The notes under the pieces were generated by a model. The model had not been told where the DNA came from. It saw nothing but the letters and a program-made list of their open reading frames with translations, and made no database searches. The translations under genes and the position numbers were made by a program. DNA of 64,000 nucleotides from Nocardiopsis mwathae (GTDB lineage Bacteria > Actinomycetota > Actinomycetes > Streptosporangiales > Streptosporangiaceae): positions 3,844,001 through 3,908,000 of the forward strand of contig NZ_JACHDS010000001.1 in assembly GCF_014201195.1 (NCBI RefSeq), read 5' to 3'. Below are positions 1-64,000 of the stretch, piece by piece; position 1 is the stretch's first letter, and each line of letters opens with the position of its first letter.

Positions 1-1
1 C

Positions 2-199
2 GACTACAGGGGCGACACGGCATCGCTGGAGGCTCCCGAGGCCGACGTCGCCGAGCAGCGCGCGGATGTCGTCGACGCGTCCCAGCGCGCGGACGACTGG
101 CTGCGGCGCGGCGGGGTCGATCGCGGCACCGAGGTGCCCGAGGCCGACGCCGTCGAACAGCACCAGGAGGTCGGCGATGACGAGGATGAATACCGCTGA
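2..199 (+). CDS. C-terminal fragment of a small acidic protein with EAD..EQ repeats
   Basis: An open frame enters from the left edge and runs 65 residues to TGA. It carries two copies of a short motif, APEADVAEQ at residues 11-19 and VPEADAVEQ at 45-53, and ends in an acidic tail (GDDEDEYR). There is no membrane segment. Similar EADxxEQ repeats occur in short soluble actinobacterial proteins of unknown function (DUF5709-like), but I assign this only by memory of the pattern. The N-terminus lies outside the window, so neither full length nor start can be judged. It is probably independent of the TetR gene that follows 187 bases downstream. Confidence 0.55.
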   Translation, partial: DYRGDTASLEAPEADVAEQRADVVDASQRADDWLRRGGVDRGTEVPEADAVEQHQEVGDDEDEYR

Positions 200-386
200 C
201 GCGGGATAACGCCGCGAATACGACCCGTTCCGGGTCTGGCGGCCCCGAACCTACGCATGGGTAAGATATGAGGATACGCGCCGGGTCACCGTCGCGGCTG
301 GTCCCAGGCCCGGCGGCGACTCGACGGCCACGATGACGGGATGCGGCGCCACTCGGCGCCGCACGGATATTCGGAGGGTATTGGGT

Positions 387-1010
387 GTGACTGCTCCTTC
401 AGACGCGCGCCCGCGGGGGGCCCGGCTGCCCCGGCTGCAGCGCCGGAAGCAGCTGCTGGCCGCGGCCCAGGAGGTGTTCGTCGCGCAGGGGTACCACGCC
501 GCGGCGATGGACGAGATCGCCGAACGCGCCGGTGTCAGCAAGCCCGTCCTCTACCAGCACTTCCCCGGCAAGCTGGAGCTGTACCTGGCTCTGCTGGAGC
601 AGCACTCCGAGTCGCTGGTGGACAAGCAGCGCGAGGCGCTGGAGAGCACCGATGACAACCGGCAGCGCGTCATCGCCAGCTTCCAGGGCTACTTCGACTT
701 CGTGTCCGGCGAGGGCGAGGCGTTCCGCCTGGTCTTCGAGTCCGACCTGCGCAACCTCCCGGCGGTTCGGGAGAAGACCGAGCAGACCCTGCAGCGCTGC
801 GCCGAGCTGATCGGCGAGGTGATCCGGCAGGACACCAGCATCTCCGACGACGAGGCCGACCTGCTCAGCATCGCGCTGGTCGGCATGGCCGAGACCAGCG
901 CCCGCTACTGGATCAGCAACTACGGATCCATCCCCAAGGACGCCGCGGAGAAGCTGGTGGCCCGCCTGGCCTGGCGCGGGATCAGCGGCTGGGACCTCAC
1001 CCGGAGCTGA
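387..1010 (+). CDS. TetR-family transcriptional regulator
   Basis: This is a 207-residue one-component repressor. An N-terminal helix-turn-helix at about residues 25-65 contains the typical stretch MDEIAERAGVSKPVLYQHF. A helical ligand-binding and dimerisation domain follows, with the C-terminal run LLSIALVGMAETSARYW. The GTG start at 387 is chosen because GGAGGG at 373-378 lies eight bases upstream; the longer frame from 333 has no ribosome-binding site. The length is usual for the family. The divergent or upstream target is not visible because the left neighbour is cut off. The next gene on the same strand is a membrane protein 200 bases away, which it may or may not control. The ligand is unknown. 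Confidence 0.85.
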   Translation: MTAPSDARPRGARLPRLQRRKQLLAAAQEVFVAQGYHAAAMDEIAERAGVSKPVLYQHFPGKLELYLALLEQHSESLVDKQREALESTDDNRQRVIASFQGYFDFVSGEGEAFRLVFESDLRNLPAVREKTEQTLQRCAELIGEVIRQDTSISDDEADLLSIALVGMAETSARYWISNYGSIPKDAAEKLVARLAWRGISGWDLTRS

Positions 1011-1212
1011 CTCCGCCCCCCCCTGCCCGCCGCCGGTGTCGCAATGCGATGGTATGCCCCGGGTCAAATCTGACTTTGCGCAGGTCACGGTCGCGCGAGG
1101 ACGGTTGCCCTGCGCTCCGATGGGGAATCGCGTTACGTAGATGCGAATCGACCCGTCCGTCCCGGGCAGCCCGGTCGCCGTGCGGGTCGGTGGAACCCCA
1201 CGGGGGGACCTC

Positions 1213-2043
1213 ATGGACATTGGACAGGGCCTTACCGAGGCGTGGAGCGCGGTCGCGACGTTCGGCCCCCTCCTCGTCATGTTCCTGCTGATCCTGGTCA
1301 TCGGGTGGATCATCGCGAAACTCGTCGGCCGACTGGTCGGCAAGGGCCTCGCCCGCGTCGGCCTCGACCGCGCCCTGGAGCGCAGCGGCGTCGGCGAGTA
1401 CTTCGAGCGCAGCCGCTACGACGCCAGCGAACTGTGCGGCAAGATCGTCTACTACCTCGGTCTGCTGATCGTCCTGCAGCTCGCGTTCAGCGTCTTCGGC
1501 CCGGCCAACCCGGTGACCCAGCTGCTCAACAGCGTCATCGCGTGGATCCCGCAGGCCATCGTCGCCCTGGTCATCATCGTGGTGGCCGGAGTGATAGCCA
1601 AGGCCGCGCGCGACATCGTCTCCGGTGCCATGGGCGGGCTGAGCTACGGGCGCTTGGTGGCCAACCTCGTCGGCATCTTCATCATGGCGCTGGGTGTCAT
1701 CGCCGCCCTGAACCAGGTCGGTATCGCGACCACGGTGACCCAGCCGGTGCTCATCGCGGTCCTGGCGACCATCGGCGGCATCCTGGTCGTCGGTGTCGGC
1801 GGCGGGATGATCAAGCCCATGCAGGAGCGGTGGAGCCGGTGGCTCGATACCGCGGAGCGGGAGACCGCCGCGGCCTTGCGGGAGAACGGCGGCTACCGGG
1901 CCGGGCGCGCCGACGCGATGGGCCGGGCGGGCGCCCCCGCCCAGGCCGAGCCGGAGGAGCGGCAGGCTCCGGCGACGCACGGCCCGGCGATGGGCGAGGA
2001 GGAAGGCGGAGGCGGCGCGCAGGGCCGCACCCCGCAGGAGTAA
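1213..2043 (+). CDS. Membrane protein with CmpX/MscS-like conserved TM helices
   Basis: This 276-residue integral membrane protein has about five hydrophobic segments, at residues 17-38, 80-100, 113-133, 155-175 and 183-205. They are arranged as the tandem conserved helices found in CmpX and small mechanosensitive-channel-like proteins (TM_helix family). The MscS beta and C-terminal cytoplasmic domains are absent. The last 70 residues are hydrophilic and rich in Glu, Gly and Ala. The start at ATG 1213 follows a run of six G at 1202-1207. It probably responds to membrane stress or tension, but no pore residue can be named from the sequence. It stands alone between the TetR gene and a convergent small membrane protein. 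Confidence 0.7.
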   Translation: MDIGQGLTEAWSAVATFGPLLVMFLLILVIGWIIAKLVGRLVGKGLARVGLDRALERSGVGEYFERSRYDASELCGKIVYYLGLLIVLQLAFSVFGPANPVTQLLNSVIAWIPQAIVALVIIVVAGVIAKAARDIVSGAMGGLSYGRLVANLVGIFIMALGVIAALNQVGIATTVTQPVLIAVLATIGGILVVGVGGGMIKPMQERWSRWLDTAERETAAALRENGGYRAGRADAMGRAGAPAQAEPEERQAPATHGPAMGEEEGGGGAQGRTPQE

Positions 2044-2098
2044 CGGTGGAGTCGGGCCGCGCGGCCGACCGCGCGGCCGACGATTCCGCGAACCCGGC

Positions 2099-2344
2099 CT
2101 AGAGCAGTTCCTCGTCGCGGGCGACCTCGTCGCGGGCGAGCCGGTCGAGGCGGCGGACCATCAGTGCCAGGGTCGCGAAGATCGGCAGGAGCCCGAGCCA
2201 GAAGGTGATGCTCGTCCAGCCGGCCAACACCATGACCGCCAGGGCGACCACGATGATCAACGCGAAGAGGGAGAAGTCGACGCGATCCCGATGGATCAGG
2301 ACGCCGAGCGGTGGGCGCGCCGCCCCATGCCGGCCGCTCCTCAT
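2099..2344 (-). CDS. Small two-helix membrane protein
   Basis: This is an 81-residue protein with a basic N-terminus and two closely spaced hydrophobic segments at about residues 24-41 and 44-61, followed by a charged tail (RRLDRLARDEVARDEELL). The start at ATG 2344 has AAAGGAAG just upstream on the minus strand. It converges on the preceding membrane protein with a 55-base gap. I recognise no domain. The shape (hairpin membrane anchor plus charged coil) is common among actinobacterial proteins of unknown function. Confidence 0.6.
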   Translation of the reverse strand: MRSGRHGAARPPLGVLIHRDRVDFSLFALIIVVALAVMVLAGWTSITFWLGLLPIFATLALMVRRLDRLARDEVARDEELL

Positions 2345-2593
2345 GCGTTCTTCCTTTCTCACGGCCCGCTGCGGACCGCATCCTTCGCTCCCGGGGGAGT
2401 CCCGGTCAGGTATCTGTCGTGTCCGTCCGCGCCGACGCACCGCCCCGGCACGGGGACCCGGGAGGCCGCGTCTTCGGCGGCCACCCCAAGTATGGCTTAG
2501 CGTACGCCCAGTCAGGGCGCAGGCGAGTTCACTTCCGGATCACCGCGCGGGCGGGGCTCGGTCGGCGGCTCAACCTCCGACGACGAGACCAAC

Positions 2594-2905
2594 CTAGCGG
2601 ACGAAGCCGTGTTCCTTGGCCAGACGGCACACCGCCAGCAACCGCAGCGTCTCCCAGTCGTACCCGGCGGAGTCGGACCGCCAGCCGCGCTCGCGGCAGC
2701 CGTCGACGAATCCTTGCAGGTAGCTGCTGAGGTTCTGGAGGGTGACCGCCCCGGCGTCCCGTGTGATCGACTCGCAGACGGCCGCGGCGTGCTGGTCCAG
2801 TTCAGCGGTCATCCACGGCTCGGGGTCCGAGCTCAGCGGGCCGAAGACGTCGAACTCGCGGGAGAGCCGGGCCAGCGAGCCCTCCGTGTAGAAGCCACGG
2901 GGCAT
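2594..2905 (-). CDS. Small conserved actinobacterial protein of unknown function
   Basis: This soluble protein of 103 residues has the internal segments MTAELDQHAAAV and DWETLRLLAVCRLA. These resemble a family of short actinobacterial proteins of unknown function (possibly DUF6401, from memory only). ATG at 2905 is preceded by GAGG nine bases upstream. It lies between a 250-base stretch without genes and the ferritin-like gene. No catalytic motif, signal peptide or membrane helix is visible. The two Cys residues are not arranged as a metal site. Confidence 0.6.
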   Translation of the reverse strand: MPRGFYTEGSLARLSREFDVFGPLSSDPEPWMTAELDQHAAAVCESITRDAGAVTLQNLSSYLQGFVDGCRERGWRSDSAGYDWETLRLLAVCRLAKEHGFVR

Positions 2906-3036
2906 GACCGGTTACCTCAGGTAAGGGAACAAAAAGGGAACGCCACAGACTATATACGAGTTCGCAAACATTCCACCCGTTCGTGACGGACCTGACACGA
3001 CCCCTCCGACCTGCGGCGACCTCGCCGACCGACGTG

Positions 3037-3768
3037 TCAGCCGCTGAGGCCCATGGCCTCCAGGCGGGCCGAGTGCGCCTCGGTGAGCTTGGCGAACACC
3101 CGGCTCACCGCCGCCAGGTCCGCCGACGGGCCCGCGCCCCCGGGCTCCTCCCCCTCGCGCCCGCCGCCCTGCGGGGTGAGCAGCGCCGCCAGCTCCACCC
3201 GCTGTGCCGCGACCAGCTGGGCCTGGCTGAGCGCCTCGCCGACCAGGCGGCGGGCCCACAGCGACAGTCGCCCGCCCAGCTTGGGGTCGTCCTCGACGGC
3301 TGCGCGGATCCGCACGGCGATGGCCTCGCCCCGCCCGGTGTCCGACACCACTTCGGCGACCAGCGCGCGGGTGCGGTCGTCGGTACGGTCGGCGATGTAG
3401 CGGTAGAAGTCCCCGGCGATGCCGTCGCTGACGTAGGTCTTGACCAGGCTCTCCAGCCAGCTCTGCGGCTCGGTGCGGGTGTGCCACGCGTTCAGCGGCT
3501 CGACGAACGGCCGCATCGCCGCCTCGGGGTCGACGCCCAGCTCCGCCAGGCGGTCGCGCAGCAGCTTGTAGTGCGCGTACTCGGTCGCGGCGACACCGGC
3601 CAGTTCGCCCTTGGCCGCGAGGTCCGGGGCCAGCCCGGCGTCGTCCGCGAGCCGGAAGAAGGCCACGAGTTCGGCGTAGGCCATCATCGCGAGCAGGTCG
3701 ATCACGCCCCGGCCGGGCTTCTCGTCGGGGTCAACCGCAGCGTTGTCGGAGGCAGGGCCGTTCGTCAT
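3037..3768 (-). CDS. Ferritin-like fold protein (MiaE-like)
   Basis: This is a 243-residue all-helical protein of the ferritin-like superfamily, of the actinobacterial type sometimes annotated as tRNA-hydroxylase MiaE-like. Likely di-iron ligands are in helix 1 (AYAELVAFFRLA) and helix 2 (EYAHYKLL, an E-x2-H pair). The matching site in helix 4 (SDTGRGEAIA) lacks the usual E-x2-H His. Metal binding therefore cannot be assumed. Residues 200-215 form a Gly/Glu-rich linker. It is transcribed away from the DEAD-box helicase. I recall this divergent pair from Streptomyces genomes, which would suggest a link to RNA metabolism or stress, but that is inference. Confidence 0.75.
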   Translation of the reverse strand: MTNGPASDNAAVDPDEKPGRGVIDLLAMMAYAELVAFFRLADDAGLAPDLAAKGELAGVAATEYAHYKLLRDRLAELGVDPEAAMRPFVEPLNAWHTRTEPQSWLESLVKTYVSDGIAGDFYRYIADRTDDRTRALVAEVVSDTGRGEAIAVRIRAAVEDDPKLGGRLSLWARRLVGEALSQAQLVAAQRVELAALLTPQGGGREGEEPGGAGPSADLAAVSRVFAKLTEAHSARLEAMGLSG

Positions 3769-4379
3769 GCCGCACAGATTAGCGTCCGCCGGGGGTCGGC
3801 CGACCCATCGGGATTATCCGGCCCCGGATCGGCGTTGCGTGGTGCGAGGCGTGAACGGCGCCGCGGCAGTGGTGCGCGACCGACCGGCGCATGTGGTACG
3901 GACTCCTATATCCGGGCGGAGTGGCCTCGGGTTAGACTCTATGACCAGTGACCGGCCACTGCCGGTCATCGCGCGGAGTCCCCCCGTCGCACCTCGAACG
4001 CGGAGAATCGTGAAACTCGGCGCCGACACGCGGCGCCTCGGGGCACGGGCCGATCGCCCGGTGTTCTCCGCCGCGCACCATGACAACACGCGCGCGACGG
4101 CGACCGGAGGAGGGGCCGGAGCGCGACAGGACAAGACAGCGGACGACTCCGTGCACTGGCCACGAATCCGTGACCCGCGGCGGCGACGCCGCGGCCGCAG
4201 ACCAGACGCGCCGAGGCACCGGACGGTATTCCGGTCCTCGTGCCGCGCCGGATTCGTCCCCGACCTGGCATTCGGGGACCCGAGGGAGCGGTGACACATC
4301 CCGCTCACGCGCCGCGAGCCGTCCGACCCACCGGGCCGCATCTTTCGATGGCAGGCCCGCCCAGATGGAGGCATGAGCC
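3769..4379 (+). promoter_or_regulatory. 611-base divergent intergenic region; probable long helicase leader
   Basis: No convincing gene lies here. The open frames are compositional and have no ribosome-binding sites. A TAGACT hexamer at 3933-3938 is a good -10 element for the plus strand, but no clear -35 precedes it. If it is used, transcription would begin near 3945 and leave a leader of about 435 bases before the helicase start. The leader contains GC-rich self-complementary stretches such as the CCGCGG-flanked hairpin near 4176-4196. Long structured leaders are common on helicase genes that control their own expression, but none is demonstrated here. Confidence 0.4.
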
Positions 4380-5876
4380 CTGACAACCACAGATTCGACC
4401 AACGAACCCGGACAGACCTTCCGCGATATCGGTGTCAGCACCGAGATCGCGGACGCTCTCGAAGCCGAAGGGATCGTCGATCCCTTCCCCATCCAGACCC
4501 TGGCCCTCCCGCTGGCGCTGGCCGGCTCCGACATCATCGGCCAGGCCCGCACCGGAACCGGCAAGACCTTCGCCTTCGGTCTTCCGCTGCTGCAGCTCGC
4601 GCAGAGCAGACCGGGTGAGTCCAAGCGGCCGCGCGCCCTGGTGGTCGTGCCCACCCGCGAGCTCGCCATCCAGGTGGCCGCCGACCTCGGCACCGCGGGC
4701 AAGCGCACCGGAAGCCGCATCCTGACCGTGTACGGCGGCCGCGCCTACGAGCCGCAGATCGACGGCCTGAAGGCCGGCGCCGACGTCGTCGTCGGCACTC
4801 CCGGCCGCCTGCTCGACCTGGAGCAGCAGAAGCACCTCAGTCTCAGCGGGGTGGGGGCCGTCGTCCTCGACGAGGCCGACAAGATGCTCGACCTGGGCTT
4901 CCTGCCCGACATCGAGCGGATCCTGAAGAAGATCCCGGAGCAGCGCCAGACCATGCTCTTCTCGGCGACCATGCCGAGCGAGATCGTGTCGCTGTCGCGG
5001 CGCTACCTGCGCCGCCCCACCCACGTGCGGGCGGGGGACGACGACGAACCCGGCCAGTCCACCACCGGCCAGATCGAGCAGCACGTCTACCGGACCCACC
5101 CGATGGACAAGCCGGAGCTGCTGGCCCGGCTGCTGCAGGCCGAGGGCCGCGGCCTGAGCATGGTGTTCTGCGAGACCAAGCGCGCTTGCGACAAGGTCGC
5201 CACGGCGCTGGAGGGGCGCGGCTTCGCCGCCGCGGCCGTGCACGGCGGGCTGGGGCAGAGCCAGCGCGAGCGGGCCCTGCGGGCGTTCCGCAACGGCAAG
5301 ATCGACGTGCTCGTCGCCACCGATGTGGCCGCACGCGGTCTGGACGTCGACGACGTCACGCACGTCGTCAACTACGAGTGCCCGGAGGACGAGAAGACCT
5401 ACACGCACCGCATCGGCCGGACCGGCCGCGCGGGGCGCTCGGGCACCGCGGTCACCTTCATCGACTGGCAGTCGACGGCGCGGTGGAAGCTCATCAACAC
5501 CGCGCTGGACCTGCCGTTCGCCGACCCGGAGGAGACCTACTCCACCTCGCCGCACTTCTTCTCCGACCTGAAGATCCCCGAGGGCACCAAGGGGACACTG
5601 GCCAAGGACCGCCGCGAGCGCGCCGGCCTGGAGGCCGAGGAGATCGAGGACATCGGCGACACCGGCCGACCCCGCTCCGAGGACGAGCGGGCCCCGCGCG
5701 GCCGTTCGCACAACCGCCGCCGGACCCGCCGCAAGCCCTCGGGCGAGGGCACGCGCGCGGCCGCCGCGCCGGAGCGCACCGAGAAGGGCGCCGAGGGGGC
5801 CGACAAGCCCGCTCCGCAGCGCCGCCGTCGCCGCCGCACCCGCAGCGGTGTGGAGGTGAACAAGGAGCAGGACTAG
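4380..5876 (+). CDS. DEAD-box ATP-dependent RNA helicase with apparent CTG start
   Basis: This 498-residue helicase unwinds RNA duplexes at the expense of ATP. All core motifs are present: Q motif (FPIQ, about 35-38), motif I ARTGTGKT (55-62), PTRELA, TPGR, DEAD (164-167), SAT, ARGLD, and motif VI HRIGRTGR (about 343-350). The last 90 residues are a basic RNA-binding tail rich in Arg and Lys (RRRRRRT). The start is unusual. An in-frame TGA at 4374-4376 limits the upstream extent, and no ATG, GTG or TTG occurs in frame before residue 88, which is inside the helicase core. CTG at 4380 has GGAGG at 4367-4371 with an ideal eight-base gap. The family is certain. The exact start is inferred. Confidence 0.9.
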   Translation: MTTTDSTNEPGQTFRDIGVSTEIADALEAEGIVDPFPIQTLALPLALAGSDIIGQARTGTGKTFAFGLPLLQLAQSRPGESKRPRALVVVPTRELAIQVAADLGTAGKRTGSRILTVYGGRAYEPQIDGLKAGADVVVGTPGRLLDLEQQKHLSLSGVGAVVLDEADKMLDLGFLPDIERILKKIPEQRQTMLFSATMPSEIVSLSRRYLRRPTHVRAGDDDEPGQSTTGQIEQHVYRTHPMDKPELLARLLQAEGRGLSMVFCETKRACDKVATALEGRGFAAAAVHGGLGQSQRERALRAFRNGKIDVLVATDVAARGLDVDDVTHVVNYECPEDEKTYTHRIGRTGRAGRSGTAVTFIDWQSTARWKLINTALDLPFADPEETYSTSPHFFSDLKIPEGTKGTLAKDRRERAGLEAEEIEDIGDTGRPRSEDERAPRGRSHNRRRTRRKPSGEGTRAAAAPERTEKGAEGADKPAPQRRRRRRTRSGVEVNKEQD

Positions 5877-6169
5877 CGGTCGCACCGCAGTCCTCGACGT
5901 TCGGGGGAGGCGTCGCGGACGCACCGGCACGGTCGGCGGCGCACTGCCGGAACGACCTGCCGGTGGCATCGGGGCGCACGGGCCGGCGGAGGGGCCGGTT
6001 CGGAGCCGCAGGCCACCGCCTCGGCCCCCGAATCGGTACGGCCCCGGAGGAATCCGGCCTCTGGGGCATCACACCGCAAGGTGACCACCCGAATCCGGGC
6101 CAATCTCCGAAAAATCCAAGGCCAACGGACGACCCACCGGCCCCGGAAGATCGTCTAAGGTAATCCGTC
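5877..6169. other. 293-base intergenic stretch, no gene
   Basis: This GC-rich spacer separates the helicase from the hydrolase, which lies on the same strand. I see no open frame with a ribosome-binding site and no strong hairpin. The last 30 bases hold AAGGTAATCC before the GTG start of the next gene. Confidence 0.5.
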
Positions 6170-7054
6170 GTGAGTACACCTCGGTTTCTGGACCTCCCGC
6201 CTGGTGTCCGACGGATCGACGTCCCGACGGCCCTCGGCCCGATCGCCGCACTGCACGCCATGCCCACGGCCGGGGGCACCGACCGCCAGACCGCTGTGCT
6301 GGTACCGGGGTACACCGGCAGCAAAGAGGACTTCATCGCGCTGCTGCAGACGCTGGCGCAGGCCGGGCGGTCCGTACTCGCCATCGACATGCCCGGCCAG
6401 TACGAGTCCCCTGGCCCCGCCGACCCCGCCTCCTACACCCGCGAAGGGCTGGGGCGGGCCGTCGCCGAGCTGGTCCGCGCCCTCGATGAGGGCCCGGTAC
6501 ACCTGCTCGGGCACTCCTTCGGCGGGCTCGTGACGCGCGAGACGGTGCTGGCCGGCGACGTTCCGCTGCTGAGCCTCACCCTGATGAGCTCGGGGCCCTC
6601 GGCCATCAGCGGGCTGCCCGCGGCCGACGCCCAGCGCCTGAAGGCCGCACTGGAGGACTCCCCCACGCGCGACCGCCTCCGCCGGATCTGGGAGGAGCAC
6701 CTGGACCGGCCTGCGCGCTCCAGCGGCATCAGCGAGGAGATCCACGCGTTCCTCCGCGCCCGTATGCTCGCCAACCACCCCGAGGGCCTGGTGCGGATGG
6801 CCGGGGCTCTCCTGGACGCCCCCGACCGCTGCGCCGAGCTGAACCGGCTGACCCTGCCGAAGCTGGTGATATACGGCGAGAACGACGATGTGTGGCCCAC
6901 CGACGTCCAGGCCGACATGGCCCGGCGTATCGGCGCCCGCCGCGTGGTCATCCCCGGCGCCTGCCACTCCCCCAACGTCGAGGCGCCGGAGACCACGGCC
7001 AGCGCTCTCACCCGCTTCTGGCACGGCGCCGAGACCCCGGGCCGCGCCGACTGA
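6170..7054 (+). CDS. Alpha/beta-hydrolase
   Basis: This 294-residue soluble alpha/beta-hydrolase has the nucleophile elbow GHSFGG at about residues 120-125 (Ser122). An acidic residue lies in YGENDDVW near 232-239, and a late His is in GACHSPN near 263-269, so the triad order Ser-Asp-His is complete. The oxyanion strand VLVPGYTGS is at about 43-51. The length fits esterases and lipases of this superfamily. The substrate cannot be told. The GTG start at 6170 follows AAGG about eight bases upstream. The gene ends just before a perfect 31-bp inverted repeat that probably terminates it. Confidence 0.85.
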   Translation: MSTPRFLDLPPGVRRIDVPTALGPIAALHAMPTAGGTDRQTAVLVPGYTGSKEDFIALLQTLAQAGRSVLAIDMPGQYESPGPADPASYTREGLGRAVAELVRALDEGPVHLLGHSFGGLVTRETVLAGDVPLLSLTLMSSGPSAISGLPAADAQRLKAALEDSPTRDRLRRIWEEHLDRPARSSGISEEIHAFLRARMLANHPEGLVRMAGALLDAPDRCAELNRLTLPKLVIYGENDDVWPTDVQADMARRIGARRVVIPGACHSPNVEAPETTASALTRFWHGAETPGRAD

Positions 7055-7067
7055 CCCCGTCTCTCCG

Positions 7068-7145
7068 CCTCTTGCGTCGATCTCGGGGATATCGGGGTGA
7101 TGATCACGCGCGGTACCCCGATATCCCCGAGATCGACGCAAGAGG
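7068..7145. repeat. Perfect inverted repeat (31-bp arms), family member 1
   Basis: The arms at 7068-7098 and 7115-7145 are exact reverse complements around a 16-base loop. The outer arm contains GTCGATCTCGG, shared with three other inverted repeats in the window (29988, 52593, 62525). The inner arm GATATCGGGGT is shared only with the 62525 copy. It lies 14 bases after the hydrolase stop and abuts a truncated copy of the MITE-like element. A very strong hairpin without a T tract is a plausible intrinsic terminator in actinobacteria. Confidence 0.9.
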
Positions 7146-7286
7146 TTCGGTGACCGAGCGGCCGTCCGGGCGGCGCTCGCACGCCGCTTCACGAAGTCGA
7201 GTCAGGTCGGCTTGACGAGTGAAGCGGCGCGGCGAGCGTCGTTCCGGTGGCCGTGAGCCGGGAATGATCCGCCGAACACGCCCTAA
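7146..7286 (-). repeat. MITE-like element, copy B (left end lost)
   Basis: This stretch aligns over almost its whole length with the reverse complement of the complete copy at 16991-17148. It shares for example GAGCGGCCGTCCGGG, GCCGCTTCACGAAGTC and CGAGCGTCGTTCCGGTGGCC. The right end keeps the terminal repeat (ATCCGCCGAACACGCC) followed by CTAA, and that CTA is the stop codon of the minus-strand gene to the right. About 25 bases of the left terminal repeat are missing and are replaced by the arm of the inverted repeat at 7068-7145. The strand is arbitrary and only marks opposite orientation to copy A. Confidence 0.8.
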
Positions 7287-8305
7287 ACCCAGGTCTCGAA
7301 GTTCTTGCTCTCGGCCGCGACCGTGGTCTCGGGGCCGCGGTCGGGGAGGATGCGGGTGTCCGGCGGGAGGGACATCAGGACCTCGCCGACCGAGTGGAGC
7401 TGGCGGGTGTAGTCGACGTAGCCCTCGCCGACGGTGCCCAGTTCCCCCTTGCGCAGGGTGTCGCCGCTGAACACGGCGCCGAGCTCGGAGATGTAGTAGG
7501 CGACGCTCCCGGTCGAGGTACCGGGCAGCGGGAGGATGTCGATCTCCTTGTCGCCGGCCTGCAGCGAGCCGCCGCCCTCCACTTCGAGGTCGGGGCGGTG
7601 TTCGGCGCCGTGCACGCGGCGCCAGGGGCGGATCTCGCGGCGGTGCAGCGCGATCGGGGCCTGGTCGCGCTCGGCCACCTCCACGGCCGCACCGATGTGG
7701 GTGTTGTAGCCGTTGGTGCAGGCGACGAGGTAGATCTCACGCTCGCCGACGGCCTCCAGGACGGCCTTGGCATCGTGCGCCGGGTCGATCACGACGACGC
7801 CCTCGTCGTCGACGTCGACGATCCAGGTGTTGCTGACGACGTCGTACTCTTCACCGTCGACCTTCAGGACGCCGGCCGTGCGGACACGCTGGATGCCGTC
7901 CGAGTCGGGCTCGTCGGTGCCGGGGACCTCGGGCTCGCGCTCCTCCTCGGTCGCCCCCTCCGCCTTCGCCTCGGCCTTCTCGCCCGCCTCGGCCTCCCCG
8001 GCTTCCTCGGCCTTCGCCTCCGCATCGGTCTCCCCGGCCTTGGCGGGCTTCTCGGCGTCGGCGTCGGTGGCGGCGTCGGTGGCGGCGGGCGTCTCCTCGG
8101 CCGCCACAGCGGTGGCCGCCGTGTCCGCGCCCTTGTCCTCGGCGGACTGCGGCTCGTCGCGGGGCCCGTCAGCGTCGTCGGCGCCGTCGGCCGTCACCGT
8201 CGAGGGCGTCGTGCCGCCGGCCTCGGCCTCCTCGACGTCCTTCTTCTTGTTCTTCCGATTCCAGAACACGGTGCCGACCCTTCGCTTCGCTGGTTGGGAA
8301 CTCAT
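7283..8305 (-). CDS. Metallo-beta-lactamase-fold protein lacking metal ligands
   Basis: This 340-residue protein has two parts. Residues 1-135 are a low-complexity, strongly acidic Ala/Glu-rich region after a short basic start (RNKKK). Residues 140-340 follow the metallo-beta-lactamase fold in order (NTWIVD, VVIDPAHD, the loop at 197-203, PGTSTGS, FSGDTL, LPDRGPETT). The family's T-H-x-H-x-D-H loop reads T-N-G-Y-N-T-H at 197-203, so two His and the Asp are lost. The later ligand His of PGHTxGS is Thr263, and the last one, normally GHGPET, is Arg323. Only His203 and Asp282 remain. A binuclear zinc hydrolase is therefore unlikely. A binding or structural role is inferred. Its stop codon is supplied by the end of the repeat element. 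Confidence 0.8.
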   Translation of the reverse strand: MSSQPAKRRVGTVFWNRKNKKKDVEEAEAGGTTPSTVTADGADDADGPRDEPQSAEDKGADTAATAVAAEETPAATDAATDADAEKPAKAGETDAEAKAEEAGEAEAGEKAEAKAEGATEEEREPEVPGTDEPDSDGIQRVRTAGVLKVDGEEYDVVSNTWIVDVDDEGVVVIDPAHDAKAVLEAVGEREIYLVACTNGYNTHIGAAVEVAERDQAPIALHRREIRPWRRVHGAEHRPDLEVEGGGSLQAGDKEIDILPLPGTSTGSVAYYISELGAVFSGDTLRKGELGTVGEGYVDYTRQLHSVGEVLMSLPPDTRILPDRGPETTVAAESKNFETWV

Positions 8306-8458
8306 CGCAAAAGTTGCGCGGGACCATTGTTCCGGCCCTGCGGTGCGGTCGGGTACCCCCTCCGCACGGCCGGTGAGGATCCCACACCGACGCTAAACGG
8401 CCGATAAGACGCGGCGGTCCCGCTTCGGCCGGTCATCATGCCACGTCAGGCCGGGATT

Positions 8459-9358
8459 CTAGCCCCTCGGTCCGATGATGGGCGCCGCTCCGGTGGCGGG
8501 GGCGACCAGCTCCTCGTAGGCGGCCGGATCCGTCGTGCGGGCCCCGAGCCGGTGCCCGGTCAGTTCGCCGTGGTCGTCGCTGGACCCGGTGACCACCAGC
8601 CCGAGCCGGCCGGCGACCGCGCGCCAGTGCTCGGCCTCGGCCTCGTCATGCGCGGGATGGTCCGCCTCGATTCCGCCGAGTCCCGCCCGGGCCATCTCCG
8701 CCACGACCTCTTCGGGGACCGCACCGGTCAGGGCTCCCTCACCCCGCGCGGGGTGGGCGAGCACGCACACCCCGCCCGCCGCCCGCACCAGTCGGACCGC
8801 GCGCACCGGGTCCAGGGCGTAGCGGGCCGCGTAGGCGGGGCCGCCGGAGCCGATCCAGCGGTCGAACGCGTCCTGCACGTCCTCGGCGGCGCCGGCCTCC
8901 ACGATGGCCCGGGCGATGTGCGGGCGCCCGACGACGACGTCGCCGGGCGCGGCACGGCCGACACCGGTTCCCGGCTCCAGGCCGTGGGCGATCTCCCGGA
9001 CCCGCTGCCAGGTCACCTCGACACCGGCCGCACGCAGCAGCCGGACCATGGTCTCGGCTCGATCGGTGCGGTCGCGGCGGATCCGCCGCAGCTCCTCGGT
9101 CAGCTCGGGGTGGTCGGCGTCGAAGAGGTAGGCCAGCAGGTGGACGCTGGCGCCCCGATAGGCGCAGGACAGCTCCATACCGGGGACGAGGGTGAAGCCC
9201 GGCGGCACGTGCGCGGCGGCCGCGGACAGCCCGGCGACCGTGTCGTGGTCGGTGAGCGCGAGCACGTCGAGCCCCGCCGCGACAGCGCGGCCCACGACCT
9301 TCTCGGGGGGCTCGGTGCCGTCGGAGACAGAGCTGTGCGAATGCAGGTCGATGCGCAT
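8459..9358 (-). CDS. PHP-domain phosphoesterase (TrpH/RNase AM-like)
   Basis: This is a 299-residue PHP-family metal-dependent phosphoesterase. The N-terminus shows the first metal motif HSHS (residues 6-9 of MRIDLHSHS) and the second, TDHDT, at about 36-40. Further ligands follow in GMELSC (Glu), LAHP (His) and SSDDHG (Asp/His). This pattern matches TrpH-like proteins, whose E. coli member removes nucleotides from the 5' ends of RNA and 3',5'-bisphosphonucleotides. The start at ATG 9358 is the Met directly before IDLHSHS; the longer frame adds ten unlikely residues. It is followed downstream on the same strand by the MBL-fold gene. Confidence 0.85.
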   Translation of the reverse strand: MRIDLHSHSSVSDGTEPPEKVVGRAVAAGLDVLALTDHDTVAGLSAAAAHVPPGFTLVPGMELSCAYRGASVHLLAYLFDADHPELTEELRRIRRDRTDRAETMVRLLRAAGVEVTWQRVREIAHGLEPGTGVGRAAPGDVVVGRPHIARAIVEAGAAEDVQDAFDRWIGSGGPAYAARYALDPVRAVRLVRAAGGVCVLAHPARGEGALTGAVPEEVVAEMARAGLGGIEADHPAHDEAEAEHWRAVAGRLGLVVTGSSDDHGELTGHRLGARTTDPAAYEELVAPATGAAPIIGPRG

Positions 9359-9407
9359 CACCCGACGATACAGGGGACATCTCCGCACGGGAGGGGGCGG
9401 CTCCCCG

Positions 9408-10061
9408 TCAGTCCATCGGCCGCAGCGCGGAGGCGAGGAAGGGCGAGGGCGCCCCGAACGGCAGCTGCCGGGACAGGCCGCCCTGGTGGTCCCGGAGGTC
9501 GATGACCGCCTTCAGCTCGCAGATCTGCACGCCGACGTCGGCCGGGTTGAACACGATCCACATCCAGCAGCTGTTGGCCTCCCCGGCGTAGACCGCGCGC
9601 TCCGTGCCACCGTCGACGCTCCACAGGGCGATTTCGTGCCCGTCGTGGCGGATCTTGGCGTCCGGCGGACCGGCATCGAACCCGCTGCCCGGGTCGGAGC
9701 CGTCGAACCCGGCCAGGCGCGCGCCCAGCCCGATGCCCGGGTCCTCGGCGACGATGGCCATCTCGCCGACACCGCCGAGCGGGGCGGGGCCGGAGAGCGC
9801 GACCGCGATACCGAGTGCCCCACTGCGGTCGTCACCCGCCTCGGCGAAGCCCGTGACGACCCACCCGGCCGGCAGCGGCCAGGGCATCCATACGGGGACC
9901 TCCGCGGACTTGACCAGCAGGTCGACCGTGGAGTCGCCGAGGGGGCGGATCCGGCGCAATGGTGCGACGGGGCCGTGCGCGTCGCACAGCCACGCGCTCG
10001 TCCACACGTTCGGCGGATGGATGGCACGGCCGCACCGAGGGCAGGATGGATCCGTTCTCAT
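9408..10061 (-). CDS. DUF6758-type protein with zinc-ribbon N-terminus
   Basis: This 217-residue protein begins with a zinc-ribbon-like motif, CPRCG at residues 7-11 and CDAHG about 20 residues later. An all-beta-looking domain rich in Gly, Asp and Trp follows (VWMPWPLPAGWVVTGFAEAGDD, in part). From memory it is the actinobacterial DUF6758 family, which in Streptomyces sits beside a PHP gene as it does here. No catalytic residues are evident. ATG at 10061 fixes the Cys motif at the N-terminus; no strong ribosome-binding site is seen. It precedes the PHP gene on the same strand with a 49-base gap and may be co-transcribed. Confidence 0.7.
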   Translation of the reverse strand: MRTDPSCPRCGRAIHPPNVWTSAWLCDAHGPVAPLRRIRPLGDSTVDLLVKSAEVPVWMPWPLPAGWVVTGFAEAGDDRSGALGIAVALSGPAPLGGVGEMAIVAEDPGIGLGARLAGFDGSDPGSGFDAGPPDAKIRHDGHEIALWSVDGGTERAVYAGEANSCWMWIVFNPADVGVQICELKAVIDLRDHQGGLSRQLPFGAPSPFLASALRPMD

Positions 10062-10148
10062 GGCTGGTGGGAGAGATACCCCGGTGGCCGGTACGGAAAC
10101 TCCCGGCGCCCAGGGCACAGGCGTCCCCCGCGCCCCGGGCCTCCTGGG

Positions 10149-10228
10149 ACGTGTTCGGCGGATGCTCTCGGGTGAGCGAGCCGCGTTCCGGCGGCCGGGG
10201 GTGAGGATTCGGTACGCCGTACCCCCTA
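10149..10228 (-). repeat. MITE-like element, short internally deleted copy D
   Basis: The left part, GTGTTCGGCGGATGCTCTCG at 10151-10170 followed by GGTGAGCGAGC, matches the left end of the complete element (read as the reverse complement of 16991-17148). The right part, GTTCCGGCGGCC to GAGGATTCGG, matches its right end. The roughly 80-base centre is missing. The right end runs into CTA at 10226-10228, the stop codon of the minus-strand protease gene. Confidence 0.6.
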
Positions 10229-11554
10229 CGGCGTACCGGGGTCGGCGGGCGGCGGGTGGGCGTGCCCGCCCATGGTGCCCTGAGAGCCGGACAGCCCCGC
10301 TGCTCCGGGGGTGCCGCGGCCGCCGAGACCGGGGGCGGGGCCGCCCGGCCGGGGCCGGAGAGGCCGGCTCGGGGCGGGTCCCCGGGGCGGAGCGCCCGGC
10401 AGGGATTCCGCGGCGTCGCCGGGCGCGGTGCGCCGGATGCCCAGTCGGCGCACCAGCCACACCACGACGAGGATGAACAGGCCGACCTCCACGGCCGTAC
10501 CGACCACGCCCTCCCACGACCCGGGGCCACGGGCGGCGGCGTCGAGCGTCCCCTCGTAGGCGCTGATGGAGAAGACCAGCATGTTGTGCAGCACGTGCAG
10601 CGCGATCGCCGCCTCCAGCCCGCCGGTGTACCAGGTCAGCCAGGCCAGCCCGGCGCCGAGGAGGGCGACGTTGACCAGCCCCCAGCCGGTGTACTCGTGC
10701 AGGGAGGTGAAGACCGCGGTGGTGATGATGATGCCGAGGACGGGTGTGCGCAGGAACGCCGCCCACGCCCCGTCGCCGCGCCGCTCGCCGGGCTCGGCGC
10801 CGTAGCCGCCGACCAGCTGCAGCAGGAAGCCGCGCAGCGCGAACTCCTCGGCCGAGGCTTGGAACGGGACCAGCAGCACGATCGCCACCAGGGCGGGGAT
10901 GAACGCGGCTCCCCCGCCGAAGTCGGCGACGAACGCCTCGCCGGGGGCGGTCAGCCGCTGCAGGACGTACAGCGCGGCGGTGAACACCGCCAGCACCGGG
11001 AGGGCGGCCAGCATGCACACGAGCAGCCAGCGCCAGCGCATCCGCCCTTCGACCGAGATCAGCGTGCCGACCGGCCGCCGCTGGATCAGCCGCACCGCCA
11101 GCATCACCACCGGCGTCATCAGGGAGATGGTGACCAGCAGGAACACCAGGTCGGGGACGGTGGCGCCGAGCGGCGACTCGGGGCTGAAGCGGTGCCCGTG
11201 GAGCGCCGCGATGATGGCGGCCGCGACGCCCATGATGGTCTGCACGAGCAGGTAGAGCGCGGCCGCGAAGATGAACGCCACGATCGGGATCCACCAGCGG
11301 TGCCGCCAGGTGTGCCCCATCCGGTGGTAGGCGCTGCCGGGCCGGGGCAGCGCCGGGCCCGACGGCCGGGGCGGTCGGCACCGCTCCGCCGGTGGCGGCC
11401 ATGCCCAGGCCTGGGCGGGCTGGGCACTGGCCGCCGGAGTCCCGGGCGGCCATGCCCACGCCTGTTCGTCCGGGTTCGCTGACGTCTCCCGTCCGCCGGA
11501 CTGCCGCGGATCGGGCTGCCAGGACGAACCAGGCGGTGGCGGCGTATTTCTCAT
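10226..11554 (-). CDS. CPBP-family intramembrane metalloprotease
   Basis: This 442-residue membrane protein of the CPBP (CAAX protease and bacteriocin-processing) family has the diagnostic motif EEFALR (residues about 243-248) in a transmembrane helix. The downstream His motifs are HEYTG and HVLHN. Around eight hydrophobic segments lie between residues 88 and 390. The N-terminal 75 residues are a proline-rich cytoplasmic region with two copies of QAWAWPP. The C-terminal 60 residues are Gly/Pro-rich. Family members cleave membrane substrates or prenylated-type termini; the substrate here is unknown. No ribosome-binding site precedes ATG 11554, so the transcript may be leaderless. Confidence 0.85.
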   Translation of the reverse strand: MRNTPPPPGSSWQPDPRQSGGRETSANPDEQAWAWPPGTPAASAQPAQAWAWPPPAERCRPPRPSGPALPRPGSAYHRMGHTWRHRWWIPIVAFIFAAALYLLVQTIMGVAAAIIAALHGHRFSPESPLGATVPDLVFLLVTISLMTPVVMLAVRLIQRRPVGTLISVEGRMRWRWLLVCMLAALPVLAVFTAALYVLQRLTAPGEAFVADFGGGAAFIPALVAIVLLVPFQASAEEFALRGFLLQLVGGYGAEPGERRGDGAWAAFLRTPVLGIIITTAVFTSLHEYTGWGLVNVALLGAGLAWLTWYTGGLEAAIALHVLHNMLVFSISAYEGTLDAAARGPGSWEGVVGTAVEVGLFILVVVWLVRRLGIRRTAPGDAAESLPGAPPRGPAPSRPLRPRPGGPAPGLGGRGTPGAAGLSGSQGTMGGHAHPPPADPGTP

Positions 11555-11618
11555 CGTCTGCCGAGATTACTATCCGCCCGTGTATCGGCGGCGTTAAGGA
11601 CGCAGGGCGATCGATCGG

Positions 11619-12590
11619 CTACTCACCGATGCCTCCGTCGTGCCCGTGTCCGGCGCCCCGCCCGGCCGTGTCCGCCATCAGCCGCCGTAGGTGCGTCAGC
11701 TTGTCCGGGTTGCGGACCATCAGCACCTCGGTGATGGCGCCGTCGGTGACCTCCACCAGGGCGACGGCCTCCACGTGGCCCTCCGCGTCGCGGAAGACGA
11801 TGCCCGGCGCGCCGTTGACCTCGGCCCAGGCCACCAGCCACCGTTGCTCCTGGAACCGGGGGCCGATCCCGGCCATGAAGCGGGCGCACCGGTCGGCGCC
11901 GAACAGCGGGCGGACCGCCGCCGCGGCCTTGCCACCGCCGTCGGTGAGGACGATGGCGTCCGCCGCGAGCAGCTCCTTCAGCCCGGCCACGTCACCCTCC
12001 GAGCAGGCGGCCAGGAACCGTTCGGTCAGGCGGCGCCGCTCGTCGGGCCCCGCGGTGTGGCGGGGGCGGCGGGCGTGCACGTGCTCCCGCGCCCGGTGGG
12101 CGAGCTGGCGCACGGCCGCCTCCGACTTGCCGACGGCCTCGGCGATCTCGGCGTGCGGCACCCCGAACACCTCGCGCAGTACGAACACGGCACGCTCGAC
12201 CGGGTTCAGCGTCTCCAGGACCACCAGCATCGCGTAGGAGACCTCGTCGGCCCGCTCCACCTCGTCGGCGACGTCGGGCGCGGTGACCAGCGGCTCGGGC
12301 AGCCACGGGCCGACGTAGGACTCGCGCCGGCTGCGCGCCGCGCGCAGCCGGTTGAGGCTGAGGTTGGCGGTGATCCGGACCAGGTAGCCCTTCGGGTCGG
12401 CCACATCGGACCGGTCACCCCCGGTCCAGCGGATCCACGCCTCCTGTACGCAGTCCTCCGCGTCGGCGACGCTGCCCAGCATGTCGTAGGCGACGGTGAA
12501 CAGCAGCCGCCGGTAGCGCTCGAAGACCGCGGTGCCGTCGGTGCCGTCGGTGCCGTCGGCCCTCCGCTCGGCCGAGTCGACCGTGTTCAC
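11619..12590 (-). CDS. ECF41-group sigma factor with SnoaL-like C-terminal domain
   Basis: This 323-residue sigma factor has region 2 at about residues 22-90 and region 4 at about 117-170 (IAEAVGKSEAAVRQLAHRA). A SnoaL-like C-terminal extension occupies about 187-305. Three ECF41 signatures are visible: the linker YVGPWLPEP (92-100), DGGGK (217-221) and NPDKL (294-298). In this group the extension modulates sigma activity instead of a separate anti-sigma factor. The gene overlaps the upstream carboxymuconolactone-decarboxylase-like gene in GTGA (12587-12590), the classical ECF41 pairing, which implies translational coupling. AGGAGG lies seven bases before the GTG start. The N-terminus has a short DGT tandem repeat. 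Confidence 0.9.
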   Translation of the reverse strand: MNTVDSAERRADGTDGTDGTAVFERYRRLLFTVAYDMLGSVADAEDCVQEAWIRWTGGDRSDVADPKGYLVRITANLSLNRLRAARSRRESYVGPWLPEPLVTAPDVADEVERADEVSYAMLVVLETLNPVERAVFVLREVFGVPHAEIAEAVGKSEAAVRQLAHRAREHVHARRPRHTAGPDERRRLTERFLAACSEGDVAGLKELLAADAIVLTDGGGKAAAAVRPLFGADRCARFMAGIGPRFQEQRWLVAWAEVNGAPGIVFRDAEGHVEAVALVEVTDGAITEVLMVRNPDKLTHLRRLMADTAGRGAGHGHDGGIGE

Positions 12591-13168
12591 GCCTGTTCCT
12601 CCTGTCGTGCGTGCGGTACCGCCTGCGCCACCTCGCAGGTGTCCGTGAACCCCTGGCTGGTGAGCCCGAGGGCGTGGTTGAACCGCGACCTCCGGTTCTC
12701 CACGGCGACGATCGCGGTCAGCTCGACCAGTGCGGCCTCGCCCAGTTCGGCGAGCAGCTCGGCGACCATCGCGTCGGTGGTCTCCATCGGGTCGGCGCTC
12801 ATCGCCTCCGCGTACTCCATCACCCGCCGCTCCAGCGGGCCGAACAGGTCGCTGTCGCGCCACTGCGGGACCGCGCGCAGCTTGGCGGGGTCGAGGCCCC
12901 GGTGGGTGTGCTCCCAGTAGCCGAAGTCCATGCACCAGGAGCAGCCGATGCGCGCCGCCGACGCGGTGACCGCGAGCGCCTTGAGCGTCGGATCGAGGCG
13001 CTTCCACGTCGCCACACCCGTCTCGTTCAGGAGATCGGTGACGAGGACCCGCCCGTTGTGCGCCATGGCCTTCCCCGGGTCGGGGACCATGCCGAAGCGG
13101 CGCCGGGCCAGGGGCATCAGCAGGCGGTTGAGCAGGGTTCGGGGCGGTTCCAGTGAGATGCGGGCCAT
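12587..13168 (-). CDS. Carboxymuconolactone decarboxylase/AhpD-like protein, ECF41 partner
   Basis: This 193-residue helical protein of the CMD/AhpD superfamily carries the redox-type motif CSWCMDFGYWEH (C-x2-C plus a downstream His), the relay site of AhpD-like peroxide-reducing proteins. It is the typical regulated partner (COE-type gene) of ECF41 sigma factors and lies directly upstream of one. ATG at 13168 has AAGGAAGG just upstream. A match to the ECF41 promoter (TGTCACG, 16 bases, GGTC) lies at 13215-13241, so the pair is probably autoregulated. The function is likely in oxidative or aldehyde stress; the substrate is not known. Confidence 0.85.
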   Translation of the reverse strand: MARISLEPPRTLLNRLLMPLARRRFGMVPDPGKAMAHNGRVLVTDLLNETGVATWKRLDPTLKALAVTASAARIGCSWCMDFGYWEHTHRGLDPAKLRAVPQWRDSDLFGPLERRVMEYAEAMSADPMETTDAMVAELLAELGEAALVELTAIVAVENRRSRFNHALGLTSQGFTDTCEVAQAVPHARQEEQA

Positions 13169-13214
13169 GACGGCCTTCCTTTCCCTCCGCGTTCTCCGAT
13201 GATTCCCCCATAGA

Positions 13215-13241
13215 GACCCGCGGCCCCCCGCAGACGTGACA
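13215..13241 (-). promoter_or_regulatory. Candidate ECF41-type promoter
   Basis: On the minus strand TGTCACG (13241-13235) is followed after 16 bases by GGTC (13218-13215). The consensus I recall for ECF41 targets is TGTCACA and CGTC, so this site matches six of seven and three of four bases. Transcription would start near 13208, about 40 bases before the CMD-like gene. This fits autoregulation of the two-gene unit. Confidence 0.5.
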
Positions 13242-13361
13242 GGGCTGGGAAAGAAGAATCGCCGGAGATCCGGGAATACGCCTGTGACCTGGGGGAACGC
13301 GTTTTCCGGCGAGGCGTGCCCGCTGGTGTGTGCACGCGCAGGCTTCACTACCATGGAGTAC

Positions 13362-14501
13362 ATGTCCTCCACACCCACCACCGAGCAGGTGCACGCGGCC
13401 CTGGCGACCGTCCAGGACCCCGAGATCCGTCGTCCCATCACCGACCTCGACATGGTCAAGAGTGTCGAGATCGCCGACGGCGGCGTCGTGAACGTCGGCA
13501 TCTACCTCACGGTGGCCGGTTGTCCCATGAAGGGGCGGATCGAGAAGGACGTCACCGAGGCCGTCTCCACGGTCGACGGCGTCACCGCGGTGCGGGTCGA
13601 ACTCGACGTCATGAGCGACGAGCAGCGCAAGGCGCTGCAGACCAAGCTGCGCGGCGGGCAGGCCGAGAAGGAGATCCCCTTCGCCAAGCCGAACTCGCTG
13701 ACCAAGGTCTTCGCGGTCGCTTCCGGCAAGGGCGGTGTGGGCAAGTCCTCGGTGACCGTGAACCTCGCCGCCGCTCTGGCGGAGCAGGGCCACAAGGTGG
13801 GCGTGGTCGACGCCGACATCTACGGCCACTCGGTGCCGCGCATGCTGGGTGTGTCCGAGCACCCGACCAAGGTCGAGGACATGATCATGCCGCCGTCGGC
13901 GCATGACATCAAGGTCATCTCCGTGGGCATGTTCACCCAGGGCAACCAGCCGGTGGTGTGGCGCGGCCCGATGCTGCACCGCGCGCTCCAGCAGTTCCTC
14001 GCCGACGTGTTCTGGGGCGACCTGGACGTGCTGCTGATGGACCTGCCCCCGGGCACCGGCGACATCGCGATCTCCGTGGCCCAGCTGCTGCCGAACGCCG
14101 AGATCCTCGTCGTGACCACGCCGCAGCAGGCCGCGGCCGAGGTCGCCGAGCGCGCCGGCGCGATCTCCGCGCAGACCCACCAGCGTGTGGCGGGTGTCAT
14201 CGAGAACATGTCGTACTTCGTGGCCCCCGGCAGTGACGAGCGCACCTACCTCTTCGGCGAGGGCGGCGGCCGGACGGTCGCCGAGGGCCTCACCCGGTCG
14301 CTGGGCGCCCAGGTGCCGCTGCTCGGCCAGGTCCCGCTCGACATGCGGATGCGCGAGGGCGGCGACGAGGGCGAGCCGCTGGTGCTGACCGACCCCGAAT
14401 CCGAGGCCGGCGGCGTGCTCCGCCGGATCGCCGAGGACCTGGTCGGCAAGCCGCGCGGGCTGTCCGGCATGCAGCTGGGCATCACCCCGGCCGGCCGCTG
14501 A
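13362..14501 (+). CDS. mrp: Mrp/NBP35 family Fe-S cluster carrier ATPase
   Basis: This 379-residue protein has an N-terminal MIP18/DUF59 domain (about 5-90, with EIRRPITDLDMV and AGCPMK) fused to a ParA-like P-loop ATPase. The deviant Walker A GKGGVGKSS is at about 122-130. DADIYGHSVPRML follows, and DLPPGTGD is the Walker B region. Mrp proteins bind and transfer Fe-S clusters. The usual C-x2-C pair near the C-terminus is not evident, as in other actinobacterial members. Two in-frame ATGs are possible, at 13353 and 13362; neither has a good ribosome-binding site. I take 13362 because homologues begin close to the DUF59 domain. It is followed two bases later by the deaminase gene. Confidence 0.88.
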   Translation: MSSTPTTEQVHAALATVQDPEIRRPITDLDMVKSVEIADGGVVNVGIYLTVAGCPMKGRIEKDVTEAVSTVDGVTAVRVELDVMSDEQRKALQTKLRGGQAEKEIPFAKPNSLTKVFAVASGKGGVGKSSVTVNLAAALAEQGHKVGVVDADIYGHSVPRMLGVSEHPTKVEDMIMPPSAHDIKVISVGMFTQGNQPVVWRGPMLHRALQQFLADVFWGDLDVLLMDLPPGTGDIAISVAQLLPNAEILVVTTPQQAAAEVAERAGAISAQTHQRVAGVIENMSYFVAPGSDERTYLFGEGGGRTVAEGLTRSLGAQVPLLGQVPLDMRMREGGDEGEPLVLTDPESEAGGVLRRIAEDLVGKPRGLSGMQLGITPAGR

Positions 14502-14503
14502 CC

Positions 14504-14995
14504 ATGACCGGAACCGACACCCGGAGCACCGCTGCCACTGCGCGCTACCGCGACTGGCTGCGGATCGCCGTCGAGGAGGCCGAGGCCGGACTCGCGGAGG
14601 GCGGTATCCCCATCGGGGCCGCGCTGATCGGCCGCGACGGCAGGGTGCTGGGACGCGGCCGCAACCGCAGGGTGCAGGACGGCGATCCGTCCGTGCACGG
14701 CGAGACCGCGGCGTTCCGCAACGCCGGTCGGCAGCGCTCCTATGCCGGGACGACGATGGTGACCACGCTGTCGCCGTGCTGGTACTGCAGCGGCCTGGTG
14801 CGGCAGTTCGGCATCTCCCGCGTGGTCATCGGCGAGTCCACCACGTTCACCGGGGGCCACGACTGGCTGGCCGAGCACGGGGTGGAGGTCGTCGTCATCG
14901 ACGACCCGCGCTGCGTGGAGCTGATGACCGGCTTCATCGCGGCCCACCCCGAGCTGTGGCACGAGGACATCGGCGAGGACGGCACCGGGGCCTGA
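14504..14995 (+). CDS. Cytosine deaminase, fungal (FCY1) type
   Basis: This 163-residue zinc deaminase has the site HGE (His65, Glu67; most members have HAE) and PCWYC (Cys92, Cys95). The C-terminal half closely follows yeast cytosine deaminase: VVIGE, VEVVVIDDPRC, and the terminal W-x-EDIGE motif (152-158), which in yeast caps the active site. Its closest functional model is therefore cytosine-to-uracil deamination in pyrimidine salvage. TadA or guanine deaminase lack that tail. The ATG lies two bases after the mrp stop, so translation is probably coupled, although I know no functional link. A 22-bp hairpin follows. Confidence 0.8.
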   Translation: MTGTDTRSTAATARYRDWLRIAVEEAEAGLAEGGIPIGAALIGRDGRVLGRGRNRRVQDGDPSVHGETAAFRNAGRQRSYAGTTMVTTLSPCWYCSGLVRQFGISRVVIGESTTFTGGHDWLAEHGVEVVVIDDPRCVELMTGFIAAHPELWHEDIGEDGTGA

Positions 14996-15001
14996 GCACG
15001 G

Positions 15002-15049
15002 CCCCGCCCCGTGCGCCGACCTCGGGAGAGGTCGGCGCACGGGGCGGGG
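15002..15049. terminator. 22-bp perfect hairpin with GGGA loop
   Basis: The arms 15002-15023 and 15028-15049 are exact complements closed by a four-base loop GGGA, which fits the GNRA class. It lies between the convergent cytosine deaminase and HtrA genes and would serve both strands. There is no T tract, as is common in actinobacteria. Confidence 0.8.
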
Positions 15050-15056
15050 AGACCGG

Positions 15057-16817
<1,761 letters not shown>

Positions 16818-16986
16818 GAATTCTCCGTGTTGTCGCTGCCGCCTCCATTGTGGGGCGACCGACATAAGCCGTTGGTTAACAGACCCTCGGTGGGATGTGC
16901 CTACTGGCGCACCTTACGCCCCCACCGGGGCATTCGTACTCTTGGTGGTGTCGGCCGGTGGTCGACGCTCAGGTAACCTGTGCCAC

Positions 16987-17152
16987 CTAGGGCGTGTTTG
17001 ACGGATCATTCCCGGCTCGCGGCCACCGGAACGACGCTCGCCGCGCCGCTCCACTCGTGAAGCCGACCTGGATTGACTTCGTGAAGCGGCTTGCGAGCGC
17101 CGCCCCGGACGGCCGCTCGCTCACCGGAAAGCATCCGCCAAACACGCCCTAG
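16987..17152. mobile_element. Complete MITE-like element, copy A, flanked by CTAG
   Basis: A 158-bp core (16991-17148) is bounded by imperfect 16-bp terminal inverted repeats, GGCGTGTTTGACGGAT at the left and the complement of GGCGTGTTTGGCGGAT at the right. Identical CTAG tetranucleotides lie outside at 16987-16990 and 17149-17152. A four-base YTAR target duplication is the rule for IS5-group transposases, so this is probably a non-autonomous derivative of such an element. No transposase is coded. The right CTAG supplies the TAG stop of the RseB-like gene. Three further copies lie at 7146, 10149 and 20609. Confidence 0.75.
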
Positions 17153-18198
17153 GCGCCCGGCCAGGAGCCGATCCGCTCGAACCCGCGCGCCACCCGGGAC
17201 CAGAACCCGCTCCCGTCCGGGCCCGGAAGGCCCCCGACCGCCGCCGCGACCGTCTCCTCGGGGGCGTCGGCCAGCACGGTGAAGACGAATCCGTCGGCTT
17301 CCCAGACACGGCGCCGCTGCCCCGCGTCATCGACGAGGACGGTGCCGCCCCCCTCTACGACGGCGGTCAGCCCGTCCCCGGTTCCCCCCGATTCGTGATC
17401 GAGCCGCCCACGCTGGACGAACACGGACACCACCGACAGCCCATCGGAATAGGACAGGTGCAGGACCCGGTCCTCGGCCTCGCCCTTCGACCACACCTCG
17501 ATCAGCCGGAGATCCCAGTCCAGGTGGTCGGGCACGGGCCAGCCGTCCCCGCGCGGCTCCTCGCCCGAGGCGACGGCGGTCCACGGCCACGCGTGGTGCG
17601 CCGACATGGGGGCGGCGTCCGCGCCGACATCGGTCCGGAATTCGGTGAACTCGGTGGAGTGGGCGATCCGCCCGGCCGCGTCACGGACTTCCCGGCGCAG
17701 CGGCAGCCCGGTGGTGTCGTCGATCCAGAAGCGCCCGGCGACCGTGTCGTTGGCGCGCCGCGCCTCCACGACGGTCGCCGCCCGGCCGCAGATGGTGCCG
17801 CTTCCGGCGCGGGTGACCCGGTAGTTGTCGGCCAGGGCGCGCAGCAGCTTGCCGTCCATCTCCAGCAGGGTCGACGAGGGCGCCACCACCACGGGCGCGG
17901 CCCCGGTCGTGCCGGGCGGGCCGCCGTACTCGGTGCCGCTTCCCGCCCGGTGCACCACCTGGACGACGCGGGTCTCCGCCTCGGGGCCGGTCCCGGAGGT
18001 CACCGCCTGGACGCCCGCGTAGGAGGTCTCGTGGGCCGCCTTGGCCGCGCGGCGCAGCCACGCCATCCCGTCATCGTCACCGTCCGGTGGCGCCTGCCCC
18101 GCCCGGGACGACGAGGCGGCGGTCACCGGCACCAGGATCAGCAGCGCCAGCAGGACCAGCACAAGGGCCGGAGGGCGCCATCGGTCCTCGCCGCTCAC
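17149..18198 (-). CDS. RseB/MucB-like sigma-E regulatory protein
   Basis: This 349-residue exported protein has a signal or anchor segment at residues 10-28 (PALVLVLLALLILVPVTAA). A RseB-type lipoprotein-fold domain follows, beginning WLRRAAKAAHETSYAGVQAV, with later strands such as FWIDDTTGLPLRREV. RseB proteins bind the periplasmic part of the anti-sigma factor and gate its proteolysis. The GTG start overlaps the TGA of the anti-sigma gene in GTGA (18195-18198), so translation is coupled. The gene is third in sigE, anti-sigma, rseB. The stop codon lies in the flank of the inserted repeat, so the original C-terminus may have been altered. Confidence 0.8.
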   Translation of the reverse strand: MSGEDRWRPPALVLVLLALLILVPVTAASSSRAGQAPPDGDDDGMAWLRRAAKAAHETSYAGVQAVTSGTGPEAETRVVQVVHRAGSGTEYGGPPGTTGAAPVVVAPSSTLLEMDGKLLRALADNYRVTRAGSGTICGRAATVVEARRANDTVAGRFWIDDTTGLPLRREVRDAAGRIAHSTEFTEFRTDVGADAAPMSAHHAWPWTAVASGEEPRGDGWPVPDHLDWDLRLIEVWSKGEAEDRVLHLSYSDGLSVVSVFVQRGRLDHESGGTGDGLTAVVEGGGTVLVDDAGQRRRVWEADGFVFTVLADAPEETVAAAVGGLPGPDGSGFWSRVARGFERIGSWPGA

Positions 18199-18926
18199 CG
18201 GGGCCGGGGCGCATCAGGTCCGGGGGCGTCGGGCGCGGGGCCGCTCACCGGAGCGCGGACGACCGCATCGACGCCGGCCGGGGTGGAGGCCGGCGCGGGA
18301 GCGGTGGCCCCGGGGAGCGCCCCCTGGCGGGCGGTGACCGCGTGTTCGACCGCGAAGTCCTCCAGCGCGGGCCTGACGACCGGAGCCGGCTGCTCGTCGC
18401 CCCCCGCGACGAAGGCCGTCCCCAGGGTCAGCGCGACCACGGAGACGCCGGCGACGGCGAAGCGCGCGCCCGGCCACCCCGGGCGCAGGACCGACAGCGG
18501 CTCGGCACCGCGCCGTCTGCGCAGCTCCCGCAGGGCGGAGGAGGCAGAGGGCGCGGGAGCGGGTCCGGTGGTCGCACCGAGCGCGCCGGATGCCGGGGAG
18601 GGCAGCGGGTCCGCGCCGAGCGGGGCGCGGCTACCCAGCGGCCGACTGAGGACGCCGGGGCCGCCTCCGGGGGTCGTGCCCCCGAGCGGCGGCCCCGCGG
18701 GTGGTTCCGCGGGCGGCGGTCCGTTCAGTGCGGACAGGCGCCCCATGAAGTCGGTGGAGGGCGCGGGTTCGTCGAGCCCGTGCAGGCGCCGCTTGAGTCG
18801 GCGCATCATCTCGGCCTCGAAGCGGCAGGACTCGCAGGAGGCCAGATGGATCAGCGCGCGGTCGCGCTCGGCCTCCCCCAGTTCGCCGTCGACGAGAGCT
18901 GACAGCCGTTCCCCCAAGTGGTCCAT
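18195..18926 (-). CDS. ZAS-type anti-sigma factor (RseA-like)
   Basis: This 243-residue membrane-bound anti-sigma factor begins with a zinc-associated domain with His28, Cys31 and Cys34 (HLASCESC), which holds the cognate ECF sigma. A Pro-rich linker at about 65-135 leads to one membrane helix at about 163-183 (FAVAGVSVVALTLGTAFVA) and a short extracytoplasmic tail. ATG 18926 follows GGAG within the 3' end of sigE, only four bases after its stop. It should release SigE on regulated proteolysis when the envelope is damaged. The order sigma, anti-sigma, RseB is conserved in actinobacteria. Confidence 0.88.
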   Translation of the reverse strand: MDHLGERLSALVDGELGEAERDRALIHLASCESCRFEAEMMRRLKRRLHGLDEPAPSTDFMGRLSALNGPPPAEPPAGPPLGGTTPGGGPGVLSRPLGSRAPLGADPLPSPASGALGATTGPAPAPSASSALRELRRRRGAEPLSVLRPGWPGARFAVAGVSVVALTLGTAFVAGGDEQPAPVVRPALEDFAVEHAVTARQGALPGATAPAPASTPAGVDAVVRAPVSGPAPDAPGPDAPRPR

Positions 18927-18930
18927 TTGT

Positions 18931-19542
18931 TCACTCCACCTCCCGGCCCCAGCCATGAGCCTGTGTCACGTTCGCGTGGGCGGCGCCTTCCTCGGCGGCG
19001 ATGCGCTTGCGGTGCTCCAGTGCCTTGCGCAGCTGGGCGCGGCCGCGGTGGATGCGGCTGCGCACGGTCCCCAGCTTGACCCCGAGGGTGGCGGCGATCT
19101 CCTCGTAGGAGAGGCCTTCGATGTCGCACAGCACCACGGGCGCCCGGAACTCGGCGGGAAGCGCGTCGAGGGCGCCCTGGATGTCGGCGTCGAAGTGCTT
19201 GTCGTCATACGACTGGGCCGGTGAGGGTTCCCGGCCTTGGAGGCGCTCGTCGGCGTTCTCGGCGAGACCTTCGAAGCGGATACGCGCCTTGCGGCGTGCC
19301 ATGTCGAGGAAGAGGTTGGTGGTGATGCGGTGCAGCCAACCCTCGAAGGTCCCGGGGGTGTAGTTCGCCAGGGAGCGGAAAACGCGGATGAAGACCTCCT
19401 GGGTGAGGTCTTCGGCGTCGTGCTGGTTGCCGGTCAGGCGGAAGGCGAGGCGGTACACGCGTGCCGAGTGGTTCCGCACCACCTCGTCCCAGCTGGGCGG
19501 CTCCCATTGCTCGAAATCCACAGCAGAGTCGGAGCCTGCCAC
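18931..19542 (-). CDS. sigE: ECF sigma factor SigE, envelope stress
   Basis: This 203-residue ECF sigma factor has region 2 at about residues 20-90 ([17 protein letters not shown]) and region 4 at about 118-175 ([24 protein letters not shown]). It resembles mycobacterial SigE and its Streptomyces counterparts, which direct responses to cell-wall and surface stress. The GTG start at 19542 has AGGGGG upstream. A SigE-type promoter (GGAAC, 18 bases, CGTTG) lies about 130 bases upstream, so it probably activates its own transcription. It is first gene of the unit with anti-sigma and RseB-like proteins. Confidence 0.9.
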
Positions 19543-19671
19543 CGGCTACCCCCTATCTTCGGCGCGATCCCGTCGGCGCGGCGTCCCCGTCCGGCCGCGT
19601 CAGCGATCGGCCGGATCGCCCGGATCGCCCGGACGGTCCGTCGGCGTCCGCGAGGACCCTTCACCCGATTG

Positions 19672-19699
19672 CAACGCCGCGCGGCGGCAATTAAGTTCC
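19672..19699 (-). promoter_or_regulatory. SigE-type autoregulatory promoter
   Basis: On the minus strand GGAAC (19699-19695) and CGTTG (19676-19672) are separated by 18 bases. The mycobacterial SigE consensus I recall, GGRMC-N18/19-SGTTG, is matched in full. Transcription would start near 19665, giving a leader of about 120 bases before sigE. Confidence 0.65.
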
Positions 19700-19939
19700 C
19701 TCGGCCCCGTACCGCTTGCGTACGGGCTAGTCTTTGCCCAGGAACATCGTCTCACCGTAATCACATGACGACACTGAGTGACGATCGCGGTGGTCGCGTT
19801 CCGCATTCCACACCGGAAACTCTCCTAGCCGGGCCGTGCCGCCCCGTCCCGACACGACTGAGCGCCCCCGCACCCTCCCCACCGCGGGGTCCGCCCGGCG
19901 AGCAGCCGTCATGTCCGTATCCATGCGCGGGAGGCCGCC

Positions 19940-20581
19940 ATCGCCAGCCGAGACGACACACTCGCTTACATCGATTCCTACGTCACCGAGGACGACGCCC
20001 TGTCCTCGGCCCGCGAGGCCGGGAGCCGCACGGACGCGCGCCCGATCAGCGCCGCCGGCGGAGCCTGTCTGCGCTTCCTGGCCACCGCGATCGGCGCTCG
20101 CGCGGTCGTGGAAGTGGGCACGGGGTGCGGGAGCTCCGGGATCTGGCTGCTGCGCGGCATGCGGCCGGACGCCATTCTCACCACCGTGGACGTGGACCCC
20201 GAATACCAGGAGATGGCCCGGGCCGCCTTCCGGAGGGCCGGGTTCCCCGCCAACCGCGCCCGGCTGATCCAGGGGCGCGCCATGGACGTGCTGCCCCGGC
20301 TCACCGACGGCGCCTACGACATGGTCTTCGTCGACGCGGCCAAGGAGGAGTACCCGCGTTTCCTCACCGAGGCGCTGCGCCTGCTGCGGGTCGGCGGGAT
20401 CGTGGTGTTCAACAACGGGCTGGAGGCGGCGCCCGTCCCCGACGGACCGCTGAGCGTGCCCGGGGCCCAGCGGTCCGTGCGCGAGGTCGGCCGCCTGATC
20501 AGGGAGGACGAGAGCCTGGTCCCGCTGCTGCTCCCGGTCGGCGAAGGCCTCCTCGCGGCGATCCGCGAGGAGGCCTCCTGA
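19940..20581 (+). CDS. O-methyltransferase (class I SAM-dependent), apparent ATC start
   Basis: This O-methyltransferase of the catechol/caffeoyl-CoA type has the SAM loop VVEVGTGCGSSGIWLLRGM, the acidic residue in TTVDVDPEY, and motif FVDAAKEEY. It corresponds to mycobacterial Rv1220c-like proteins found beside sigE. Homology begins at about residue 5 (DDTLAYIDSYVTEDDAL), but no ATG, GTG or TTG occurs in this frame between the stop at 19859-19861 and GTG 20108. That GTG is inside the SAM-binding site. ATC at 19940 has GGGAGG at 19929-19934 with a five-base gap. Either ATC is used or a base is wrong there. With this start the protein has 213 residues, normal for the family. It is divergent from sigE. 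Confidence 0.8.
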   Translation: MASRDDTLAYIDSYVTEDDALSSAREAGSRTDARPISAAGGACLRFLATAIGARAVVEVGTGCGSSGIWLLRGMRPDAILTTVDVDPEYQEMARAAFRRAGFPANRARLIQGRAMDVLPRLTDGAYDMVFVDAAKEEYPRFLTEALRLLRVGGIVVFNNGLEAAPVPDGPLSVPGAQRSVREVGRLIREDESLVPLLLPVGEGLLAAIREEAS

Positions 20582-20608
20582 AGCGTGTCCGGTTCCGCGG
20601 CGACGGCG

Positions 20609-20763
20609 GCGTGTTCGGCGGGAGCTCTCCGGTCGGCGATCGGCCGTCCGGGGCGGCACCCGCGGGCCGCGCCCCGACGTCGATCCTCGGCCGGACGGGC
20701 GGAGCGGCGCAGCGAGCGCCGCTCGGGTGGCCGCGAGTGAGGATCCGACCGGCCGGACACGCG
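20609..20763 (-). repeat. MITE-like element, diverged copy C
   Basis: This matches the reverse complement of copy A along its length, with landmarks GCGTGTTCGGCGG, CGGCCGTCCGGGGCGGC, GGAGCGGCGC and GGTGGCCGCGAG. The terminal repeats are degenerate. It fills the gap between the O-methyltransferase stop and pepA, and its right end directly precedes TTA (20764-20766), the stop codon of pepA on the minus strand. Confidence 0.65.
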
Positions 20764-22296
20764 TTACGGCATGGCCGTCAGCCAGTGCAGCAGCAGCCGC
20801 GTGGAGAAGCCGGTGCCGCCCTTGGTGATGGGACCGTCGTCTCCGGTGGCACGGCCCGGCCCGGCGACGTCGAGGTGCGCCCACGGCAGGCCGCCGGAGA
20901 ACTCCCGCAGGAACAGCGCCGCCTCCGTGGCACCGGGGTGGCCGTAGTCCTTGCTCGTGCCGATGTTGGCCAGGTCCGCCACGGTCGAGTCGAGCGTGTC
21001 GCGGTACTCCTCCACCAGCGGCATCCGCCACACCGGTTCCCCGGAGGTGCGGCCCGCGGCTTCGAGCGCCTCGGCCAGCGCGTCGTCGGAGCTGAACAGC
21101 GCGCCGGTCTGGGTTCCCAGCGCCACCTTCGCCGCCCCGGTCAGGGTGGCCACGTCGACGATGGTGTCGGGAGCCAGCCCCGCGACGGCGTAGGCCATGG
21201 CGTCGGCCATCACCAGCCGACCCTCGGCGTCGGTGTTGAGCACCTCGACGGTGCGCCCGTCGTAGGTGGTGATCACGTCGCCGGGACGCTGCGCCGAGCC
21301 CGAGACGGAGTTCTCCGCCAGCGGGATCAGGCCGGTGACGCGCACCCGCGCCCCCAGGTCCCCGAGGGCCGACAGCACGCCCAGCACGATCGCCGACCCG
21401 CTCATGTCGGTCTTCATGAGCACCATGTTGTCGGTCGGCTTGATCTGCAGACCGCCGGTGTCGAACGTGATGCCCTTACCGACGAGGACGACGTGCGAGG
21501 TCGGGTTCTCGGGCCGGTAGTCGAGCCTCACCAGCCGCGGCGGCCGGGCCGAGCCCTGCCCCACGGCGACGATCGCGCCGAAGCCCTCGCGCTCCAGCCG
21601 CTCCTCGTCCCACACCTCGACGTCCAGGCCGGCCTCGGCACCGATCTCCTCGGCGCGCCCGGCGAGCCACTCCGGGTCCTTCTCCAGCGAGGGCATGTTG
21701 ATCAGGTCGCGGGCCAGAGCGGTGGCCCGGGCCAGCGCCGTGCCGCGCCGCACCGGCTCGGCGGCGGCGCCGTCATCCGCCACGAGGTCGATGGCACCGA
21801 CGGGCCGCGGCCCCTTGTCGGCCGACTTCATGGTGAACGTGTAGGAGGCCAGCAGCGCCCCCTCGGTGAACGCGGACAGCGCGGCCGCGCGGCCGGACGC
21901 GTCATCGGCGCCGCTCCGGCCCTCCTGGACCAGGGACGGGGCCGCGACGGCGGCGCGCTCGCGCCCCTTGGCCAGGCGGGCCAGAGCGGCACCCGCCGTC
22001 CGGAGGTCGTCGGGCGAGGACGCGCCGACGCCGAGCAGGGCCAGCCGGACCAGCCCGCCGCCGAGGTCGGCCGCCAGGGAGGCCGTCTCACCGGGCTTCC
22101 CGGTGAGTTCGTAGTGCGCGATCAGGTCGGCCAGTGGGGCCGGAAGCCGCGCGTCGAACTCCTCCGGGGAGTGGCCCGTCCCGGCGGTGACCGCGACGGG
22201 GCCGTCGTCACCGGAGCGGACGGGTACCGCCACCACGTCGGCGGCGGAGTCGGCGAGGCCGCCCGGGACCGGGCGGATCTCCGTAGCGAAAGGCAC
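20764..22296 (-). CDS. pepA: Leucyl aminopeptidase (M17)
   Basis: This 510-residue cytosolic aminopeptidase removes N-terminal residues, with leucine preferred, using two metal ions. The M17 signatures are present: the metal Lys/Asp segment GKGITFDTGG, DMSGSA, and the hallmark NTDAEGRL with the catalytic Arg. The N-terminal 180 residues are the poorly conserved macro-domain-like part. The GTG start at 22296 gives normal length. The stop is contributed by sequence next to repeat copy C. It lies downstream of the DUF3117 gene, 53 bases apart on the same strand. Confidence 0.93.
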   Translation of the reverse strand: MPFATEIRPVPGGLADSAADVVAVPVRSGDDGPVAVTAGTGHSPEEFDARLPAPLADLIAHYELTGKPGETASLAADLGGGLVRLALLGVGASSPDDLRTAGAALARLAKGRERAAVAAPSLVQEGRSGADDASGRAAALSAFTEGALLASYTFTMKSADKGPRPVGAIDLVADDGAAAEPVRRGTALARATALARDLINMPSLEKDPEWLAGRAEEIGAEAGLDVEVWDEERLEREGFGAIVAVGQGSARPPRLVRLDYRPENPTSHVVLVGKGITFDTGGLQIKPTDNMVLMKTDMSGSAIVLGVLSALGDLGARVRVTGLIPLAENSVSGSAQRPGDVITTYDGRTVEVLNTDAEGRLVMADAMAYAVAGLAPDTIVDVATLTGAAKVALGTQTGALFSSDDALAEALEAAGRTSGEPVWRMPLVEEYRDTLDSTVADLANIGTSKDYGHPGATEAALFLREFSGGLPWAHLDVAGPGRATGDDGPITKGGTGFSTRLLLHWLTAMP

Positions 22297-22349
22297 GGGC
22301 GCTCACAATCTTGGCAAGAGGGCGGATAGGGGACGGCCGGGGCCGGTCG

Positions 22350-22517
22350 CTAGCCGACGGCGCCCTCCAGAGCGGACTTCAGGTCGCGGGCCTCATCCGG
22401 AGTGAGCTCGACGACGAGGCGGCCGCCGCCTTCGAGCGGGACCCGCATGATGATGCCGCGACCCTCCTTGGTGACCTCCATCGGACCATCACCGGTCCTC
22501 GGCTTCATCGCCGCCAT
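22350..22517 (-). CDS. DUF3117 small protein
   Basis: This 55-residue protein of the actinobacterial DUF3117 family is recognisable from MAAMKPRTGDGPMEVTKEGR at its N-terminus and GGGRLVVELTPDEA. The function is unknown. It is very conserved and about 55 residues long in all relatives. ATG 22517 has AAAGGGG ten bases upstream. The longer frame from 22643 has no support. It lies upstream of pepA and divergent from the enoyl-CoA hydratase, as in other actinomycetes. Confidence 0.9.
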   Translation of the reverse strand: MAAMKPRTGDGPMEVTKEGRGIIMRVPLEGGGRLVVELTPDEARDLKSALEGAVG

Positions 22518-22798
22518 GTGCGTATCCCCTTTCGTAAGGAAACTCTCGCGGGTGAATGGGCCACACCGTCGGAGGGGGCGCGCCTGCGGCGAGCCGGGTC
22601 CGCTCCATCGAGCCTCATCCGCGTGACTCAGGGAATGAATCACTGTTCCGTCATTATCTCAAGCTTTCGGACCTGAATGGGAACGATCGGACAGCCCCCG
22701 GGCCCTCGGCTGCTGAGAATCCGAACAGTAAGGTTATAGCCGCGGCGCCGGACCGTGGGCGCCGGGACCTTTCGGCCGACCGCACCAGGGAGATCCGC

Positions 22799-23590
22799 GT
22801 GCCCGAGTCAGACAGCGTTGTCTACGACCTCTCCGATGGCGTCGCGACGATCACGATCGACCGCCCCGACGCGATGAACTCGCTGACCACCGAGGCGAAG
22901 GACGGCCTGCTCGCCGCCGTCGAACGCGCCAGAACCGACTCCGGCGCCCGCGCCGTGCTGCTGACCGGCACCGGAAGGGCGTTCAGCGCAGGCCAGGACC
23001 TGCGCGAGCACGCCGACAGCCTGGGCGCCGGCAAGGGCCTCGACGAGACGGTCCGCAAGCACTACAACCCGATCGTCCTCGGACTCACCCGTATGCCCAA
23101 ACCCGTCGTGGCCGCCGTCAACGGGGTGGCCGCCGGCGCCGGGGCGTCACTGGCCTTCGCCTGCGACCTGCGGGTGGCCTCGGAGAAGGCGTCGTTCCTG
23201 CTCGCCTTCGCCAACGTCGGGCTCGGCTCGGACTCGGGCGCCTCCTGGACGCTGCCCCGGCTGGTCGGCCACGCGCGCGCCATGGAGCTGCTGATGCTCG
23301 CCGAGCCCGTCAAGGCCCAGCGCGCCCTGGAGATCGGCCTGGTCAACAAGGTCGTCCCGGCCGAGGAACTCGACGCGGCCGCCCGCGAGCTCGCCGTACG
23401 GCTGGCCAACGGCCCCACGGTCGCCTACGCGGCGATCAAGGCCGAACTGACCTTCGGCTCCGGGCTGGACCTCGCCAACGCCCTGGAGATGGAGGCGAAC
23501 CTGCAGGACCAGTGCGCCGAGACGAGCGACCACATGAACGCCACCCTGGCCTTCCTGAAGAAGGAGAAGCCCGCCTTCGAGGGCCGCTGA
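22799..23590 (+). CDS. Enoyl-CoA hydratase/isomerase (PaaG-like)
   Basis: This 263-residue crotonase-fold enzyme acts on acyl-CoA thioesters. The oxyanion-hole segments are GRAFSAGQDL (about 60-69) and GVAAGAGASLAFACDL. The residue in the position of the second hydratase Glu lies in LGSDSGASW, a pattern of PaaG-type 1,2-epoxyphenylacetyl-CoA isomerases where an Asp replaces the hydratase Glu. No phenylacetate genes lie nearby, so the pathway is open. GTG 22799 follows GGGAG six bases upstream. The gene is a single unit, divergent from DUF3117. Confidence 0.85.
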   Translation: MPESDSVVYDLSDGVATITIDRPDAMNSLTTEAKDGLLAAVERARTDSGARAVLLTGTGRAFSAGQDLREHADSLGAGKGLDETVRKHYNPIVLGLTRMPKPVVAAVNGVAAGAGASLAFACDLRVASEKASFLLAFANVGLGSDSGASWTLPRLVGHARAMELLMLAEPVKAQRALEIGLVNKVVPAEELDAAARELAVRLANGPTVAYAAIKAELTFGSGLDLANALEMEANLQDQCAETSDHMNATLAFLKKEKPAFEGR

Positions 23591-23696
23591 CCCCCGCCCC
23601 CGTCCCCCTTCGGTCGGTCTCGGTGATGTGTGCCGCATCACGGCGATCATGCGGTGCGCGTCGCCCAGACCGGCGAGGGACACACGCGGGGGAAGG

Positions 23697-25349
23697 TCAG
23701 TAGGCGGTGCCGGCCGCGTTGAGCAGGCCGACGACCAGAAGGCCCGCGAGCACGGCCACCACGGCGACGCCGCCCAGGACACCGAGCAGCAGGCCGACGT
23801 TGACCCGCCGCGGCGGCACCGAGGGAACAGGGTGCCGCGGCCGCGGGGGCGCGCCGGGAGGCGGCAGCGGACCGTGGGGGCCCGGGTAGGGCACCGCGTG
23901 CGGACCGGTCGACGGCGGCATCGGCCCGCCCTGCACCGGGCGGCCGGGCGGACGGCCGCCGGAGGCGGAGGGGTGGCCGCCGGTCGGCACGGATGGGTGG
24001 GCAGGCGGCCGCGGGTGCGGTCCCGCGGGCGCACCGGGCCACACGGGCGCCCCGGGCCGCATCGGGACCTGTCCGCCGGTCCCCGGCGGCGGGTACGGAC
24101 CGGACGGTGCGTAGTGACTCGGCGCGGCACGGCCGACGAAACCCGGCTGCGGCCCCGATGCCGGGCCCGGCCCCGGACGCGGCCCGGACGGCGGACCGCC
24201 CGGGGGCGCCATCGGCCCGGCATACGGCCCCGGGGCGCGGTGGGAGCCCGGGGGCGCGGCCGCCGGGGCGGCCTGCCCGCCGGCGCCGCTCCGAGGCGCC
24301 CTTTCCGAGCTCCGATCGCGCGTTCCGGGGTCGGAGACGTCGACCGGCAGCGGTCCCACTCCGGGGTGGGACCGGTGGACCTCGGCCGCCGCGCGCCGCT
24401 GCGCCTCGGGCCCGGCCGCGGTCACCACGCCCACGGCCAGCGTCTGCAGGGGGACCGCCGCAGTGGCGTCGGGGGCCGAGGCGGCGGCCTCCTCATCGTC
24501 CACCGCGGCACCGGCGGAGGTGCCGGGTGCCGCCCCCACCGACTCGATCCCGAGCAGCTCCATCAGCGTCTCGGCCGCCCCGGGGCGCACCGCGGGATCC
24601 TTGTCCAGGCAGCGTTCGGCGATGCCGCGCAGCGCCCCGCCCAGATCGCCCAGCTCGGCGGGTTCGTTGCAGACCCGGTGCAGGACCGCGCGTAGCGAGT
24701 CGTGGCCGAACGGCCCCGTGCCGTTGGCCGCGTACACGATGGTGGCGCCCCACGCGAACAGGTCGACCGCGGGGCCCAGGCGCCCGCCCGTGATCTGCTC
24801 GGGCGCCATGTAGGCGGGGGTTCCGGCGACGTTCTCGGTGAGGATGGCCGTCCCCTCCAGTACCCGGGCGATACCGAAGTCGATCACCCTGGGGCCGTCG
24901 GGACCCATCAGGACGTTGCCCGGCTTGAAGTCGCGGTGCACGATCCCCGCCCGGTGGATCGCGGCGATGGCGGTGAGCGTGCCGATGGCCAGCCGCTCCA
25001 GGGCGGCCCCGGACAGCGGGCCGTCGCGCCGCACGGTCGCCCGCAGCGACGACCCCTCGATGTACTCGCTGACGACGTAGGGCGGGTCGGCGTCCAGGTC
25101 GGCGTCGACCACCTGGGCCGTGCAGAACCGCGCGACCCGGCGCGCCAGGTCGACCTCCTCGGCCAGCTGTTCGCGCAGCCCGGCCACGTCCAGCGCGTCG
25201 GCGTGCAGCGTCTTCACCGCCACCGGCACCTCGTCGGGCCCCTGGCCGAGATAGACGACGCCCTGGCCGCCCCTGCCCAGCCGGCCGGTCAGCGCGTAGT
25301 CACCGATGCGCCGGGGATCCTCATCGGTGAGCAGGGCGACACCGCTCAT
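23697..25349 (-). CDS. Membrane-anchored Ser/Thr protein kinase (Hanks type)
   Basis: This 550-residue kinase has its domain at residues about 14-270: glycine loop GRLGRGGQGVVYLG, ATP-binding Lys in VAVKTL, catalytic loop HRDFKPGN, DFG, and APE in MAPEQI. A Pro/Gly-rich cytosolic linker of about 200 residues follows (330-515), then one membrane helix at about 520-545 with almost no extracellular part. The kinase therefore has no sensor domain of its own. ATG 25349 follows GGAGGGA. The gene just upstream codes for a single-pass membrane protein with an exported domain that could provide sensing; that is inference. Confidence 0.9.
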   Translation of the reverse strand: MSGVALLTDEDPRRIGDYALTGRLGRGGQGVVYLGQGPDEVPVAVKTLHADALDVAGLREQLAEEVDLARRVARFCTAQVVDADLDADPPYVVSEYIEGSSLRATVRRDGPLSGAALERLAIGTLTAIAAIHRAGIVHRDFKPGNVLMGPDGPRVIDFGIARVLEGTAILTENVAGTPAYMAPEQITGGRLGPAVDLFAWGATIVYAANGTGPFGHDSLRAVLHRVCNEPAELGDLGGALRGIAERCLDKDPAVRPGAAETLMELLGIESVGAAPGTSAGAAVDDEEAAASAPDATAAVPLQTLAVGVVTAAGPEAQRRAAAEVHRSHPGVGPLPVDVSDPGTRDRSSERAPRSGAGGQAAPAAAPPGSHRAPGPYAGPMAPPGGPPSGPRPGPGPASGPQPGFVGRAAPSHYAPSGPYPPPGTGGQVPMRPGAPVWPGAPAGPHPRPPAHPSVPTGGHPSASGGRPPGRPVQGGPMPPSTGPHAVPYPGPHGPLPPPGAPPRPRHPVPSVPPRRVNVGLLLGVLGGVAVVAVLAGLLVVGLLNAAGTAY

Positions 25350-25483
25350 CTTCCCTCCTCGGCCCCGCCGCGCCGACGCGCGGACCTCCGCCGTCACCCT
25401 AACAACGGCTCGTAGGTCCGACGGCGTGCGGGAGCGGGCCCCCGGCCGGCGGGAACGCGGGGCCGCGCGGCGAGCTGCGCCGA

Positions 25484-26065
25484 CTAGCGGAGGGTCCCCC
25501 TGGAGGTCATCGCGGTGCCGTCGTGCGAGACGGCATTCCAGGTCGCTTCCAGCGTGCCGTTGATCTGCCCGGGGCGCAGCACCAGCTCGGACTCGTCGAT
25601 GCAGCGCGAGTCGGGGTCGTAGGTCTCCACGTAGTCGAAGACGAGGCGGTCGCCGTCGCGGGTGGTCAGGGTGAGACTGCCCCGGCAGTTCAGCGTCGTC
25701 CACACCGCGACGCCCCGCTCGGCACCGGACTCCAGCTTGACCTGGGCATCCCAGTCGAGGATGTGGTCGCCGTCGGCGTTGCGCTGAATCATGGTCCCGG
25801 TCCACGTCCCGGCGTGCGAGTCGGGGACGCTGGTCTCGGTCGCGACCGGGGGTTCGGAGTCGCCGCGCAGCGCCCAGGCGGCCCCGCCGACGCCGCCCAG
25901 CAGCAGGACCGCGGCCGCGCCCAGGAACAGAGCGCTCCTGCGCCGCTTGCCGCTGTGCCGGCTGGACCTCGGCGGGGGCCACAGGGACATCTGCCGGATC
26001 GGCGACGCGCCGGTACCCGCGCCGGCACCGTCGGGGGCCGGCCGATCGGTCGGCGCGCTGCTCAC
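25484..26065 (-). CDS. Single-pass membrane protein with extracytoplasmic beta domain
   Basis: This 193-residue protein has a cytoplasmic basic N-terminus (1-43), a membrane helix at about 44-66 and a 125-residue exported domain starting HAGTWTGTMIQRNADGD. It contains two Cys (in LNCRGS and SRCIDE) likely to form a disulfide. The GTW-G-T-x-x-Q opening resembles extracytoplasmic domains found at the ends of some actinobacterial Ser/Thr kinases. The kinase directly downstream lacks such a domain. The GTG start overlaps the stop of a 16-codon reading frame that has the better ribosome-binding site. Confidence 0.7.
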   Translation of the reverse strand: MSSAPTDRPAPDGAGAGTGASPIRQMSLWPPPRSSRHSGKRRRSALFLGAAAVLLLGGVGGAAWALRGDSEPPVATETSVPDSHAGTWTGTMIQRNADGDHILDWDAQVKLESGAERGVAVWTTLNCRGSLTLTTRDGDRLVFDYVETYDPDSRCIDESELVLRPGQINGTLEATWNAVSHDGTAMTSRGTLR

Positions 26066-26112
26066 CAGGGGTCCCCGGGCAGGCGCGCGGCGGTGCCGGT
26101 TGCGTTCGTCAT
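26062..26112 (-). CDS. 16-codon leader reading frame upstream of membrane protein
   Basis: ATG at 26112 is preceded by GGAGG ten bases upstream and begins MTNATGTAARLPGDPW, then TGA. The TGA overlaps the GTG of the next gene as GTGA (26062-26065). The downstream gene has no good ribosome-binding site of its own, so the small frame probably delivers ribosomes to it. It could also be an alternative N-terminal signal for control. No amino acid is enriched enough to suggest attenuation. Confidence 0.4.
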   Translation of the reverse strand: MTNATGTAARLPGDPW

Positions 26113-26278
26113 CGCGTGAGATTCCTCCAGGGCGAACGGCTGCCGAAGAACCGCTCGCGTGTACAGCGACAGAGAATAGGGCACGCTGGCCCTCCGCAGG
26201 CAGGGATGCGCCGTGAGCGGAGGCCCGGGGCAGGGGTCCGAGCCCAGGTCAGAGGTGGGGCGAACGGGTTTATCCGAC

Positions 26279-26845
26279 TCAGCGGAAGCAGTCGGCGAGG
26301 TGGTCGTCGACCACCCCGGTGGCCTGCATGGCCGCATAGGCGGTGGTGGGGCCGACGAACCGGAATCCGCGCTTCTTGAGGGATGCGGCCAGCGCCGCGC
26401 TCTCCGGGGTGGAGGCCGGAACGTCGGCCACGGTCGCGGGGGTCGGGTGGTCCTCGGGCGCGTGCCGCCACACCAGGTCGGCCAGGCCCTCCGGCAGCTC
26501 CAAGGCGGCCCGCGCGTTGCCGATGACGGCCTCGATCTTGGCTCGGCTCCGGATGATCCGCGCATCGCCGAGCAGCCGCTCGACGTCGCCGGGGCCGTAC
26601 CCGGCGATAGCGGCGGGGTCGAAGTCGGCGAACACCTCCCGCAGCGCCGCGCGCTTGCGCAGCACGGTCAGCCAGGACAGCCCCGCCTGGAAGCCCTCCA
26701 GTGCCAGGCGCTCGAACATGCCCCGGTCATCGCGTACCGCGACACCCCACTCGGTGTCGTGGTAAGCGAGCAGGTCCGGGGTGGCCAGCGCCCAGTGGCA
26801 GCGGCGCAGCCCGTCGGCTCCGGGCCGGGCGGTCATGTCGGTCAT
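26279..26845 (-). CDS. tag: DNA-3-methyladenine glycosylase I
   Basis: This 188-residue base-excision enzyme removes 3-methyladenine from DNA. The zinc snap is complete: Cys16 and His17 (RCHWA) near the N-terminus, His182 and Cys186 (DHLADC) near the C-terminus. The family landmark YHDTEWG is at about 28-34 and the substrate-pocket region FQAGLSWLTVLRKR follows. The protein ends two residues after the last ligand, slightly shorter than E. coli Tag. ATG 26845 is an internal choice between two close Met codons. It lies just downstream of the DivIVA-like gene, as in other actinomycetes. Confidence 0.92.
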   Translation of the reverse strand: MTDMTARPGADGLRRCHWALATPDLLAYHDTEWGVAVRDDRGMFERLALEGFQAGLSWLTVLRKRAALREVFADFDPAAIAGYGPGDVERLLGDARIIRSRAKIEAVIGNARAALELPEGLADLVWRHAPEDHPTPATVADVPASTPESAALAASLKKRGFRFVGPTTAYAAMQATGVVDDHLADCFR

Positions 26846-26880
26846 CGGGTCGTCTCGTCGTTCGTGGCGGGCGGGATCGG

Positions 26881-27471
26881 TCAGCCGTGCCGCGCGGAGC
26901 GCGCGGCCGGGGCGTCACCGTCGGCGGGGTGGTCGGCGGGGTGGTCGGCGGGGTGGTCGGCGGGATCGGCGGCGGGGGGGCCGGCCGGCTCCGACGGCTC
27001 GGAGTGGGCGGACGGCTCGGGCAGGTCGGGCCGCTGCGTCCCCTCGGCCTCGCCGTAAGCCGACGCGGCGCCGCCCGCCGGCGCGGCACCCTCGGCCCGC
27101 GCGGCGGCGTCCGGGGCCGCGGCGTCGTCGGGGTCGATCCGCGGGTAGAGCAGGCGCGGGCCGGTGGAGGTTCCACTCTCACGTACCCGGCGTTCCAGCT
27201 CGGCGATGCGCGCGTCCCGCTCGTCGAGCGTCCCGGACAGACGCACCAGCAGCTCGTCGACCGCCCGCACGTGGTACCCCCACAGGGCCAGCGGCAGCGT
27301 GACCCCGCTCATGTCGGAGCCGGTCAGCGGCCGATCGGTGGGCAGGTCCAGTGGAGGGTGGTCGGCCTCGAAGCGGGCCAGTTCGCCGCCCTTCCCCATG
27401 ACCACGTACGCCACACCGGCGAGGACGGCGAGCGCGGCCACGGCGGTCAGGATGAGGATGGTTGGATTCAC
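26881..27471 (-). CDS. DivIVA-domain membrane protein with DHPA tandem repeat
   Basis: This 196-residue protein has an N-terminal membrane helix (about 4-24), then a DivIVA-like segment GYHVRAVDELLVRLSGTLDE leading into a short coiled coil. An Ala/Pro-rich tail follows. Near the end DHPA is repeated three times in perfect register (coded at about 26925-26961 by repeats of a 12-base unit), a likely site of copy-number change. Such proteins may localise to curved membrane at poles or septa. The GTG start at 27471 begins VNPTILILT. No strong ribosome-binding site is seen. Confidence 0.75.
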   Translation of the reverse strand: MNPTILILTAVAALAVLAGVAYVVMGKGGELARFEADHPPLDLPTDRPLTGSDMSGVTLPLALWGYHVRAVDELLVRLSGTLDERDARIAELERRVRESGTSTGPRLLYPRIDPDDAAAPDAAARAEGAAPAGGAASAYGEAEGTQRPDLPEPSAHSEPSEPAGPPAADPADHPADHPADHPADGDAPAARSARHG

Positions 27472-27554
27472 GGCACCGATGGTGCCACACCTTCGACACC
27501 CCGAGGCGGGCACCCGGTTACCCGATCCTCCGGCGCGATGGCAGACTCTGGGGC

Positions 27555-27896
27555 GTGGGCGCGGATATCCCCTTCCAGGTCGTGGCCGTCGACGCGGTGG
27601 TCGACGGTGCTTTCGACGCAGGTCACCGCCCGAGTGCTCGCCGGGTCCGCGAGCTGGTGGCGGGCGGTCGCCCGGTCCTGGTGCGCTGCGCGACGGACCC
27701 CGCCGACGGCGGGACCGCCGCCCGGGACAGCGCGGCGGCGGCCGCCGAGGTCATCGCGCTCATCTCCGTCTACGCCCGGCTGGGCGTCCGGTACTTCGCC
27801 ACCGACCGGCCACGCGACGCACGCCAGGCCCTGGACATGGTCGCGTCGATCGAGGGAACCCGACCGCCCGCCGTCGCCCGTCGCGGCCTGGCCTGA
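27555..27896 (+). CDS. Short protein resembling the C-terminus of dihydropteroate synthase
   Basis: This is a 113-residue frame with actinobacterial codon use. Its last 25 residues, DARQALDMVASI and a following G-T-R-P-P, look like the C-terminal end of actinobacterial FolP (DHPS). The segment VIALISVYARLGVRYFATDR fits the last barrel strands. The pterin- and sulfonamide-binding N-terminal parts are missing. It sits where I recall folP-like genes lying in related genomes, between the DivIVA-like and LOG genes. It may be a truncated relic or a reduced paralogue; DHPS activity is impossible with this length. GTG 27555 lacks a good ribosome-binding site. Confidence 0.5.
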   Translation: MGADIPFQVVAVDAVVDGAFDAGHRPSARRVRELVAGGRPVLVRCATDPADGGTAARDSAAAAAEVIALISVYARLGVRYFATDRPRDARQALDMVASIEGTRPPAVARRGLA

Positions 27897-27954
27897 TACG
27901 GCGCGGTCCCGGCGGTCGCACCGCTCCCGGCGGGCACGGCTCCGGCGGGCACGG

Positions 27955-28731
27955 CTAGGTGCCGTTCTCCGTCTCGGCCTCCGCGTCCTTGCGGGCCAGG
28001 TTCACGTGGGCGTCGCGGATGATGGAGACGACGTCGTCGGGGTCGTCGGTGAGGTACATGATGTCGGGGTCGCCGGGCGAGATCAGCCCCTCCTCCAGCA
28101 GGTTCTTGCGGATCCAGTCGCGCAGTCCGCCCCAGAACGCGGTACCGACGAGCACCACGGGGAACCGCGTCACCTTGCCCGTCTGGACCAGGGTGATCGC
28201 CTCGAAGAGCTCGTCGAGGGTGCCGAACCCGCCCGGCATCACCACGAACGCCTGCGAGTACTTCACGAACATGGTCTTGCGCACGAAGAAGTACCGGAAC
28301 GTCACGCCGATGTCGATGTACTCGTTGAGCGACTGCTCGAACGGCAGCTCGATACCGAGCCCGATCGAGGTGCCCCCGGCCTTCTGGGCGCCCTTGTTGG
28401 CGGCCTCCATCATGCCGGGCCCGCCCCCGGTGATGACCGTGTACCCGGCCCCGGCGAGCTTGGCGCCGACCGTCTCCCCCAGCGTGTAGTGCGGGCTGTC
28501 CGGCCGCGTGCGCGCCGACCCGAACACACTCACCGCCTGGCCGACCTCCGACAGCAGGCCGAAACCCTCGACGAACTCCGACTGGATGCGCATGACGCGC
28601 CACGGATCGGTGTGCACCCACTCGGCCGGCCCGCGGCGGTCCAGCAGGCGCTGGTCGGTCGTGGTCTCTGGGATGGCTTCACCGTGGAAGGTCAGCGGAC
28701 CCGCCCGGCGGATTTTCCGTGATTCCGTCAT
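27955..28731 (-). CDS. LOG-family protein (nucleotide 5'-monophosphate phosphoribohydrolase)
   Basis: This 258-residue Rossmann-type enzyme of the LOG/TIGR00730 family has the two active-site motifs, GGGPGMMEAANKGA (about 101-114) and PGGFGTLDE (about 164-172). The family cleaves cytokinin-type or other nucleoside monophosphates to base plus ribose 5-phosphate. The extended N-terminus with WRVMRIQSEFVEGF is typical of the actinobacterial long form (Rv1205-like is shorter). It follows dapE on the same strand, consistent with the dapD-dapE-LOG order known in actinobacteria. Confidence 0.88.
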   Translation of the reverse strand: MTESRKIRRAGPLTFHGEAIPETTTDQRLLDRRGPAEWVHTDPWRVMRIQSEFVEGFGLLSEVGQAVSVFGSARTRPDSPHYTLGETVGAKLAGAGYTVITGGGPGMMEAANKGAQKAGGTSIGLGIELPFEQSLNEYIDIGVTFRYFFVRKTMFVKYSQAFVVMPGGFGTLDELFEAITLVQTGKVTRFPVVLVGTAFWGGLRDWIRKNLLEEGLISPGDPDIMYLTDDPDDVVSIIRDAHVNLARKDAEAETENGT

Positions 28732-28820
28732 GTCGCAAAACTATCCGGATCTTGGGCACGCCCGCTGAATCCCAGGTCACCTCATGTCGTCGGGTCGGAC
28801 AACGATCGCGTCGGCGCCGG

Positions 28821-29936
28821 TCAGGCGGCGCCCGCCTCCCCGGCACCGGACTCCACGACGGCGCTGTCCTGCGGCTCGGCCCCGGTGAGCCAGCCGACCA
28901 TGCGGCGCTCCGCGTCGACGATGGCGTCGAGGACCACGAACTCGTCCTTGGTGTGGGCGAGGGTCGGGTCGCCCGGGCCGTAGTTGACCGCGGGGATGCC
29001 CAGCTCCGACATCCGCGCCACGTCGGTCCAGCCCAGCTTGGCGCGGGCCTGACCGCTGCCGACCGTGCGGACGAACGCGGCCGCGGCCGGGTGGTCGAGC
29101 CCGGGGCGCGCCGACGGCGCGGCGTCGGTGACGCGCACGTCGAACTCGGCGAACACCTCGCGCAAGTGCGCCTCGGCGTCCTGCACGCTCAGGTCCGGGG
29201 CGAACCGGTAGTTGACCGAGACGACGCACTCGTCGGGGATGACGTTGCCCGCGACGCCGCCGGAGACGAACACGGCGTTGAGGCCTTCGTGGAAGCGGAG
29301 TCCCTCGACCTCCGGGCGGCGCGGCGCGTAGGCGCGCAGGATGTCGATGATCCGCCCGGCCTCGTGGATGGCGTTGTGCCCCATCCAGGAGCGGGCGCTG
29401 TGCGAGCGCTTGCCCCTGGCGGTGACCTCGACGCGCATGGTCCCCTGGCAGCCGCCCTCGATATAGCCGCCGGTGGGCTCCATCAGCACGGCGAAGTCGC
29501 CGTCCAGCCACTCGGGGTGCTGGGCGGCGAGCCGGCGCAGACCGTTGCGCTCGGCCTCGATCTCCTCGCAGTCGTAGAAGACGTAGGTGACGTCGTGCAC
29601 CGGCTCGGGTACCGCGGCCGCCAGCTTGAGCTGGACCGCCACCCCGCTTTTCATGTCGCTGGTCCCGCAGCCGTACAGCCGGTCGCCGTCGACATGCGAG
29701 GGCACATTGCCCACGATGGGGACGGTGTCGATGTGGCCGGCGATCACGACACGCTGCTCCCGGCCCAGCTCGGTGCGGGCCACGACGGCGTCGCCGTCCC
29801 GGTACACGGTCAGATGCGGCAGGGCGGTGAGCGCCTGCTCGATCGCGTCGGCGAGGGCGCGTTCGCCGCCGCTGACCGACTCGATGTCGACGATGCGGGC
29901 GGTGAGGGTCCGGACGTCCGAGGTGAGATCCAGCAT
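28821..29936 (-). CDS. dapE: Succinyl-diaminopimelate desuccinylase
   Basis: This 371-residue M20-family zinc enzyme hydrolyses N-succinyl-LL-2,6-diaminopimelate, a late step to meso-diaminopimelate and lysine. The metal motifs are AGHIDTVP, GTSDMKSG, the catalytic Glu in DCEEIEAERNG, and a later His in the C-terminal part. The dimerisation lid is in the middle, with RGKRSHSARSW. The start at ATG 29936 (MLDLTSDVRTL) is preferred. The upstream frame runs through an inverted repeat and is not coding. It lies downstream of dapD, with the inverted repeat between them. Confidence 0.92.
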   Translation of the reverse strand: MLDLTSDVRTLTARIVDIESVSGGERALADAIEQALTALPHLTVYRDGDAVVARTELGREQRVVIAGHIDTVPIVGNVPSHVDGDRLYGCGTSDMKSGVAVQLKLAAAVPEPVHDVTYVFYDCEEIEAERNGLRRLAAQHPEWLDGDFAVLMEPTGGYIEGGCQGTMRVEVTARGKRSHSARSWMGHNAIHEAGRIIDILRAYAPRRPEVEGLRFHEGLNAVFVSGGVAGNVIPDECVVSVNYRFAPDLSVQDAEAHLREVFAEFDVRVTDAAPSARPGLDHPAAAAFVRTVGSGQARAKLGWTDVARMSELGIPAVNYGPGDPTLAHTKDEFVVLDAIVDAERRMVGWLTGAEPQDSAVVESGAGEAGAA

Positions 29937-29987
29937 GTCGGGCACGCTTTCGTGGTCGGGGCCGATGGGGCCTCCCCGGCATCCTTG

Positions 29988-30053
29988 CCGTCGATCTCGG
30001 GAGAACGGTCGGAGTTCTCGCCGGATCTCCGACCGTTCTCCCGAGATCGACGG
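29988..30053. repeat. Perfect inverted repeat (27-bp arms), family member 2
   Basis: The arms 29988-30014 and 30027-30053 match exactly around a 12-base loop. The outer arm CCGTCGATCTCGGGAGA is the family core. The inner arm (ACGGTCGGAG) is unlike the other copies, yet both sides match each other. It lies between dapD and dapE, which point the same way, so it would act as a terminator or attenuator inside the unit, or mark a boundary. Confidence 0.9.
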
Positions 30054-30119
30054 AAGGACCGGGGGCACGGCGGGCCGGGTGGCCGCGGCCCTGCGGGTCG
30101 CGGCCACCCGTGCCGTTCT

Positions 30120-30956
30120 TCAGGCGTTGACGCCGTGCTCGCGGAGCATGTCGTTGAGGGCGAGCTTGTCGTGCTCCTGGCCCTCCTCCAGGCGCTTGAG
30201 CACGAGCAGGACCGGCATGCCGAAGTCGCCGCCGGGGAAGCTCTTCACCCGGTTGGCGGTGACGCACACCGACCAGGCCGGGGCCTCGCCGCGCGCCAGC
30301 TCCTCGCCCGACTCGGCGTCGAAGACGCGGGTCGAGGAGGTCAGGATGGTGCCGGCGCCGAGCTTGGCGCCGCGGCGGACCCGCGCACCCTCGACGACCA
30401 TGGTGCGCGAGCCGAGGAAGGCGTCGTCCTCGATGACGACCGGGGCGGCCTGCGGCGGCTCCAGCACGCCGCCCACACCCACACCCCCGGACAGGTGCAC
30501 GTTCTTGCCGACCTGGGCGCAGGAGCCCACGGTGGCCCACGTGTCGACCATGGTCCCGGAGCCGACCCAAGCGCCGATGTTGGTGAAGGACGGCATCAGC
30601 ACGACACCGGGGGCCAGGTAGGCGCCCCAGCGGGCGATGGCGCCGGGGACGACGCGGACGCCGTCGAAGCGGGTCTTGAGCGGAATGCGGTCGTGGTGGT
30701 AGAAGTCGCCGACCTTCGACTCCTCCATGCCGAGGACCCGGAAGCCCAGCAGGATCGAGCGCTTGGCGCGCTCGTCCACGACGACCTCGTCGGTCGCCTC
30801 GTCCACGAACGCGACCCGGGCCCCGCCGGCGTCGATGTCGTCGATGGCGCCCACGATGATGTCGCGGGCTTCCTTGTGGTCAGGGGTCAGCTCGGTGCGG
30901 CGCTCCCACAGGTCGTCGATCTCCTGGGGCAGCGGACTGATGAACGCGGTGGTCAT
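30120..30956 (-). CDS. dapD: 2,3,4,5-tetrahydropyridine-2,6-dicarboxylate N-succinyltransferase
   Basis: This 278-residue enzyme transfers succinyl from succinyl-CoA to tetrahydrodipicolinate, the entry to the succinylase branch of diaminopimelate synthesis. It has a left-handed beta-helix with hexapeptide repeats between about residues 105 and 215 (VVLMPSFTNIGAWVGSGTMVDTW in part, VGSCAQVGKNVHLSGGVGVG in part). It is of the actinobacterial type with a mixed N-terminal domain. ATG 30956 gives normal length. Together with dapE, dapC and fdxA nearby it makes this a lysine and cell-wall precursor locus. Confidence 0.92.
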   Translation of the reverse strand: MTTAFISPLPQEIDDLWERRTELTPDHKEARDIIVGAIDDIDAGGARVAFVDEATDEVVVDERAKRSILLGFRVLGMEESKVGDFYHHDRIPLKTRFDGVRVVPGAIARWGAYLAPGVVLMPSFTNIGAWVGSGTMVDTWATVGSCAQVGKNVHLSGGVGVGGVLEPPQAAPVVIEDDAFLGSRTMVVEGARVRRGAKLGAGTILTSSTRVFDAESGEELARGEAPAWSVCVTANRVKSFPGGDFGMPVLLVLKRLEEGQEHDKLALNDMLREHGVNA

Positions 30957-31211
30957 GGCCCCCGAGCCTACTGCGTCCGCGCGCGGGAGAACCAACCCGA
31001 ACCGGTGCGCCGGCACCGGTGTCGCCGCAGCGGCGCGCGCCGGTGGAGGAGCGCCGCCACCGGCACGCTCTACTATTCGGGGAGTACGCCACTGTCCCGG
31101 TCGTGCGGTCCCCCGGCCCCGTGGCCTGTACCCGGGCGCATCGATCCCTGTCAGCCAGGCCGCTCCGGCGCCCCGCCGGGCGCGGCCGCCGATGAGCAAA
31201 ACGGTCTGCCT

Positions 31212-32066
31212 GTGCCTCGAAAACAGCGAAGAATCTCCGCCTTCTTCAAGATCATGGCCGTGCTAACCGTCACCTGCGGCCTGCTGGTCGCGGGCGGTTA
31301 CTACGCCATCACCTCGCTCCAGCCGCTCCAGGTCGCCGAGCCGGAGCCGACGGAGAGCTGCACGGTCACCGCCCGCGGAGACACCGACAGCCTCGACGTG
31401 GACCAGGCGGCCAACGCCGCCACGGTCAACGGCGTGGCGTTCGCCATGGACATGCCCGAGGACGCGGTCGTCATCGCCTATGCGACGGTCTGGCAGGAGT
31501 CGAAGTTCTTCAACATCGACTACGGGGACCGCGATTCGCTCGGCCTCTTCCAGCAGCGCCCCTCCCAGGAGTGGGGCGAGCCCGAGCAGATCATGGACCA
31601 GGTGTACTCCACCCGGGCGTTCTACCAGGGGCTGCGGGAGGTCCCCGGCTACCGGGAGATGCCGGTCTACGAAGCGGCGCAGGCGGTGCAGCGCAGCGCC
31701 GACGGGTTCGCCTACGACCAGCATGAGGGTCTGTCCCGAGTGATGGCCGCCGCGTTCAACGGCTCCGAGGGGCCCGCGGTGAGCTGCTGGTTCGACCCGC
31801 AGAGCAGCGCGGCGAGTGATGTCGAGGGGGCGGAGAAGGAACTGGAGCGGGTGTTCGGTGCCGCACCGGGCGACCTTCCCATCACCGACGGCCCGCGCAC
31901 CGGCGACATCGGCTGGTCGATGGCGGTGTGGGCGGTGTCCCACGCCCGCGACTACGGCCTGACATCGGTCACCTACGGCGACCAGCGCTGGACGGCCGCC
32001 ACCGGCGACGAGGGCTGGTCCACCGTCCCCGACGGCGCGGTCCGCGACACGCTGGTCCTGAAGTAG
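31212..32066 (+). CDS. Exported lysozyme-like (transglycosylase-fold) protein
   Basis: This 284-residue protein has a basic start (VPRKQRRIS), a signal or anchor helix at about residues 14-35 and an extracytoplasmic domain. ATVWQESKFFNIDYGDRDSLGLFQQRPSQEWG (split motif: WQESKF with a candidate catalytic Glu, then SLGLFQQRPS) is the lysozyme or soluble-transglycosylase-like active-site region. Homologues are sometimes misnamed heavy metal transporter. The C-terminal part (about 215-284) contains RDYGLTSVTYGDQRWTA and could bind the substrate. GTG 31212 is chosen; ATG 31254 inside the hydrophobic helix is less likely. It is convergent with dapC. Confidence 0.7.
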   Translation: MPRKQRRISAFFKIMAVLTVTCGLLVAGGYYAITSLQPLQVAEPEPTESCTVTARGDTDSLDVDQAANAATVNGVAFAMDMPEDAVVIAYATVWQESKFFNIDYGDRDSLGLFQQRPSQEWGEPEQIMDQVYSTRAFYQGLREVPGYREMPVYEAAQAVQRSADGFAYDQHEGLSRVMAAAFNGSEGPAVSCWFDPQSSAASDVEGAEKELERVFGAAPGDLPITDGPRTGDIGWSMAVWAVSHARDYGLTSVTYGDQRWTAATGDEGWSTVPDGAVRDTLVLK

Positions 32067-32129
32067 GCGTCCGGCTCCCCCGCCGACGCGGCCGCCGAGC
32101 AGGCCGCGCCCCCACGGCCCCCGACCTCC

Positions 32130-33248
32130 TCAGCCCGCCAGAGCCTCCAGGCGCTTGGCGCCGGCCTCGACGCGTTCGTCGGTCGCGGTGAACGCGACAC
32201 GGATGTGGCGGTCGCCGGCGGGGCCGTAGAAGTCGCCGGGGGCGACCAGGATGCCCTGTTCGGCCAGGGCCGCCACCGAGCCCCAGGCGTCGTGGCCGGG
32301 GTGGGACGCCCACAGGTACAGGCCCGCCTCGGAGTGGGTCACGGCCCACCCTGCGGACTCCAGTGCGGCGCGCAGCCGGGCGCGGCGGGCGCGGTAGCGC
32401 TCCTTCTGCTCCTCGGCGTGGGCGTCGTCGTCGAGGGCGGCGGACATGGCCGCCTGGACCGGCGCGGGGACGATCATTCCGGCGTGCTTGCGCACCTCCA
32501 GCAGCTCGCCGACCAGGGCGGGGTCCCCGGCGAGGAACGCGGCGCGGTACCCGGCGAGGTTGGAGCGCTTGGACAGGGAGTGCACGGCCACCAGGCCCTC
32601 GTGCGAGCCGCCGCACACATCGGGGTGCAGGACCGAGACGGGGCGGGTGCCGTCCCAGCCGAGGTCCAGGTAGCACTCGTCGGAGGCGACGATGGCGTCG
32701 CGCTCGCGCGCCCACTCCACGACCTTGCGCAGGTGGTCGACGCCCAGGACGCGGCCGGTGGGGTTGGCCGGGGAGTTGATCCACACCAGCCGGACACGGG
32801 CGGGGCCCAGCGCGGTGAGGCCGTCGGAGGCCACCGGTGTGGCCTCGGCGATGCGGATGCCGACGTCATAGGTCGGGTAGGCGAGCTCGGGGTAGACCAC
32901 GGTGTCGCCCCGGCCCAGGCCGAGCAGCGTCGGCAGCCATGCCACCAGCTCCTTGGAGCCGACGAGGGGCAGCGTGGCGGCGGGCTCGACGGTGACCCCG
33001 TGGCGGCGGTGCAGCCAGCCGGCGATGGACGCGCGCAGTACCGCCGTACCGTGCGTCATCGGGTAGCCGGGGGCGTCGGCGGCGTCGGCCAGGGCGGCCC
33101 GCACCTTCTCCGGGACCGGGTCGACCGGCGTCCCCACGGAGAAGTCGACGATGCCGCCGGGATGCGCGGCGGCGGTCTCCTTGTAGGCGGTCAGCCGGTC
33201 CCACGGGAAGGTCGGCAGCCGGTCGGCCACGCGTCGTCGGTCGGCCAT
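32130..33248 (-). CDS. dapC: Succinyldiaminopimelate transaminase
   Basis: This 372-residue class I/II PLP aminotransferase converts N-succinyl-2-amino-6-ketopimelate to succinyl-diaminopimelate. The Schiff-base Lys lies in SLSKRSNLAGYR, the phosphate-binding region is similar, and NSPANPTGRVLG and SDECYLDLGWDG are typical of the actinobacterial DapC branch. The C-terminal Arg for the substrate carboxylate is in HIRVAFTATDE. ATG 33248 begins MADRRR. It follows fdxA on the same strand, the common actinobacterial order fdxA-dapC. Confidence 0.92.
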   Translation of the reverse strand: MADRRRVADRLPTFPWDRLTAYKETAAAHPGGIVDFSVGTPVDPVPEKVRAALADAADAPGYPMTHGTAVLRASIAGWLHRRHGVTVEPAATLPLVGSKELVAWLPTLLGLGRGDTVVYPELAYPTYDVGIRIAEATPVASDGLTALGPARVRLVWINSPANPTGRVLGVDHLRKVVEWARERDAIVASDECYLDLGWDGTRPVSVLHPDVCGGSHEGLVAVHSLSKRSNLAGYRAAFLAGDPALVGELLEVRKHAGMIVPAPVQAAMSAALDDDAHAEEQKERYRARRARLRAALESAGWAVTHSEAGLYLWASHPGHDAWGSVAALAEQGILVAPGDFYGPAGDRHIRVAFTATDERVEAGAKRLEALAG

Positions 33249-33489
33249 GTCGTCGTGGTTCCCCCTTGTTCCGCTCGCCCGGTCGGGCGCCGCGGCCCCC
33301 GGCCGCTGTTTCACCATCACACCTGGACGCACCGCAACGGCGCACCGGAACCGCCGCCCCATCCGGCGTGCGCGGATGGCGCGGCGGTCGCGCGCCGTCC
33401 GTGCGGGTGCGCCCACCGCCCGCGCCGAGCGGGACCGGGACCACCGCGGTGCCGCGGCTCGGTTCCGTTCCGGCCGTCGTGGTCGCGCC

Positions 33490-33810
33490 CTACTCCGCCT
33501 GCGGCGGCAGCTCGGCCACCACCGGGTGGTCCTTGTCGATCTGCCCCACCTTGGAGGCGCCGCCCGGGGAGCCGAGGTCGTCGAAGAACTCCACGTTGGC
33601 CTTGTAGAAGCCGGACCACTGGTCGGGGAGGTCGTCCTCGTAGTAGATGGCCTCCACAGGGCACACCGGCTCGCACGCGCCGCAGTCGACGCACTCGTCC
33701 GGGTGGATGTAGAGCATGCGCTTGCCCTCGTAGATGCAGTCGACGGGGCATTCCTCGATGCACGCCTTGTCGAGCACATCGACGCAGGGCTGCGCGATGA
33801 CGTAGGTCAC
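33490..33810 (-). CDS. fdxA: Seven-iron ferredoxin FdxA
   Basis: This 106-residue electron carrier holds a 3Fe-4S and a 4Fe-4S cluster. Cys are at 9, 17, 21, 25 and at 40, 43, 46, 50 ([14 protein letters not shown]). The C-terminal 50 residues ([14 protein letters not shown]) are the usual FdxA extension. The start [11 protein letters not shown] is standard. The divergent neighbour is the SH3-domain protein and the downstream neighbour is dapC. In several actinobacteria the gene is induced under acid or iron stress; nothing here shows its regulation. Confidence 0.95.
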
Positions 33811-33984
33811 GTCTTACTCCTCCTCGGTCTTCGCCACGTTGACCGCGTATCAGGTGCCTTCGCTGTCGTAGCCTGGGCGGTGCCGGGGCTCCGGCACGCG
33901 GATCCGCCCGGCGTCCGGCACACGATTCGCAGCTTCCAGTATTGCGCTCATCGCGCTCTCATGCGCACTTGGGGGGTCGATCAC

Positions 33985-34257
33985 GTGGGTTTCGTCTCGC
34001 GGTTCACGGCCGAGGTGACGCCCGAGGACGTCGGTCGCCGTGCCACTCTGCGCATCCAGCTGCCCGACGGCCGCTTCCGGGATATCGTCGGTGTCCTGGA
34101 ATCCTGGCAGAACGGGCTGATCAGCGTCCGACGGCGAGACGGTACTGTGACTGAGGTCATAGCCGACGACGTGGTCGGAAGCAGGATCGTCCCGCAGCAG
34201 CCGCCCCCGCGCCGGGGCGGACCGGGCCCCGCTGCGCCCGGCGGCACCGGCGGGTGA
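33985..34257 (+). CDS. Stand-alone SH3-like domain of the Rv0428c acetyltransferase family
   Basis: This 90-residue protein matches the N-terminal SH3-like module of Rv0428c-type GNAT enzymes: VGRRATLRIQLPDGRFRDIVGVLESW (in parts), VRRRDGTVTEV, then ADDVVGSRIVP. In relatives the domain is followed by an acetyltransferase domain of about 200 residues. Here a Pro/Gly tail (QQPPPRRGGPG) and TGA come at once, and no GNAT sequence follows in any frame before the next gene. GTG 33985 has a run of six G eight bases upstream; ATG 33961 is possible. The position beside fdxA fits the family's usual place. It is either a domain loss or a dedicated regulator. Confidence 0.65.
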   Translation: MGFVSRFTAEVTPEDVGRRATLRIQLPDGRFRDIVGVLESWQNGLISVRRRDGTVTEVIADDVVGSRIVPQQPPPRRGGPGPAAPGGTGG

Positions 34258-34401
34258 CCGGACGGCCGCGGGGTGTGTAGGGGGATTCCCCGTGGAGAAG
34301 AAGTACGTCGGAGAGCAGAGGGTCACGGGAAAGCGAGAGGGACGGCCGACCGCACAGGCCAGGGCGGCCACCTGTGATGGGGAAGGTGGTGCAAGCGCGC
34401 C

Positions 34402-35736
34402 ATGCAGGAGACGGTCGCGTCCGCCCTCGCTCAGCTGGCACGCCTGGACGCCCGGGCGGCCCAGGTGGCGGGCAGCGCCCTGGCCACCGTCACCGCCGGG
34501 CAGAAGCTGGAGACGCTGACCCAGCGGGCGGTGCAGGAGTTCTGCTGGTTCGCCCTCCCGGTGCGGTTCTGCGCCGATGCGGTCGAGCGCGTCTTCGTCT
34601 CCCAGTCGCTGGGCGACCTCTTCTCCCTCCTCGGCTTGGACCGCTACGCCGAGATCTGCACGTCCGACCAGACCCGGGAGATCCTGGACGCCTACGGGGT
34701 CAGTCGCGACAGCGGCCTGTCGGCCTACCGGCGCGCGATGCGCGGCTCCGGGGTCCAGCCGCCCGATCTGCCCGATCTGACCTGGGGCACGACCCTGGGC
34801 AGTGCCGAGATCGAGGCCTACGAGGCCACCTCCGCCGCCCTGGAACTGGCCATCTCGCTGCGCGAGATCCGCCCGGGGAGCCGCGGCTGGCGCTCGGCCC
34901 AGGAGCAGTTCGCCCGCACGTTCCTGGCCCAGCCCGACGACCAGGGCCGCAGCCGCCTGGACCGGATCCGCGAGGAGCGGGTCCGCAACTGGCTCAGCTC
35001 CCCCTCCCAGCCGCACCGGCACCGCTTCTGGCCGCTGCTCGGCCAGCTCATCAACGGCGCGGAGCCGCCCTACGACGCCGCGGCGGCGCTGGCGCCGCTG
35101 CAGCGCCTGCTCGACTACGCCGACGACGGCATCAGCATGACCCAGATCGGCTACATCTCGCCGACCGTGGTCCGCGAGCTGTGCGCCGAGTTCGGGTGGT
35201 CCACCTCTCCATCGCCGCCGCGCAGCGAGACCGACGTCATGCAGCTCCTCGCGCTGAACAAGCTGCTGCGGCGGATGCGCGCGGTGCGCCGTTCGGGGCG
35301 GCGGCTGGTGCTGACCCGGCGCGGCCGCCGACTGCACGACGACACCGCCGCCCTGTGGCGGGCGGCCGCCGAGGCCGTCCTCGACACCGACGGGCTCGGG
35401 CAGGCCACCACCGAGACCCTGTTCGGGCTGCTGCTGGCCCGCTCCCCGCGGTCCACCGGCAGCCATGCGCGCGCCGACGACCTCGACCTCGCCGAGGAGA
35501 TCCGCGAGACGCTGGCGGACTCCGGGTGGGGCGGGGAGAAGCCGGCCAAGCTCCCCGAGAGCCACCAGGTGCACTCGCTGGTGATCACGACCACCTGGCT
35601 GCTGGAGACCCTGGGTTTCGTCGACGGCCGCACGACCGGGGGCGAGTCCGCCGACCGCCGGCTCACCCCGTCGGGGCGGGCGTTCGCGCTGACCGCGATG
35701 CACCTCGCCGCGACCGTGCCCTACGCGACGGTATGA
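34402..35736 (+). CDS. Helical protein of unknown function (444 residues)
   Basis: This is a long, well-formed frame with strong third-position GC and no signal peptide or membrane helix. It is predicted mostly helical. QIGYISPTVVRELCAEFGW (about 253-271) could be a helix-turn-helix, and LLRRMRAVRRSGRRLVLTRRG followed by the similar WLLETLGFVDGRT...RRLTPSGRAFAL (two segments at about 290-315 and 405-435) look like tandem winged-helix units ending in a TP/TRxGR beta wing. A DNA-binding role is a guess. ATG 34402 has AAGGTGG upstream at a rather long distance. The gene is alone, between the SH3 protein and the site-2 protease. I do not recognise the family. Confidence 0.7.
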   Translation: MQETVASALAQLARLDARAAQVAGSALATVTAGQKLETLTQRAVQEFCWFALPVRFCADAVERVFVSQSLGDLFSLLGLDRYAEICTSDQTREILDAYGVSRDSGLSAYRRAMRGSGVQPPDLPDLTWGTTLGSAEIEAYEATSAALELAISLREIRPGSRGWRSAQEQFARTFLAQPDDQGRSRLDRIREERVRNWLSSPSQPHRHRFWPLLGQLINGAEPPYDAAAALAPLQRLLDYADDGISMTQIGYISPTVVRELCAEFGWSTSPSPPRSETDVMQLLALNKLLRRMRAVRRSGRRLVLTRRGRRLHDDTAALWRAAAEAVLDTDGLGQATTETLFGLLLARSPRSTGSHARADDLDLAEEIRETLADSGWGGEKPAKLPESHQVHSLVITTTWLLETLGFVDGRTTGGESADRRLTPSGRAFALTAMHLAATVPYATV

Positions 35737-35889
35737 GCGCTCCGGTTCCGGTGGAGCCCGCGGCGGCGGACATGGCGTGACCCGGTGCGGGACCGCTGCC
35801 GACCCCTCATAGCCTGGAGGGCGGGTCCGGGACGTTTCCCCCCGCGCCGGAACCGCCGACCAGCACACCGACCGATCAGTGGGAGCAGC

Positions 35890-36867
35890 ATGTCCACGCC
35901 CGAGCCGACCGACGACACCGGCGCCGACCCGTCGGCGGACACGGCGACCCTCGCCACGGACACGGCCGCCGAACCGGCCGGGCGGACGGCGGGGGATGCC
36001 GCCGCCGGAGACACGGCCGAAGCCGAAGACACGGCCGAAGCCGGAGACACGGCCGAGGACACCGCGGCGGCGAGCACCGGCGGGGCGGACCGGTCGGCCT
36101 TCCTGCCCAGCCCCCTGTTCGTCCTCCTCCTGGGCGTCACCGCACTGGCCGGGTACTTCTCCTGGACCCGCGCCGAGGTCGACTGGACCGGCGACGCGTC
36201 CACCGTCTACCTGCCGTTCGTGTTCATCCTGGGCGGCTGGATCATCTCGCTGGCGGTCCACGAGTACGCCCACGCCCTGGTCGCCTACCTCTACGGCGAC
36301 CGGTCCCTGCGGGGCAGCGCCTACCTGCGGCTCAACCCGTTCCGGTACCGGCACCTGTTCGCCGGGCTGCTCATGCCGGTGGTGTTCCTCCTCCTCGGCC
36401 CGCTGGGGCTGACCGGCCCCGCCCTGCAGGTGGACCGGTCGGCCGTGCCGAGCCGGCTGGAGCGCACGGTCATCGCACTGTCGGGCATCATCGCCAGCCT
36501 GCTGCTCGCGGTCGGCTTCGCCGCGGCCGTGTGGCTGCTCGTCCCGTCGCACATGGTCACCGACAACTGGATGATCGGCGGCCTGATGTTCCTGTGCTAC
36601 CTGAACGCCACCGCCGCGCTGGTGAATCTGCTGCCGGTCCCGGGTACCGACGGCTTCGACGCCATCGCCCCCTACCTGCCCGAGCCCATCGCCCGCCAGG
36701 GTCGCGACGCCGGGCTGTTCGGCGTCATCGCGATCTTCGCGGTGCTGTGGTTCCCGCCGGTGAACGCGGCCTTCATCAACTTCATGTTCGGCCTGTTCGA
36801 TCTGGTGGGCATGCCGCAGCTGGACATCGGCTTCGGTGAGCTGTTGGTCCAGTTCTGGGTGTCCTGA
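35890..36867 (+). CDS. M50-family site-2-type membrane metalloprotease
   Basis: This 325-residue membrane protein has zinc motif HEYAH (124-128) in a membrane helix and a second-half motif NLLPVPGTDGFD (about 258-269) that provides the Asp ligand. Five to six hydrophobic segments occupy about residues 75-300. The N-terminal 65 residues are acidic and made of TAE/DTA-type imperfect repeats (TAEAEDTAEAGDTAEDTAA). Site-2 proteases cleave within the bilayer, for example anti-sigma factors. A link to SigE is possible but this gene is 16 kb away. ATG 35890 has GGGAG five bases upstream. The spacing of the two motifs is normal. Confidence 0.82.
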   Translation: MSTPEPTDDTGADPSADTATLATDTAAEPAGRTAGDAAAGDTAEAEDTAEAGDTAEDTAAASTGGADRSAFLPSPLFVLLLGVTALAGYFSWTRAEVDWTGDASTVYLPFVFILGGWIISLAVHEYAHALVAYLYGDRSLRGSAYLRLNPFRYRHLFAGLLMPVVFLLLGPLGLTGPALQVDRSAVPSRLERTVIALSGIIASLLLAVGFAAAVWLLVPSHMVTDNWMIGGLMFLCYLNATAALVNLLPVPGTDGFDAIAPYLPEPIARQGRDAGLFGVIAIFAVLWFPPVNAAFINFMFGLFDLVGMPQLDIGFGELLVQFWVS

Positions 36868-36899
36868 TCCCGAGCCCCGAGAACCCCGGATCGGCTCCG

Positions 36900-36951
36900 C
36901 CGGGCGCGCCGCGCGGGTGCGCCCGGCCCGCTTCCGTCAGGAGCGGGCCGG
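36900..36951. terminator. Two overlapping hairpins at a convergent gene end
   Basis: CCGGGCGC (36900-36907) pairs with GCGCCCGG (36919-36926). CCGGCCCGCT (36923-36932) pairs with AGCGGGCCGG (36942-36951). They share bases, so only one can form fully at a time. The second encloses the last codons and stop of the minus-strand gene, the first follows the plus-strand protease gene. Together they would serve both directions. Confidence 0.55.
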
Positions 36952-37395
36952 TGTGAGCACGACCGCGAGCGCGAGAGCGGCCAGGCCGCCGTACAGGTAG
37001 ACGAAGTCGACGGCGGTGGCGGTGAGCACGATGGAGCCACCGGTGGTGTGGACCAGATAGGCGAACGCGGCCAGGGTCCAGCCGACCGCGGGCATCACCG
37101 CGCCCAGCCGCGAGCCCATGGCCCACCCGGCGACCCGGCCTCCGGTGTAGAGCAGAACCAGGGCGAGCCCGGCCGCGACCGCCGCCGCGACGCGCGCGCC
37201 GGTCCCCGCCGCCCACAACCACGACAGCCAGCCGGCCGCCAGCCCGCCGACCAGGCCCACGGCGAAGCCCAGCACCAGCAGGGCGGTGTAGGCGAGGAAC
37301 GACACGGCCACGGCACCGCGGTGGCCGCGGCCGGGTCCGGGCGACTGCGCGAGCACGTCGGGCGACTCCGAGTCCGGCGATAGCGAAACAGACAC
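36937..37395 (-). CDS. DUF6113-type integral membrane protein
   Basis: This 152-residue protein has about four membrane helices (30-55, 62-82, 92-112, 125-148) after a polar N-terminus. From memory it is the DUF6113 family, which is found downstream of mshB in actinomycetes, as it is here (89-base gap). No polar residues in the helices suggest a transport mechanism. The GTG start at 37395 is assumed. Confidence 0.7.
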   Translation of the reverse strand: MSVSLSPDSESPDVLAQSPGPGRGHRGAVAVSFLAYTALLVLGFAVGLVGGLAAGWLSWLWAAGTGARVAAAVAAGLALVLLYTGGRVAGWAMGSRLGAVMPAVGWTLAAFAYLVHTTGGSIVLTATAVDFVYLYGGLAALALAVVLTPARS

Positions 37396-37484
37396 GTCAG
37401 CAGCCTATGGGAACGTTCCCGCACCCCCGCGCACCTCGCCGGGTGTCCCGCTGCTCGCGCCGCCCGCGGGAGTGGGGGGAGGGG

Positions 37485-38345
37485 TCAGGCGAAGAGGTCG
37501 GTCTCCAGGCCGTCGGCCCCGGGCTTGGGTGTCGGGCCGCGGAGCAGGGTGAAGTACTCCACCGCATCGATCTCCTGGGCCACGTCGTTGGACAGCGCGA
37601 AACGCTCGCCGTCGACGGTGATCTGGGTGGCGTGCGCGCGCATGGCCAGGGCCTTGGCCGCCCAGTAGCGGGTGGCGTCGATGCGGGTGGTGACCAGGCG
37701 GTCGGGGGTGCCGGGCGCGATGTCGGCGGTGGAGGCCGGAGCGGTGAAGGGGCCGGGGTCGTGCCGCAGCCGCTCGACCCGCTCCTCCAGCACCGACTGG
37801 GGCTGGGCGATGGCGTACAGCTTGCGCACCTGCCAGGGCGTGCCCGGGACGGAGCGGTCGACGGCCTTGGTGAAGGCGCGCACGGCGACGCGGTGCGCCT
37901 GGATGTGGTCGGGGTGCCCGTAGCCGCCGTTGCCGTCGTAGCTGACCATGACGTGCGGCCGCACCTCGCGGATGATGTCGACGAGGCGCTGCGCGGCCTC
38001 CTCGACGTCGGCCCGCCAGAAGCAGTCGGGACGGTCGTTGGACGGGGCGCCCATCATCCCGGAGTCCGTGTAGCGCCCGGGGCCGCCGAGGAAGCGGTGG
38101 TCGCGCACGCCCAGCGCCACGCAGGCCTTGTCCAACTCGCCGATGCGGTACTGGCCCAGGCCGCCCTCGCGGTCGGCGGTGAGGTGCGCCAGCTCGTCGG
38201 GGATGACCTCGCCCTCCTCACCGAGGGTGCAGGTCACCAGGGTCACGTCGGCGCCCTCGGCCGCGTACTTGGCCATGGTGGCTCCGGTGACGATGCTCTC
38301 GTCATCAGGATGGGCATGTACCAGCAGCAATCGACGGTCCGTCAT
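37485..38345 (-). CDS. mshB: Mycothiol biosynthesis deacetylase MshB
   Basis: This 286-residue zinc enzyme removes acetate from 1-D-myo-inosityl-2-acetamido-2-deoxy-glucopyranoside, the second step of mycothiol synthesis. The family zinc site is HAHPDDES (His12, Asp15) with a third ligand in [10 protein letters not shown]. The catalytic Asp is in the first motif. The C-terminal half ([16 protein letters not shown] onward) matches MshB better than the paralogous Mca, which is longer in the middle. Mycothiol replaces glutathione in actinobacteria, and a mycothiol-dependent-type fold protein lies at 61 kb. It is followed by the DUF6113 gene. Confidence 0.92.
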
Positions 38346-38467
38346 GCAATGGGACGATACCGGGAAAACGCCGCCGACGCGCTCATTCGGGCCCCGAGCC
38401 GCCGGGTGGCGGCGCCGCTCCCGCGCCCGCGCGGTCTCCGGCGACGGCTATGCGGAACAATCGACGC

Positions 38468-40633
38468 ATGAGCTTTCCTCGGCAACAGGCCCGGACCCAG
38501 CACTTCAGCCTGGGGGTCCCACGGGCATTCCAGATCTCACCGGACGGCCGACGCGCGGCGTTCCTCCGCGGCAGGCACGGCACCGACACCGCCACCTGCC
38601 TGTGGATGCTGGAGCTGGAGAGCGGGCGGGAGTGGGTGGTCGCCGACCCGCGCGCGATGGGCGCCGTCGACGAGGACCTGCCGCCCGAGGAGCGGGCCCG
38701 GCGGGAGCGGCTGCGGGAGACCCGGGGCGGGGTCGTGTCCTTCACGGTCGACGACTCCTTCACCCGCGCGGTGTTCACGCTGTCCGGGCGCCTCTTCTAC
38801 GCGGACCTGGTGGGTGACGACTGCGAGCCGCGGGAGCTGCCGGCCTCCGACTCGGTGGTCGCGCCGGTGATCTGCCCCCGCGGCGACCGGATCGCCTATG
38901 TCAGCTCCGGCGCCGTCCGCGTCATCGACATCAACAGCGGCAAGGACCGTGCGCTCGTCGAGCCCGACGGGCCGAACGTCACCTGGGGCCTGGCCGAGTT
39001 CATCGCGGCCGAGGAGATGGGCCGCTACCGCGGCATGTGGTGGTCGCCGGACGGGTCGGCGCTGCTGGCGGCACGGGTCGACGACTCCCCCGTCACCCGG
39101 TGGAACATCGCCGACCCCGCCAACCCCGAGGACGACCCGCAGGTCATCGCCTACCCGCCGGCGGGGTCGGACAACGCCGAGGTGCGTCTGGCCGTGTTCG
39201 ACGCCGCGGACGGCGGCGCGCCGCGGTGGGTGGAGTGGGACCGCGGGGCGCTTCCCTACCTGGTGCGCGCCGGGTGGACCACCGGCCCCGACGGGAACGC
39301 GACCGTGGTGTTCAGCGCGCAGAGCCGCGACCAGCGCACCCTGACCCTGTTCAGCGCCGACCCCGCCACCGGGCTCGCCTTCGAGCTGCGCGGCGACGGC
39401 GACGAGGTGTGGGTGGAGATCATGCCGGGGGTCCCGGACTTCACCAAGGACGGCGAGCTGGTGTGGATCGGGCGGGAGCGCGGGGAGGATCAGCGCCGCC
39501 TGTACGTGGGCGACCGCGCGGTCGGCCCCGAGGGCGTCTACCTGCGCTCGGTCCTCGACGTCGACGGGCGGCGCGTGCTGTGCTCGGCGTCCCCGCCGGA
39601 CCGCCCGGAGGAGGTCGGCCTGTGGCTGGTCGACCTCCGGGAAGGCGGGGCCGCGCCCGTGGAGTTCCCCGGTGCCGGGAGCGGCGGGGTGCACAGCGGC
39701 ACACTGCGCGGCGACACCCTGGTGCTGCAGCGCCGCGACCTGGATTCCGACGGGGTGCGCACGGTCGTCGTCCGCAACGCCTCCACGGTGACCCGCCAGG
39801 AGGTCACGACGGTGGAGAGCCTGGCCGAGCGGCCCGAGCTGCCGACACCGGACGTGCGGCTGCGGAAGGCCGCCGGGCGGATCCCCACCGCCCTGGTGCT
39901 GCCGTCCTGGTATGAGGAGGGGTCCGGGCAGCGGCTGCCGGTGCTGATGGACCCCTACGGCGGCCCGCACGCTCAGCGCGTCCTGGGCGCCCGGTCGGCC
40001 TACCTGACCTCGCGGTGGTTCGCCGAGCAGGGCTTCGCGGTGCTGATCGCCGACGGCCGCGGGACACCGGGTATCAGCGTCCCCTGGGAGCAGGCCGTCC
40101 ACGGCGACCTTGCGACTCCGGTGCTGGAGGACCAGGTGGCGGCGCTGCACGACGCGGCGGAGCACTACGGCTGCCTCGACCTGGAGCGGGTGGCGATCCG
40201 GGGCTGGTCGTTCGGCGGCTACCTGGCGGCGCTGGCCGTGCTGCGGCGCCCCGACGTGTTCCACGCGGCCGTGGCCGGGGCGCCGGTGATCGACTGGCGC
40301 CTGTACGACACCCACTACACCGAGCGCTACCTGGGTACTCCCGAAGGCTGGGAGGAGGCCTATGCGCGCAGCTCGCTGCTGGACGACGCCGCGGGGCTGA
40401 GCCGCCCGCTGATGCTGATCCACGGCTTGGCCGACGACAACGTGGTATTCGCGCACACGCAGCGGCTGTCCACGGCGCTGCTGGCGGCGGGGCGGCCGCA
40501 CACGGTGCTGCCGCTGTCGGGCATCACGCACATGCCCTCCGAGGAGGCCACCGCGGAGAACCTGCTGCTGCTCCAGATCGACTTCATCAGGGGCGCACTG
40601 GGGCTCGGCGGGGACCGCGACCGGGAACGGTAG
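38468..40633 (+). CDS. S9 prolyl oligopeptidase-type peptidase (DPP IV-like)
   Basis: This 721-residue cytosolic peptidase has an N-terminal beta-propeller (about 30-440) of the DPP IV type, including a FIAAEEMGRYRGMWWSPDG stretch whose double Glu (AEE) binds the substrate amino terminus in DPP IV. The C-terminal catalytic alpha/beta-hydrolase has Ser in GWSFGGYL (about 581), Asp in HGLADDNV (about 656) and His in ITHMP (about 688). It should release X-Pro or similar dipeptides. No signal peptide is present. ATG 38468 (MSFPRQQA) lacks a ribosome-binding site and may be leaderless; ATG 38450 is an alternative. Confidence 0.9.
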   Translation: MSFPRQQARTQHFSLGVPRAFQISPDGRRAAFLRGRHGTDTATCLWMLELESGREWVVADPRAMGAVDEDLPPEERARRERLRETRGGVVSFTVDDSFTRAVFTLSGRLFYADLVGDDCEPRELPASDSVVAPVICPRGDRIAYVSSGAVRVIDINSGKDRALVEPDGPNVTWGLAEFIAAEEMGRYRGMWWSPDGSALLAARVDDSPVTRWNIADPANPEDDPQVIAYPPAGSDNAEVRLAVFDAADGGAPRWVEWDRGALPYLVRAGWTTGPDGNATVVFSAQSRDQRTLTLFSADPATGLAFELRGDGDEVWVEIMPGVPDFTKDGELVWIGRERGEDQRRLYVGDRAVGPEGVYLRSVLDVDGRRVLCSASPPDRPEEVGLWLVDLREGGAAPVEFPGAGSGGVHSGTLRGDTLVLQRRDLDSDGVRTVVVRNASTVTRQEVTTVESLAERPELPTPDVRLRKAAGRIPTALVLPSWYEEGSGQRLPVLMDPYGGPHAQRVLGARSAYLTSRWFAEQGFAVLIADGRGTPGISVPWEQAVHGDLATPVLEDQVAALHDAAEHYGCLDLERVAIRGWSFGGYLAALAVLRRPDVFHAAVAGAPVIDWRLYDTHYTERYLGTPEGWEEAYARSSLLDDAAGLSRPLMLIHGLADDNVVFAHTQRLSTALLAAGRPHTVLPLSGITHMPSEEATAENLLLLQIDFIRGALGLGGDRDRER

Positions 40634-41277
40634 TCGAGCCGCCGCCGTGGCACCGGCGGAGGAGAGACCGGGGGCGTCGGTGACGGCGCCCCTCTTCTCA
40701 TTCCCCCGTCTTCCCCCGTCCTGACCCTCCGCCTCCCGGGGCTCCGGTGCGTCCGCGGGCACCCGCGCCCCGGCTTCGACACTCGGCGCCGGAAACGCCG
40801 GTTCGGATCGACATCCCGCGCAGTCGCGACCGCGAATTCCGGTTGATTCGTACAAAACGGACGAAACATCGTGTGATCCCACAACGCAAGGGGAGTTTCG
40901 AACATTGGCCGCATCCGGCCACCCCGCACGCCACAGAGAATTGAAAACCTACTTTTCGGTAGGTCGTTCCAGGTTGACCGAATCGTGGACCCACGTCGGC
41001 ATTTGGCCAGAACCGGCCACCACACCCGTCCGGCAAGGCACATCAAAGCGTCTGAATATCGACATGGAGTGATTTCTCAGACTCTCAGAAACTCTGTCGT
41101 CTACGCCTGGCATGTCCTATGGTGCGAATCGTTTACCGGCCAGTCGGTGAACAGCGGCCAACGGCCTCCCCGCAAGGGATGTCACCTGCCGCGAACAGGG
41201 CCTTCTCCTCGTTGAGTCCCCGCTCATCCACGAGGACACCGCCCATCCGTCTTTCACAGCAGAAAAGGACTCAGACA
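40634..41277. other. 644-base intergenic region, promoter region of the S1 protease
   Basis: The first 90 bases carry a weak hairpin followed by CTCTTCT (GGGGGCG to CGCCCC around 40669-40693) that could terminate the S9 gene. The stretch 40840-41120 is noticeably richer in A and T than the surroundings and holds no credible gene. A TATGGT hexamer at 41118-41123 is a possible -10 for the protease gene, leaving a leader of about 150 bases, but I see no matching -35. Regulatory sequence is expected for an exported protease gene; no operator is identified. Confidence 0.4.
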
Positions 41278-42456
41278 GTGCGGAAGTCCCCCACACTCCG
41301 AGTGCTGGGCGGCGGCGCCCTCGCACTCGGCCTCGTCGCCGTCGGCGCCACCATCGCCACCGACAGCGGCGGTACCGACGCCACCACCGTCTCCTCCGAC
41401 AACGCCGCTTCCGCCGGAGCCGCCGGAGCCGCCGATGACCAGCTCACGGCCCTCCAGCGGGACCTGGACCTCAGCGCCGAGGAGGCCACACGGCTGCTCG
41501 ACCGGGAGGCCGAGGCGCGCACGCTCGACAGCGAGCTGCGCACCGAGCTCGGCGACGCCTTCGGCGGCAGCCGCTTCGACATCGACACCGGCGAGCTGAC
41601 CGTAGCCGTCACCGATGAGGCGGCGGTCGGTGCGGTCGAGGACGCCGGCGCTGCGGCCCGTGTCGTCACCTACGGCGAGAGCGGCCTGGCGGAGATCGTC
41701 GACGACCTCAACTCCCAGGACACCGAGCTCTCCGACGGTGTCACCGGCTGGTACCCCAGCACCGATGACGACACCGTCGTCATCACGGTCCTGGAGGGCG
41801 AGCGGTCCGCGGCGGAGAAGCTCATCGCGGACGCCGGCGTCGCCGAGGACGCCGTCAAGGTCGAGACGACCACCGACAAGCCGCGCACCTACGCCGACAT
41901 CGTCGGTGGCGACCCCTACATGATCGGCGGCAGCGGGCGCTGCTCCATCGGCTTCGCCGTCGACGGCGGTTTCGCCACCGCCGGGCACTGCGGCGCCGTG
42001 GGCACGCCGGTCGCCTCCCAGGGCGGCAGCGGTACCGGGACGGTCGGCGGGTCGATCTTCCCCCTCCGCGACATGGGCTTCGTCGAGGCCGACGACAACT
42101 GGACGCCGACCAACCTGGTGAACGACTACAACGGCGGCACGGTCCCGGTCGCCGGTTCCGAGGAGGCCCCCGAGGGCACCTCGGTCTGCCGGTCGGGCTC
42201 CACCACCGGGTGGCACTGCGGCACCATCGGCGCCAAGGGCCAGACCGTCGTCTACCCCGAGGGCCGGGTCGAGGGCCTGACCCAGACCGACGTCTGCGCC
42301 GAGCCCGGCGACTCCGGCGGCTCCTGGATCAGCGACGACCAGGCCCAGGGCGTCACCTCCGGCGGCTCGGGCAACTGCTCCTTCGGCGGCGTCACCTTCT
42401 TCCAGCCCCTGACCCCGATCCTGCATGAGTGGAACCTCACCCTGACCACTCGGTAG
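41278..42456 (+). CDS. Secreted S1 serine protease, alpha-lytic/NAPase type (first copy)
   Basis: This 392-residue pre-pro-protease has a signal peptide in the first 30 residues. The pro-region of about 175 residues acts as a folding chaperone (repeats of the alpha-lytic prodomain with RFDIDTGELTVAVTD). The mature enzyme starts near Ala206 (ADIVGGDPY), giving about 187 residues. The triad is His237 (TAGHCG), Asp265 (RDMGFV) and Ser346 (GDSGGS). Six Cys can form the three usual disulfides. It is very like NAPase of Nocardiopsis, an acid-stable extracellular protease. GTG 41278 follows AAAGGA. A paralogue lies directly downstream. Confidence 0.93.
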   Translation: MRKSPTLRVLGGGALALGLVAVGATIATDSGGTDATTVSSDNAASAGAAGAADDQLTALQRDLDLSAEEATRLLDREAEARTLDSELRTELGDAFGGSRFDIDTGELTVAVTDEAAVGAVEDAGAAARVVTYGESGLAEIVDDLNSQDTELSDGVTGWYPSTDDDTVVITVLEGERSAAEKLIADAGVAEDAVKVETTTDKPRTYADIVGGDPYMIGGSGRCSIGFAVDGGFATAGHCGAVGTPVASQGGSGTGTVGGSIFPLRDMGFVEADDNWTPTNLVNDYNGGTVPVAGSEEAPEGTSVCRSGSTTGWHCGTIGAKGQTVVYPEGRVEGLTQTDVCAEPGDSGGSWISDDQAQGVTSGGSGNCSFGGVTFFQPLTPILHEWNLTLTTR

Positions 42457-42469
42457 TGATCCACCGACC

Positions 42470-42499
42470 CCCGGTGCCCTCCCCAGCGGGGGCACCGGG
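42470..42499 (+). terminator. Hairpin after first S1 protease
   Basis: CCCGGTGCCC (42470-42479) pairs with GGGCACCGGG (42490-42499) over ten bases around a ten-base loop that can pair partly itself. It lies 13 bases after the stop. There is no T tract. Confidence 0.6.
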
Positions 42500-42690
42500 A
42501 TCTCGCGCAGCCGAGTGTCCGCGGTTGCACGAGGCCGGCCGACGCCCCCCACATGTCCATCCCCAGGCGTCGGCCGGCTCCTCCACCCCGCCCCCGACAC
42601 CCGTCTCCGACCCGACCGACGTCCGTGCGGGCCACCGCCGGGCGCCGCGGCGCCCTGGGGCCCCATCCCCCACACCACGGAGCCGACAAC

Positions 42691-43884
42691 ATGCGAACGT
42701 CCATACCGAAATCCCCGCTCGTCGCCGCCATCGGCAGCGGCGCACTCGCGCTCGGCCTGATCACGGCGCCGGGCGCCGCCGCGGGCGAGCCCAGCACACC
42801 CGCCGCCCCGCCCCTCTCACCCGACCACCTCCAGGCGCTCCATCGCGACCTCGGCCTCGACCCGCGGCAGGCGGCGGAGCTGTCCCCGCGGACCGACGCC
42901 GCCCGGAACCTGGAGTCGGCCGCCCGTGAGGCCGCGGGAGCGGCGTTCGCCGGCGCCGTCTTCGACATCGGTACCGGGGCCCTCACCGTCGGCGTCACCG
43001 ACCGGGACGCGGCCGACGCCGTGGACCGGCTCGGTGCCGCGACCGAACTCGTCGAGCACAGCGAGGACGAGCTGCGCGACGTCAAGGCGGGACTCGACGG
43101 TGCCGAGGACGCCGCCGACGATGCCGTGACCGGCTGGTACCTGGACCCGGCCGACAACACGGTCGTGGTGACCGTGCTCGACGGAGGCGCCGCGGCAGCG
43201 GCCGACCTCGTCGAGCAGGCCGGGGTGGACGCCGACGCGGTGACCGTCGAGGAGGTCACCGAGAGGCCGCGCACCCTGGCGGGAGCCGCGGCTCCCGCCG
43301 ACGGCACCGACATCCAGGGCGGCGACCGGTACTACTACCCGATCGACGGACGGCCTTTCGTCTGCTCGGTCGGATTCGGCGTCGAGGGAGGCTATGTCAC
43401 CGCCGGGCACTGCGGCGCCGAAGGCGAGGGCGCCTTCCAGAACACCGGGCTGAGCGTCGAGATCGGGCGGGTCGCCGGCTCGGAGTTCCCCGGCTCCGAC
43501 ATGGGCTGGGTGCGGACCACCGGCGACTGGTCCACCACCCACCGGGTGAACGACCACGACGGCGGCTCGGTCGCGGTCGCAGGCGCCGAGGAGGCGCCGG
43601 TGGGTGCCGCGGTCTGCCGCTCGGGCGCCACCACGGGGTGGCGCTGCGGGACCATCCGGGCCAAGGACGAGACGGTGCGCTACGAGGAGGGCGCCGTGAA
43701 GGGCCTGACCCGCACCGACGTCTGCGCCGACGGCGGCGACTCGGGCGGCCCATGGGTCGCCGGCGACCAGGCCCAGGGCGTGACCTCGGGCGGAACCGGC
43801 ACCTGCCGCCGCGGCGGGACCAGCTACGTTCAGCCGCTCGCCCCGGTCCTGGAGGCCTACGACCTCACCCTGCTCATCACCTGA
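42691..43884 (+). CDS. Secreted S1 serine protease, alpha-lytic/NAPase type (second copy)
   Basis: This 397-residue paralogue of the preceding gene has a signal peptide (1-31) and a prodomain with FDIGTGALTVGVTD. The mature part starts about residue 206-210. The triad is His240 (TAGHCG), Asp270 (GSDMGW) and Ser351 (GDSGGP). The loop after the mature start is longer (DRYYYPIDGRPF), and the prodomain is clearly diverged, so the duplication is not recent. ATG 42691 has GGAG eight bases upstream. It has its own upstream region of 234 bases after a hairpin, so it is probably transcribed separately. The two may differ in specificity or in time of expression. Confidence 0.92.
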   Translation: MRTSIPKSPLVAAIGSGALALGLITAPGAAAGEPSTPAAPPLSPDHLQALHRDLGLDPRQAAELSPRTDAARNLESAAREAAGAAFAGAVFDIGTGALTVGVTDRDAADAVDRLGAATELVEHSEDELRDVKAGLDGAEDAADDAVTGWYLDPADNTVVVTVLDGGAAAAADLVEQAGVDADAVTVEEVTERPRTLAGAAAPADGTDIQGGDRYYYPIDGRPFVCSVGFGVEGGYVTAGHCGAEGEGAFQNTGLSVEIGRVAGSEFPGSDMGWVRTTGDWSTTHRVNDHDGGSVAVAGAEEAPVGAAVCRSGATTGWRCGTIRAKDETVRYEEGAVKGLTRTDVCADGGDSGGPWVAGDQAQGVTSGGTGTCRRGGTSYVQPLAPVLEAYDLTLLIT

Positions 43885-43970
43885 GGCCTCCCCGGGCCGC
43901 CTCTGCTCCGGGCGGCCCCGGGGGCTCCCCGACCGCGGCCGACCGCACTCGACCTCCCCTCCCCGAACCC

Positions 43971-44001
43971 GGGCCCCGCGCGACCGTCCCGCGCGGGGCC
44001 C
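43971..44001 (+). terminator. Hairpin after second S1 protease
   Basis: GGGCCCCGCGC (43971-43981) pairs with GCGCGGGGCCC (43991-44001) over 11 bases with a nine-base loop. The following bases GTCTCTACT are moderately T-rich. It separates the protease from the operator and promoter of the transporter gene. Confidence 0.65.
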
Positions 44002-44066
44002 GTCTCTACTCCGGGCCCGCACCGACCGCCGACGGACCTCGGCGTGGGCGAGGTCACCTCCCCCTC

Positions 44067-44117
44067 ATCTCACATTGTGGGATATCGGTCTCACAGGGCA
44101 GGCGACCGCCCTATTCT
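44067..44117 (+). promoter_or_regulatory. Three-half-site operator and -10 upstream of MHS transporter
   Basis: Three related half-sites occur in a row: ATCTCACA (44067-44074), its complement TGTGGGAT (44076-44083) one base on, and GTCTCACA (44088-44095) as a direct repeat 21 bases from the first. A TATTCT -10 lies at 44112-44117, so the third half-site covers the -35 position. A palindrome plus a direct repeat is the site architecture known for IclR-type regulators PcaU and PobR of aromatic acid catabolism. The regulator is not in the window. Confidence 0.6.
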
Positions 44118-44157
44118 GATCCGGTCACGGAACCACAAACGGGGAGGAAGGTCCGAC

Positions 44158-45525
44158 GTGGCCACGCAGACGTCCGCAGGGGAACACGAGAGCGGGTCGC
44201 CCGGACCACCGGGCTCACCGGCGGGACCTCCGGTGAACCGCAGAGGCCGGGTGATCGTCGCCAGCCTGGCGGGCACGTCCATCGAGTTCTACGACTTCTA
44301 CATCTACGCCACCGCGGCCGTCCTGGTCTTCCCGTACCTCTTCTTCCCCACCGGGGACCCGGCCGCCGCGACCCTGCAGTCGTTCGCCACCTTCGGGATC
44401 GCCTTCATCGCCCGCCCGGTCGGCTCCGCGCTCTTCGGCCACTTCGGCGACCGCGTCGGCCGCAAGGCCACCCTGGTCGCCTCCCTGCTCACCATGGGTG
44501 TGTCGACCGTGCTGATCGGCCTGCTGCCGACCTACGCCCAGGTCGGCGTGGTCGCACCGCTGCTGCTGGCGCTGTGCCGGTTCGGCCAGGGGCTGGGGCT
44601 GGGCGGCGAGTGGGGCGGCGCCGCACTCCTGGCCACCGAGAACGCGCCCCCGCGCAAGCGCGCCCTGTACGGTACAGCCCCGCAGCTGGGCGCGCCCATC
44701 GGGTTCTTCATGGCCAACGGCGTGTTCCTCATCCTCGCGCAGAGCATGAGCGAGGAGGCGTTCATGTCCTGGGGCTGGCGGGTGCCGTTCGTCCTCTCCG
44801 CCGTCCTGATCATGATCGGGCTGTGGGTGCGGATGACGCTGCACGAGAGCCCCTCCTTCGCCCGGGTCGTGGCAGAGGGGACCCGGGCGCGCCGACCGGT
44901 CGTACAGGTCTTTCGGACCAGCACCGGCGGGGTCGTGCTGGGCACGCTCATCATGGTCGCCACCTACGTGTTCTTCTACCTGATGACCGTGTTCTCGATG
45001 TCGTACGGCACCAGCCCCGACGGGCTGGGCCTCGACCGCACCGACTTCCTGGTCATGCTGCTCGTCGGCGTGGTGTTCTTCGGCCTGTTCACCCCGGTGG
45101 CGGGGCTGGTCGCCGACCGCTTCGGCCGACGCCCCACCCTGATCGCCGTCACCGTCGCCATCCTGCTGTTCGGCTTCGCCCTGGAGCCGATGCTGGCCTC
45201 GGGGTCGACCGCGGTCGTACAGGTCTTCCTGATCCTCGGCCTGTCCCTGATGGGACTCACGTTCGGGCCGATGGGTGCGCTGCTGCCCGAGCTGTTCCCG
45301 ACCAACGTCCGCTACAGCGGCGCCTCCATCGCCTACAACCTCGCCGGGCTGCTGGGCGCGTCGCTCGCACCGTACGCCGCCACGAAGCTGGCCGCGGACG
45401 TCGGGCTATGGGCGGTCGGCGGCTACCTGAGCGCGGCCGCCCTGATCACCCTGGCCGCACTGATCCTCGCGCGGGAGACCCGCGACGACTCGCTGGAGGA
45501 GACCCCCACCCGCGCCCGGGCGTGA
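44158..45525 (+). CDS. MFS transporter, metabolite:H+ symporter (MHS) family
   Basis: This 455-residue protein has twelve membrane segments. The MHS subfamily is recognisable from GTSIEFYDFYIYATAA in helix 1 with its charged residues, the loop motif GHFGDRVGRK between helices 2 and 3, GLGLGGEWGGA in helix 4, and the second-half motif ADRFGRRP. Relatives take up shikimate, alpha-ketoglutarate, proline/betaine or aromatic acids with protons. The three-half-site operator upstream points to an organic acid inducer. GTG 44158 follows GGGGAGGAAG. The gene is a single unit, ended by a 15-bp hairpin. Confidence 0.88.
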   Translation: MATQTSAGEHESGSPGPPGSPAGPPVNRRGRVIVASLAGTSIEFYDFYIYATAAVLVFPYLFFPTGDPAAATLQSFATFGIAFIARPVGSALFGHFGDRVGRKATLVASLLTMGVSTVLIGLLPTYAQVGVVAPLLLALCRFGQGLGLGGEWGGAALLATENAPPRKRALYGTAPQLGAPIGFFMANGVFLILAQSMSEEAFMSWGWRVPFVLSAVLIMIGLWVRMTLHESPSFARVVAEGTRARRPVVQVFRTSTGGVVLGTLIMVATYVFFYLMTVFSMSYGTSPDGLGLDRTDFLVMLLVGVVFFGLFTPVAGLVADRFGRRPTLIAVTVAILLFGFALEPMLASGSTAVVQVFLILGLSLMGLTFGPMGALLPELFPTNVRYSGASIAYNLAGLLGASLAPYAATKLAADVGLWAVGGYLSAAALITLAALILARETRDDSLEETPTRARA

Positions 45526-45542
45526 CGGACCGCGCGGCACGG

Positions 45543-45584
45543 CCTCCGGGCGGGGCGCCCACCCCCGGACGCCCCGCCCGGAGG
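45543..45584 (+). terminator. 15-bp perfect hairpin after MHS transporter
   Basis: CCTCCGGGCGGGGCG (45543-45557) pairs with CGCCCCGCCCGGAGG (45570-45584) around a 12-base loop, 18 bases after the stop. It also lies only 19 bases before the next start. Confidence 0.75.
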
Positions 45585-45602
45585 CGCCCATAACCTGGGA
45601 CC

Positions 45603-45983
45603 ATGCGTCTTCCACTGGTCCCCGTGGCCGCTGTCCTCGACCTGACCTGCGTCACCGTGTTCGTCGTGGTCGGGCGCGCCAGCCACGGCGAGGGCGACAC
45701 GCCGGTCGGCATCCTGGGCACCCTGTGGCCGTTCGCGCTGGCCCTGGTCGTCGGCTGGATCGCCACCCTGGCCTGGCGCGATCCGCTGCGCATCCTTCCG
45801 GTGGGACTGGGGGTGTGGGCCGTCACCGCAGGAGGGGGCCTGCTGCTCCGCATGGCCGGCGGGGACGGGGCACCCATGTCGTTCGCGATCGTCACCGCGC
45901 TGTTCCTCGCCGCCACCCTCCTCGGCTGGCGCACCATCGCCCGACTCACGCGGTCCCGCACCCCCGCCGACACCCCTTCCTGA
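45603..45983 (+). CDS. DUF3054 membrane protein
   Basis: This 126-residue integral membrane protein has about four helices (4-25, 38-57, 66-86, 92-110). It matches the DUF3054 family by AVLDLTCVTVFVVVGRASHGE at its N-terminus (split here by length) and the small-residue helices. The function is unknown. ATG 45603 begins MRLPLVP. There is no clear ribosome-binding site, and the transcript may be leaderless, since the preceding terminator ends 19 bases upstream. Confidence 0.8.
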   Translation: MRLPLVPVAAVLDLTCVTVFVVVGRASHGEGDTPVGILGTLWPFALALVVGWIATLAWRDPLRILPVGLGVWAVTAGGGLLLRMAGGDGAPMSFAIVTALFLAATLLGWRTIARLTRSRTPADTPS

Positions 45984-46058
45984 CCCTTCGCATGGCGGCG
46001 CGTGCCAGAGTGGGAAGCCGTGGAACAGCCCCCCATTCCCGGATCCGGAGGAGCCCCC

Positions 46059-46436
46059 ATGGCCGACCCGATCACCCTGGCCGTCGCCGCCGCCGTCGCG
46101 GGCAAGGTCACCGAGGCGCTGGACGACGGCGCCCGCGCGATCCTGAGGAAGCTGCGAAAGGCGCTGCGCGACCGGTTCGGCGACGACCCCGATGCCCGCC
46201 GCGCCCTGGATGCCGCGCGTGACGACGACGGCGAGGACGCGATCCTGGTCGAGGAGCTCGCCACGCACATGGACGGCGCGCGGCGCGACGACGCGACCAT
46301 CCGCGAGCTCATCGCCGAGCTGCGCCCGTACTTCGACTCCGGTGGCGGCAACGTCACCAACACCATCACGGGCAACGTCGAGGGCATCGCCATCCAGGCG
46401 CGCGACATCCGCGGCATGAACGTCGACCGCCCCTGA
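46059..46436 (+). CDS. Small protein with Bell-like helical domain and RHIM-like amyloid motif
   Basis: This 125-residue protein begins MADPITLAVAAAVAGKVTEA and continues as an amphipathic helical domain of about 90 residues with a basic segment (ILRKLRKALRDRFGDD) and an acidic one. It then ends in a short glycine-punctuated motif, NTITGNVEGIAIQARDIRG (about 103-121). That motif has the N-x-I-x-G-x-V-x-G-x-x-x-Q-A-x-x-I-x-G pattern of bacterial amyloid signalling sequences related to RHIM. An N-terminal pore-forming Bell (HeLo-like) domain plus such a motif is the plan of effectors triggered by NLR-type receptors. No receptor lies in the window. GGAGGAG before ATG 46059 supports the start. 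Confidence 0.65.
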   Translation: MADPITLAVAAAVAGKVTEALDDGARAILRKLRKALRDRFGDDPDARRALDAARDDDGEDAILVEELATHMDGARRDDATIRELIAELRPYFDSGGGNVTNTITGNVEGIAIQARDIRGMNVDRP

Positions 46437-46512
46437 GCCGAAGCACACCGCCGAGATCGACCGAGATGCGGTGGTGGACGGCGGGTACCGGTCGCGCCCT
46501 AAGCTGGAGCGC

Positions 46513-47184
46513 GTGAACGAGCAGGTCGCGACGTCCCCATCCGCATCCACCGGCACCGAGGCCACCGACTCCGCACCCCAGGTGGGGGTGGGACCGTGGC
46601 AGGGTCCATGGCCGGAGGGCGACCGCTACGACCCTGAGCTGCTGGCCCACGGCGACCGGCGCAACGTCGTGGACCGGTACCGGTACTGGCGGCGCGAGGC
46701 CATCGTCGCCGACCTGGACACCCACCGCCACCCGTTCCACGTCGCCGTGGAGAACTGGGAGCACGACTTCAACATCGGCTCGGTCGTGCGCACCGCCAAC
46801 GCCTTCGGCACCGCGGCCGTTCACATCGTCGGCCGCCGCCGGTGGAACCGGCGGGGCGCCATGGTCACCGACCGCTACCAGCACGTCCACCACCACCCCG
46901 ACACCGGGGAGCTGGTGGCGTGGGCCGCCGAGCGCGGTCTGCCACTGATCGGCATCGACAACCTCCCCGGCTCCGTGCCGCTGGAGACCTACCCGCTGCC
47001 GCGCGCCTGCGTCCTGGTGTTCGGCCAGGAGGGACCGGGGCTGTCGGAGGAGGTGCGCGCGGTGTGCCAGGCGGTGCTGTCCATCGCGCAGTTCGGCTCC
47101 ACCCGCTCCATCAACGCCGGTGCGGCCGCCGCCGTCGCCATGCACGCCTGGATCCGCGCGCACGTCTTCGACCAGCACCTGTGA
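46513..47184 (+). CDS. SpoU/TrmH-family RNA methyltransferase
   Basis: This 223-residue SPOUT methyltransferase methylates ribose 2'-O in tRNA or rRNA with SAM. The three knot motifs are seen: motif 1 NIGSVVRTANAFG (about 92-104), motif 2 LVFGQEGPGLSEE, and motif 3 LSIAQFGSTRSINAGAAAAV, which forms the SAM pocket. The N-terminal 55 residues are polar and specific to actinobacterial members. GTG 46513 has GGAG only three bases upstream; the start may be leaderless. The target nucleotide cannot be told. Confidence 0.85.
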   Translation: MNEQVATSPSASTGTEATDSAPQVGVGPWQGPWPEGDRYDPELLAHGDRRNVVDRYRYWRREAIVADLDTHRHPFHVAVENWEHDFNIGSVVRTANAFGTAAVHIVGRRRWNRRGAMVTDRYQHVHHHPDTGELVAWAAERGLPLIGIDNLPGSVPLETYPLPRACVLVFGQEGPGLSEEVRAVCQAVLSIAQFGSTRSINAGAAAAVAMHAWIRAHVFDQHL

Positions 47185-47206
47185 CGCGGCCGAGCCCCTG
47201 ACGCCC

Positions 47207-47248
47207 GGTGTCTGCGGAGGTGGGGCCGGCCCCTCCTCCGGAGACACC
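47207..47248 (+). terminator. Near-perfect hairpin after SpoU gene
   Basis: GGTGTCT, CGGAGG and GGGGCC on the left pair with GGCCCC, CCTCCG and AGACACC on the right across the 42 bases, interrupted by single mismatches. It lies 22 bases after the stop and before the GNAT gene. Confidence 0.65.
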
Positions 47249-47339
47249 CCCAGGCACCACTGTGCCGCCGGCACGCGGCGATCTAGGGTGAGGGGCCACG
47301 GTAGGTCACCGTGTGGTCGGAGAACCGTGAGGGAGTGCC

Positions 47340-47978
47340 GTGGCCGAGAGCGGCGAGTTCGACATCAGGACGGCACGGTCGGCGGATGTGCCCGGCATCG
47401 CCCGGGTGATGAGCCGGTCCTTCTTCGACGATCCCCTCTTCGCCTGGCAGTATCCGCGGCGCAACACCCGGCTGATGCTGTCGGCGCGGGCTTCGGCGGC
47501 GCAGGCCGGGTTCCTCTACGTGCCCCTCGGCCACACGCGGGTCGCCGTGTCGGCCACGTCCTCCGGCACCCGGCCCGGGATCCTCGCCACCGCGATCTGG
47601 CAGCCGGCCGACGCGCCCGGCCCCGGCCCCCTCGCGTGGCTGCGGTGCCTTCCGCACGAACTCCCCCTGCTCGGCCCGCGCCGGGCCTGGGCCAACATGC
47701 GCTTCCTGCGCCTGCTGCGGGAGATCGTCCCGCGCGAGCCCCACGGGGAACTGGTGCTGTTGGGGGTCGACCCGGCCGCACAGCGCCGGGGGATCGGCAG
47801 CGCCCTGGTCCGCGACGGCCTGGACCAGGCGGACCTGGCCGGGTACCCGGTCGCGCTGGTGACCACCAACTCCGACGACATCGCCTTCTACCGGCGCTTC
47901 GACTTCAAGGTCTGCGGTGAGCTGGACCGCTCCGGCTTCCCCCGCGCCCACTGCATGTGGCGCGACCCCGCGTTCTAG
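47340..47978 (+). CDS. GNAT-family N-acetyltransferase
   Basis: This 212-residue acetyltransferase has its acetyl-CoA loop at about residues 145-151 in VDPAAQRRGIGSALV, preceded by the strand HGELVLLGV. A C-terminal segment VTTNSDDIAFYRRFDFKV is typical of GNAT motif B. The N-terminal part (RTARSADVPGIARVMSRSF) is the usual start. The acceptor is unknown. GTG 47340 follows GAGGGAG. A 16-bp palindrome begins two bases after the stop. Confidence 0.85.
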   Translation: MAESGEFDIRTARSADVPGIARVMSRSFFDDPLFAWQYPRRNTRLMLSARASAAQAGFLYVPLGHTRVAVSATSSGTRPGILATAIWQPADAPGPGPLAWLRCLPHELPLLGPRRAWANMRFLRLLREIVPREPHGELVLLGVDPAAQRRGIGSALVRDGLDQADLAGYPVALVTTNSDDIAFYRRFDFKVCGELDRSGFPRAHCMWRDPAF

Positions 47979-47980
47979 GG

Positions 47981-48012
47981 CGTCGTTCGGCCCCGGCCGG
48001 GGCCGAACGACG
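47981..48012. terminator. 32-base perfect palindrome after GNAT gene
   Basis: The sequence from 47981 to 48012 equals its own complement (arms CGTCGTTCGGCCCC and GGGGCCGAACGACG with a four-base centre). It lies between GNAT and the convergent sdh operon and can terminate in both directions. Confidence 0.75.
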
Positions 48013-48150
48013 GGGCGGCGAACGGCGAGGGGCCGCCCCCCGGATGAACTGCTCCCCGGAAGTCGGACTGGGACATCCAGTTCCATCTGCCGGCGGCCGG
48101 TCAACGGACGGGACGGCCCCTCGCTCTGCCGTGTGGCCGCGGCCGACGGG

Positions 48151-48893
48151 CTACAGCTCGCCGCTCGACAGCGCGCCCAGCAGGTCGCGGTTGAGCTGGG
48201 AGATGGTGTCCAGCGGGATGCCCTTCGGGCAGACCGCGGCGCACTCGCCGATGTTGGTGCAGCCGCCGAAGTCCTCCTCGTCGTGCTGGTTCACCATCTT
48301 GACCACGCGGGCCGCCCGCTCGGGCTGGCCCTGCGGGAGGCTGCCCAGGTGGGTGATCTTCGCGGCGGTGAACAGCATGCCCGAGGCGTTCGGGCAGGCG
48401 GCGACGCAGGCGCCGCAGCCGATGCAGGTGGCCGCGTCGAACGCGCGGTCGGCGTCGGCCTTGGGCACCGGGGTGGCGTGCGCGTCGGGGGCGGTTCCGG
48501 TCGGGGCGCTGATGTAGCCCCCGGCCTGGATCACCCGGTCGAACGCGCCGCGGTCCACCACGAGGTCGCGGACCACGGGGAACGCCTTGGCCCGCCACGG
48601 CTCGACGGTGATGACGTCGCCGTCGCTGAAGCTGCGCATGTGCAGCTGGCAGGTGGTGGTGTTCTCGGGGCCGTGGGCGACACCGTCGATCACCACGCCG
48701 CAGGCGCCGCAGATGCCCTCGCGGCAGTCGTGGTCGAAGGCCACCGGGTCCTCGCCGGCCAGCGTGAGCTTCTCGTTGAGGACGTCGAGCATCTCAAGGA
48801 AGGACATGTCGGGCGACACGTCCTCGACCTTGTAGGTGACCATCCGGCCCTCGTCGTCGCGGCCCTTCTGGCGCCAAACTCGCAGGGTGATGT

Positions 48894-48897
<4 letters not shown>
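48151..48897 (-). CDS. sdhB: Succinate dehydrogenase iron-sulfur subunit (first complex)
   Basis: This 248-residue electron-transfer subunit has a plant-type 2Fe-2S domain with [10 protein letters not shown] and a distal Cys in TTTCQLHM. The bacterial-ferredoxin part has [12 protein letters not shown] and, towards the end, [12 protein letters not shown] (the 3Fe-4S and 4Fe-4S clusters). The spacing corresponds to the Bacillus/fumarate-reductase-like class. The GTG start overlaps the sdhA stop in GTGA, so it is translated with sdhA. It is last gene of sdhC-sdhA-sdhB on the minus strand. Confidence 0.93.
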
Positions 48898-50834
<1,937 letters not shown>

Positions 50835-51536
50835 TTATCCCACCAGCCCGAAAGTCACGGAGAGCGGGGTGACCAGGAAGCCGATCGTGACGACCAGCGC
50901 GATCACCGTCGCGATGATGTTCAGCGGCCGCTGCCGCGTCGCCTTGTTCTGCCCCAGCGTCGTCAGGGCGCTCCAGATGCCGTGCCGCAGGTGGAACCCG
51001 ACCGCGATCACGGAGAGGACGTAGAACAGGGTGACGTACCAGAACTCCGGCTGGAACCCGTTGACCAGGCGCTCGTAGGGGCTGTCGGAGGCCCCGCCCG
51101 GCGCGATGTCGTTGGTCGTCAGGTGCAGGATGTGGAAGACCGCGAAGAGCGCGATCAGCACGCCGCCCCAGCGCATGGTGTAGGACGCGTACGTGCGCTG
51201 CAGCGCCTTCTTGTTCTGGTAGCGGACCGGCCGTGCCTTCTTGGCGCGGGCCCACAGGGTGAACGCGGCATAGGCGTGGATCAGGATGCTCGCCAGTAGG
51301 ACCACGCGCATGATCCACAGGAAGCCCTCGTAGGGGAGCATCGGCTGGCCCAGCACGCGCAGGTGGTGGGAGTAGTTGTCGAAGGCCTCCTGGCCCGCGA
51401 ACACGTTCAGGTTGCCGTACATGTGCGCGATCAGGAAGAGGACGAGGATCCCGCCGGTGGCCGCCATCGCGGACTTGAGGGCCACCGTGGATCTGAACGC
51501 CTCTGATCGCTGCTTGGTCAGGGTACTGTTCGCCAC
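50835..51536 (-). CDS. sdhC: Succinate dehydrogenase cytochrome b subunit (first complex)
   Basis: This 233-residue membrane anchor has five helices. It carries the di-heme His set of the Bacillus-type anchor: FLIAHMYGNL, YSHHLR, LIHAYAAF, VFHILHL and FHLRHGIW. It passes electrons from SdhB to menaquinone. The GTG start at 51536 is close to the LysR gene, which is transcribed the other way across only 79 bases. The operon promoter must lie in that gap or overlap the LysR start. Confidence 0.92.
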   Translation of the reverse strand: MANSTLTKQRSEAFRSTVALKSAMAATGGILVLFLIAHMYGNLNVFAGQEAFDNYSHHLRVLGQPMLPYEGFLWIMRVVLLASILIHAYAAFTLWARAKKARPVRYQNKKALQRTYASYTMRWGGVLIALFAVFHILHLTTNDIAPGGASDSPYERLVNGFQPEFWYVTLFYVLSVIAVGFHLRHGIWSALTTLGQNKATRQRPLNIIATVIALVVTIGFLVTPLSVTFGLVG

Positions 51537-51595
51537 AGTCCGTCACTTTATTTGCCCTTAACAGATACGTCTAAGTCATCGGACTGCTGGTGTCG

Positions 51596-51610
51596 ATAGC
51601 CGTAGGCTAT
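51596..51610. promoter_or_regulatory. LysR-type binding palindrome (T-N11-A)
   Basis: The bases ATAGCCGTAGGCTAT are a perfect 15-bp palindrome with the T-N11-A core expected of LysR regulators. It ends five bases before the lysR start codon and 60 bases upstream of sdhC, in the divergent promoter region. It overlaps the place of the lysR ribosome-binding site, which fits autorepression and possible control of sdhCAB. Confidence 0.65.
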
Positions 51611-51615
51611 GAAGC

Positions 51616-52563
51616 ATGCAGTTCCAGCAGCTGACGTACTTCCTCGCGGTGGCCGAGACGCGCCATTTCACCCGCGCAGCAGAGCTTTGCCGCGTCGCGC
51701 AGCCGAGCCTGAGCAAGCAGATCCGCAACCTCGAAGAGGAGCTCGGGGCGTCGTTATTCAGTCGTGCCCGGGGAAATATCACACTCACACCGGCCGGTGA
51801 GGCTCTGCTACCGCTCGCCCAGCGCATCGTCGCCGACGTCGAGACGGCCCGACGCGAGGTGGGCGAGCTGGCCGGGATGCGCAGGGGCCGGGTCCGCCTG
51901 GGCGCCACGCCCTCGCTGTGCGCCGGGCTGCTCGCCGACGTGCTCGCCGGGTTCCACACCCGCTTCCCCGGGGTGGAGCTGCTGGTCGAGGAGGGCGGGT
52001 CGCGCGACCTGATCCGCGCCCTGGGCAAGGGCGAGCTCGACCTCGCGCTGATCATCCTGCCGCTGCACAGCAGCGACCCGGCGTTCGTGACCACGCCGAT
52101 CCTCCGGGAGAACCTGGTGGTGGTCAGCCCGACCAGCCGGCCATCGCCCAACGGGCGCGCGTCCATGCGCATCACCGAGCTGCGCGACCACCCGCTGGTG
52201 ATGTTCCGCCGCGGCTACGACGTGCGGGAAGCGACCCTCCACGCGTGCCGCGCCGCGGGCTTCGAGCCGGAGCTCGCGGTGGAGGGCGGCGAGATGGACG
52301 CCGTACTCCGCTTCGTCGAGGCCGGGCTGGGGATCGCCGTGGTCCCGAGCATGGCCCTGAAGAACCGCCCCGGCCTGCGCGGCACCCCGCTGGCGCGGCC
52401 GCGCCTGCTGCGCACGATCGCGCTGGCCCACCGCAAGGACGTCGAGCCGCCGCGCGCGGCCAAGGCGTTCCACCGCCACCTGATGAACCACCTGGGCCGA
52501 CTGACCCCCGAGGAACTCGGCGAGGACCTGGAGGTCATCAGTGAGCGCGGCCCCGACCACTGA
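51616..52563 (+). CDS. LysR-family transcriptional regulator
   Basis: This 315-residue regulator has an N-terminal winged helix at residues 1-60 (QLTYFLAVAETRHFTRAAE, SQPSLSKQI-type recognition helix reading QPSLSKQIRNLEEELGASLF). A linker helix and a periplasmic-binding-like effector domain follow at about 90-290. The inducer is unknown. It is divergent from sdhCAB and lies upstream of the second sdh gene set on its own strand, so it is placed to control either. A strong inverted repeat follows its stop, which should limit read-through. Confidence 0.9.
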   Translation: MQFQQLTYFLAVAETRHFTRAAELCRVAQPSLSKQIRNLEEELGASLFSRARGNITLTPAGEALLPLAQRIVADVETARREVGELAGMRRGRVRLGATPSLCAGLLADVLAGFHTRFPGVELLVEEGGSRDLIRALGKGELDLALIILPLHSSDPAFVTTPILRENLVVVSPTSRPSPNGRASMRITELRDHPLVMFRRGYDVREATLHACRAAGFEPELAVEGGEMDAVLRFVEAGLGIAVVPSMALKNRPGLRGTPLARPRLLRTIALAHRKDVEPPRAAKAFHRHLMNHLGRLTPEELGEDLEVISERGPDH

Positions 52564-52592
52564 CCCCGCACCCCGACGCGACCGCACGCCGC

Positions 52593-52656
52593 CGTTGATC
52601 TCGGGAGTGTCGACCGAATACCGGCGAGTATTCGGTCGACACTCCCGAGATCAACG
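52593..52656. repeat. Perfect inverted repeat (29-bp arms), family member 3
   Basis: The arms 52593-52621 and 52628-52656 are exact complements around a six-base loop. The outer part CGTTGATCTCGGGAG is the family core and the inner part (TGTCGACCGAATAC) is unique to this copy. It lies 30 bases after the lysR stop. Confidence 0.9.
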
Positions 52657-53072
52657 AAGGAAGGGCGGCCTCGCGCCGAATGGGGTGCGGATCACACCGC
52701 GAACCACCGCGAACCGCGCACCGAATCCACTTCCGGCGGATAAATTCGACAAAGGGCAGTGGGATGACGCGGGTGATCACATCGGCACCTTGAGCCCCAA
52801 CAACACCAAGCGCGACAGAATTCTCTTTTCGCGACAAAGCGCATAATTCCCCGACAAAACATGCCAACCCAGTGAACGGGAGTGGCATTTTTCACATTCG
52901 CTTCCCCTGTTTCGCGCGAATTTCTTGCTGATTCCGTGACGGCGCGGCCCTAACGTTGCTTCCCATACGCATCCGCACGGCCTTGTCAGTGGCTGAGGGC
53001 GACCGGTCCGCTTCGCACGACCCCGTGATTTCCTCCGGCCGGCTCTCCGCCCGAGATGGAGAACGTAAGGGA
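52657..53072 (+). promoter_or_regulatory. 416-base region upstream of the second sdh set, with CGACA(A/G)A repeats
   Basis: No gene is present. CGACAAA or a close variant occurs at 52747, 52813 (CGACAGA), 52832 and 52852. The last three are spaced 19 and 20 bases, about two turns of the helix. Directly after them ATGCCA (52861-52866) can pair with TGGCAT (52883-52888), with inner CCC/GGG, and five T follow (52888-52892), the shape of an intrinsic terminator or attenuator. The stretch is A/T-richer than its surroundings. No convincing -35/-10 pair can be named. Confidence 0.45.
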
Positions 53073-53891
53073 ATGACAGCGACACTTCCCCCGACGGACG
53101 GCGCCCGCGCCACCCGCGCCCGCCTCCCGGTACGGACACTGCGCACCGACCGGTGGTGGCTCGGCCCGCTGCTCACCGTGCTGGGACTGACCGCCTTCCT
53201 CGTGTACGGCCTGGCCCGGGCGCTCCAGCAGGACTACTACTGGGTGGCCGACTACCACTACCTCACGCCGTTCTACTCACCGTGCCTGTCGGCGTCCTGC
53301 GAGCCGGGCTCGGCCCACTTCGGCACGTTCCCGTGGGCCTTTCCCTGGTTCCTCCCCTATGCGGTGATCAGCCTTCCGCTCCTGCTGGCCTTCCGGTTCA
53401 CCTGCTACTACTACCGGAAGGCCTACTACCGCGCGTTCTGGCAGTCGCCCACCGCGTGCGCCGTGCGCGAACCGCACGGCCGCTACACCGGCGAGACCCG
53501 CTTCCCGCTCCTCGGGCAGAACCTGCACCGCTATTTCTTCTACGCCGCGCTCGTCATCTCACTCATCAACACCTACGACGCCACCAACGCGCTGTTCCAC
53601 GGCGCGAACGGCGGATTCGGCGTCGGAGTCGGAAACATCATCCTGTTCGGCAACGTGACCCTGCTCTGGGCCTACACACTCAGCTGCCACTCCTGCCGCC
53701 ACATCATGGGCGGACGGCTGAAGAGTTTCAGCGGCCGACCGGTGCGCTACTGGATGTGGACCCAGATCTCCCGGATGAACACCCGGCACATGCACTACGC
53801 CTGGATCACGCTGGGAACGCTGGTGATAACGGACCTTTACGTCGCGCTGGTCGCCGGAGGAGCAATCACCGACCTGCGGTTCTTCAACTGA
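53073..53891 (+). CDS. Succinate dehydrogenase membrane anchor (second complex, mycobacterial Sdh1 type)
   Basis: This 272-residue protein has five membrane helices and many aromatic residues, with HYLTPFYSPCLSASCEPG in the first external loop and heme-candidate His in GQNLHRYFF, CHSCRHIMGG and MHYAWIT. It corresponds to the anchor of mycobacterial Sdh1 (Rv0248c neighbourhood), which is unlike classical SdhC/D. A frame of this type always precedes the matching sdhA and sdhB, as here. ATG 53073 has AAGGG close upstream. The 128-base gap to sdhA is the only large one in the set. Confidence 0.85.
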   Translation: MTATLPPTDGARATRARLPVRTLRTDRWWLGPLLTVLGLTAFLVYGLARALQQDYYWVADYHYLTPFYSPCLSASCEPGSAHFGTFPWAFPWFLPYAVISLPLLLAFRFTCYYYRKAYYRAFWQSPTACAVREPHGRYTGETRFPLLGQNLHRYFFYAALVISLINTYDATNALFHGANGGFGVGVGNIILFGNVTLLWAYTLSCHSCRHIMGGRLKSFSGRPVRYWMWTQISRMNTRHMHYAWITLGTLVITDLYVALVAGGAITDLRFFN

Positions 53892-54019
53892 AACGGGGCC
53901 GGCGGCGCACCGGCCCCATTCCCCGACCGCGGATACGGCGCCACCCCGCAACCCGATCCCCGCCTCCCAGGCGACCGGTCGGGGCGCCAGAGGTATCGAC
54001 GCAATCGAAAGTCAGGCAG

Positions 54020-55981
54020 ATGTCCGAGATCACACGGCACACCTACGACGTGGTGGTGATCGGTGCCGGCGGCGCCGGTCTCCGCGCCGCCATCGAGGCA
54101 CGCGAGCAGGGCAAGAAGACCGCCATCATCTCCAAATCGCTCTTCGGCAAGGCGCACACCGTCATGGCCGAGGGCGGGGCGGCGGCCGCGCTGGGCAACG
54201 TCAACCCCGGCGACAACTGGCAGGTGCACTTCCGCGACACCATGCGCGGCGGCAAGTTCCTGAACAACCCCCGCATGGCCGAACTGCACGCCCGCGAGGC
54301 CCCCGAGCGGATCCTGGAGCTGGAGTACTGGGGGGCGCTGTTCGACCGCACCGCCGACGGCCGCATCAGCCAGCGCAACTTCGGCGGGCACGAGTACCCC
54401 CGCCTCGCCCACGTGGGCGACCGCACCGGCCTGGAGATGATCCGCACCCTGCAGCAGCGCGTCGTGCAGCTGCAGCAGGCGGACGCCGCCGAGCTGGGCG
54501 ACGCGGAGGCGATGCTGAAGGTGTTCGCCGAGACCACCGTCACCGACCTGGTCAAGGACGGCGAGCGGATCTCCGGCGCGCTGGGCTACGTCCGCGAGAA
54601 CGGGGCCCTGGTGCTGTTCGAGACACCCGCCGTGGTCCTGGCCACCGGCGGCATCGGCAAGTCCTTCAAGGTCACCTCCAACTCCTGGGAGTACACCGGC
54701 GACGGCCACGCCCTGGCCCTGCTCAGCGGGGCGAGCCTGGTCAACATGGAGTTCGTGCAGTTCCATCCCACGGGGATGGTCTGGCCGCCCTCGGTCAAGG
54801 GCATCCTGGTCACCGAGTCGGTGCGCGGCGACGGCGGGGTACTGCGCAACTCCGACGACGAGCGGTTCATGTTCCGCTACGTGCCCGACGTGTTCCGCTC
54901 CCAGTACGCCGAGACCGAGGAGGAGGCCGACGGCTGGTACTCCGACCCGGAGAACCACCGGCGGCCCCCGGAACTGCTGCCCCGCGACGAGGTGGCGCGT
55001 GCCATCAACACCGAGGTCAAGGAGGGGCGGGGCTCCCCGCACGGCGGCGTCTTCCTGGACATCGCCAGCCGCCTCCCGGCCGACGAGATCATGCGGCGGC
55101 TGCCGTCGATGCACCACCAGTTCAAGGAGCTGGCCGACGTCGACATCACCGCCGAGCCCATGGAGGTCGGCCCGACCTGCCACTACGTGATGGGCGGGGT
55201 GGAGGTCGACGCCGCCACCGGCGCGGCCCTGGTGCCGGGCCTGTTCGCGGCAGGCGAGGTGGCCGGCGGCATGCACGGTTCCAACCGTCTGGGCGGAAAC
55301 TCGCTGTCGGACCTGCTGGTTTTCGGCCGCCGGGCCGGGCTGGGCGCGGCAGAGTACGTCGACGCGCTGGGCGGCGAGCGACCGGCGGTCGACCCCGACG
55401 CGGTGGAGCGCGCCGCAGCGAACGTGCTGGCGCCGCTGGGCCGCGAGGAGAGCGCCGAGAACCCCTACACGGTGCACGCCGAACTCCAGCAGACCATGAA
55501 CACCCTGGTCGGCATCATCCGGCGGGGGTCGGAGATCGAGCAGGCGCTGGACGCGCTGCACAAGCTCAGCGACCGCGTCGCGCGCGTCGGCGCCCCCGGC
55601 GGCAGGGTGTACAACCCCGGCTGGCACCTCGCCCTGGACCTGCGCAGCATGCTGCTGGTCGCGGAGGCGATCGCGCGGGCGGCTCTGGAGCGGGAGGAGT
55701 CGCGCGGTGGCCACACCCGCGACGACTTCCCGGCGATGTCGCCGGAGTGGCGCCGGATCAACCTGGTCGAGTCGCTGGGGCGGGACGGCCGGGTGCGGCT
55801 GCGCCGCCAGCCGGTCGACCCGCTGCGGCCCGACCTGGTGGAGCTCTTCGACCGCGAGGAGCTGGCCAAGTACTTCACCGACGAGGAACTGTCCGCGGTC
55901 CCGACGGCGGCCGTCCCGGAGCCGGCGGCGGCGTCCGGGGCCGAGTCCGGCGCCGCACAGGAGGAGGACAAGCAGGCATGA
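54020..55981 (+). CDS. sdhA: Succinate dehydrogenase flavoprotein (second complex)
   Basis: This 653-residue catalytic subunit has the FAD fold VVVIGAGGAGLRAAIEA at the N-terminus and KAHTVMAEGGAAAALG, which holds the covalent-flavin His. The substrate site includes FHPTGM, RGDGG and the C-terminal GGNSLSDLLVFG. It is of the mycobacterial Sdh1 type and differs throughout from the sdhA 3 kb to the left. The tail (Pro/Ala/Glu-rich, about 25 residues) is unusual. The stop overlaps the sdhB start (ATGA at 55978-55981). Confidence 0.93.
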   Translation: MSEITRHTYDVVVIGAGGAGLRAAIEAREQGKKTAIISKSLFGKAHTVMAEGGAAAALGNVNPGDNWQVHFRDTMRGGKFLNNPRMAELHAREAPERILELEYWGALFDRTADGRISQRNFGGHEYPRLAHVGDRTGLEMIRTLQQRVVQLQQADAAELGDAEAMLKVFAETTVTDLVKDGERISGALGYVRENGALVLFETPAVVLATGGIGKSFKVTSNSWEYTGDGHALALLSGASLVNMEFVQFHPTGMVWPPSVKGILVTESVRGDGGVLRNSDDERFMFRYVPDVFRSQYAETEEEADGWYSDPENHRRPPELLPRDEVARAINTEVKEGRGSPHGGVFLDIASRLPADEIMRRLPSMHHQFKELADVDITAEPMEVGPTCHYVMGGVEVDAATGAALVPGLFAAGEVAGGMHGSNRLGGNSLSDLLVFGRRAGLGAAEYVDALGGERPAVDPDAVERAAANVLAPLGREESAENPYTVHAELQQTMNTLVGIIRRGSEIEQALDALHKLSDRVARVGAPGGRVYNPGWHLALDLRSMLLVAEAIARAALEREESRGGHTRDDFPAMSPEWRRINLVESLGRDGRVRLRRQPVDPLRPDLVELFDREELAKYFTDEELSAVPTAAVPEPAAASGAESGAAQEEDKQA

Positions 55982-56793
55982 CCAGCGACATGACCGGCAA
56001 GCGGACGTTTCGCGTGTGGCGCGGCGGCGGCGACGGGGACCTCACCACTTATGAGGTGGAGGTCAACGAGGGCGAGGTGGTCCTCGACGTGCTGCACCGG
56101 CTGCAGGCGACCCAGGCCCCGGACCTCGCGGTCCGGTGGAACTGCAAGGCGGGCAAGTGCGGGTCGTGCTCGGTGGAGATCAACGGGCGGCCGAAGCTGG
56201 CCTGCATGACCCGGATGAGCACCTTCGCGCCCGGCGAGACCGTGTCGGTGACGCCGATGCGGACCTTCCCCGTCATCCGCGACCTGGTGTGCGACGTCTC
56301 CTACAACTACGCCAAGGCACGGGAGATCCCCTCGTTCACCCCCGACCCCGCGACCGCGCCGGGCGACTTCCGGATGCGGCAGGAGGACGTGCAGCGCTCA
56401 CAGGAGTTCCGCAAGTGCATCGAGTGCTTCCTGTGTCAGAACGTGTGCCACGTGATCCGCGACCACGAGGAGAACAAGGAGAACTTCTCCGGGCCGCGGT
56501 TCCTGATGCGGGTCGCCGAGCTGGAGATGCACCCCGAGGACACCGCCGACCGCCGGATGATCTCCCAGGACGAGTTCGGCCTGGGCTACTGCAACATCAC
56601 CAAGTGCTGCACGGAGGTGTGCCCCGAGCACATCAAGATCACCGATAACGCGCTGATTCCGATGAAGGAGCGGGTCGCCGGGCGGCGCTACGACCCGGTG
56701 GTCTGGCTCGGCTCCAAAATCGGCCTGCGCAAAGGGGCCGACACCCCGATGGTGCCCAACACCCGCGAGCCGGTGTCGGCGCCGGAGCGGTAG
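55978..56793 (+). CDS. sdhB: Succinate dehydrogenase iron-sulfur subunit (second complex)
   Basis: This 271-residue subunit has 2Fe-2S Cys in CKAGKCGSC plus a Cys in LACMTRM. The ferredoxin-like Cys groups are CIECFLCQNVC and CNITKCCTEVCP. The sequence and the SYNYAKAREIPSF insertion fit the Sdh1 class. It is translationally coupled to sdhA by ATGA. It ends the operon; a Nudix gene converges from the right with a 57-base gap. Confidence 0.93.
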   Translation: MTSDMTGKRTFRVWRGGGDGDLTTYEVEVNEGEVVLDVLHRLQATQAPDLAVRWNCKAGKCGSCSVEINGRPKLACMTRMSTFAPGETVSVTPMRTFPVIRDLVCDVSYNYAKAREIPSFTPDPATAPGDFRMRQEDVQRSQEFRKCIECFLCQNVCHVIRDHEENKENFSGPRFLMRVAELEMHPEDTADRRMISQDEFGLGYCNITKCCTEVCPEHIKITDNALIPMKERVAGRRYDPVVWLGSKIGLRKGADTPMVPNTREPVSAPER

Positions 56794-56850
56794 CGCGGCG
56801 GAACGGGCTTCGTTCGGATCCGGGCACCGGCCGCCTGGTGGCCGGATCCG

Positions 56851-57282
56851 TCACCGCTCCGGGGCGGCGCCGGGGACGAGATCGTGTCCGTCGTGCGCGC
56901 GGACGCACGGCGGGCCGGAGCCCAGGGCGTCCAGCAGTCGGCAGGCGTAGGCGGGGGCCATGCGCAGGCTGATCTCGTCGGGCGTGAGCCATTCGATGGC
57001 GGTCGTCTCGTCCGATAAGCGCACTTCCGTGGTTTCGGGCACGCATCGGAAGACAAGGGCGACGATGCCCTGCTTGATGTTCTTGTAGACACCGGTCAAT
57101 GTATCGACATGGACGGTCAGTCCGGTCTCCTCGAAGATTTCGCGGCGTACCCCGGACTCGATGTCCTCGTCGAGTTCGAGCACTCCGCCGGGAGGTTCCC
57201 AGTGCCCGTTGTCAGCCCGCTGAATGGCGAGTATTCGGCCGTCCGCATCGACAACCGCACCCGCTACAGAAACTGAGTGCAT
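56851..57282 (-). CDS. Nudix hydrolase
   Basis: This 143-residue hydrolase acts on nucleoside diphosphate derivatives. The Nudix box is complete (GG, Glu five residues on, then REIFEETGL at about 47-55). The pattern REIFEE provides the metal-binding Glu residues. Its short, simple form is of the MutT/Orf17 type and the substrate is open. ATG 57282 has AAGGTGG nine bases upstream. It is divergent from the GntR gene, and a palindrome lies between them. Confidence 0.88.
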   Translation of the reverse strand: MHSVSVAGAVVDADGRILAIQRADNGHWEPPGGVLELDEDIESGVRREIFEETGLTVHVDTLTGVYKNIKQGIVALVFRCVPETTEVRLSDETTAIEWLTPDEISLRMAPAYACRLLDALGSGPPCVRAHDGHDLVPGAAPER

Positions 57283-57313
57283 GGGCGTGGAACCACCTTG
57301 TAATGTCTGATTG

Positions 57314-57327
57314 CTCTTGTATAAGAG
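57314..57327. promoter_or_regulatory. GntR-type operator between Nudix and gntR
   Basis: The 14 bases CTCTTGTATAAGAG have five-base perfect arms and contain the GT-x-TA-x-A core typical for HutC-type GntR regulators. TATAAG inside it could serve as -10 for gntR. A related 14-mer (11 of 14 identical) precedes the HATPase gene at 58208. Confidence 0.65.
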
Positions 57328-57370
57328 AGGGCGCACCAAGGAAGCAGGTGTCGAGTTGGAGAAGCCGACC

Positions 57371-58135
57371 ATGTCCAACGGTGGCCGACCGCGCTACCTG
57401 CGCATCGCTCAGGATCTCAAGCTGCAGATCCACAGGGGCGTGCTGCCCGCGGGTTCGCGGGTTCCCAGCGAGTCCGAACTGATCCGACGCTACGGCGTCG
57501 CCCAGGGCACGGTCCGCAAGGCCGTCACCGAGCTGCGCGCCGTGGGCCTGGTGGAGACACACCACGGGAAGGGGACGTTCGTCCGCAGCCGCCCGCCGGT
57601 GCGGCGGAAGTCCTCCGACCGGTTCCGCCGTTCGCACCGCGCCGCGGGGAAGGCCGCCTACCTCGCCGAGTCCGACCAGGCCGGCGTCGAAGCCGAGGTG
57701 CGGGTCAGGTTCGTCGGCTCGCTCGACGCGCCGCAGGACATCGCCCGCCGACTCGGATTACGGCCCGGCACGAAGGTGCTGGCGCGGCGCCGCCTCTACC
57801 TCAGTGACGGCACGCCCACCGAGGAGGCGACCTCCTACATCCCGTGGGACATCGCCAAGGAGACGCCGGAGCTGTTCGCCGAGAACCCCGGCCCCGGCGG
57901 CATCTACGCGCGCCTCGAAGAGCGCGGCCACCACCTCGCCGAGTACGTCGAAGAGATCGCCGTGCGCATCGCCACCAAGGAGGAGACGTCGGCCCTGTCC
58001 ATGGGCACCGGCTCCCCGGTCATGCACCTCGTCCGCGAGGCGGTGGACAAGAGCGGCCGCATCGTGGAGGTGTGCGACACGATCATGTCCGCCAGTCAAT
58101 TTGTCCTCGAATATCGCATTTCGGCCGACGACTGA
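57371..58135 (+). CDS. GntR-family regulator, HutC subfamily
   Basis: This 254-residue regulator has a winged helix at about residues 8-75 (YLRIAQDLKLQIHRGVLPAG, SESELIRRYGVAQGTVRKAV) and an UTRA ligand domain at about 100-250 (RLGLRPGTKVLARRRLYLSDG). ATG 57371 begins MSNGGRPRYL; a GGAG lies nine bases upstream. It should bind the palindrome in its own promoter region and the related one upstream of the next gene, which would bring all three genes into one small regulon. The ligand is unknown. Confidence 0.88.
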   Translation: MSNGGRPRYLRIAQDLKLQIHRGVLPAGSRVPSESELIRRYGVAQGTVRKAVTELRAVGLVETHHGKGTFVRSRPPVRRKSSDRFRRSHRAAGKAAYLAESDQAGVEAEVRVRFVGSLDAPQDIARRLGLRPGTKVLARRRLYLSDGTPTEEATSYIPWDIAKETPELFAENPGPGGIYARLEERGHHLAEYVEEIAVRIATKEETSALSMGTGSPVMHLVREAVDKSGRIVEVCDTIMSASQFVLEYRISADD

Positions 58136-58207
58136 CCGACCGACACGCCCGCGTTTCCGCAAAGCGCTTGACGTGCGATAGCGGAGTCGAGCACCCTTGA
58201 TACATCA

Positions 58208-58221
58208 CTCCTTTATATGAG
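58208..58221. promoter_or_regulatory. Second GntR-type operator, upstream of HATPase gene
   Basis: CTCCTTTATATGAG matches the palindrome at 57314 in 11 of 14 positions and sits inside a larger interrupted inverted repeat (TCACTC at 58205-58210 and GAGTGA at 58219-58224). It lies 39 bases before the ATG of the HATPase gene. Confidence 0.5.
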
Positions 58222-58259
58222 TGAAGAAGTTGCATATCAGCTTCTCGTCGGGGGTCCTC

Positions 58260-58766
58260 ATGTCGGTCGCGTCGTCCACCCCTTCCTTTCACACGGTCCG
58301 GTGGGAGCCGCGCATCTATCCGGGGGACCTCGCCCACACCGCCCAGGTGCGCGCCGACGTCCATCGCGACCTGCGGGGGTTCCCCGAGGACCTGATCCGG
58401 ACCGTGCAGCTGTGCTGCTCGGAGCTCTACGCCAACGCGGTGCTGCACACCGTCTCCGGGCAGGGCGACGGAGAGGTGTCCCGGCGCCTCTGGCTGCACC
58501 GGCCCGACACCCTGCGGCTGGAGGTGGCCGACGGCGGCTGGACCAGTGCCCGCCCCGCGATCCCCCGCGACCGCGACGACGCCGCCTGGATGTCCGCCGA
58601 GGACGGGCGCGGCCTGGGCATCGTCGCCGCCTGCTCCCTGGACTGGGGCTACTACCAGGTGCTTCCCTATTCCACCCTCAACCTCGGACTCGGCGTGTGG
58701 GCCGACTTCGGCGTCGACCCCGGCGACGTGCCCCGGGGCCTGGACCACTTCATCTTCACCGGCTGA
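58260..58766 (+). CDS. HATPase_c ATP-binding regulator (anti-sigma-factor-kinase-like)
   Basis: This 168-residue protein of the GHKL/SpoIIAB-RsbW-like type has the N box CSELYANAVLHT (about 58-69), the G1 box DGG (about 91-93) and the G2-like GRGLGIVAACSLDWG (about 115-129). Many actinomycete genomes hold dozens of such short ATP-binding proteins, usually beside XRE-type regulators. Here the neighbour is a GntR regulator. It could act as an anti-sigma kinase or just bind ATP. ATG 58260 has GGGGG five bases upstream. Confidence 0.8.
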   Translation: MSVASSTPSFHTVRWEPRIYPGDLAHTAQVRADVHRDLRGFPEDLIRTVQLCCSELYANAVLHTVSGQGDGEVSRRLWLHRPDTLRLEVADGGWTSARPAIPRDRDDAAWMSAEDGRGLGIVAACSLDWGYYQVLPYSTLNLGLGVWADFGVDPGDVPRGLDHFIFTG

Positions 58767-58893
58767 GCCGCACCCGCGCAGCCACCGGGCCGCCCTGAGG
58801 AGGGGCCAGGGCGGTCCGGTCCCATCCCCGACAGGCGCCGACTCTCTCGGGCCCTCTTCCCGTGTCCCTCCGGTCGCCGGCACCGGCCCGGTC

Positions 58894-59430
58894 TCAGCGG
58901 GCCGCCGCGGCCACCTGCGGCGGGGTCCAGTCGAAGACATCGTCGAACGAACCGAGGAACCTCCCGGGCGCGAGGCGCCACAACCCTTCGAGCGCGGCGT
59001 CGCGTCCGGCCGCCCACAGGCGTGACTCCGACCCCAGGAACCCCCCGATCCGTGCCGAACGCCGCACGATCCGATCGGCGCGGGGCAGCCGGACGCGCGT
59101 GTACTCGGCCAACCCCGTGTCCAGGCTCGGTGACGACGCCACCAGGTGGGCCAGCGTCACCCCGTCCTCGATCGCCTGGCAGGCACCCTGCCCCATGTTG
59201 GGCGTCATCGCGTGCGCGGCGTCGCCGAGCAGTGCCACCCGCCCCTGGTGATAGGCGGACAGCGGGGTGCGCATCCACCACACGTCGTTCCGGATGACGT
59301 CCGCTGCCGTGGCGATGACCTGTGGCAGCGGGTCGTGCCAGGCCCCGAATCGGCGCAGCAGCCCGCGCCGTTCGTCGCCCTCGCGTTCGCCCGGCTCGAC
59401 CTCGTACCATGCCCGCACCCGGGCCCGACT
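58894..59430 (-). pseudogene. 3' half of an FAD-dependent monooxygenase (5' part deleted)
   Basis: Reading leftwards, the frame holds the C-terminal half of an aromatic-hydroxylase-type flavoprotein: a linker (GLLRRFGAWHDPLPQV), the second FAD motif GRVALLGDAAHAMTPN at about the middle, and the C-terminal helices. The GxGxxG start, the substrate lid and about 200 residues are missing. The frame runs rightwards beyond 59430 into sequence that is the TetR fragment on the other strand. It resembles the intact paralogue at 59940. No start codon or ribosome-binding site of its own is evident. Confidence 0.75.
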
Positions 59431-59905
59431 GGTCGAACTGGCCCTCCGCCACATGACCGAGGAGGAGCACCTCCGCGTCGACCCCGACGCCCTCATCTCC
59501 GCCGCCACTGCAGACGGCAATGCGACCGAGACACTGGCAGCCGCGCTGGCGGGCTTCCTGCACGGGACGATCACCGAGCACTCCGAGTACACGCTAGCCC
59601 GCTTCGAACTGGCCCTGGAGGCCAACCGCCGCCCGGAACTACGCGAGGTCTACGACCGGTTGGGGCTGCGGTTCCGGACGATGGCCGCCGAACTCCTGAC
59701 CCGGCTCGGCTCCGCCGATCCGGAGCGCCAGGCCCGGTCGCTGCTCTCCTGGACGGACGGCATCCTGTTCAACTTCCTCGCCGGCGCCGACTCCGCCCGC
59801 CATCCCTCGTACGGGGAACTGCACGCCGACGCGACGGAGTTCCTCCGGGCACTCCTCGCCCCCGCCGCGCCTCCCGGTACCGGGCGTGGAGGCGCCACCG
59901 GATGA
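59431..59905 (+). pseudogene. C-terminal part of a TetR regulator (HTH deleted)
   Basis: About 155 residues of a TetR ligand-binding domain remain (DALISAATADGNATETLAAA, then FRTMAAELLTRLG and the last helices FLRALLAPAAPPG). The N-terminal helix-turn-helix of about 50 residues is missing. The frame continues upstream into the monooxygenase fragment on the other strand. An internal ATG at 59453 could give a short protein but has no DNA-binding part. A TetR gene divergent from a monooxygenase gene is a standard pair, so one deletion through their shared promoter explains both fragments. Confidence 0.7.
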
Positions 59906-59939
59906 GGCCGCTTCCGGCGGGGCGGTCCGCGGCCGCGCC

Positions 59940-61112
59940 TCACATCTCCGAGGGCGGCCACCAGTCGTCGATCGGACTCGTGTAGCGGGCGAGCAGCGCG
60001 GGGGCGAACCTGCCGACGACCCCCGCCGCGGTGTCGCGCAGCGTGGTGATCAGCGGCGAGTCGTTCTGCACCGCCTCCGCCAGCTGCGCGGACCGCTGCA
60101 CCAGCGCGCTGGTTCGCGGCAACCGCGCATCGGTGTAGGAACGCAGCGCCGTCGGCACGTAGGCCATCGACCCGTCGATGTGGTGCGCCAGCATGACCGC
60201 GTCCTCCATCGCCTGCCCGGCGCCCTGCCCCAGGTTGGGTGTCATGGCGTGGGCGGCGTCGCCGAGCAGCGCCACCCGCCCCTTGTGGAAGGCCGGCAGC
60301 GGGGTGTCGACGTGCCAGACGTCCATCCGCACGATCGCCTCGGGGCGCGCGGCCGCGAAGAGCTCGGCCATCGGGGCGTGCCAGTCGTCCATCCGGCGGA
60401 CCAGGGCCGCTTTCTCGTCCTGGCTGCCGACCCCGGCCGGGGCGTTTCCGGTGGCGTAGCAGTAGACCGCGTCGCCGTTGAGCGGGAGCACCCCGGCGAC
60501 GCCGCCCTGACCCCAGCTCTCCCCGTACTCCAGGGGGTACTCCGCGGGCCACGGGACGATGGCGCGCCAGCAGGTGAAGCCCGCGTAGACCGCGCCGGGG
60601 TGCTCCAGGAAGAGCTCGGGGCGCACCGTCGAGCGCGCGCCGTCGGCCACCACGACGAGGTCGGCGCTGAGTTCCCCGCCGTCGGTGACGACCCGGGCCG
60701 GGCGGCGTGTGTCGCCGGGCTCCACGTTGGTGACCGTGGTGGCGGTGTGCAGCACCGAGCGGGGCAGCCGCTCCAGCAGCACATCGGAGAGGTCGGCGGT
60801 ACGGAGCACGCACACCACATCGCCGAAGCGGCGCCGCGTCTCGTCCAGGCCGGTGCGCAGGATCCACCGGCCGTCCTTGCGCCTGATCGAGGCGACGTCA
60901 TGGGCGGCGGAACGTTTGCGCACGTCGTCACCGGCGCTGAGGGCATCCAGGGCACGCAGCGCGTTCGGCGCCAGAGCCAGCCCGACCTCGGCGGGGTCCA
61001 GCACCGGCGCACGTTCGCAAACGGTCACGGCCCACCCTCGGCGGTTCAGCGCCAAGGCGGCGGTCAACCCGCCGATACCACCTCCGACGATGACGGCGTG
61101 CGGCTCTGCCAT
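59940..61112 (-). CDS. FAD-dependent monooxygenase (aromatic-hydroxylase type)
   Basis: This 390-residue flavoprotein has FAD-binding GGGIGGLTAALALNRRGW at residues 9-26, the middle motif D-G (VVVADGARSTVRP) and the second FAD motif GRVALLGDAAHAMTPNLGQG at about 276-295. It uses NAD(P)H and oxygen to hydroxylate an aromatic or similar substrate. ATG 61112 follows GAAGGA. The neighbour on the left is a broken paralogue, so this copy may have its activity taken over or be the survivor of a duplication. Confidence 0.88.
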   Translation of the reverse strand: MAEPHAVIVGGGIGGLTAALALNRRGWAVTVCERAPVLDPAEVGLALAPNALRALDALSAGDDVRKRSAAHDVASIRRKDGRWILRTGLDETRRRFGDVVCVLRTADLSDVLLERLPRSVLHTATTVTNVEPGDTRRPARVVTDGGELSADLVVVADGARSTVRPELFLEHPGAVYAGFTCWRAIVPWPAEYPLEYGESWGQGGVAGVLPLNGDAVYCYATGNAPAGVGSQDEKAALVRRMDDWHAPMAELFAAARPEAIVRMDVWHVDTPLPAFHKGRVALLGDAAHAMTPNLGQGAGQAMEDAVMLAHHIDGSMAYVPTALRSYTDARLPRTSALVQRSAQLAEAVQNDSPLITTLRDTAAGVVGRFAPALLARYTSPIDDWWPPSEM

Positions 61113-61184
61113 GGAGTCGTCCTTCTTCGGGCACGCGTGTGGACGGCCCCGGGGCGGGAATCCGTAGGCCTCTGTCACATCAGG

Positions 61185-61757
61185 CTAGGGCTGCCGACCG
61201 AGGAATGCCATGAGTTGCTGGGTTTTCGTCGTATCTGGCCCAAGCTGGACTTCCGGCCCGAACATCGTGCCGCGCCATTCGGGCCGGATGAAACCGCGGG
61301 AGAAGGCGAGCGCCGCCTCGGCGAGCCCATCGGGGACGGTCGCGTCCTGCCCGGTGGCGCGTGCGATGTCCCAGCCGTGCGCGAGGACGTCGACGACCAT
61401 GACCCCGGCGACGTCGTACACGCGGTCTCCGGTGAAGGCCCCGGTGAGCTCCCGGTCCCAGACGTCCGGGGCGGCGAAGGTCACGCGGGCGCGGTCCGCC
61501 GCAGCGGCGAACGCGGCCCCGGGCGTTCCGCTGACCGGTGCGGCGGCGGTGGCCTCGGGGTCGAGCGCCGCCTCCTCGACCGCCTCACCCGCCACGCCGC
61601 GGGCCGCGAGGTCGAGGGAGTTGATCATGTGGTCGAGCACCTGGCCCAGACGCCACTCGGTACAGGGCGTGGGCGTATCCAGCGACGTGCCGCCGATCCC
61701 CCGCACCTTGTCGGCGGTGTAGTCGAGGGCGGCGTTGACCGTTGCCTCGGAGATCAT
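61185..61757 (-). CDS. TIGR03086/DinB-fold (mycothiol-dependent maleylpyruvate isomerase-like) protein
   Basis: This 190-residue helical protein of the DinB/MDMPI superfamily has the opening TPCTEWRLGQVLDHMINSL (first metal His in HMI) and the later VLAHGWDIARATGQ with the His of the metal site. Family members bind a divalent metal and often use mycothiol. The enzyme reaction here is open. ATG 61757 follows GGAG seven bases upstream. It stands upstream of the monooxygenase on the same strand and could be co-transcribed with it across 72 bases. Confidence 0.85.
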   Translation of the reverse strand: MISEATVNAALDYTADKVRGIGGTSLDTPTPCTEWRLGQVLDHMINSLDLAARGVAGEAVEEAALDPEATAAAPVSGTPGAAFAAAADRARVTFAAPDVWDRELTGAFTGDRVYDVAGVMVVDVLAHGWDIARATGQDATVPDGLAEAALAFSRGFIRPEWRGTMFGPEVQLGPDTTKTQQLMAFLGRQP

Positions 61758-61969
61758 GGCCGTTCTCCAATCGATCACCTGTACGAACAACGTGATCCAC
61801 GCTACTACGCGAACCGCCCGCCCGCACCCCTCCCACACAGCCGCCTCCCCCGCAGCCGTGCCCATTCCCCCTCCACCGACCCCTGGCACGCCTCGCCACC
61901 ACCCTTGGCACACCCGGCGAGCGCACGTAGTTTCACGGACACCCACCCGCACCGGGGAAAGGACCTCCC

Positions 61970-62509
61970 GTGCCCTCCACACCCCCTCCGCAGCCCCCGT
62001 CCTCCGGCCGCCGGACCACCCCGCTCCGCACCACACTCCTCGCCCTCTCCCAGCGGATGGCGGCGAGCCGCCTGTTCGCCCGGGTCGCCCCCCGCGTCCT
62101 CCCCCGCCTCGACCGGTTCCTCGCCCGGCGCACAGGCGGCCGTGTGCAGACCGCACGCTGGGCCGTCCCGAGCCTGATGCTGACCACCACCGGTCAGAAG
62201 AGCGGCGAACCCCGCCAGGCCCCGGTCGCGTGCCTGCCGGAGCGGGAGACCGGCTCCTTCCTGGTCGTCGGCAGCAACTTCGGCCGCGAGAAGCACCCCG
62301 CCTGGACCGGAAACCTGCTCACGACACCCGAGGCCGTGGTCAATTACAGGGGCCGCGAGATCCCGGTGACCGGCGTACTGCTCTCCGCAGAGGAGAAGGC
62401 CGCGGTATGGGACCGGCTCAACGCGATGTGGCCCTACGACTCGTATGCGTCCCGGTCAGGCCGCGAGCCCCGCGTCTTCCGACTCGTCCCCCGCCCGGCC
62501 CACCGGTGA
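61970..62509 (+). CDS. Nitroreductase-family deazaflavin-dependent oxidoreductase (Ddn-like)
   Basis: This 179-residue split-barrel protein of the F420-binding Ddn/DUF385 family is recognisable from VPSLMLTTTGQKSGEPRQAP, FLVVGSNFGREKHPAW and a C-terminal segment with VFRLVP. Members use reduced F420 to reduce quinones or nitro compounds. The first 40 residues are a polar, Pro-rich extension. GTG 61970 has AAAGGA upstream. An inverted repeat follows. Confidence 0.88.
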   Translation: MPSTPPPQPPSSGRRTTPLRTTLLALSQRMAASRLFARVAPRVLPRLDRFLARRTGGRVQTARWAVPSLMLTTTGQKSGEPRQAPVACLPERETGSFLVVGSNFGREKHPAWTGNLLTTPEAVVNYRGREIPVTGVLLSAEEKAAVWDRLNAMWPYDSYASRSGREPRVFRLVPRPAHR

Positions 62510-62524
62510 GCCGACCACCCCCTC

Positions 62525-62594
62525 CTCCGTTGATCTCGGAGATATCGGGGTCTCAGCGGCGACTTTTACCCCGATATCTCCGAGATCAACGGAG
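62525..62594. repeat. Perfect inverted repeat (27-bp arms), family member 4
   Basis: The arms 62525-62551 and 62568-62594 are exact complements around a 16-base loop. Core CCGTTGATCTCGG is shared with the other three copies, and the inner GATATCGGGGT is shared with the copy at 7068. It lies 15 bases after the stop of the preceding gene, at a convergent junction. Confidence 0.9.
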
Positions 62595-62671
62595 ACAGGG
62601 CGCCGATCACAGCGGGGCCGGGCTCCGACCATCGGGGAGACGGGGGCGCGGCCCCCGGCCCGGGTGCCCGC

Positions 62672-63991
62672 TCAACGCGGCGTGCCGACGGCGAAGCAGG
62701 TGCCCTCGGCGCGGCCGCACGCGGTCCCGGGCAGCTCCACGGCCGTCGCTCCCGACGCGGTGGCCGCGACCGGGAAGGGCCAGGCGCCGCGTTCCTCCAC
62801 GGTCCCCTCCGCCGCCGCGAGCGCGACCCGGTCGGCGCCGTCGTCGGATCGGGCGCCGAAGAGCCGACCCCCGAGCAGTACCCGGGGCGCGTGGTCGGCC
62901 CCGTCGGCACGCCACAGCTCCCGGCCGCTCTCGGGGTCGTAGGCGGCGATGACACCTCCGCCGTCCGCCACCGACGTCGCGACGATCACCCCGCTCACCG
63001 GGTCGGCGAGCGCCCGCGGCTCGGCGATCCCGCCGGGGAGGACCGCCAGGGTCGCGCCGGTGCGCAGGTCGTTCACGGTGGTCACGGGGCGCCCCGAGCC
63101 GCCCGCCGGCGCCCAGGAGAGGAGGACCCGGCCGCCGTCGCCCTCCACGGCCGCCGCGTAGGCCGGCACGCGGCCCCCGGCGCCCGCGGGCGGGGAGAGT
63201 TCGTCCCCGGTCCACAGCTCCCGGTCGGCCACGGTGTCGCGTGCCCGCAGTTCGCCGCCGTCCTCGACCAGGAGGGCCCCGTCGTGCTCGTGGTGGACCA
63301 CCACACCGTCGTCGTTCTCGTCGGCGCGTACCGACCCGTCGGCGGGCGAGAGCGCCACCTTGGCGCCCCCGTCGTCGCTGACCACGGTCCCCGGCATGTC
63401 ACCGAACACCAGGCCCGGCCCGATCGCGGCGCCCGGGACGTCCACGGGTCCCCACAACCGCTCTCCGGTCACCGCGTCGTAGCCGCTGGCCTCGGTCGCG
63501 GGGTCGGCGCCGTTCCGCAGCGGGTCGAAGTCGTTGTCGAGCAGCACGACGATGTCGCGGCCCTCGGCGTGCGAGACGGCGAAGCTGGTGCACGAGGGGT
63601 TGACGGACCGGCTCCACCGGGCGGTGCCGTCGGCGCCGGTGAGGACGAAGGTGAGGTCGGGATCCTCCGCGGTGGGCAGGACGGTGCCGATGAAGCCGTC
63701 GCCGACCGCGGTGGGGCGGCTGTCCACGGGCAGCAGCGCGAGCGTGCCGGGGTCGACCGGGGGCGGGACGTCCCGGCCGTCGACACCGTGCAGCGGCTCG
63801 GCGGGCTCGTCGAGCACGGTGACCTCGTCGGCCGCACGCGTTCCCCGGTCCTCCCCCGCGGTTCCGGATCCGCCGACGCAGGCCGCCAGCGCGATCGCGG
63901 CGGCGCACCCGGCGGCTCCGAGGGCCGCGGCCCGTCGCGCCTGCCGCGCCTGCCGCTTTCCGGTTGTCTTGTCGACCGCGTTTCCGGTCAT
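62672..63991 (-). CDS. Beta-propeller (PQQ-like) lipoprotein
   Basis: This 439-residue exported lipoprotein has a signal peptide with basic start (KRQARQARR), hydrophobic core and lipobox LAAC, giving Cys38 as the acylated residue. The rest is a repeat of about 45 residues with W- and G-rich ends (DAVTGERLWG, DTVADRELWTG, DPESGRELWR) typical of quinoprotein-like propellers. Catalytic PQQ residues are not evident, so a binding or assembly role (as in BamB-like proteins) is more likely. ATG 63991 lies 9 bases from the right edge, and the gene is complete. Confidence 0.85.
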   Translation of the reverse strand: MTGNAVDKTTGKRQARQARRAAALGAAGCAAAIALAACVGGSGTAGEDRGTRAADEVTVLDEPAEPLHGVDGRDVPPPVDPGTLALLPVDSRPTAVGDGFIGTVLPTAEDPDLTFVLTGADGTARWSRSVNPSCTSFAVSHAEGRDIVVLLDNDFDPLRNGADPATEASGYDAVTGERLWGPVDVPGAAIGPGLVFGDMPGTVVSDDGGAKVALSPADGSVRADENDDGVVVHHEHDGALLVEDGGELRARDTVADRELWTGDELSPPAGAGGRVPAYAAAVEGDGGRVLLSWAPAGGSGRPVTTVNDLRTGATLAVLPGGIAEPRALADPVSGVIVATSVADGGGVIAAYDPESGRELWRADGADHAPRVLLGGRLFGARSDDGADRVALAAAEGTVEERGAWPFPVAATASGATAVELPGTACGRAEGTCFAVGTPR

Positions 63992-64000
63992 CGCGTCTCC

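Follow-up and report, generated by a model that had tools for sequence, protein, structure and literature searches.

MITEs that combine terminal repeats, a TA at each end, and a long stem-loop have been described before in bacteria, and stable stem-loops with regulatory effects are known in other bacterial MITEs (available part of PMC2229807). In the same part of that source, an IS630-family partner is proposed for the RUP of pneumococcus, and the Correia/NEMIS elements of Neisseria are described with terminal repeats with a terminal TA, a stable stem-loop in the transcript, and cleavage by RNase III. IS630-family elements duplicate TA (available part of PMC2170065), and a preference of IS630 for CTAG is indicated there by the title of a reference.

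The elements described here, from Nocardiopsis mwathae and its relatives, resemble RUP in being small non-autonomous hairpins with TA targets and ends shared with an IS, but the shared ends are of the IS5 type, whereas the proposed RUP partner is an IS630 (available part of PMC2229807), and the IS630 found here is a guest at the MITE ends. The likeness to Correia/NEMIS lies in the TA-terminated repeats and the stem-loop, while the sequence and the host are different and the RNase III cleavage is reported for Correia/NEMIS (available part of PMC2229807). IS5 elements of the DUF4096 type (Pfam PF13340; NCBIfam NF033580, transpos_IS5_3) share with the MITE the flanks C-TA and TA-G or TA-A and, in one genome (G147), an identical end of 20 bases; the MITE differs from them in lacking a transposase gene and in a core unlike the IS interiors seen. 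These DUF4096-type elements presumably belong to the IS427 subgroup. No title listed in the literature searches was recognised as this MITE family, which as far as searched is a known kind of element and new as a family.

The window is the whole 64-kb stretch that was analysed (G000:C1:3844001-3908000), part of a 5.94-Mb genome in two contigs (G000). The focal copy reads CTAG-GGCGTGTTTGACGGAT...ATCCGCCAAACACGCC-CTAG at 16987-17152, with CTAG at both borders (16987-16990 and 17149-17152). Its ends are alike at 16 of 17 positions (one mismatch; GGGCGTGTTTGACGGAT against the reversed GGGCGTGTTTGGCGGAT), in agreement with the sequence-only reading of a MITE-like element with inverted ends. That reading gave a length of 158 bp, which becomes 160 bp (16990-17149) if TA is the duplicated target, and there is no transposase gene inside, the length being too small for one. 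The family profile, built with the focal and other copies of the same genome, matches here at E = 3.9e-54 with the window as the search space, far past chance. The focal copy is confirmed as a young, complete MITE copy and the observation is real. The features of the locus, and the further copies in the window, are as follows.

16987-17152, plus strand: complete MITE copy including both flanking CTAG (sequence, copy search, profile, and the empty site in the sister genome G001).
16988-16989, no strand: putative target duplication on the left, the TA within CTAG (sequence; TA preferred over CTAG from unequal flanks).
16990-17006, plus strand: left terminal inverted repeat GGGCGTGTTTGACGGAT, which with the TA and one more base equals the G147 IS end over 20 bases.
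17007-17132, no strand: core, predicted to fold together with the ends as one long hairpin (folding, alignment).
17133-17149, minus strand: right terminal inverted repeat, GGGCGTGTTTGGCGGAT on the minus strand (sequence).
17150-17151, no strand: putative target duplication on the right, the TA within CTAG (sequence; unequal flanks elsewhere).
17149-18198, minus strand: neighbouring gene, with a TAG stop (17151-17149) made of the target TA and the terminal G of the element.
7146-7285, minus strand: truncated MITE copy, model positions 2-142 (profile, E = 7.5e-37).
10145-10190, minus strand: 46-bp remnant of a MITE end (profile, E = 4e-5; unseen in the aligned G001 stretch).
20608-20747, minus strand: old, diverged MITE copy, model positions 16-162 (profile, E = 2.3e-18; absent from G001).

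The three additional window copies that had been pointed out from the letters all exist, but the one placed at 10149-10228 is reduced to the remnant at 10145-10190 and is the weakest of the three, since the profile covers only 46 bp of it at E = 4e-5. Beside the truncated copy, a second and unrelated palindrome of ~64 bp occupies window positions 7075-7138 and has >20 relatives in the sister genome. Across the genome, the BLASTN-type check that had been proposed returned many dispersed copies. Among the best 40 of 138 first-look candidates scored there were at least 25 near-full-length copies, 21 of them with identity ≥95%, and at least nine further long copies that were diverged or truncated; short forms of ~64-108 bp also occur. 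Two short forms of 68 bp (3233102 and 1367440) have a common junction that falls in a direct repeat, and they leave a mobile coreless element unproven. In one place (G000:C1 1420079-1420407; L012 and L014), two MITEs stand in tandem with one CTAG common to both, as though the end of one had been the insertion site of the other.

Homologues (E ≤1e-6) were present in at least 34 of 341 genomes of the family and 10 of 68 genera, a lower bound with two candidates scored per genome. Carriers include Nocardiopsis suaedae, N. listeri, N. trehalosi, N. chromatogenes, the MAG of Candidatus N. merdipullorum, Murinocardiopsis flavida, a strain labelled Glycomyces fuscus, and the MAG DX1.bin85. In two genomes, some copies keep the same arms but enclose another inner hairpin, CCCCTACTGYGC...GCRCAGCGGGGGC or one like it (L071, L072, and L083 in G009; L086 and L089 in G011), and these altered copies may hold a nested palindrome or an exchanged core.

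A sister genome of the same genus (G001) aligns to both sides of the focal copy without the element. When the element is removed and one CTAG kept, 74 gap-free columns remain, of which 56 are identical, and the CTAG of the focal site corresponds to CGGA in the sister; the empty orthologous site that had been proposed as a check is present. The copy at 20608 is absent from the sister genome too, the 7146 position is occupied there by other sequence, and the 10145 remnant was not seen in a stretch that aligns poorly. Insertion in the N. mwathae lineage is the preferred reading of the focal copy, with precise loss in the sister as the alternative for the one pair compared. Together, the 21 copies at ≥95% identity and the empty orthologous site show recent movement.

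The target was explored in a table of 68 near-complete or short two-ended copies from several genomes. CTAG is found on both sides of 42 copies, while the left end reads TTA in 8 (7 TTAG and 1 TTAA), the matching right-hand base being C, not T, in all 8. Among the MITEs, all of these exceptions are on the left side, and the same non-CTAG word on both flanks was seen in none of the 68 copies. For the IS5-type element of the sister genome, 2 of 6 inspected copies are bordered by C-TA at one end and by TA-A at the opposite end. Because of these unequal flanks, the comparison suggests that TA rather than CTAG is duplicated (2 bp), inside a C/TTAG or CTAA target, the alternative being that one flank mutated. 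The CTAG duplication described from the focal copy thus stands as regards the CTAG on both flanks, but the duplicated unit is better read as TA inside C/TTAG.

The ends of the MITE point to a partner. A search of the 341 genomes of the family with the pattern GGGCGTGTTTNNNGGATCTTGAG (≤2 mismatches) gave matches in 18 genomes, some of them other than IS ends and several of them the ends of elements of ~940-980 bp. Among the proteins tested, the OrfAs of G150 and G167 scored above the Pfam cut-off for DUF4096, as did the visible beginning of the G147 OrfA; the two full OrfAs are also above the NCBIfam cut-off as IS5 family (transpos_IS5_3), with the G147 OrfA fragment and OrfB below it. The OrfB of G150 matches DDE_Tnp_1 and DDE_Tnp_1_2. 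In G147, which appears to be the Nocardiopsis listeri MAG CHK138-4570, the IS end TAGGGCGTGTTTGACGGATC agrees with the left end of the MITE at all 20 of 20 bases, and the OrfA start lies next to it, in an IS known from its first ~240 bases up to the contig end, with the other IS end off the contig. The MITE copy of G147 itself ends in TTCCGCGGA, unlike the G147 IS. In the sister genome, the MITE ends share 12-base stretches (GTGTTTTTCGAA and TGTTTTTTGAAT) with both ends of a multicopy IS5-type element, and the outermost bases differ between the two. In G009, apparently Nocardiopsis suaedae LSu2-4, TAGGGCGTGTTTCTTGGATC is common to three short MITE forms and to an IS-like end that appears at six contig ends, and the full-length MITEs carry TTTCTCGGA, one base off that end, of which ~50 bases are visible and which may belong to a transposase-encoding element. 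Exact or near matching of MITE and IS ends was found in two of the three genomes where both were seen, neither of them perfect, consistent with MITE ends that partly follow the local IS. Another short element, ~165 bp long, was observed in two other genomes (L121 in G287 and L129 in G280). Its ends are of this kind too (TAGGGCGTGTTTTGTGGATC or TAGGGCGTGTTTTATGGATC), but most of its core differs, and it may represent a distinct MITE family within that IS5 group.

In the N. mwathae genome itself, a profile search gave no DUF4096 match, tblastn gave no OrfA match, and no complete IS of the DUF4096 type was detected. One OrfB fragment is present at 5660794 (E = 2e-6), with a weak IS5 match under the NCBIfam cut-off and no clear matching ends beside it, and an IS5 element of about the DUF4096 type probably once lived in this genome. 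After the decayed fragment (L232 1286-1900; G000:C1 ~5660.6-5661.2 kb) comes TGTTTGACGGAT, which agrees with the MITE end over 12 bases but in an unexpected orientation. A DDE_Tnp_4 transposase at 2158095 was rejected as the partner, as no matching ends lie nearby. Neither an IS5-type nor an IS630 match was found inside the window, in line with the statement that the window holds no transposase, and with the exception of the decayed fragment the partner IS is missing genome-wide. The MITE core shows no resemblance to the IS interiors seen.

Given the paired inverted ends, the dispersed and near-identical copies, the empty site, and the end shared with an IS5 element of a relative, the element is very probably a non-autonomous MITE for which a DUF4096-type transposase of the IS5 family (NCBIfam transpos_IS5_3) provides mobility in trans. 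Movement by an IS5-type transposase and IS5-group elements with the same ends, the latter found in relatives as in the 20-base match of G147, had both been anticipated from the focal copy, and both are supported to this extent. In the proposed mechanism, the IS5 transposase would bind the MITE ends and the 160-bp unit would be inserted into the TA within C/TTAG with duplication of the TA, the source IS having been lost from the genome or having acted from outside. The spread of a REP-type repeat by a RAYT (Y1) transposase would account for a palindrome that lies mostly between genes; it is barely credible for an element that is 160 bp long, when REP palindromes measure 20-40 bp, and that has terminal repeats in a pair, TA on its flanks, and an end matching an IS5 element.

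A second transposable element is closely associated with the MITE. A 1138-bp IS630-family element has at least 8 full copies at 100% identity in the N. mwathae genome (among the best 40 of 243 candidates scored), and seven of the 8 adjoin a MITE, with one CTAG serving both elements, whereas the remaining copy is in a plain CTAG.

IS630 copies at MITE-terminal CTAGs (G000:C1): L003, L004, L007, L008, L009, L011, and L020; eighth copy, L169.

The chance of at least 7 IS630 copies falling on MITE ends is ~7e-9, taking ~1,200 other CTAG sites (extrapolated from the 13 in the window) and an estimated ~65 on MITEs. Each of the two IS ends is met next to each of the two MITE ends (four combinations), and the flanks on the far side are not alike, so that the IS630 copies are read as separate insertions and a composite IS630-MITE unit was rejected. 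The transposase ORF of the IS630 also receives a TAG stop codon from its target. As causes of the association, structure, sequence beside the CTAG, and permissive loci are candidates. These observations bear on a rival view in which the IS630-family transposase of this genome mobilises the MITE, along the lines of the proposal for the RUP of pneumococcus. This has in its favour that precedent (available part of PMC2229807), the use by IS630 of the TA in CTAG (CTAG preference, from a reference title in the available part of PMC2170065), and the seven of 8 full copies that adjoin a MITE, but the IS630 ends (GTGTCCTGATTGGTT) are unlike the MITE ends (GGGCGTGTTTGACGG), whereas the IS5-type end is identical over 20 bases; the four end combinations look like IS630 inserting into MITE ends; and the IS630 was not found in the sister genome among the best 40 of 212 candidates, yet the MITE is present there. 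IS630 as the mobiliser was rejected on the dissimilar ends and is a very unlikely explanation compared with the IS5-type transposase.

The target word of the proposed IS5-type movement also places the element relative to genes, as called with a simple GC3 caller rather than taken from annotation. CTAG is rare in the window (15 observed against 160 expected from base composition), and of the 13 CTAGs outside the MITE, 7 serve called genes as stop codons, 6 are intergenic, and 0 lie inside a gene; in other loci of the genome (n = 40), 8 are stop codons, 23 lie between genes, and 9 lie inside genes. As the element starts with G, which is added to the target TA, a TAG results at each junction. For genes other than the IS630 transposase, the TAG stop consists of the target TA and the terminal G of the element in 21 of 47 copies (11 of 27 in N. 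mwathae, 4 of 7 in N. suaedae, and 6 of 13 in other species, from given loci numbering 10 for N. suaedae and 17 for other species, with duplicate, incomplete, and low-scoring copies dropped), in agreement with the prediction from the CTAG sequence. Stop-codon seeking beyond the target word was not supported: 12 of the 27 N. mwathae copies (the 11 with TAG and L024, ending in TAA) compare with 15 of 53 other CTAG sites of this genome, an excess that is not significant (Fisher p = 0.21), and the target word therefore explains the stop-codon placement. At the focal site, the sister counterpart of the gene at 17149-18198 runs some codons on to a TGA, and the TAG stop probably preceded the insertion, since the target needs CTAG. 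Insertion would thus re-form TAG at both junctions and would usually be harmless, because CTAG is rare, is found largely at stop codons or between genes, and meets an element that begins with G.

Both strands of the focal copy are predicted to fold as a full-length hairpin (-94 and -126 kcal/mol as RNA). When 18 copies drawn from several species were aligned, the 56 pairs of the structure were intact in 95.8% of cells compared to 85.2% in shuffles, two-sided changes occur at 23 of the 56 pairs, and the observed covariation score was reached by 0 of 500 shuffles, with the structure taken from the same alignment as tested and with related copies inflating the covariation counts. Pairing fell to 36-43% when partners were slid by 1-3 columns. 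One of the five covariation measures, the number of further pair types, was not exceptional (49 vs 47.9 in shuffles; 198 of 500). As judged from these alignments, the element is one long hairpin with pairing kept by compensatory changes across species. Non-Watson-Crick cells in 37 copies comprise 162 G-U, 30 A-C, and 108 others on the modelled strand, a bias that is smaller when counted by columns (28 G-U vs 17 A-C), and the G-U excess may reflect selection on a folded RNA or a single strand. An Rfam search over window positions 6800-21500 (E up to 1) gave four sub-threshold miRNA look-alikes, none of them in a MITE.

The pairing kept by compensatory changes, the regulatory stem-loops of other bacterial MITEs (available part of PMC2229807), and the orientation of neighbouring genes (≤200 nt), with the 3' end toward the element 43 times and the 5' end 18 times (p = 0.002), would suit an element that is mainly a host-domesticated hairpin, such as a terminator or mRNA-processing site, under selection and with its mobility long past. 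Such a history is highly improbable given the recent movement indicated by the 21 copies at ≥95% and the empty orthologous site, the position of the element, which is explained by where CTAG occurs, and the transcribed strand, which shows no bias (23 to 20); this lack of bias among neighbouring genes also led to the rejection of a sense-strand 3'-UTR role. A more limited form of selection on a mobile IS5-type MITE is doubtful, though less so. The core hairpin may be the selected part (as folded RNA or ssDNA), with replaceable ends that track the available IS5 transposase and are also IS630 landing sites. Counted for this are the G-U excess over A-C (162 vs 30) and the contrast between the N. 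mwathae (25 copies) and sister (2 copies) consensus sequences, which differ at 7 of 126 core positions and 9 of 28 end positions (p = 3e-4), the reverse of the expectation for a passive MITE. Against it stand three other genome pairs without the contrast (p = 0.79, 0.45, and 0.61), on which ends evolving faster than the core were rejected as a general rule, the column counts of only 28 to 17, and the lack of strand preference.

Overall, the MITE of N. mwathae belongs to an actinobacterial family that is well sampled, has an empty site, and has relatives in which the type of partner transposase can be identified. Three features are of interest to specialists: the hairpin that covaries over its full length, the target that preserves TAG, and the strong tendency of IS630 to be found at the MITE ends. 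A C-TA-G target combined with ends that begin with G would re-form TAG stops and offers a simple logic of harmless insertion, and if true in general this logic would cover many IS5-type and IS630 elements that use CTAG.
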